Positions 1 through 22,663 of a stretch of DNA of 22,663 nucleotides are shown here, in pieces. How positions within the stretch are numbered: the stretch's first letter is position 1; each line of letters starts with the position of its first letter. The notes under the pieces were generated by a model. The model was given only the letters and a program-made list of their open reading frames with translations. It was not told the DNA's origin and searched no databases. The stretch lies in IMG/VR virus record IMGVR_UViG_3300035698_005795, positions 1 to 22,663 of that record. One strand, 5' to 3'. The position numbers and the translations under genes are program-made. This DNA comes from a virus.

Positions 1-3000
1 ATCCAATGCCCATTCAATAGCCATACCTGCAAGTTTTTTAGCAAGAATTTCAGCTAACCATTTAAGCATGTTCTGACCTATCATGTTCATTTGTTCCATG
101 ATAACATCAGAAGTAGATGTTTCCTCGACTACCCTTTCTTGATTATGTTTTGCTCTTACTCCCGCAATATCATGTTCTAACTGAATGGCTCTTGTTTTAG
201 CAAAAGAGTCTATTTGGCCTTTAGTGTGTCCTGCCTGTGTGTAATTATCAAGATCCCTTTGATAAGCAGCTTGAAGGTTAGAAATACTATTTTCAGTTTT
301 TTCATTTAATTGTGATATTCGGTCATTTTCCATTTGTTCAGAAAGAGAACCAAAAGAAACAACTGCATCAGCAATACCAGAACTTAATTGCTCTGTAAAA
401 TTTGAGGAGATCATTATCATTGTCTCCCCAAAACTTTCAGCGGCAGCAGCAGACTCTTGAAAACCTAACTTAATTTGTTCAAAAAATGTACCAGTAGCAG
501 CCGTTGTTTTATGTAAGGCATCTTCCTGGGTCATTAATCCAGCTTCTTGCATGGCTGTTACAGCTTCCGCATACGCTTGGGCACTGTAAATGCCCCTCTT
601 GTATCCAGCTTCAACTATATCCCATCGTTTTTTTAATTCAGTTTTTATTTCCCCTAAGCGTTTTTTAGCAAGACTTTTTGCTTTCTCAAAATATCCAGCC
701 TCTAATTTATCCATTACCTCCCTTGACTTTGAAAGTAATGCTGCTCTATCATCAAATAAATCTTTATAATTTTGGGAAGATTTTCCCCCAATAGCTTCTT
801 CTGCTTTTAAAAGAGAATCATAACTCCGTATTACACTTAAAGAATATTCTGTTTGGAGTTTTAATTTATCATCCGTTAACTTTCTATAATCTTCGTACTC
901 ACCGGTAAAACTTACATCTAAAGCCTTTTTCTTTTGTTTCAATAAGGTTTTTTGTAATTTTAATTGTTCCTTTACCAACTTCTCTGCAAGCTTTAATCTT
1001 TCTTGCTTTTCTTCCCTATCTGCCATAAGCAAATCATTTTCTTCTTGCTGAGGTTGGGCTTTACCGGCTTCAGCAAGTTCTTTGTGCTTCTCCTTAATAT
1101 CATCGACCATCTTTTTATATTTAGCCGTGATCTTCGCATTTGCATCTTTGGATAACCGAACCCGTAAACTTTCTAACCAATTTGAAGCGGAAGCAATAGC
1201 TTTGTTTTTCTTCTCGGTTTCCTTTATGGCGGCATCTGTTTGTTTTTTTCTTAAAATATCAAGTTCAAAATTTAAAGCCTCCGTGGTAGCTTTAATATCT
1301 TCATTATAACCATCTATTATTCCTTTGAGTTGATTAATAGTCTTTTTCGCTTCTTTAGGAGTTATGATACCAGTAATAAGCTTGTCTTGCGTATCGACTT
1401 TATTACTATTGGCTTTATCAATTAAACCTTGCAATTTTGCAATTTGCTGTTGGGCAGCCTCTGTTGTTTTACTTATCACATTTTTATAAAATTGAACCTT
1501 GTTTGTAGCACCTTGGTTTAAGTACTTCTGCAATTTAATAATGTATTCAACTTCAATAGCAAAACCAGCAGCAGCTTTTTCACCACGAACAAGAAGTTCC
1601 TGTTCTGCGTTTCCTTCCACCTTTTTCAGTCTATCATCATATATTTTATCCATTGCTGCTTTTGCTGAGGAGACTTGTTTTATTAACTTGCTCATTTTTA
1701 CTTTAGACACATAACCGGCTTCTTCCCAAGCATCTGAAAAGATACTAGGTATAGAATCTCCAAGGGATGAAAAAGCTGTTTTCATCTCCTCTTTTTTCTG
1801 TACCATAATTCTTAACTGATTATTTAAAGCCTCTTCTACGCCAGCTTGCATCCGTACTAATATAGGACCAACGGCTCCCGTAGATTTTGCTATGGTCTCC
1901 ACTAATTTCTTTATCTCTAATTCCTGATCTTTAATACTAAGCAAAAAATCAGGACTGATGGAATTAAATTTTATGTACCTCTTTAAAACAAAGTCAAAGC
2001 TTTCGCCGAGTTTTGATACTTCTCGACCTAACTCTATTTCAATATCCCTTTGATTTGCCAAAACTTTATTATATTTAATGGTGTCTGGAAGAAAACCAGC
2101 TTCTATTTGTCTTGCTCTTTCTTTTTCTACTCCAGCGGTGTCCCTTTGTGCTGCGGCAAGGTCTTTCTCTAACCTTATTACTATTTTAATTCTTGCTCCC
2201 ATAGTTTTACTTAAATTTAAGGCAATAAGCTCCTCTTGTTTTTTAATAAGCTTTTCCACGGCTATACTTGCCGTATCATAACTATCTCCAAGGAGTTTAG
2301 TGCTGATCTTCATTTTATCTAATTCAATTTTTAATCTTTCAAGGACGGCTTTTCTTTCTCTTTCACCAGAAGTTGTATCATTTAATTTATCCCTATAAGC
2401 CTCCAATATTCTTAGATTGTTTTCCATCTTGTCAGTTACAGCGGTTAATGTCCGTACTTGTTTTTGCAAAGCAGTTTCCCAATTTTGAAAACCTTGGACA
2501 ACAGCCAAAATAATTGTACTAATGCCCCAAATAACTAAACCTATTCCTCCTAAACTCCCTTTCAATCCAGTAAATGCCATTCGTAAAAGAAGAACAGCAG
2601 CGGTTAAAGCACCTATACCAACGGCAAGAATAGCAGCAGAGGTTACTAAATCCACAATTACTTTACCAACTCCAGTTTTTGCAACTGCTACTAAAATATC
2701 CACTAAACTACGGAGCATTTTTACCAAAATCTTTATATTTCCAGCTAATCCTTGTTCTCCTATTTCAACAGCCAATACCTTTAATTTATCTATCAACTGT
2801 TTAAACTGGACTTGTAATCCTTGTAACTGGGTTTGTGCCATATCAGCAGCTACACCGACCTCAAACATTTGATCTTTAAGGGAAGCAATACCATCTACAT
2901 TCTCTACTAAAGTAGTGATAGCAGAAGCACCACGAAGCCCAAATAATCTAAATGCCTTTTTAGACGAATTAACAACCTTACGAAGTTCTTTTAATATAGT

Positions 3001-3969
3001 AATGAAATCATTTGATTCTGTATTAAGTTTGGAAAGGTCTGCTCCAGCTTCAAGAAAAGCCTCACGGAGTTTTTGATTCGGTGCAACAAGTCGAGCAAGG
3101 ACTTGACGCATACCAGTACCTATCGTAGATGCTTTCAAACCAGCATTAGCGAGTGTTCCAGCAGCAGCGGCAGTAATTTCAAGTCCGAGTCCTGCTTTCT
3201 TTGCTATTGGACCGAGGTAATTGAACGCTGTCCGCAATTTTGTAATGTCAAGCTTAGATTTGTTCACAGCAATAGCAAACACGTCGGAGACTCTTGTTGC
3301 GTCAACGGTAGATAATTGGAAAGCTCTAATAGAAGTAGTCACCAGATCGGCTACTTCTTTCATGTCAGAAAGTGTGCCAGTAGCAAGATTTGCAACAGCA
3401 CGAATTGAATCAATGGTTTCAGCAGCAGAAAAACCAGCCTGCCCAAGAACAACCATGGCATCACCAACTTCTGCCGTGCTGAATTTTGTATTAGAGGCTA
3501 CATCTTTAAGAACCTCTCCCATACCTTTAACTTCACCACTTGTTACACCGGTAATAGCTTGGAGGTTTTTGAGAGCCTGGTCATATTCTGCTATGGCTTT
3601 GATACCATTTTTTATACTATTAATCATACCCATTAAAAGCCCAGCCCCTAAAGCATAAGAGGATGTGACTTTTATTGCAGCAGCTAATCTATCAACACCT
3701 CCAGTAATGGAAGCTATTTGTTTACCTGTATTTTCACCAGATTTTGTAACTTTATCAAAAGCTTTACCAGATGCTTTTAATGTTGCATTGAGTTTTTTAT
3801 TGGCAATATCCAACATAGTAACGGAACGAACCGCAGATTTGTTCATTTCAACAAATCCTTTACCTACATTCTTTGTCCAAGTCCGTAGTTCTCGCATTGC
3901 TGCTGTGAAGGTTTTATCTATTTTACCTTTAAATATAACACCTAGTTGTAATTGATTACTTAAAGGCAT
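1..3969 (-). CDS. Tail tape measure protein (3' end cut by window edge)
   Basis: This protein sets tail length and is threaded through the tail tube. The frame is open from an ATG at 3969 to position 1 (at least 1323 residues) and leaves the window still coding, so the C-terminus is missing. The ATG follows a good AAGGAG site. About residues 130-370 look like the TP901-type tape measure domain (PhageMin_Tail): a stretch reading GVTSGEVKGMGEVLKDVA, then Ala/Gly-rich helices with NTKFSTAEVGDAMVVLGQAG. A hydrophobic segment lies near residues 430-490 (DNA 2500-2680), typical of tape measures that also act in genome entry. The rest is long Lys/Glu/Gln-rich helix with strong coiled-coil character. 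It lies directly downstream of the chaperone pair G and G-T, the standard position. The family call is made by eye, but length, composition and context agree. Confidence 0.93.
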   Translation of the reverse strand, partial: MPLSNQLQLGVIFKGKIDKTFTAAMRELRTWTKNVGKGFVEMNKSAVRSVTMLDIANKKLNATLKASGKAFDKVTKSGENTGKQIASITGGVDRLAAAIKVTSSYALGAGLLMGMINSIKNGIKAIAEYDQALKNLQAITGVTSGEVKGMGEVLKDVASNTKFSTAEVGDAMVVLGQAGFSAAETIDSIRAVANLATGTLSDMKEVADLVTTSIRAFQLSTVDATRVSDVFAIAVNKSKLDITKLRTAFNYLGPIAKKAGLGLEITAAAAGTLANAGLKASTIGTGMRQVLARLVAPNQKLREAFLEAGADLSKLNTESNDFITILKELRKVVNSSKKAFRLFGLRGASAITTLVENVDGIASLKDQMFEVGVAADMAQTQLQGLQVQFKQLIDKLKVLAVEIGEQGLAGNIKILVKMLRSLVDILVAVAKTGVGKVIVDLVTSAAILAVGIGALTAAVLLLRMAFTGLKGSLGGIGLVIWGISTIILAVVQGFQNWETALQKQVRTLTAVTDKMENNLRILEAYRDKLNDTTSGERERKAVLERLKIELDKMKISTKLLGDSYDTASIAVEKLIKKQEELIALNLSKTMGARIKIVIRLEKDLAAAQRDTAGVEKERARQIEAGFLPDTIKYNKVLANQRDIEIELGREVSKLGESFDFVLKRYIKFNSISPDFLLSIKDQELEIKKLVETIAKSTGAVGPILVRMQAGVEEALNNQLRIMVQKKEEMKTAFSSLGDSIPSIFSDAWEEAGYVSKVKMSKLIKQVSSAKAAMDKIYDDRLKKVEGNAEQELLVRGEKAAAGFAIEVEYIIKLQKYLNQGATNKVQFYKNVISKTTEAAQQQIAKLQGLIDKANSNKVDTQDKLITGIITPKEAKKTINQLKGIIDGYNEDIKATTEALNFELDILRKKQTDAAIKETEKKNKAIASASNWLESLRVRLSKDANAKITAKYKKMVDDIKEKHKELAEAGKAQPQQEENDLLMADREEKQERLKLAEKLVKEQLKLQKTLLKQKKKALDVSFTGEYEDYRKLTDDKLKLQTEYSLSVIRSYDSLLKAEEAIGGKSSQNYKDLFDDRAALLSKSREVMDKLEAGYFEKAKSLAKKRLGEIKTELKKRWDIVEAGYKRGIYSAQAYAEAVTAMQEAGLMTQEDALHKTTAATGTFFEQIKLGFQESAAAAESFGETMIMISSNFTEQLSSGIADAVVSFGSLSEQMENDRISQLNEKTENSISNLQAAYQRDLDNYTQAGHTKGQIDSFAKTRAIQLEHDIAGVRAKHNQERVVEETSTSDVIMEQMNMIGQNMLKWLAEILAKKLAGMAIEWALD

Positions 3970-4007
3970 TAACTTCTCCTTAGTTCGTTTGTCTATGTGA
4001 CAAAGCC

Positions 4008-4753
4008 TTAGTTTTGTGCCGATTCACGTTTTTTTCCAGTTAATTCTTTTTCCCAATGTAACTGCATTTTTAAAGTTCGTGCTTCACCTTCTTCAGGATT
4101 TAGGTTTTTATAATCTTTTGGATCGCCAAAAAGCATAGTATCCTGCTTTGCTTGAGCAGCAAAAGTTTTAGCGAGTACGTTTGAAGTAGTTTCTGGTTTA
4201 CTAGTACCAACACCGAGCATTGAACCAAGAACTTTAAATTTTTCAACTTCCCGTTTACAAGTCTGCTCATACAAGATCATAATTTGCCGTCTGGTAAGTC
4301 CTCCTTCTTGATATCCGAGGGTGAAAACGTCTCGGAGGGTATAACCGTATCGTTCACAGACTGTGGTAACTGCCCCATCGAAGGTATCAAACTCTTCACC
4401 TTCTCGATGAGGCTCTGTCCGTTTTTTATGAAAGTCTCAAAATTCATATCAAAAACGGCATTAGAAAACTCCATAAGCTGGTTATTGCTCATTTCATCAA
4501 ACTTTGCATTATTATCAGTAACCATTTTAAAAATCATTTCCAGATTTGTATTAATAATACCGGTAATTGCCGTTACTAACTCCTCATCCTTCATCTTGCT
4601 AAAATCATCTCCGCCAGTAATCTGAATGACTGTTTTAGCTATGATTTTAATTAAGTCAGTTTCCTCTTTTAGGGCAAGAGGGAAGATGGTAGTTTCTACC
4701 ATCTCCCTCGAGCCGACCATGAATTTCTTTACGTCTGGATTAAGATTGGACAT
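4008..4753 (-). CDS. Tail assembly chaperone G-T fusion (programmed -1 frameshift product)
   Basis: Predicted frameshifted chaperone of about 248 residues: 111 residues of G through AAC at 4423-4421, then the -1 frame from 4421 to the TAA at 4010-4008. In lambda-like phages G and G-T coat the tape measure and recruit tail tube subunits. The -1 frame is open from 4436, just after a TGA at 4439-4437. It encodes a protein-like stretch (TVCERYGYTLRDVF, then LGYQEGGLTRRQIM) before its first ATG at 4280. No ATG, GTG or TTG lies in that frame between 4436 and 4280. The ATG at 4280 has no ribosome site at normal distance; the nearest GGAGG is about 17 nt away. The downstream frame is therefore most simply reached by frameshifting. 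A separate 90-residue protein starting at 4280 is the less likely alternative. Confidence 0.82.
4277..4753 (-). CDS. Tail assembly chaperone G
   Basis: 158-residue, mostly helical acidic protein in the position of lambda gpG, between the tail tube and tape measure genes. Its ATG at 4753 follows AAAGGAGG at ideal spacing. It ends at a TGA (4279-4277) that overlaps an ATG of the downstream frame. It is the unshifted product; most ribosomes should end here, giving excess G over G-T as in lambda. There is no motif that proves the family by eye. The call rests on size, gene order and the frameshift signal inside its last third. A strong hairpin (4678-4709) sits 44-75 nt into the coding region. Confidence 0.8.
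   Translation of the reverse strand: MSNLNPDVKKFMVGSREMVETTIFPLALKEETDLIKIIAKTVIQITGGDDFSKMKDEELVTAITGIINTNLEMIFKMVTDNNAKFDEMSNNQLMEFSNAVFDMNFETFIKNGQSLIEKVKSLIPSMGQLPQSVNDTVIPSETFSPSDIKKEDLPDGKL
4372..4427 (-). promoter_or_regulatory. Programmed -1 ribosomal frameshift element
   Basis: On the minus strand the zero frame reads AT[A AAA AAC], a canonical X XXY YYZ slippery heptamer at 4427-4421. After a 7-nt spacer (4420-4414) comes a stem: 5' arm 4413-4398, 12-nt loop 4397-4386, 3' arm 4385-4372. The outer stem is 10 bp (one G-U pair), followed by a 2-nt bulge and 4 more bp. The heptamer lies within the 160-nt overlap of the two open frames. Slippery site, spacer length and stem are all in the range known for dsDNA phage tail chaperone genes. 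Confidence 0.85.
4678..4709 (-). repeat. Intragenic hairpin near the start of the G chaperone gene
   Basis: Inverted repeat with arms of 14 pairs, one bulged base and a 3-nt loop: 4678-4683 plus 4685-4692 pair with 4696-4709. It is transcribed 44-75 nt downstream of the G start codon. Strong enough to fold in the mRNA; role unknown. Confidence 0.7.
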
Positions 4754-4792
4754 TACTTCCTCCTTTAAGTTAAAAATAGGAAATTGTTCCTA

Positions 4793-5374
4793 TTAAGTAA
4801 ACAAAATACGACCAAGTGGTTTTGCGTCCCAAACGGCGTTTCCACCTGTTACATCAGAAGAGGCGTTCTTACTTTCAATGGAAATTGGAGAGGCTGAAAA
4901 ATCCTCTGCCTGAAAGTCAACTTCGCCGTTGGAAGCAACCTGGGCTCTTGGGAAAATAATGTCCATATAATTTGTGTTATTAGGGAACGTATAACGAGCT
5001 TCCATTCTAACATAAATTGAAGCAGACAAATTTCCAAGAGCAATTTCACCCGAATGAACAAGAGTATAACTTGCGGGGTCTAACCCATTTGCAAGTGCCA
5101 AGTTCGCAGGTGTTATTTGCTTAAACGCACATTCAAGCATAGCTTTCTGACGAATAGGAACGGAGTAATCCTCAATAAGAGGAAAACCGGACTCAAGTAC
5201 TGCCCAGTCAACTGTTCCTGTGTACTTAGTGTTAGCCAAAGCACCAATACTGTCACTTGCAGAAAGCTGAGGTTCGATAAGAGGAATGCTGGCAGCCGAC
5301 TCACCTATTCTGATCTGGGCTAACCCCAGAGCGACAGTAGAAGTATCCGTGATTACTGGTCCTGATCTTGCCAT
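4793..5374 (-). CDS. Major tail tube protein candidate (V-like)
   Basis: 193-residue protein, beta-rich by composition, directly upstream of the tail chaperone pair. That is the usual place of the tail tube subunit, which polymerises into the tail shaft around the tape measure. No diagnostic motif is visible, so the call rests on size and order. I chose the ATG at 5374 (MARSGPVITD) because the AAGGAG site lies 7 nt upstream; the in-frame ATG at 5380 is only about one base from that site. A 6-bp hairpin (5314-5330) lies 44-60 nt after the start. A short 57-bp gap separates it from the zinc-ribbon gene upstream. Confidence 0.72.
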   Translation of the reverse strand: MARSGPVITDTSTVALGLAQIRIGESAASIPLIEPQLSASDSIGALANTKYTGTVDWAVLESGFPLIEDYSVPIRQKAMLECAFKQITPANLALANGLDPASYTLVHSGEIALGNLSASIYVRMEARYTFPNNTNYMDIIFPRAQVASNGEVDFQAEDFSASPISIESKNASSDVTGGNAVWDAKPLGRILFT

Positions 5375-5437
5375 TTTCATACTCCTTTTAAAAGATTAAT
5401 TAAAATACCCAATACCAGTAATTGTTCTGGTGATTCC

Positions 5438-5695
5438 CTATTTTGTAGGGTTTGTTAGATTGTCAGATGAAGGAAGAAATGTTAAAAAGTTGTCATGTCC
5501 ACAAAGTCTGTTTAAGCATTTCATTCTAAGTGTACCATGGATTAGTAATTCCACAGGAGGCTCTTTTAAAGCTGAATCCTGCGGGCTCTTGCCAAATATG
5601 AAATGATAACAACCATTATCAAGTCTCTTAATAAGGTTCTTATCGCATTTCTCACATTTTACCATAACTCCTGGTTTGTCATTTTTAATAATCAT
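5438..5695 (-). CDS. Small zinc-ribbon protein, Com-like
   Basis: 85-residue protein with two cysteine knuckles, C14-x2-C17 and C60-x4-C65, plus C29 between them. The arrangement resembles the zinc-ribbon Com family of Mu-like phages (in Mu, Com activates translation of mom), but the match is by pattern only and any zinc ribbon would fit. The start chosen is the ATG at 5695, whose ATGA overlaps the stop of the upstream gene, so translation is probably coupled. A TTG at 5716 in the same frame is possible but less likely. Its place between the tail terminator and tail tube genes is unusual. It could be a nucleic-acid binding regulator or a structural zinc protein. Confidence 0.6.
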   Translation of the reverse strand: MIIKNDKPGVMVKCEKCDKNLIKRLDNGCYHFIFGKSPQDSALKEPPVELLIHGTLRMKCLNRLCGHDNFLTFLPSSDNLTNPTK

Positions 5696-6162
5696 ATCTT
5701 GGTACCCCATCTCCAAGTTGTTGGTATAACAATATATTTCGTATCATCATCTGCATCCAATTCTTCGGATTCAGTATCAGGTAAAATCATGAACCCACCG
5801 TCTAATAATGTCCAAGCACCTGTTGCTCTTGAACGATAAATAGGAACACGTCTTGTACCATCGTTTTGGTCACTATCCGTAAGATAATCCATTACAGTAT
5901 CAGTTAATTGAGCAAGCTTAAAACCCTCATTATCTTGTCTGGTACAACAATAGATTTCGATTGTTAATGTGCCAGTTTCTCTATCCAATTCACCAAAACG
6001 AAAGTTCACCCAACGAATAACATTTCTATTTACTGTTCTTGGGCGATCAAGAGAGGTATCAAAACCAATATCAATACCTTCTATGGTGTAAAGATTATCT
6101 ATAAAGAATTTCTTTATGGAATCCTTTATGTTGGCTCTACGGGCTGTCGGATCCACTGCCAT
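5692..6162 (-). CDS. Tail terminator candidate (U-like)
   Basis: 156-residue protein placed between the gp10/Z-like gene and the tail tube gene, where lambda carries U. Tail terminators cap the tube at its head-proximal end and stop polymerisation at the length set by the tape measure. The N-terminus is helical (IKDSIKKFFIDNLYTIEGI). The middle has alternating strands, including GTLTIEIYCCTRQDNEGF and LTDTVMDYL, which fits the alpha/beta fold of this family in outline. The ATG at 6162 follows GAGGAG at good spacing. The call is positional and not proven by a motif. Confidence 0.55.
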   Translation of the reverse strand: MAVDPTARRANIKDSIKKFFIDNLYTIEGIDIGFDTSLDRPRTVNRNVIRWVNFRFGELDRETGTLTIEIYCCTRQDNEGFKLAQLTDTVMDYLTDSDQNDGTRRVPIYRSRATGAWTLLDGGFMILPDTESEELDADDDTKYIVIPTTWRWGTKI

Positions 6163-6367
6163 TTTCTTCTCCTCTATAATCTTTTAATGTCTTTATAACT
6201 AATTCCCACAGCCCTTGTAAAGCTTTTTCCTGCTTTTTACCTTTAGGAGTTTTTAAGTCAACATTTAATGTAGTATTATCAAGGGCATCCCTTAAATTAA
6301 CAAAATCGTCCTCAGTAAAGGCTACCATAAAAAAAATTTCTTTGGCTTCTACACTTACAAATTCCAT
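6137..6367 (-). CDS. Small unknown protein between tail completion and terminator genes
   Basis: 76-residue acidic/basic mixed protein (MEFVSVEAKEIFFMVAFTED and a Lys/Glu-rich C-terminus ending in GSGSDSP). I do not recognise it. The ATG at 6367 has GGAG 5 nt upstream, placed at the end of the preceding gene, and the 3' end overlaps the next gene by 26 nt. This tight packing supports a real gene. Confidence 0.6.
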   Translation of the reverse strand: MEFVSVEAKEIFFMVAFTEDDFVNLRDALDNTTLNVDLKTPKGKKQEKALQGLWELVIKTLKDYRGEENGSGSDSP

Positions 6368-6368
6368 G

Positions 6369-6929
6369 TTATCTCCACTTTGCTTTTACTAATCTTAAAG
6401 ATTTCTCACCTTGTACATTCCACATTCCTAATTTTTGATACATAGTTCTCGTTGGTCCAAACAAAGGTCTGGCTGGAAAGTTCTTATACATAGGATGTTT
6501 TGAACCGTATTCTATAACATGGGCATAAGCAGCAATAGATTTCTTTTTCCCTTTACCCAACCAAGATTTACCTCCAGAATCTTTTACTCCTGAAGGTATT
6601 CCCGCCCCGAAACCCCCACCTGTACCTTTTGATTTAAAAACTGTTATAGCCTTTAATACATCATCGTACAATCTCCAATAACCTTGACTGGTAGATTTTG
6701 TATTCTTTTTTTTCCATTTCTCGTACCTTTTTGAGTACCCTTTATACATTCCTGCAAACTTATTGCCCATTATGTTTCGTCTCAAAAGGTTCGAAACTTG
6801 TATAGCTCCCCTTCGGGGCATTTTACCCGAAGGGGAGAACTCTTGTTTAGCTACTATATTTACACCTTCAATAGCAGCAACAAGTTTTGTTAAATTTCTT
6901 TGGTTTATTTTTATTACTGGCCTAATCAC
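6369..6929 (-). CDS. HK97 gp10-like / Z-like tail completion protein
   Basis: 186-residue basic protein. The C-terminal half has IAAYAHVIEYGSKHPMY followed by NFPARPLFGPT, the pattern of the HK97 gp10 and minor tail protein Z families (aromatic-rich 'YA..iEyG' then 'pARPf'). These proteins act at the head-tail joint. The start is a GTG at 6929; the stop of the decayed gene upstream lies 2 nt before it, and only a distant GGGA is available as ribosome site. Initiation may depend on coupling or may have been altered by the insertion upstream. A perfect 12-bp inverted repeat lies inside the gene at 6806-6837. Confidence 0.75.
   Translation of the reverse strand: MIRPVIKINQRNLTKLVAAIEGVNIVAKQEFSPSGKMPRRGAIQVSNLLRRNIMGNKFAGMYKGYSKRYEKWKKKNTKSTSQGYWRLYDDVLKAITVFKSKGTGGGFGAGIPSGVKDSGGKSWLGKGKKKSIAAYAHVIEYGSKHPMYKNFPARPLFGPTRTMYQKLGMWNVQGEKSLRLVKAKWR
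6806..6837 (-). repeat. Perfect 12-bp inverted repeat inside the gp10/Z-like gene
   Basis: CTCCCCTTCGGG and CCCGAAGGGGAG are separated by 8 nt. It is GC-rich in an AT-rich genome and forms a very stable hairpin 92-123 nt after the start codon. There is no T-run, so it does not look like an intrinsic terminator. Confidence 0.8.
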
Positions 6930-6931
6930 GT

Positions 6932-7250
6932 TTAAATATGATCCCTTATTGGCGTGGTTAAAAGTTTTTTAACTGGCCATCCCATTCTAATACGTCCTCT
7001 TAAAGTAGGCCAATTAATACCAGTTTCCTCTGCCCATGCAGCAAGACATTGAGTTTTACCATTATAAGCATCCACAAGATTGACTCGATCCTGAAATTAA
7101 ACTCCCTTTAACAACATCTATCTCATTACCACATTTACATTTACATTTATAATAGCAATAATAATTGCCATTGTTAAGCTTTTTTTTAAATTTATTTAAA
7201 ACTGTCCAATATCCTATTTTATCTCCGATTTTAATTGATTCCCTTTTCAT
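6932..7250 (-). pseudogene. Decayed homing-endonuclease-like gene, short form
   Basis: The first part (ATG 7250 to TAA 7062, 62 residues) has a 'GDKIGYWTVL' start, then CKCKCG and SSQSCGCL. This is the cysteine-rich N-terminal module common in phage HNH/AP2-type homing endonucleases. It stops directly after CGCL, where those proteins normally continue into the nuclease. In the +1 frame the sequence continues NGKTQCLAAWAEETGINW and GRIRMGWPVKKL to a TAA at 6934-6932, a helix-turn-helix-like module often seen at the C-terminus of such proteins. The nuclease core is missing, so an internal deletion with frameshift is likely. The ATG at 7250 follows AAGGAG; an in-frame GTG at 7268 overlaps the upstream stop and is less likely. 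The 62-residue product may still be made. Confidence 0.68.
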
Positions 7251-7264
7251 TTTTATCTCCTTAA

Positions 7265-7645
7265 TCACAAAGCATTTATAAAACCGTCAAGTATTGTCTC
7301 ACTTACCAAAAGTTTATAACTTTTAACTTGCATATCATCATCCAATAACACACCCCTTTGAAAAAATCTAGGAGCTATGTAAAATTTACCGGTATCCCAT
7401 TTTCTTGTATAGAAACTTAAAAAATGGTACTTACTTTTTACAATAGATAGAAACGCACTCCGAAGCTCTGGAGACAAAAACTCATTGTCGTATAAGTACA
7501 TATATAATGGTTGCTTCACATCCATATTTGACAGCTTCCTATTAGGTAATACGGACGCAATTGTAACAAAAGGCACGGACATTACTGCTTTATTAACATT
7601 CCGATTCTTAGAATCATCACCTGGCAGTATGAAAAGATGTATCAT
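7265..7645 (-). CDS. Unknown protein of the glycosylation cassette, possibly GT2-related
   Basis: 126-residue protein, last intact gene of the sugar cassette. I do not recognise a family with confidence. Residues about 48-64 (YMYLYDNEFLSPELRSA) resemble the acidic metal-binding segment of the GT2 enzyme encoded upstream (FIDFDERFSDEL), and IAPRFF follows. The protein lacks a clear N-terminal nucleotide-binding half, so it may be a shortened GT2 relative or an unrelated accessory. The ATG at 7645 has AAAAGGAG, which forms the last codons of the methyltransferase gene, so the two genes are tightly linked. Confidence 0.65.
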   Translation of the reverse strand: MIHLFILPGDDSKNRNVNKAVMSVPFVTIASVLPNRKLSNMDVKQPLYMYLYDNEFLSPELRSAFLSIVKSKYHFLSFYTRKWDTGKFYIAPRFFQRGVLLDDDMQVKSYKLLVSETILDGFINAL

Positions 7646-7647
7646 AA

Positions 7648-8736
7648 CTACTCCTTTTCAAATACTATATCTAAGGTACAAGACTTATCATGAGGTATTG
7701 TGTCTATCTGAACGATCTTGAAATTTGGTAAATCCTTTTCAATATCTTCAAAGAACTTTCTACCTACATTTATTTTATGAGAAGGGTTACCAGTAGAATC
7801 TTCTACTCTTGGGTAACGCCCATTTTCCATATCTGGTATAAGAATAATTAAATGACCGCCAGATTTAATAAAAGTCCCCCAATTCAGTAAACAAGAAATC
7901 ATGGCTTCTCTTGTTGGTAAATCTTCTACCATATGGGAAGAAAAAACATACTCTAAGGTTTCAGAACCAGTTAATGTGTTTCCAGCAGCATTTAAAAATC
8001 CGTCAGTAGGTAACTGTTCTAAAGCTAAAGGTTGTGGTGAAACATCTACCCACATAATGCAAGAAGGGTCAAGCAAAGGACAGCACCCACAACCCATATC
8101 AACTCCGGTATCCTTAATAAAAAATTGCACGAAAGATAATTGGTAATCGTAAGCAGGTCGGAGATTTTGGTTGATCTCATTTATTTCATTTATATCGTCT
8201 ACTGTAATTTCTCCCCAGTTATTATCTTTCGGGCACCATAATGCAAAACCTTCTGTAGTAAGTAAGTTCTTTTCTCCTAATGAATCAACAAAATCATTTA
8301 CATCTGGAAAATCTCTTGTTGTGAAATAATCATGGAATAAAACTAATCCGCATTTCTTAACGGCTTCAAAATCATTCTTTGGGTACTCTCCAAAATGATT
8401 TCCATCAACAAAAGCGAAATCAAAAGATGTCGTTTCTATAAAAGGATAAATATCTTCTTCCTTTAAGACAAAAGGATACACATTTTTTATTTCAAGAAAG
8501 TCTAAAAACTCTTTCCTTTCTGGTTGCTCCTCAATATCAATGGTAATGACTTGATTTGCATATTGAGACATTATTGCGGCAGTTACACCTCGAAAAGTTC
8601 CGATTTCTACAACAACATTAAAAGGACCGTATTGCTTGCAGAAGTTTTCCAATTTTTCAAACCCTGCATTATAAAATACAGCACTCATATAAGTAACGGC
8701 TTCGTGTCCGAATTTTTGTATTAATTTATTTACCAT
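7648..8736 (-). CDS. Protein with two SAM-dependent methyltransferase domains
   Basis: 362-residue protein. Domain 1 (about residues 35-180) has the SAM-binding loop VVEIGTFRG near residue 44, then VITIDIE, FDFAFVDGNH and GLVLFHDYF, the pattern of Methyltransf_24-type class I enzymes. Domain 2 (about 205-360) starts with GVDMGCG, then WVDVSP and a late motif SGGHLIILIPD, like Methyltransf_11 enzymes. The second glycine loop is Cys-rich (MGCGCCPLL) and unusual. Such enzymes often methylate sugars in O-antigen and glycan clusters, fitting the neighbours. The start is set at the ATG 8736 because everything upstream in this frame overlaps the glycosyltransferase gene and looks non-native; GGAG lies 11 nt upstream. 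The exact substrate is unknown. Confidence 0.82.
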   Translation of the reverse strand: MVNKLIQKFGHEAVTYMSAVFYNAGFEKLENFCKQYGPFNVVVEIGTFRGVTAAIMSQYANQVITIDIEEQPERKEFLDFLEIKNVYPFVLKEEDIYPFIETTSFDFAFVDGNHFGEYPKNDFEAVKKCGLVLFHDYFTTRDFPDVNDFVDSLGEKNLLTTEGFALWCPKDNNWGEITVDDINEINEINQNLRPAYDYQLSFVQFFIKDTGVDMGCGCCPLLDPSCIMWVDVSPQPLALEQLPTDGFLNAAGNTLTGSETLEYVFSSHMVEDLPTREAMISCLLNWGTFIKSGGHLIILIPDMENGRYPRVEDSTGNPSHKINVGRKFFEDIEKDLPNFKIVQIDTIPHDKSCTLDIVFEKE

Positions 8737-9478
8737 TGGGATTTGTTCTCCATTTTCCAAAAGAAGCGTATTGTTTAAATTCTGGTTTAAGATCACATTC
8801 AAAGGCATCAGCACTAAGACCAAGTTCTTTTCTTCGTCCTTGCGCTCTTGCCCATTTCTTTTCAATATTTATTCGGTCTCTTGCGTCATCTTTACCATCG
8901 TAATGTAAAATATCAGCATCCACACATACATTAGTAAAAAGACCTTCATTTATGCCAAACATAATATGATGTGGTGAGTTAATAAAACTCATACCTGGTT
9001 TTTTAACGATTAATCTTAACTGGTAATCGGGATATTGTCCTATTACATTAAGCGGTACTGGCCATCCATCTTCTATAACAGCAAAAGGTGAACCCTCGTG
9101 TCTAAGGAGTTCAAAAGTTTTTCTACTAAAAGAAATAGTGTCTGCCTTTATAGATAACCGACCATTTTGATAATCATTTAACCACTGAATCAACTCATCC
9201 GAAAACCTTTCATCGAAATCAATAAAAATAGCCGTTTCTCCATGAGGCACATAAGAAAACCCGATATTCCTTTGCGTAATGTTCATGTCATGATACCACC
9301 CTAACCAAGGGTGTGTATAAGCTTCTGTTTTAGGATAATCGAGAACCATATCTACTGTATGGTCACCTGACCCTCCGTCAATAAGGATAAATCTTTCACA
9401 AAAAGGTTCATTAATTATATGACTAAGAACCCTTTCAACATAATGCACTTCATTTAAACTTTGGGCTAACACAATCAT
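8726..9478 (-). CDS. GT2 family glycosyltransferase
   Basis: 250-residue GT-A fold enzyme that would transfer a sugar from a nucleotide-sugar donor. An early LIDGGSGDHTVDMV (residues 32-45) is the usual nucleotide-binding segment, and AIFIDFDERFSDEL (83-96) holds the DxD-type metal site (D87, D89). A later DYQLRL and HYDGKDDARDRI fit the acceptor half. Length is normal for short GT2 enzymes, with no membrane segment. The ATG at 9478 overlaps the stop of the decayed endonuclease gene (ATGA), with AGGA 8 nt upstream, and the 3' end overlaps the methyltransferase start. Confidence 0.88.
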   Translation of the reverse strand: MIVLAQSLNEVHYVERVLSHIINEPFCERFILIDGGSGDHTVDMVLDYPKTEAYTHPWLGWYHDMNITQRNIGFSYVPHGETAIFIDFDERFSDELIQWLNDYQNGRLSIKADTISFSRKTFELLRHEGSPFAVIEDGWPVPLNVIGQYPDYQLRLIVKKPGMSFINSPHHIMFGINEGLFTNVCVDADILHYDGKDDARDRINIEKKWARAQGRRKELGLSADAFECDLKPEFKQYASFGKWRTNPNGK

Positions 9479-9974
9479 AATGAAGTTCCTTTCTTACGTC
9501 TATTTTGACAATTTTCTTTATGAGTAATAAAATAACAATTAGAAGATTCATAATTACCATTATTATTTATACGGTCTATTTCTAACCCTTTTTCATAACC
9601 ATTTCTTTCACACCATTCAATAAAACATTTAGGATCACTTTTCCACTCATTGCAAACAGTAATACTCCCCCACCATAATATTTATATGCTACATTTTTTG
9701 GATTACAACAACGGTTTTTTACTCCATTCCATACTTTATATATTGGATGGTATCTCATACCATGAATAGTGTTATCTTTTTTTGTTTTTTCTTTCCTTAA
9801 ACAACCACAAGATTTTATATCTCCAGATAAAAGATTTCCTCTTTATACAACTTTTATTGCACCGCAATCACATTGACATCTACAATGAGATTTTAAAACA
9901 CCACTTTTAAGTTTTTTATTAAATTCATTTAAAACAAGTAACCAACCAAATTTTGTATTTTTTATGCTTATCAT
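9475..9974 (-). pseudogene. Decayed HNH homing endonuclease gene (one nonsense codon, one frameshift)
   Basis: From ATG 9974 (AGGAG site 7 nt upstream) the frame reads SIKNTKFGWLLVLNEFNKKL, then CRCQCDCG, and is stopped by a TAA directly after KVV. The same frame resumes RGNLLSGDIKSCGCLRKE, then HGMRYHPIYKVWNGVKNRCC and KYYGGG. A one-base loss in a G run near 9674 shifts the frame; the next frame reads ITVCNEWKSDP, FIEWCERNGYEKGLEIDRIN and NGNYESSNCYFITHKENCQN to a TGA overlapping the next gene's ATG. This is the standard HNH homing endonuclease architecture of phages, with both lesions in conserved places. Its N-terminus resembles the shorter relic at 6932-7250, so the two are related. Confidence 0.85.
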
Positions 9975-10029
9975 GCTATTTCTCCTATTTTCTGCTGTGT
10001 CAGATCGTTTGTATGAGCAAACCTTTTAA

Positions 10030-12039
10030 TTAATCGAGTAATGACATAATAGATTTTTCAACACGATTAGGATTGATTGTGTTAATGCAAGGATTTTGAC
10101 ATAATCCTTCCATTTGGACATTGCCCCAACAGTGTGAAAGGGGCTTACAAACTCCTAAATGGTCAGGTTCAAGATTGATTATTCTATTTGGGCTACCGCA
10201 TGGACCTACCACTCTGGCCGGAGCAGGACCGTAAAGAACGACCACGGGAGTGTCAACAGCACCAGCAAGGTGGCTAACAAAAGAATCCACGCAAATGCAA
10301 CCGAGTGAATGAGCAAGGACAAAAGCACTTTCCTGAAAAGATAATTTTTCTCTAAGATCAAAGTCTGCATTTTTACATACCTTATCATCAAGTGAACCTA
10401 TTTGAACAATAGGATAAGGGAACCTACGAATTACAATATCCATATGATCATAAGTTCGGAATTTCTTATTTGCTCCTGCTGTGTGTACTACAATATACTT
10501 TTCAGGTAAACTTTTCTTTGGATCTTTTTGGTTAATAAACATTGCATCCGCTTTTACTTTTGTGAAATACGGGTACATGCTGTATAATGTCGCATCGAAA
10601 TTGTTCCAACCACCGGGAAGTATTTTCTCTCCGTGGGGGTTATAAACCACATCGTACTTTTCGGCTTGACTTTCATCCCAATTAATAATTTTATCCACAT
10701 AAGGATTATTCTCCACTATATTCATAAATTTTTTCTGTGTCATGTAAACAAGAGGTAATCCTTTATGGCGCTCTTTTAATCCCTTAAAGCAAGCCGTTGT
10801 CATTAGAACATCACCAGCAGAACTATGTTGGGCAAAAAGAATGGCCTTTATTTTACTCTTCGGTTTCTTGGGTTCAAAACAGCACAAAACGTCATTTACA
10901 TTATGTCCTTCTTTGCACCAGTTTAAAGCCCATTTTCTTGCTTCTTTTTCTAAATAACCATTATCATTTACTATGTATCCCTTGGCTATACGAACCATTA
11001 GTTCTACTAAATCTTCCAAGGAAACAGATTTACTTTCTACCCAGTGTTCTCCTCTTGGTGTCTGCATTGGTACAAGAGCAAATTGAGTTTCTGGTATTTT
11101 ATGAACAAGATTAGATGGTAAATCTTTATGTGCCGTTGAATCTGAAACAATAACAGGAGTATCACATAGCATTGCTTCAATAGGGCACCAAGATAAACCT
11201 TCTTGCATTGACGGCATAATAAAACAATCTATGGCATTATATACATTGCACATTTCTTTTGGTGAATATTTCTTCTCTTGACTCTTAGCTAAAATAGAAC
11301 CAGTAGGAAGACCAAGATCAACAGAGTACTGTGGTAAATCGTAAACAGAAGAAGGAAGAAAATCTGTATGGAGATATAAAACTGAATCTTCCAAACCTTC
11401 TACTTTTTTAACTTCGGAATAAGCTTTCATTAAAAGAGGTACGTTCTTTCTAATGGAACTTAAACCTATAAAACCAAATACAAATTGATCCTCTCTTAAA
11501 GTTTCAAAAATCGTGCTTCGAGCTTTCTTCCGATCAGGCAAAGGTTTCAGATTTGTAAGTTGATTTAAAGGGGGTCTAAAATAATGAAGATTGTTTACCC
11601 AAGGCTTTAATAGATTGAAAGCATATTCAGAGTACACTAATGGTACATCAAACGTATTGAACCAGGGAAGCCAATCCATTCTTACGGAATGTAGATCATA
11701 CGGAAATAAACCCATCAGGATAAATTTCTTGCTTGCTTGTACTCTTTTTATTCTTGGTAATGCTTCATGATAACGCCAAATATCAATACCAACAAAGAAT
11801 ATAACATCAAAGTCATAAAGTCGTATGGTATCAACAAGCTTTACGGGGTTCCATCCATTACCGTCTATAAAGAAAGTATCAAGCTGTTTAGGTATTTCTG
11901 GATGCAGTATTTCAAACGCAGAATAACAGGATACATCGTATTTGGTACGATCTACCTGTTCTAAGAGGGCTTTCATCATATGGCTATTACCAGCCACGCC
12001 AGAAGGGTGTTCTCCTACAAATAGTATTTTTTTCTTCAT
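10030..12039 (-). CDS. Two-domain glycosyltransferase: GT4 fused to GT9
   Basis: 669-residue protein. Residues 1-385 form a GT-B enzyme of the GT4 type: KILFVGEHPSGVAGNSHMM at the start, FGFIGLSSIRKN as the usual mid motif, and the EX7E motif EGLSWCPIE (about 280-288) followed by AMLCDTPVIVSD. Residues about 396-669 form a second GT-B domain like heptosyltransferases (GT9): LFAQHSSAGDVLMTT, VVHTAGANKKFRTYDHM and CVDSFVSHLAGAVDTPVVVL then YGP. The usual GT9 lengths are near 300-350, so this domain is compact. The ATG at 12039 is chosen because GAGG lies 8 nt upstream; the in-frame TTG at 12045 is too close. It is the first gene of the accessory cassette. Two consecutive sugar transfers by one polypeptide is the natural reading; donors and acceptor are unknown. 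Confidence 0.9.
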   Translation of the reverse strand: MKKKILFVGEHPSGVAGNSHMMKALLEQVDRTKYDVSCYSAFEILHPEIPKQLDTFFIDGNGWNPVKLVDTIRLYDFDVIFFVGIDIWRYHEALPRIKRVQASKKFILMGLFPYDLHSVRMDWLPWFNTFDVPLVYSEYAFNLLKPWVNNLHYFRPPLNQLTNLKPLPDRKKARSTIFETLREDQFVFGFIGLSSIRKNVPLLMKAYSEVKKVEGLEDSVLYLHTDFLPSSVYDLPQYSVDLGLPTGSILAKSQEKKYSPKEMCNVYNAIDCFIMPSMQEGLSWCPIEAMLCDTPVIVSDSTAHKDLPSNLVHKIPETQFALVPMQTPRGEHWVESKSVSLEDLVELMVRIAKGYIVNDNGYLEKEARKWALNWCKEGHNVNDVLCCFEPKKPKSKIKAILFAQHSSAGDVLMTTACFKGLKERHKGLPLVYMTQKKFMNIVENNPYVDKIINWDESQAEKYDVVYNPHGEKILPGGWNNFDATLYSMYPYFTKVKADAMFINQKDPKKSLPEKYIVVHTAGANKKFRTYDHMDIVIRRFPYPIVQIGSLDDKVCKNADFDLREKLSFQESAFVLAHSLGCICVDSFVSHLAGAVDTPVVVLYGPAPARVVGPCGSPNRIINLEPDHLGVCKPLSHCWGNVQMEGLCQNPCINTINPNRVEKSIMSLLD

Positions 12040-12083
12040 CTTCAATTCCTCGGCGGACTTGCGTCCACAAATTGATTGTTAAA

Positions 12084-12722
12084 CTAAACTTCTCGTGTAT
12101 CCTCGGATAGAGTACAAAAATCAACTTCATTATAGTTCCAGGGTATAATGGAGTCAACTTTAAAGTATCTATCATTTCCATCTAATTGGGCACCTGCAAA
12201 TATTCTATCGTTTATTTGTACTCCGATAGATTGCGGAAGAAAGAACATGTACTCTACATGTTCTAAATCTCCGATTGGGGCTTCAATAATTCTGTTTTCC
12301 AACATCTGACCAACGATAACACCGTAACAAGGATCTTGAACAGTAGCCCATATTGTCTCGGCTTGATACGTTTGACTATTCCAGGGTCTTTCACCTAACG
12401 GACGCTCAAGCGGGCCTACCGTATTTACTTTATACATGGTCATTTGGTAACGAAAAACAGCGTTTTCAAGCATTTCAGGATTTTTATTTAAAAGAAGGTA
12501 CTTGGTATCTATTTCTAAAAAGTCCAGGATATCACCAGCTACAATGGAAGTATTATAAGGGGCTTGTCCCTTAAGCATAAATTCCAAAGTCTCTGGTTTT
12601 GTTGCTTGAGTATTAACCTCAAACATAAGATATTCACCAGAAACATCTCCCCCACTACGGATCATTGTAATGGCAGTTCCTAAATCGGTGAATACTTCTT
12701 TTATATCCTGACCTAAACCCAT
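12084..12722 (-). CDS. Probable head-closure / neck protein
   Basis: 212-residue protein between the connector candidate and the sugar cassette. I do not recognise a specific family. It is mostly beta-type sequence (YMFFLPQSIGVQINDRIFAG, YFKVDSIIPWNY), as in head-closure or stopper proteins that plug the portal after packaging. The ending 'YFKVDSIIPWNYNEV' resembles the 'y.V..i.....' close of such proteins. The ATG overlaps the stop of the upstream gene as TAATG, with AGGTGG upstream. A role in the neck is inferred from order. Confidence 0.55.
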   Translation of the reverse strand: MGLGQDIKEVFTDLGTAITMIRSGGDVSGEYLMFEVNTQATKPETLEFMLKGQAPYNTSIVAGDILDFLEIDTKYLLLNKNPEMLENAVFRYQMTMYKVNTVGPLERPLGERPWNSQTYQAETIWATVQDPCYGVIVGQMLENRIIEAPIGDLEHVEYMFFLPQSIGVQINDRIFAGAQLDGNDRYFKVDSIIPWNYNEVDFCTLSEDTREV

Positions 12723-13177
12723 TAATTAGTACCACCTGGTGTGTAAACTATCTTATTATCGGAATCGTAAGTAAGATCAATTCCAGTTAAAGTCTCGTAT
12801 TTAAAACCAGCGTCAATCTTAGTACCAAATTGTTTAAATTCATCAGCACCAGAAAGCTCAAGCATGTTTTCCTCATAAGCTATTTTCCATTCCTTATCAG
12901 CAACAATAATCATCTTGTGTAAGTGTTCCCATTTTTGATTTAAATGAAAACCCTCTACACGAAACTTAAAAGCTACACCAGTTTCGAGCATGTAAAGCAT
13001 ATGGCGTTTAGCCCGCCGTTTCATCCACTCTACTTGAAAGTTATTTGTAACTGGCATTGTTACACCGAGTTCCCGTTCAGCGGCAGAAATACCATTCGTA
13101 TAATCTACGGCATCAAACTCGGAAGACAAAACCTTTAACTCTTGCTCCAGTATAATAGTGAGTTCCGATTCTGTCAT
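12722..13177 (-). CDS. Probable head-tail connector (adaptor) protein
   Basis: 151-residue protein, largely helical at its N-terminal two thirds (MTESELTIILEQELKVLSSE; WMKRRAKRHMLYMLETGVAF), which fits adaptor proteins that dock below the portal ring. No decisive motif. It ends in a TAATG junction with the next gene, so the two are probably translated together. The ribosome site is weak (AAGG at 10 nt), formed by the end of the Lys-rich gene. Confidence 0.55.
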   Translation of the reverse strand: MTESELTIILEQELKVLSSEFDAVDYTNGISAAERELGVTMPVTNNFQVEWMKRRAKRHMLYMLETGVAFKFRVEGFHLNQKWEHLHKMIIVADKEWKIAYEENMLELSGADEFKQFGTKIDAGFKYETLTGIDLTYDSDNKIVYTPGGTN

Positions 13178-13180
13178 GAC

Positions 13181-13690
13181 TTATTTACCTTTTTTCTTTT
13201 TAAGAACAGGTTTTGCTTTAAGAACAGGTTTTGCTTTAAGAACAGATTTTCCTTTCTTTCTTATGGCCGCTTCTTCCCGCTTGGTTTTTTTAATTAAGTC
13301 TGTAATTTCTTTTTTACTGGCATTGGCAACTTTATTAGCAGATTCTTTATTGGCTTTTTCTTTGTCAGCAGGATCCTTTGCTTCTTTTTCTTTAACCAAA
13401 TTATCTTCGTGTTGCTGTCTTTTCTTTGCTGCGGCTGCTTTGCTTCGTGCGGTTCTCTCCTCAGATGTTTCAATAACGGGTTTATCCTGGAGAGGTGTAG
13501 GTTTTTCAGGTGCAGTGTCCTGTCCTACTTCCTCTCCAGGAGGTCTTTCTGTCACCCTCACATGTTTGGAATTAATAGCTACTTCGGCTAAAATATCCCT
13601 GGGTATGGGGGCTACTTTATCATTAAAGATTTTCCCTTTTAAATGGGTTGTTTTTCCAGTTTTCAATGAGTGTAAAAGTTCAACCTTCAT
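13181..13690 (-). CDS. Lys/Ala-rich protein with repeated basic tail
   Basis: 169 residues. The first 50 look folded (KVELLHSLKTGKTTHLKGKI, FNDKVAPIPRDILAEVAI). From about residue 75 the sequence is low complexity, rich in Lys, Ala and Glu, probably helical or disordered, and ends in three near-identical units VLKAKP / VLKAKP / VLKKKK. It lies after the capsid genes where lambda carries FI, whose product assists DNA packaging; that is only a positional parallel. The basic tail could bind DNA. ATG at 13690, AGGAG 9 nt upstream. Confidence 0.72.
   Translation of the reverse strand: MKVELLHSLKTGKTTHLKGKIFNDKVAPIPRDILAEVAINSKHVRVTERPPGEEVGQDTAPEKPTPLQDKPVIETSEERTARSKAAAAKKRQQHEDNLVKEKEAKDPADKEKANKESANKVANASKKEITDLIKKTKREEAAIRKKGKSVLKAKPVLKAKPVLKKKKGK
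13199..13252. repeat. Three tandem 18-bp repeats in the Lys-rich gene
   Basis: Units TTTAAGAACAGGTTTTGC (plus strand) at about 13199-13216, 13217-13234 and a diverged copy at 13235-13252. They keep the reading frame and encode the repeated VLKAKP tail. Copy number could vary between relatives. Confidence 0.85.
13486..13540 (-). repeat. Long nested hairpin inside the Lys-rich gene
   Basis: Three nested inverted repeats: 10 bp (13486-13495 with 13531-13540), 5 bp (13497-13501 with 13524-13528) and 4 bp (13507-13510 with 13519-13522), about 19 bp in total with small internal loops. Entirely within coding sequence; no T-run follows. Confidence 0.7.
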
Positions 13691-13707
13691 GTTGATTGTC
13701 TCCTGTA

Positions 13708-14172
13708 TTAAACGGGTTTGATTTCTACTGTTAAAACCACATTACTCATTTCAGTTATCGGTGATGCTGTTCTTATCATGATCATATCACAAGAAAGAAC
13801 GTCACCAGATGAAATGTCATTAGCAGCACCATTTATAACACCTTCTGTTATTCCTGTACCCGAGGTTATTGTAGTAGCTTGAGCAGAAGTAGCGGAAGAT
13901 GCTGCTATTTTCGGCTGTGTGGTTAAACAAGAAACCCCATTAATTTTGAGGTCTCCAGCAATACTAAGAGGGTTGGCATTGATCTTTCCATTACCTCCTG
14001 CAGAAAGCCATACTTTCATAACTTTAGAAGCGGTACCGCAAGCTCCGAGCAGTAAGCCAAGTCGGGTGGCTATAATCTCACCCGACAAGGCTAAGGTCAA
14101 AGGAGAAGGAAGATCATTGGCAACTTGTTCTGACTGATTAATCGGAATTCTTGGACCAAGACTCCGTGCCAT
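13708..14172 (-). CDS. Unrecognised head-region structural protein
   Basis: 154-residue protein just downstream of the major capsid gene. It is rich in Ala, Ser, Thr, Gly and Ile (for example KINANPLSIAGDLKINGVSC, ITSGTGITEGVINGAAND) and ends with a strand NVVLTVEIKPV. It has few charged residues, a beta-sandwich-like pattern and no signal peptide. It may be a second capsid decoration or spike protein. The ATG at 14172 follows AAAGGAG at normal spacing. Only 13 bp separate it from the capsid gene, so it should be strongly expressed. Confidence 0.7.
   Translation of the reverse strand: MARSLGPRIPINQSEQVANDLPSPLTLALSGEIIATRLGLLLGACGTASKVMKVWLSAGGNGKINANPLSIAGDLKINGVSCLTTQPKIAASSATSAQATTITSGTGITEGVINGAANDISSGDVLSCDMIMIRTASPITEMSNVVLTVEIKPV
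14055..14092 (-). repeat. Hairpin near the start of the head-region gene
   Basis: Perfect 8-bp arms GTCGGGTG (14061-14068) and CACCCGAC (14079-14086) with a 10-nt loop, flanked by a 2x2 internal loop and 4 more pairs (AGCC with GGCT). Lies 80-117 nt downstream of the ATG at 14172. Confidence 0.65.
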
Positions 14173-14185
14173 GATTTTCTCCTTT

Positions 14186-15418
14186 CTATTTAATGGTTAA
14201 CTGATAGATTGCATCTCTATGGTACATAATAGGCAATCCTTTATTCTGGGTTCTGATAAAAGTTCCTTCAGGATCCCAGGTGTCTTTGGTATCAGTAAAG
14301 AGTCCCCATCTACGAGCAAGACTAAAAGGAGCTTCCTTGTAAGTGGCAATAGCGTTTCCGTCAACCGTGGGAGCCATCATAACAAATTTGTCATCACCAA
14401 CAAATTTGTTAACTTGTTCCACGTAATCCTGGCCAGCTGTAAAAGCTCCGGTAGTTGCTGCAACGGTAAGTGTACCAGCTTCTCTATCAATAGCAGAAAT
14501 AGTAACTACTTCCGAAGTACCCGCGGACTTATTATAAAGAGTAGCACTTCCGGTAGCAAAATCAGCAGCATCACCAACGGTAATGGTAGTTCCAGAAGCG
14601 GCGATATTTGCTGTAATAAACTGTTTTACGGTGTACTTTGAATCGTAAATCAGCATTGTAATGTCAAGCAACTTACCAAGCACTTCGGGGTTGATACCGA
14701 GAATAGAACCGGCGCCCTTTGTAAACAGATCACCATTACCAAAAGAACTCTTAGATAACAAACTCTGGATGGAAGAATCCTCAGCTATATAACGGAGAAC
14801 CTTAGAGTTACAGATGGACAGGGTAGCAAGAGAATCAGTGGCATCATGCACTACCTCTTTACCATCCCAAACATCCCCAACAATATCCTTTTGTGAACCA
14901 TTGCTCCAGTAATAATTAGCTGCAAGAGCTACCTGGTTAGCAGAAGGAATATTGTAATCAACAGAAAGATATGTACCGCCCTTAGAAGAATAGTCAAACT
15001 CACCGGAAGTAATCATCTTGGCAAACATCCATTCTTTTCTGCGGTCTGAACGGTAACGCAGGGAACGCAAATCTCTTGCAAGTCTGGCTCGTGCCCCGAG
15101 GTACTGTGATTCTGTTCCTTCTTTCCTGAGGTTATTTAAAAACTCTTCGTCATAGTAAGATTTCTCTTTCCAGTATGCAGCTTCCGCAGAATGAGGAGCC
15201 ACGCCAGGGGGTGAGTACCGAGGTGCAACGGTACCTGGAGATACAAAAGGGGTCATGCCCCTATTTCCAGTCTGGGATTCCCATTTAATGGTAGAACTTT
15301 CAGCCTTTTCAGATCCAAACATGTTAGATAAAATCATGGTCGGAGCAGCCTGGAATTTCGTTACCAGTTTATTAAGCCTACTCAATCTAAGATCAGGTAT
15401 TTCTGATGGTCCTTTCAA
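14186..15418 (-). CDS. Major capsid protein, lambda E-like, with an inserted beta domain
   Basis: 410-residue capsid subunit. Residues 80-145 (AYWKEKSYYDEEFLNNL, then ARLARDLRSLRY and EWMFAKMITSGEFDY) match the pattern of the lambda gpE family (HK97 fold). The C-terminus (FVMMAPTVDGNAIATY, WDPEGTFIRTQNKGLPIMYH) also fits. Residues about 268-333 (ANIAASGTTITVGDAADFAT, EVVTISAIDREAGTLTVAAT) look like an extra small beta domain between the capsid core halves, so the protein is longer than lambda E (341). The start is a TTG at 15418, since a perfect AAGGAGG lies 8 nt upstream and no ATG is near. It follows the decoration gene by 16 bp. Confidence 0.9.
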   Translation of the reverse strand: MKGPSEIPDLRLSRLNKLVTKFQAAPTMILSNMFGSEKAESSTIKWESQTGNRGMTPFVSPGTVAPRYSPPGVAPHSAEAAYWKEKSYYDEEFLNNLRKEGTESQYLGARARLARDLRSLRYRSDRRKEWMFAKMITSGEFDYSSKGGTYLSVDYNIPSANQVALAANYYWSNGSQKDIVGDVWDGKEVVHDATDSLATLSICNSKVLRYIAEDSSIQSLLSKSSFGNGDLFTKGAGSILGINPEVLGKLLDITMLIYDSKYTVKQFITANIAASGTTITVGDAADFATGSATLYNKSAGTSEVVTISAIDREAGTLTVAATTGAFTAGQDYVEQVNKFVGDDKFVMMAPTVDGNAIATYKEAPFSLARRWGLFTDTKDTWDPEGTFIRTQNKGLPIMYHRDAIYQLTIK

Positions 15419-15434
15419 CTATCCCACCTCCTTC

Positions 15435-16097
15435 CTAAGGTATTTTAGTGTATTGAGCAATTTCAGAAGCGCCAAGGTCGGTTCGTGCAGCAGAATCAAC
15501 ACAAGAAAGCATTCCAGTATAAAGAAGTGCATGGCTAAGAACTAAAGCACCACCACCACCTTTTGCATTTACACCTTCACCAGTATCCGTAGTTTTCATA
15601 AGAATACCGATGGCAGTATTAGCACCAGAGATAGCTACAAAAGCAAAATTTGCCGTTGCATAATCAGAGGAGCAAGCATTGGTTACAACAATAACAGCTC
15701 TATTACTATAAGTAGTGCGATCAATAGAAACAATGGCTCCCAGATCAGCTATGACCGTATTATCATCAAGTACATCCAATGTATCCCCTACCTTAAACTT
15801 GTAGGAGTCTGCAATAGTCGTGTAAATTGAAGTGGTACCCAAACCATCATTTACCAAATAAGCTCTACCAGGGGCATATTCTGCACCAGTCTTGGCAGCA
15901 GGATTATAAGGAAAATATTTCTGATAGTTACCACCAGCTGTATCAGCAACTGCAAGAGCAGTCCCCGCTTTAAGAACGCCATAACCGGCTATCAAAGTGA
16001 TAGGTATGGTTAAGGCGTTATCTTCGTCAGAGTAAAAAATTGACTTGTAATCACTCTGGACTCCGTTTATAACATATGGAGTGTCTCCGTTTCCCAT
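15435..16097 (-). CDS. Head decoration protein, lambda D-like, with an inserted segment
   Basis: 220-residue protein directly upstream of the capsid gene, as in lambda D-E. Residues 30-50 (IPITLIAGYGVLKAGTALAV) and 160-200 (TAIGILMKTTDTGEGVNAKG, ALVLSHALLYTGML) match the two halves of the D-like decoration fold, in which trimers cement the capsid. They are separated by about 70 residues (86-157; IADSYKFKVGDTLDVL, AIVSIDRTTYSNRAVIVVTN), making it about twice lambda D (110). The insert has the same strand pattern as the one in the capsid protein. The ATG at 16097 follows AAGGAGG at 7 nt. Confidence 0.85.
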   Translation of the reverse strand: MGNGDTPYVINGVQSDYKSIFYSDEDNALTIPITLIAGYGVLKAGTALAVADTAGGNYQKYFPYNPAAKTGAEYAPGRAYLVNDGLGTTSIYTTIADSYKFKVGDTLDVLDDNTVIADLGAIVSIDRTTYSNRAVIVVTNACSSDYATANFAFVAISGANTAIGILMKTTDTGEGVNAKGGGGALVLSHALLYTGMLSCVDSAARTDLGASEIAQYTKIP

Positions 16098-16112
16098 TAC
16101 TTTACCTCCTTC

Positions 16113-16715
16113 CTATTTTTCTTTAGTGGCTAAATCACCGCCAGCCAGTTTAAACATCTCATCTACGGCTGCATCATCATCTGCATCCAACTTTTTTTCG
16201 TCCGCTGCGTCAGAATTGGATGATGTATGTGTACCGTATCCCTTAACCTCTGTAAGACCTTCTTTTTCCCATCCCTGAATTTCGGTATCAATATGGGCCT
16301 CAAAAGCTACCGTATCAAGTTTACCGTCCTTAATAAATTTCTCAGGACTGATATAACCTCCAACTTTACTTTTAAGTCTTTCTGGAATGGAACTTGCTGA
16401 AAGCTTTGTTTCCTTAATCTTGTCAGCTTTCGTTTGCAAGTTCTTTTCTTCTGCCTTGTCTTTAAACTTACGGAGATTCTGATTCTCTGTGTCCATTGAA
16501 TCCAAGCGAGTATTGAGTTCTACAAACTTGGTCTCCATGGCAGACAGATTTTCTTTTTCCCCTTTTTTGTCACCAACTTTGGCTTTCAAATCTGCCTTCA
16601 GTTTGACGACCTCCTCGGCCAATTTTCCCAACTCTGTCTTGGAATCTTTCTGTACTTCGTCTGAAAGTTGTTTCACAAGATCAGGATGTTTTTTCTTCAT
16701 GTCTTTTAAATCCAC
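16113..16715 (-). CDS. Nested scaffold protein from an internal GTG (Nu3-like)
   Basis: Within the protease-scaffold gene, in the same frame, AAAGGAGG at 16731-16724 stands 8 nt before a GTG at 16715 (codon 196, VDLKDMKKKHPDL). The product would be 200 residues, comprising the coiled-coil scaffold alone. The position coincides with the boundary between the protease and coiled-coil regions. Lambda makes Nu3 from inside C in the same way. The Shine-Dalgarno also simply encodes Gly-Lys-Glu-Glu, so chance is possible. Confidence 0.6.
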   Translation of the reverse strand: MDLKDMKKKHPDLVKQLSDEVQKDSKTELGKLAEEVVKLKADLKAKVGDKKGEKENLSAMETKFVELNTRLDSMDTENQNLRKFKDKAEEKNLQTKADKIKETKLSASSIPERLKSKVGGYISPEKFIKDGKLDTVAFEAHIDTEIQGWEKEGLTEVKGYGTHTSSNSDAADEKKLDADDDAAVDEMFKLAGGDLATKEK

Positions 16716-17300
16716 AATCTCTTCCTCCTTTCCGTTAAAGTGTTCTTCCATCGTCAACTCAATCTCTCCATCCTCTGCAAAGGCTTGGGAAGATGTGCCG
16801 CTGTCTTTACCAAAAACGCACACTGAACATTCTTTGAATATCCATTTTCTCCATATTGTAGCAGGACCAGATAATGTAATACCATTAGCCTCGCCCGTTT
16901 CTCCTCGTCTAATACGCTCTATCTTTGTAGGAACACCATAAACAGAAGCTTCAAAAGGAAAACCTTGTTTAGAAAGCTTTTGGAACTCTTTGGATTCATC
17001 GGTGTCAACTGCTTGCCCATCATCAATGACTAATTTACCATCAACCAATTTCGGTTTTCCCGAAAACCCGATCTTGTCACTGGTCCAATGACTTTGCAAA
17101 ATAGGATATTTCTTATTCTTGGCTGACATACCACTAAGATCAATCAAAAGATTGTCCCAATAGTAATGGGGAATAATCTGACCAGACAAAGCAGTCAATT
17201 TTATTGTCCCATCTTCACTGGTAGAAACAGAACCAGCTTCACCTTTAAACTGTAAAGCTTTTACAGGTATTTTATTTGTTTTTCGGTTTAAGTTCTTCAT
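16113..17300 (-). CDS. Prohead protease fused to scaffold
   Basis: 395 residues. The N-terminal 180 resemble serine prohead proteases: H71 in YPILQSHW and S119 in FPFEASVYG are the likely catalytic pair, and FKECSVCVFGKDSGT closes the domain in the usual 'E.S....G.d' style. Residues about 195-300 are Lys/Glu-rich coiled coil, typical of a scaffold core, and the C-terminus is acidic then basic (LDADDDAAVDEMFKLAGG). It would organise procapsid assembly and then digest the scaffold. The ATG at 17300 overlaps the portal gene by 29 nt, with AAGGA 7 nt upstream. The exact protease clan (S49-, S78- or U9-like) cannot be fixed by eye. Confidence 0.8.
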   Translation of the reverse strand: MKNLNRKTNKIPVKALQFKGEAGSVSTSEDGTIKLTALSGQIIPHYYWDNLLIDLSGMSAKNKKYPILQSHWTSDKIGFSGKPKLVDGKLVIDDGQAVDTDESKEFQKLSKQGFPFEASVYGVPTKIERIRRGETGEANGITLSGPATIWRKWIFKECSVCVFGKDSGTSSQAFAEDGEIELTMEEHFNGKEEEIVDLKDMKKKHPDLVKQLSDEVQKDSKTELGKLAEEVVKLKADLKAKVGDKKGEKENLSAMETKFVELNTRLDSMDTENQNLRKFKDKAEEKNLQTKADKIKETKLSASSIPERLKSKVGGYISPEKFIKDGKLDTVAFEAHIDTEIQGWEKEGLTEVKGYGTHTSSNSDAADEKKLDADDDAAVDEMFKLAGGDLATKEK

Positions 17301-18879
17301 TTACTTTTCCTTTTGGTCTAGGAGGTTCAATTTCTTTTTCCTGTGCGGATTCTGCGTCAACAGTAGCAATCAATTCTGGGTACTCATCCTCTTCCGTGGC
17401 GTTTCTCAATCTCAAAGCTCGATAGTTACCTATACCCATTCTACCTGCAATCTCTGACGGGGGAATACCCATAGTATCTGTAACACTACCATGTTTAACT
17501 CCAAGTAGTCCTCTTGCTACCGCTTCATAATCATTCATTTCAGAAGTCGGAAATACCAATTCAATACGCTTTTCAGGTGGAAGCTTAACCTTTTTAAAAA
17601 TAGGATTTTTATTTTTAAACCCAATAGCTTTCTTCTTTTCAAATAAACTCGGAAAAGAAGTAACCGCAGACCTAAGAAAAAATATAGGTTTCCAAAAATC
17701 CATAATCGCAAATCTCTGAAAATAAGCTTGTTCATTAGAAGTTCTATCAGAAAAAGGTTGACGGGACGCCTTTACGGAAGCAAAAGTACCGGAAGACTGG
17801 CCTGTGGCAACGTCCTCGGGTTCGTCAATACCTGCTGTTACCATATGCAAAAGGTCTGTATCTGTGTCTGTAATCTTTGGTAGATTCGGATTCAATACCT
17901 CAAGCTTCATACCTGGAGGCACTATAATAGAAGAACCTGGAGTTTTCTTTGCCATTGGTGCTGTCTTGCGTTTCTCCTCGTCAGAGAGAGAAAGCCAAGT
18001 TTTAAACTTTCTTGGGTCGTCTATCGTGAACACCCAGAGATAAGCAGATGCAGACCGCTTATGCTCGTACTCTATATCCTTCATCATCTCATATTGGTTT
18101 AACCATTTAAGTACAGTACGGAGATGTGAAGTGTTTCTCTTGGTCATGTACCCTCTATCCCAAACGATCATAAAGGATTCAAACCGACCAATACTTTTAA
18201 ACTTTGGGTTTATGCTTCTCGTAGGTGGTACACCCTGTCTATACTGTGGATCTTTTTCAACATAACTCCACAACTCAGGACTATATGCAATATAGATGCT
18301 TGGTATCTGTCTTATGACTTCATCTGTATCTTTATCTGTTATTTGGTAACAAAGGGGAATGTTCTTTGTTGGATGATAAATTATACCTGCCCCTTCATCA
18401 TCAGTACCGCTTACTTGTATCGGGTCAATAAAATCTATCTCTATAAAACCGTTTTCGTGAACGGTTAAATTTAAAAATAACTCACCTTCTATAAAAGCTC
18501 TTGCAACCCATTTATCCCAGTAATGGTAAAGACGATTTCTCCAATCATCCGTTTCTTCTGTTATTACTTGTTGGATTTCCCATACGTCAGAAAAGAAACC
18601 AAAATTCTTACCTGCTATTCTACCGGTGATACCGCGGATTGAAGGACCAATAAGTGGGGAGTCTTGAAATTTATTCCAACATTCAGTTTGTAATCTTTGC
18701 CGAGTGTAACCGGCAATAGAGTCATTTTTATCTTTAAGAACTTGACGGGAGCCAAGCGTACCCTGTCTCCCTTCCATATTCCCACCTTGTTGCCAAGGAT
18801 AGGCAAACAACAATTCGGATAGTTCATCCTCGCTGAGGTTTTGTAACTCTTGTTCCGATATTTGTTTGTTTACATCCAT
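17272..18879 (-). CDS. Portal protein
   Basis: 535-residue portal subunit; twelve form the ring through which DNA enters the head. Features that fit: WVARAFIEGELFLNLTVHEN and EIDFIDPIQV (the wing strands), the long helix FMIVWDRGYMTKRNTSHLRT with LKWLNQYEMM, and ATGQSSGTFASVKASRQPF near residue 380, a common portal signature region. The C-terminus is charged. The ATG at 18879 is chosen because TAGGAAA lies directly upstream; the in-frame GTG at 18933 overlaps the terminase gene and has no ribosome site. It lies between large terminase and protease genes as in most phages. Confidence 0.9.
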   Translation of the reverse strand: MDVNKQISEQELQNLSEDELSELLFAYPWQQGGNMEGRQGTLGSRQVLKDKNDSIAGYTRQRLQTECWNKFQDSPLIGPSIRGITGRIAGKNFGFFSDVWEIQQVITEETDDWRNRLYHYWDKWVARAFIEGELFLNLTVHENGFIEIDFIDPIQVSGTDDEGAGIIYHPTKNIPLCYQITDKDTDEVIRQIPSIYIAYSPELWSYVEKDPQYRQGVPPTRSINPKFKSIGRFESFMIVWDRGYMTKRNTSHLRTVLKWLNQYEMMKDIEYEHKRSASAYLWVFTIDDPRKFKTWLSLSDEEKRKTAPMAKKTPGSSIIVPPGMKLEVLNPNLPKITDTDTDLLHMVTAGIDEPEDVATGQSSGTFASVKASRQPFSDRTSNEQAYFQRFAIMDFWKPIFFLRSAVTSFPSLFEKKKAIGFKNKNPIFKKVKLPPEKRIELVFPTSEMNDYEAVARGLLGVKHGSVTDTMGIPPSEIAGRMGIGNYRALRLRNATEEDEYPELIATVDAESAQEKEIEPPRPKGKVNEELKPKNK

Positions 18880-18922
18880 TATATTTCCTACCAAAAAATT
18901 AATATTATTTTCAATAGCATGA

Positions 18923-20836
18923 TTAGAATCCACTTGTCAAGGTATTTATTTTATTAATGTCAAAAAAATCTCCCCAGTATTCTTCATTGCCTCGAACCTT
19001 AAAATCTTCTGGAGTAAGATTACGTCCACCGTATATAGCCCATGCCCCAGAAAAAATACTATCATCTTGTATGCCGTACTTTTCTTTTTTCTCTGGAGAA
19101 CCGAACCAACGTACATCAGAATCGTGGTCAAAGATACCAAGTTCTTCTCGGAACAAATCCTCACTCTTAGAACCTTGAACGCACATGGAGGGGGCTTTAA
19201 GTCTCCCTTCTGTCATTACTGTAAACACTTCTTTAAAGGCGTCCCTCTGTTTATCATAAGTCGGATGGATGGGTTCAAAAGCAATGTTATGATCTAAACA
19301 CCAGTCAATCATATCCCAAGTACCGTAACGCTCTGAACAAAGGGTATCAATCCCCTCATATTCATCATCAAGAGATTCTAACAGTTTTTTGAGTTCATTA
19401 ACGGAGTTTCTCGGTTCATTGATTAAAGCTAAAAGAATGTAAACATAATTAGGTGCAACGGTATCATTTTGCATATGGAGCTGTATGTTTCGTTTGCTGC
19501 CAGGTAATCCTTTGGCAAAGACTGTTAGTATTGATCTTGCGGAGCTTCTTATCGCCATAGGGTCAGCCATATCAAGACCAGCCATTATAGCAAAATTAGT
19601 ATCGAAAGCATTAGAAAGGTTTTTTAAATCTTGTTTGGTTGCTAATAGGGGGTTATTTAATGGCCCTTTCATTGTGTAAATGGAATCCATGGGAGTAAGG
19701 AGTTTTTGTTCTTCCGTTATCTGAACACTAATTTCCAAAGCTGCTGGATTTAATCCCTTCTTCAACATATCTGTTTGGCTGTTCTCAAGTTCCATGATCT
19801 TGTTTACTTTGGCTTTAATAGCATCATGATCCATTTTATGTGTACCGGTACCGAGAATGCCCATCTCCCTTATCATGTCCTCACCGAACACTTGAATATG
19901 GCCCGCAGACCATAAGTTTAAGAAGTACCGTTCAAACTCACCAAAAGGAAACTTCTCCTTGTAATCATCGAGTTGATTCTTTGTCATGTTCGGGTTCCAG
20001 TAATCGGTTAAGTTCCCTACTCTACTACACCGATAACTAAAGAAGGTTTTTTTCAGTTTACCTTTTAAATACCCTTGATACATCTTATAGAGTACATGCG
20101 TTTTTTCGGATACGGTACTGTCTATAACCCCCATAGCATTTGGTATATTTCTGATAGAACCATCAAGCTGAACAAAAAACCTGGGGTTCTTCATATCAAA
20201 CATCTCCGAGAATGTATAACCAGTGATGTTAGAAACAATACCAGAAAAAGAGGAGATAGACCTAATTATATTTATGATATTTCCTTTGTTATCTTTTAAT
20301 CTTATTTCTTTTTCTTGTATGTTACGAGCACCGATACTTTTAAACAAGGTTGGGCTGTTCAGTATTATATCCCTCATAATATCGTAATGAACGAACTTAA
20401 CCTGGTCTTTACTATTTGCACCGAGCATTATTTTTTGGTTTGTCCAACAGAAGAACTTCCATAGCTGTATCAAACAGGCTAATAATGATTTACCTTCACC
20501 ACGCATCCAGCAAAAGCATACCAGGTTATAACGGAATCTTCCATTCTCCATAAACAAAGCTTCTCGGATTACGGCTTTCTGTTCATTCCATATATACCAG
20601 TAACTCTTTCCGGTTTCTGGATGGAGTTCTTTGGATAGTTTACCTAGCATAGTCCATCTTGGCACTACTTCACCAACGGGATATATTGGCACACATACAT
20701 TCTCATCTGCCCATGCAATCATCCCTTCGGCTCCGTTCTGGTAACGGGCATTTTGATGGTGTTCTAACCTCTCCCATTTCTTTGTTGTTTTACCATCCTT
20801 TACTGGTTTACTATTTCTTATAGTTTTTACTGGCAT
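18923..20836 (-). CDS. terL: Terminase large subunit
   Basis: 637-residue DNA packaging motor: N-terminal ATPase and C-terminal RNase H-like nuclease. Walker A is MRGEGKS (111-117), after the strand NLVCFCW. The Walker B/catalytic glutamate is likely GYTFSEMFD (E211), with VIDSTVSEKTHVLY as the coupling segment near 238. The nuclease has AGLDMADPMA (D422), a middle SERYGTWDMIDWCLDH and a final GIQDDSIFSGAWA (D591/D592). Length is in the upper part of the family's range. The ATG at 20836 follows AGGAG at 7 nt. It is 10 bp downstream of the small-subunit candidate. Confidence 0.93.
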   Translation of the reverse strand: MPVKTIRNSKPVKDGKTTKKWERLEHHQNARYQNGAEGMIAWADENVCVPIYPVGEVVPRWTMLGKLSKELHPETGKSYWYIWNEQKAVIREALFMENGRFRYNLVCFCWMRGEGKSLLACLIQLWKFFCWTNQKIMLGANSKDQVKFVHYDIMRDIILNSPTLFKSIGARNIQEKEIRLKDNKGNIINIIRSISSFSGIVSNITGYTFSEMFDMKNPRFFVQLDGSIRNIPNAMGVIDSTVSEKTHVLYKMYQGYLKGKLKKTFFSYRCSRVGNLTDYWNPNMTKNQLDDYKEKFPFGEFERYFLNLWSAGHIQVFGEDMIREMGILGTGTHKMDHDAIKAKVNKIMELENSQTDMLKKGLNPAALEISVQITEEQKLLTPMDSIYTMKGPLNNPLLATKQDLKNLSNAFDTNFAIMAGLDMADPMAIRSSARSILTVFAKGLPGSKRNIQLHMQNDTVAPNYVYILLALINEPRNSVNELKKLLESLDDEYEGIDTLCSERYGTWDMIDWCLDHNIAFEPIHPTYDKQRDAFKEVFTVMTEGRLKAPSMCVQGSKSEDLFREELGIFDHDSDVRWFGSPEKKEKYGIQDDSIFSGAWAIYGGRNLTPEDFKVRGNEEYWGDFFDINKINTLTSGF

Positions 20837-20846
20837 TTTGTTTCTC

Positions 20847-21332
20847 CTAAGATTCGATTATGGTTGTTGGATCTATTTCCATACCTGTAACAAAGCGGAG
20901 TCCTAATCTCTTCCATTCTATCCCTATAACCTTTATCTGTTCCCTTATCTCCTTATAAATAGGTTCTACAGCTACTTTGCCTGCACCGGATAGATATGTA
21001 ACTGATGTTATACCTGCCTCAGCTATCTTGAACCGACATAACGTCCTATAAAGGGGTATAAGATGCGTTCCGATTTGAAATAGCTGTGGTTCAGTTAAAT
21101 CTTCCATGAAGTTATCGAAGATCATTAACCATAAGTTTTTCATGTATTGTTTTTCTACGGTGCATTTCCCTATTTTGGTATAGTCGCAGGCATTGAAGGC
21201 GGGACATTGATCTCCTCGGCATTCACTTACTAAATCCCAACCGATTAACCTTATTCCGTCAACCGTTCCCTTTGAAAGTTTTAAGTCCCCCATTCTATTT
21301 TGTAATGATTGTGGTAGCTTTCGGTCAGCCAT
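20847..21332 (-). CDS. Probable terminase small subunit with a four-cysteine cluster
   Basis: 161-residue protein directly upstream of the large terminase, where the DNA-recognition subunit is normally encoded. Its C-terminal part (KVAVEPIYKEIREQIKVIGI then EWKRLGLRF) resembles the last helices of P27-type small terminases ('..P....i...~~~~~~LGl'). Residues 38-57 hold C38-x4-C43-x5-C49-x7-C57, a spacing able to bind zinc or an iron-sulfur cluster, which is not typical of classic small terminases. ATG at 21332 with AAAGGAG upstream. First gene of the leftward operon. Confidence is moderate because the function is inferred mainly from position. Confidence 0.65.
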   Translation of the reverse strand: MADRKLPQSLQNRMGDLKLSKGTVDGIRLIGWDLVSECRGDQCPAFNACDYTKIGKCTVEKQYMKNLWLMIFDNFMEDLTEPQLFQIGTHLIPLYRTLCRFKIAEAGITSVTYLSGAGKVAVEPIYKEIREQIKVIGIEWKRLGLRFVTGMEIDPTTIIES

Positions 21333-21365
21333 AATTTTCTCCTTTATTTAGGTTGTATTTTGTAT

Positions 21366-21394
21366 TTTGTATATTATTGGGAACAGGAAGTCAA
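21366..21394 (-). promoter_or_regulatory. Possible promoter for the leftward structural operon
   Basis: TTGACT (21394-21389) is followed by TATACA (15-nt spacer, 21373-21368) or TACAAA (17-nt spacer, 21371-21366). The downstream leader would be about 30 nt before the AAAGGAG and ATG of the first gene. Weak -10 element; phage-encoded factors may drive the operon. Confidence 0.35.
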
Positions 21395-21407
21395 GGTATT
21401 TAACTTT

Positions 21408-21424
21408 GGTATATGAATTATACC
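21408..21424. repeat. Short inverted repeat just upstream of the possible leftward promoter
   Basis: GGTATA and TATACC with a 5-nt centre, followed on the plus strand by seven T. It could be an operator for a dimeric regulator or a weak rightward terminator. Confidence 0.45.
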
Positions 21425-21483
21425 TTTTTTTAATGGTGCTTTTCTCATAGAATATACCAATCTTTAACCTTGGAGTTTTACCA

Positions 21484-21495
21484 GTACCTTGGTAC
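21484..21495. repeat. 12-bp palindrome GTACCTTGGTAC
   Basis: Perfect 5-bp arms around TT, 14 bp before the tandem repeat array. Candidate protein-binding site. Confidence 0.5.
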
Positions 21496-21509
21496 AGTTA
21501 TCAGGGAGT

Positions 21510-21579
21510 TGGTAATGATTAACTGGTAATGGTTAACTGGTAATGATTAACTGGTAATGGTTAACTGGTAATGGTTAAA
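21510..21579. repeat. Five tandem 14-bp repeats (iteron-like)
   Basis: Unit TGGTAATGRTTAAC, starts at 21510, 21524, 21538, 21552 and 21566. The variable base reads A, G, A, G, G; the last unit ends in A instead of C. Otherwise identical. 178 bp upstream of the small terminase start. Iteron-like arrays occur in replication origins and in terminase-binding sites such as cosB. Confidence 0.92.
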
Positions 21580-21689
21580 AACAAGGAGTTATGGAGATAT
21601 ATTATAAGGGTTCATTCAATGACCATTGGGAGGCCTTTTTTTGGTAAAACCTCAGGAAATATATTATGGTCGGTACCCCGTAGAGCTAT

Positions 21690-22449
21690 GTACTGTATAC
21701 TACAAGATAGATGGAGGGGGCATGTACTGTGTATTACACACCATACACCAAGGGGCAGATGTACTGTGTAGTAGTTAGTCAATATATACTGGTATGTAGT
21801 ACACAGTACAAACGTCTGATAAAATACATTATGTAAACTTGTACTATGTACTACACATCACACACTCTCGATTCTTGACTGCGTGTACTATGTAGTAGTT
21901 AGTCAACATATACTGGTGTGTAGTACACAGTACACAGTCAGCGAGTAACATAGACTGTGTAGTACACAGTGCACCGTGAATTGTGCGCTCTATATGTACT
22001 AAGTCATATATACAACACACGTCAAGTGCCAAAATTGAACCGACCATGTACTACACACTACACACTCTCTCTCTACTATGTTTACTATTTACTACATAAT
22101 AAAACCACAGTCATATGTTTAGTACACGATACATACTCACTGCTGCTGTGTCCCCTTTACTACATAGTTCACTATCATCTCTCTATGCTCTATTGCTGCT
22201 TTTTATTTTCTATTCATACAAAGAATTAATCGTAAATAGTTTTTGTATTTATAGTGCTTCTTGTTGCTTCTGTAGCTCTATTTTTCTTGTTGTTTGCTCA
22301 AAGTATTCATCTTCTTGTTTTTGAGTAAATTATTTTATGAAAAGCGTACACTGTCTTATGCTTTGTATCTGTAATAAATTCAATTGATTATTGACTTATT
22401 CGTTAAATAAAACGTCTTTTATCTATTGTATTAAGTAGTACACAGAGTA
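21690..22449. repeat. Dispersed 14-bp motif GTACTGTGTASTAC in both orientations
   Basis: Forward copies near 21690, 21724, 21761, 21841 and 21885; reverse-complement copies near 21796, 21920, 21959 and 22435; diverged copies near 22048 and 22119. Most differ from the consensus by zero to three bases. Adjacent opposite copies form inverted repeats. Consistent with an array of sites for one DNA-binding protein. Confidence 0.8.
21761..21934. repeat. Two 50-bp direct repeats
   Basis: 21761-21810 and 21885-21934 agree at 47 of 50 positions and lie 124 bp apart. Each starts with a forward copy of the 14-bp motif and ends with a reverse copy, so each is itself an imperfect inverted repeat with a 21-nt AT-rich centre (GTTAGTCAAYATATACTGG region). 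Confidence 0.9.
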
Positions 22450-22487
22450 ACTTAATATGTAGTTATATCAACATACTATAATAGTGC

Positions 22488-22516
22488 TTGACACTGCTTT
22501 ACTTTGATAGTAGAAT
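22488..22516 (+). promoter_or_regulatory. Strong sigma-70-type promoter reading rightward
   Basis: TTGACA (22488-22493), 17-nt spacer, TAGAAT (22511-22516). It points away from the structural genes, toward the right edge, so the repeat region lies between divergent transcription units. A second TTGACA begins at 22638, but its -10 position falls outside the window. Confidence 0.75.
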
Positions 22517-22555
22517 ATAGTTTCAATTAGTTTTTGAGTAATTTATTAACAGTTT

Positions 22556-22663
22556 GAAAAGGAGGTGTTATCCCATAATAAAAAAGAATTTAGCTCTAGG
22601 TGCTTTATTCTTCTTGTAGGCGCAAGTTTTTCGTTCTTTGACAAATAACTTGAGATATGGTTG
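22556..22663 (+). pseudogene. Possible decayed start of a secreted-protein gene
   Basis: A perfect AAAAGGAGGT lies about 40 nt after the rightward -10 element, but no ATG, GTG or TTG follows at the right distance. At 9 nt spacing there is ATA ATA, then a frame reading KKNLALGALFFL, a TAG at 22617-22619, and AQVFRSLTNNLRYG to the window edge. The first part looks like a signal peptide (two Lys then a hydrophobic core). Either a decayed gene or chance; a GTG immediately after the GGAG would give a 27-residue peptide in another frame. Confidence 0.3.

Follow-up and report, generated by a model that had tools for sequence, protein, structure and literature searches.

A single gene in an uncultivated virus almost certainly encodes two tail assembly chaperones, a 158-residue G and a 248-residue G-T fusion, which would be produced by lambda-type programmed -1 ribosomal frameshifting. 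The gene was analyzed in a 22.7-kb linear IMG/VR contig (22,663 nt, referred to as the window), whose minus strand carries head genes (terminase, portal, protease, and major head protein) and tail genes. The G/G-T gene sits between a probable tail tube gene and the tape measure gene (Table 1), and the same gene order (major tail protein, G-T, tape measure) was read in a relative, L003. Identification of the upstream gene as the tail tube protein is probable and rests on gene position and conservation, as the protein of the window showed no PHROG or Pfam match of its own. Translation of G would start from a strong ribosome-binding site (AAAGGAGG at 4766-4759), located 5 nt ahead of its ATG.

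Table 1. Coordinates of the G/G-T gene, its candidate frameshift elements, and its neighbors in the window
Feature	Coordinates	Strand	Remarks
Probable major tail (tube) protein	4793..5380	-	Upstream neighbor; assigned by position and by adjacency to G in all loci
G, predicted zero-frame product, 158 aa	4277..4753	-	Stop codon TGA at 4279-4277
G-T, predicted fusion, 248 aa	4008..4753	-	4753-4421 in frame 0, then 4421-4008 in frame -1
Slippery heptamer A AAA AAC	4421..4427	-	Phase ATA AAA AAC; in phase with the zero frame
7-nt spacer GGACAGA	4414..4420	-	Length equal in nearly all relatives
Putative stimulatory hairpin	4372..4413	-	Supported by fold, by pairing with compensatory changes, and by stability above that of synonymous versions
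Probable dual-coding overlap	4280..4420	-	47 zero-frame codons forming the G-specific polar tail; start of T in frame -1
Conserved T core	4281..4421	-	Upstream of the first ATG in frame -1; predicted helices, pLDDT about 95 at T residues 20-50
Mechanical 90-aa ORF	4008..4280	-	Starts at ATG 4280; unlikely to be a gene of its own
Tape measure protein	1..3969	-	Downstream neighbor, cut by the contig end; Pfam PhageMin_Tail 3e-37, PHROG tape measure 1e-51

A number of other features were observed elsewhere in the window. Region 7648-12045, between the head and tail genes, encodes on its minus strand a protein with a methyltransferase domain (Methyltransf_24, 1e-8) and a probable glycosyltransferase of family 2 (3e-4, which misses the Pfam cut-off), together with a 671-aa protein in which glycosyltransferase domains of group 1 and family 9 are combined. 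A small 68-aa ORF at 7062-7268 on the same strand ends in a Cys-rich segment (CKCKCGNEIDVVKGSLISGSSQSCGCL) and resembles a portion of a DNA-binding protein of the homing-endonuclease type; no Pfam match was found for it. Upstream of the terminase genes lies a repeat-rich stretch (21510-22172). A 28-nt unit (TGGTAATGRTTAAC) occurs there in four copies that overlap with a 14-nt period (21510-21579), followed by many direct and inverted copies of an element similar to TGTAGTACACAGTACA. This stretch may serve in packaging, replication, or control.

Programmed -1 frameshift sites are characterized by a heptamer of the form X XXY YYZ and an RNA structure 5-9 nt 3' of it, and both are present in the window. 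As the original prediction had stated, AAAAAAC lies in the phase of the zero frame and is followed by a 7-nt spacer; it is the sole in-phase heptamer of this form within G. The hairpin that follows was recovered by RNA folding, with a minimum free energy of -20.6 kcal/mol (z -3.5 against dinucleotide shuffles, none of 200 being equally good), while a longer fold window (4421-4330) gave a z of only -1.86. It ends at 4372 as predicted and consists of a 10-bp outer stem (4413-4404 paired with 4381-4372) and a 5-bp inner stem including one G-U pair (4401-4397 paired with 4386-4382), closed by a 10-nt loop; the earlier description of 10+4 bp with a 12-nt loop is the same structure minus the G-U pair. 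A search of Rfam returned no match. Codon-shuffled copies of G contained on average 0.36 in-phase heptamers in the overlap, so that the heptamer of the window is weak evidence by itself. As its presence is unsurprising in this one sequence, the case rests on relatives.

Direct searches with T and G as queries yielded 3 and 0 loci, respectively, and relatives were therefore gathered through the neighboring major tail protein, a route that carries no bias toward the frameshift site. This search yielded 80 viral loci and, in addition, two contigs that had been placed in a Sulfuricurvum MAG bin. Removal of copies left 71 distinct loci, of which 63 representatives were less than 90% identical in the region; contigs L046, L077, and L081, which end too early to be judged, were left out of the count of complete loci. 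Another candidate relative, L002, was rejected as a short-motif match inside an unrelated gene. The two contigs binned in the one Sulfuricurvum MAG (L085 and L086) are phage contigs of the G-T family, which gives a weak hint of a Sulfuricurvum host for some members.

All 71 distinct complete loci, which derive from many metagenomes, have an open T frame and carry a slippery heptamer in phase. Loss of the heptamer with retention of both frames, which would have spoken against frameshifting, was seen in no complete relative. The heptamer was A AAA AAC in 45 loci, A AAA AAA in 15, A AAA AAG in 4, and A AAA AAT in 3, with C CCT TTA in 2 and G GGA AAA and G GGA AAG in one each. Heptamer type changed at least 12 times on the tail-protein tree, with the phase kept throughout. 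In the two loci with C CCT TTA (L051 and L070), the site is displaced upstream by 9 nt, and a hairpin is not evident. Frame -1 is also conserved as a protein in 60 sequences. Amino-acid identity was 44.7% in this frame, versus 35% in the other frames.

Covariation of the hairpin was scored on a T-protein alignment onto which the codons had been mapped, thereby avoiding an alignment fitted to the structure. Across the relatives, 87.9% of cells in the ten outer pairs can pair. This value was reached in none of 2000 trials in which the 3' arms were dealt anew (at most 84.1%), nor when they were dealt among sequences sharing the residues of a Gly-Glu-Ala motif (never more than 87.5%), and sliding the arms reduced pairing to at most 54%. 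Pairs 1, 6, and 9 vary on both sides, as expected of compensatory change. Moreover, the hairpin is more stable than in synonymous versions of the sequence, with a mean z of -2.1 when the -1-frame T protein was preserved and of -3.1 when the zero-frame G protein was preserved. The hairpin is not obligatory, since it is weak or unrecognized in about nine of the 63 representatives (L014, L024, L026, L029, L033, L051, L070, and others). An upstream SD-like stimulator was present in only 14 of the 63 and is not conserved. At the level of sequence, comparison among relatives thus bears out both the frameshift signals and the coding status of the two frames.

The signal is also specific enough to be found from nucleotides only. 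The pattern AAAAAAC-N7-RCCTCTTC-N12-42-GRAGAGG, scanned over 2.9 million viral contigs, matched 31 stretches, all at the G-T junction: 29 lie in new loci, which were read as G-T junctions, and the other two (L015 and L073) were already in the set.

In 57 of the 63 representatives, the zero frame runs 40-60 codons past the slip site (47 codons in the G of the window), and these codons overlap the start of T. Ser, Thr, Glu, Asp, Pro, and Lys are abundant in the zero-frame tail, whereas Arg, aromatic residues, and stops are nearly absent (for example, SLIPSMGQLPQSVNDTVIPSETFSPSDIK); the tail is predicted to be disordered, with a pLDDT of 44-50. Here, the third base of each T codon is the second base of a zero-frame codon. 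Third bases of T codons after the stem were therefore compared with those downstream of the overlap, and 56 loci could be tested singly. In loci with a long tail, C, G, and T made up 42.9%, 6.2%, and 16.3% of third positions after the stem, versus 13.8%, 24.0%, and 29.5% downstream. C was more frequent in the overlap in 56 of 56 loci, and G less frequent in 55 of 56. The window itself showed the same difference (C 36% in the overlap versus 7% downstream, G 0% versus 13%). An earlier measure, avoidance of stops (8/233 versus 213/465 stop-making codons), was rejected, as NTA and NTG were equally avoided where no stop arises; the wobble-composition test with an early-stop control was used in its place for this reason.

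The control was provided by six loci with an early zero-frame stop. They include L023, L035, L039, and L050, natural variants that lack the G tail and whose zero frame ends 12-19 codons downstream of the slip site. In the six loci, which represent about five lineages and are partly kin, third positions of T codons after the stop contained 18.9% C, 15.6% G, and 41.0% T, and differed from those of long-tail loci in all three respects (Fisher p 8e-8 for C, 5e-4 for G, and 1e-9 for T). The bias is thus weaker where the zero frame has ended while T is still encoded, which fits selection on a translated tail rather than on T only.

One other reading of the tail deserves consideration, namely that it is a passive by-product of T coding, or that a G-poor, C-rich composition keeps the surroundings of the hairpin unstructured. 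Several observations are in line with this: amino-acid identity of the zero-frame tail (35.4%) is no higher than that of the unused third frame (35.1%), tail length alone was not significant locus by locus, and the avoidance of NTA and NTG is not confined to stop-making places. On the other hand, U is avoided as well as G at wobble positions, as a polar zero frame predicts, and the bias fades after early zero-frame stops. We consider this explanation rather unlikely. Conservation of amino acids in the tail is weak (z 2.8, versus 1.2 for the third frame), and since hardly any of its exact sequence is conserved, what selection acts on seems to be the character of the tail. Dual coding of the 40-60 codons after the slip site is the probable explanation, with T determined mainly by codon positions one and two and with wobble bases that build a selected, disordered, and polar tail for G. 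By the same reading, G is likely a chaperone with a tail that is absent from G-T, rather than simply a truncated G-T.

The start of T in frame -1 bears on a second alternative, in which T is a separate 90-aa gene starting from ATG 4280 and translationally coupled to the end of G. This ATG overlaps the stop codon of G (ATGA at 4280-4277), and AAGGAGG is found upstream of it, at 4306-4300, but at a gap of 19 nt, beyond the usual distance of a ribosome-binding site. A listing of stops and starts agreed with the original prediction that no usable site serves this ATG and that frame -1 is open from 4436: the last stop upstream lies at 4439-4437 and the next at 4010-4008, and the first ATG, GTG, or TTG is the one at 4280, 52 codons on. 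An ATG is present among the initial 55 codons of T in just 18 of the 63 representatives, and a start of any kind with a ribosome-binding site of at least 5 bases in just 2. Furthermore, the part of frame -1 that precedes 4280 resembles the T of other loci, including the conserved motif GEAVTTVCERYGYRLEDFYRKSFREGGLT, and is confidently folded in AlphaFold models, with a pLDDT of about 95 at T residues 20-50, a range that spans ATG 4280 at residue 48 of 137. A start at 4280 would therefore lose the best-conserved and most confidently folded part of T, amounting to 34% of the domain rather than the half originally proposed. A separate T gene is thus very improbable, although low-level internal initiation retains some likelihood in this one phage. 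Rather, frame -1 appears to be coding without a start or ribosome-binding site of its own, and T, which is predicted to be all-helical, would be made only as part of the fusion. As predicted, translation across the junction (IKN/RTEPHR) gives a product of 248 residues.

T could also be brought into frame by slippage of RNA polymerase on the A run, as most sites are runs of at least six A. In the window the run is only six, though; some relatives have G GGA AAG, G GGA AAA, or C CCT TTA in its place, all loci preserve the zero-frame phase of X XXY YYZ, and the hairpin lies downstream at the usual ribosomal spacing, which together leave transcriptional slippage with very little probability. A sequencing or assembly error that split one gene, which a frame change inside a gene resembles, can be practically dismissed, as the same arrangement recurs in 71 distinct loci from many metagenomes and both frames are under coding constraint.

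Searches with G, T, and the fusion of the window against protein families gave nothing significant and no chaperone family, and its function was therefore assigned from gene position, G relatives, and the frameshift. The fusion itself thus did not produce the family match sought, but 13 of 50 G relatives matched PHROG 1442 ('tail assembly chaperone', best 1.7e-7), and 6 gave weak matches to Pfam Phage_TAC_15; the G of the window falls below every threshold for these families. Along with the position between the major tail and tape measure genes, these relatives support the chaperone reading made originally from the lambda-like gene position. The structural model of G bore a weak resemblance to named frameshift chaperones, including the 'Pre-tape measure frameshift protein G' of Xylella phage Sano (E 7.6e-4, with a TM-score of only 0.3), and a search of the PDB with it gave nothing significant. 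T matched no family of known function, and its model had no structural match. In the phage collection, the major tail protein and the terminase found no relatives, and a match to the fusion was a chance match only; by these two proteins, the virus family has no close cultured relative in the collection searched. In Roseobacter phage RDJL Phi 2 (KT266805.1; L094), an unannotated gap of 365 nt separates gp68 from the tape measure gene (52412-52776), in which a T-like frame might be expected.

The arrangement is like that of the G/G-T chaperones of phage lambda (Levin et al. 1993; Xu et al. 2004, 2013, 2014; reviewed in PMC5009743), where the gene likewise lies between those for the major tail and tape measure proteins and T is reached by a -1 heptamer slip near the 3' end of G. 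The phage collection search gave no sequence match to lambda, however, and the two systems differ in detail: lambda slips on G GGA AAG and its G ends 5 codons later, whereas the family of the window mostly has A AAA AAC with a hairpin at 7-nt spacing, and the G of the window has a 47-codon tail. Similarly, E and E+E' of phage P2 are produced by a -1 frameshift before the tape measure gene, but the P2 slip site has a T run and E ends 20 nt after it. The haloarchaeal virus HCTV-2, which has an archaeal host, shares A AAA AAC at its g-t junction (PMC5009743). The kind of frameshift is thus known, while the family and its dual-coded tail look new. The long, probably dual-coded overlap is unusual in comparison with lambda and P2, the two annotated systems considered here, rather than by a survey.

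What follows on the ribosomal slip and its efficiency, as well as on the partners that G and T would bind, is inferred. Most ribosomes would read the zero frame to 4277, yielding G, with a folded body of about 110 residues and a polar tail of 47 residues. A fraction would pause at the hairpin, where the tRNAs could re-pair on A AAA AAC (AAA-AAC to AAA-AAA), and the slipped ribosomes would continue in frame -1 to 4008, yielding G-T with its all-helical T domain. Lambda-type chaperones are characterized by a fixed ratio of the two products and by their absence from the virion. By analogy with lambda (PMC5009743), the tape measure protein would be coated by G, and T would recruit subunits of the tail tube. 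Meanwhile, the wobble positions of the T codons would be held to give G its polar tail. In Escherichia coli, A AAA AAC supports slippage inefficiently (PMC4066793), which may not apply to the host of this virus. That weak slippage is the reason for the stable hairpin remains a guess, because heptamer type was unrelated to hairpin strength, with no trade-off between the two (Mann-Whitney p 0.94).

For this virus family, a second tail chaperone becomes visible only once the frameshift is recognized, as gene callers would list a 90-aa 'T' that lacks its conserved core. The conserved signal provides a DNA-level marker with which the G-T junction can be located independently of protein homology. 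Finally, the dual-coded tail, which G-T lacks, suggests that G is not just the front portion of G-T, with implications for how the two proteins are kept apart in tail assembly.
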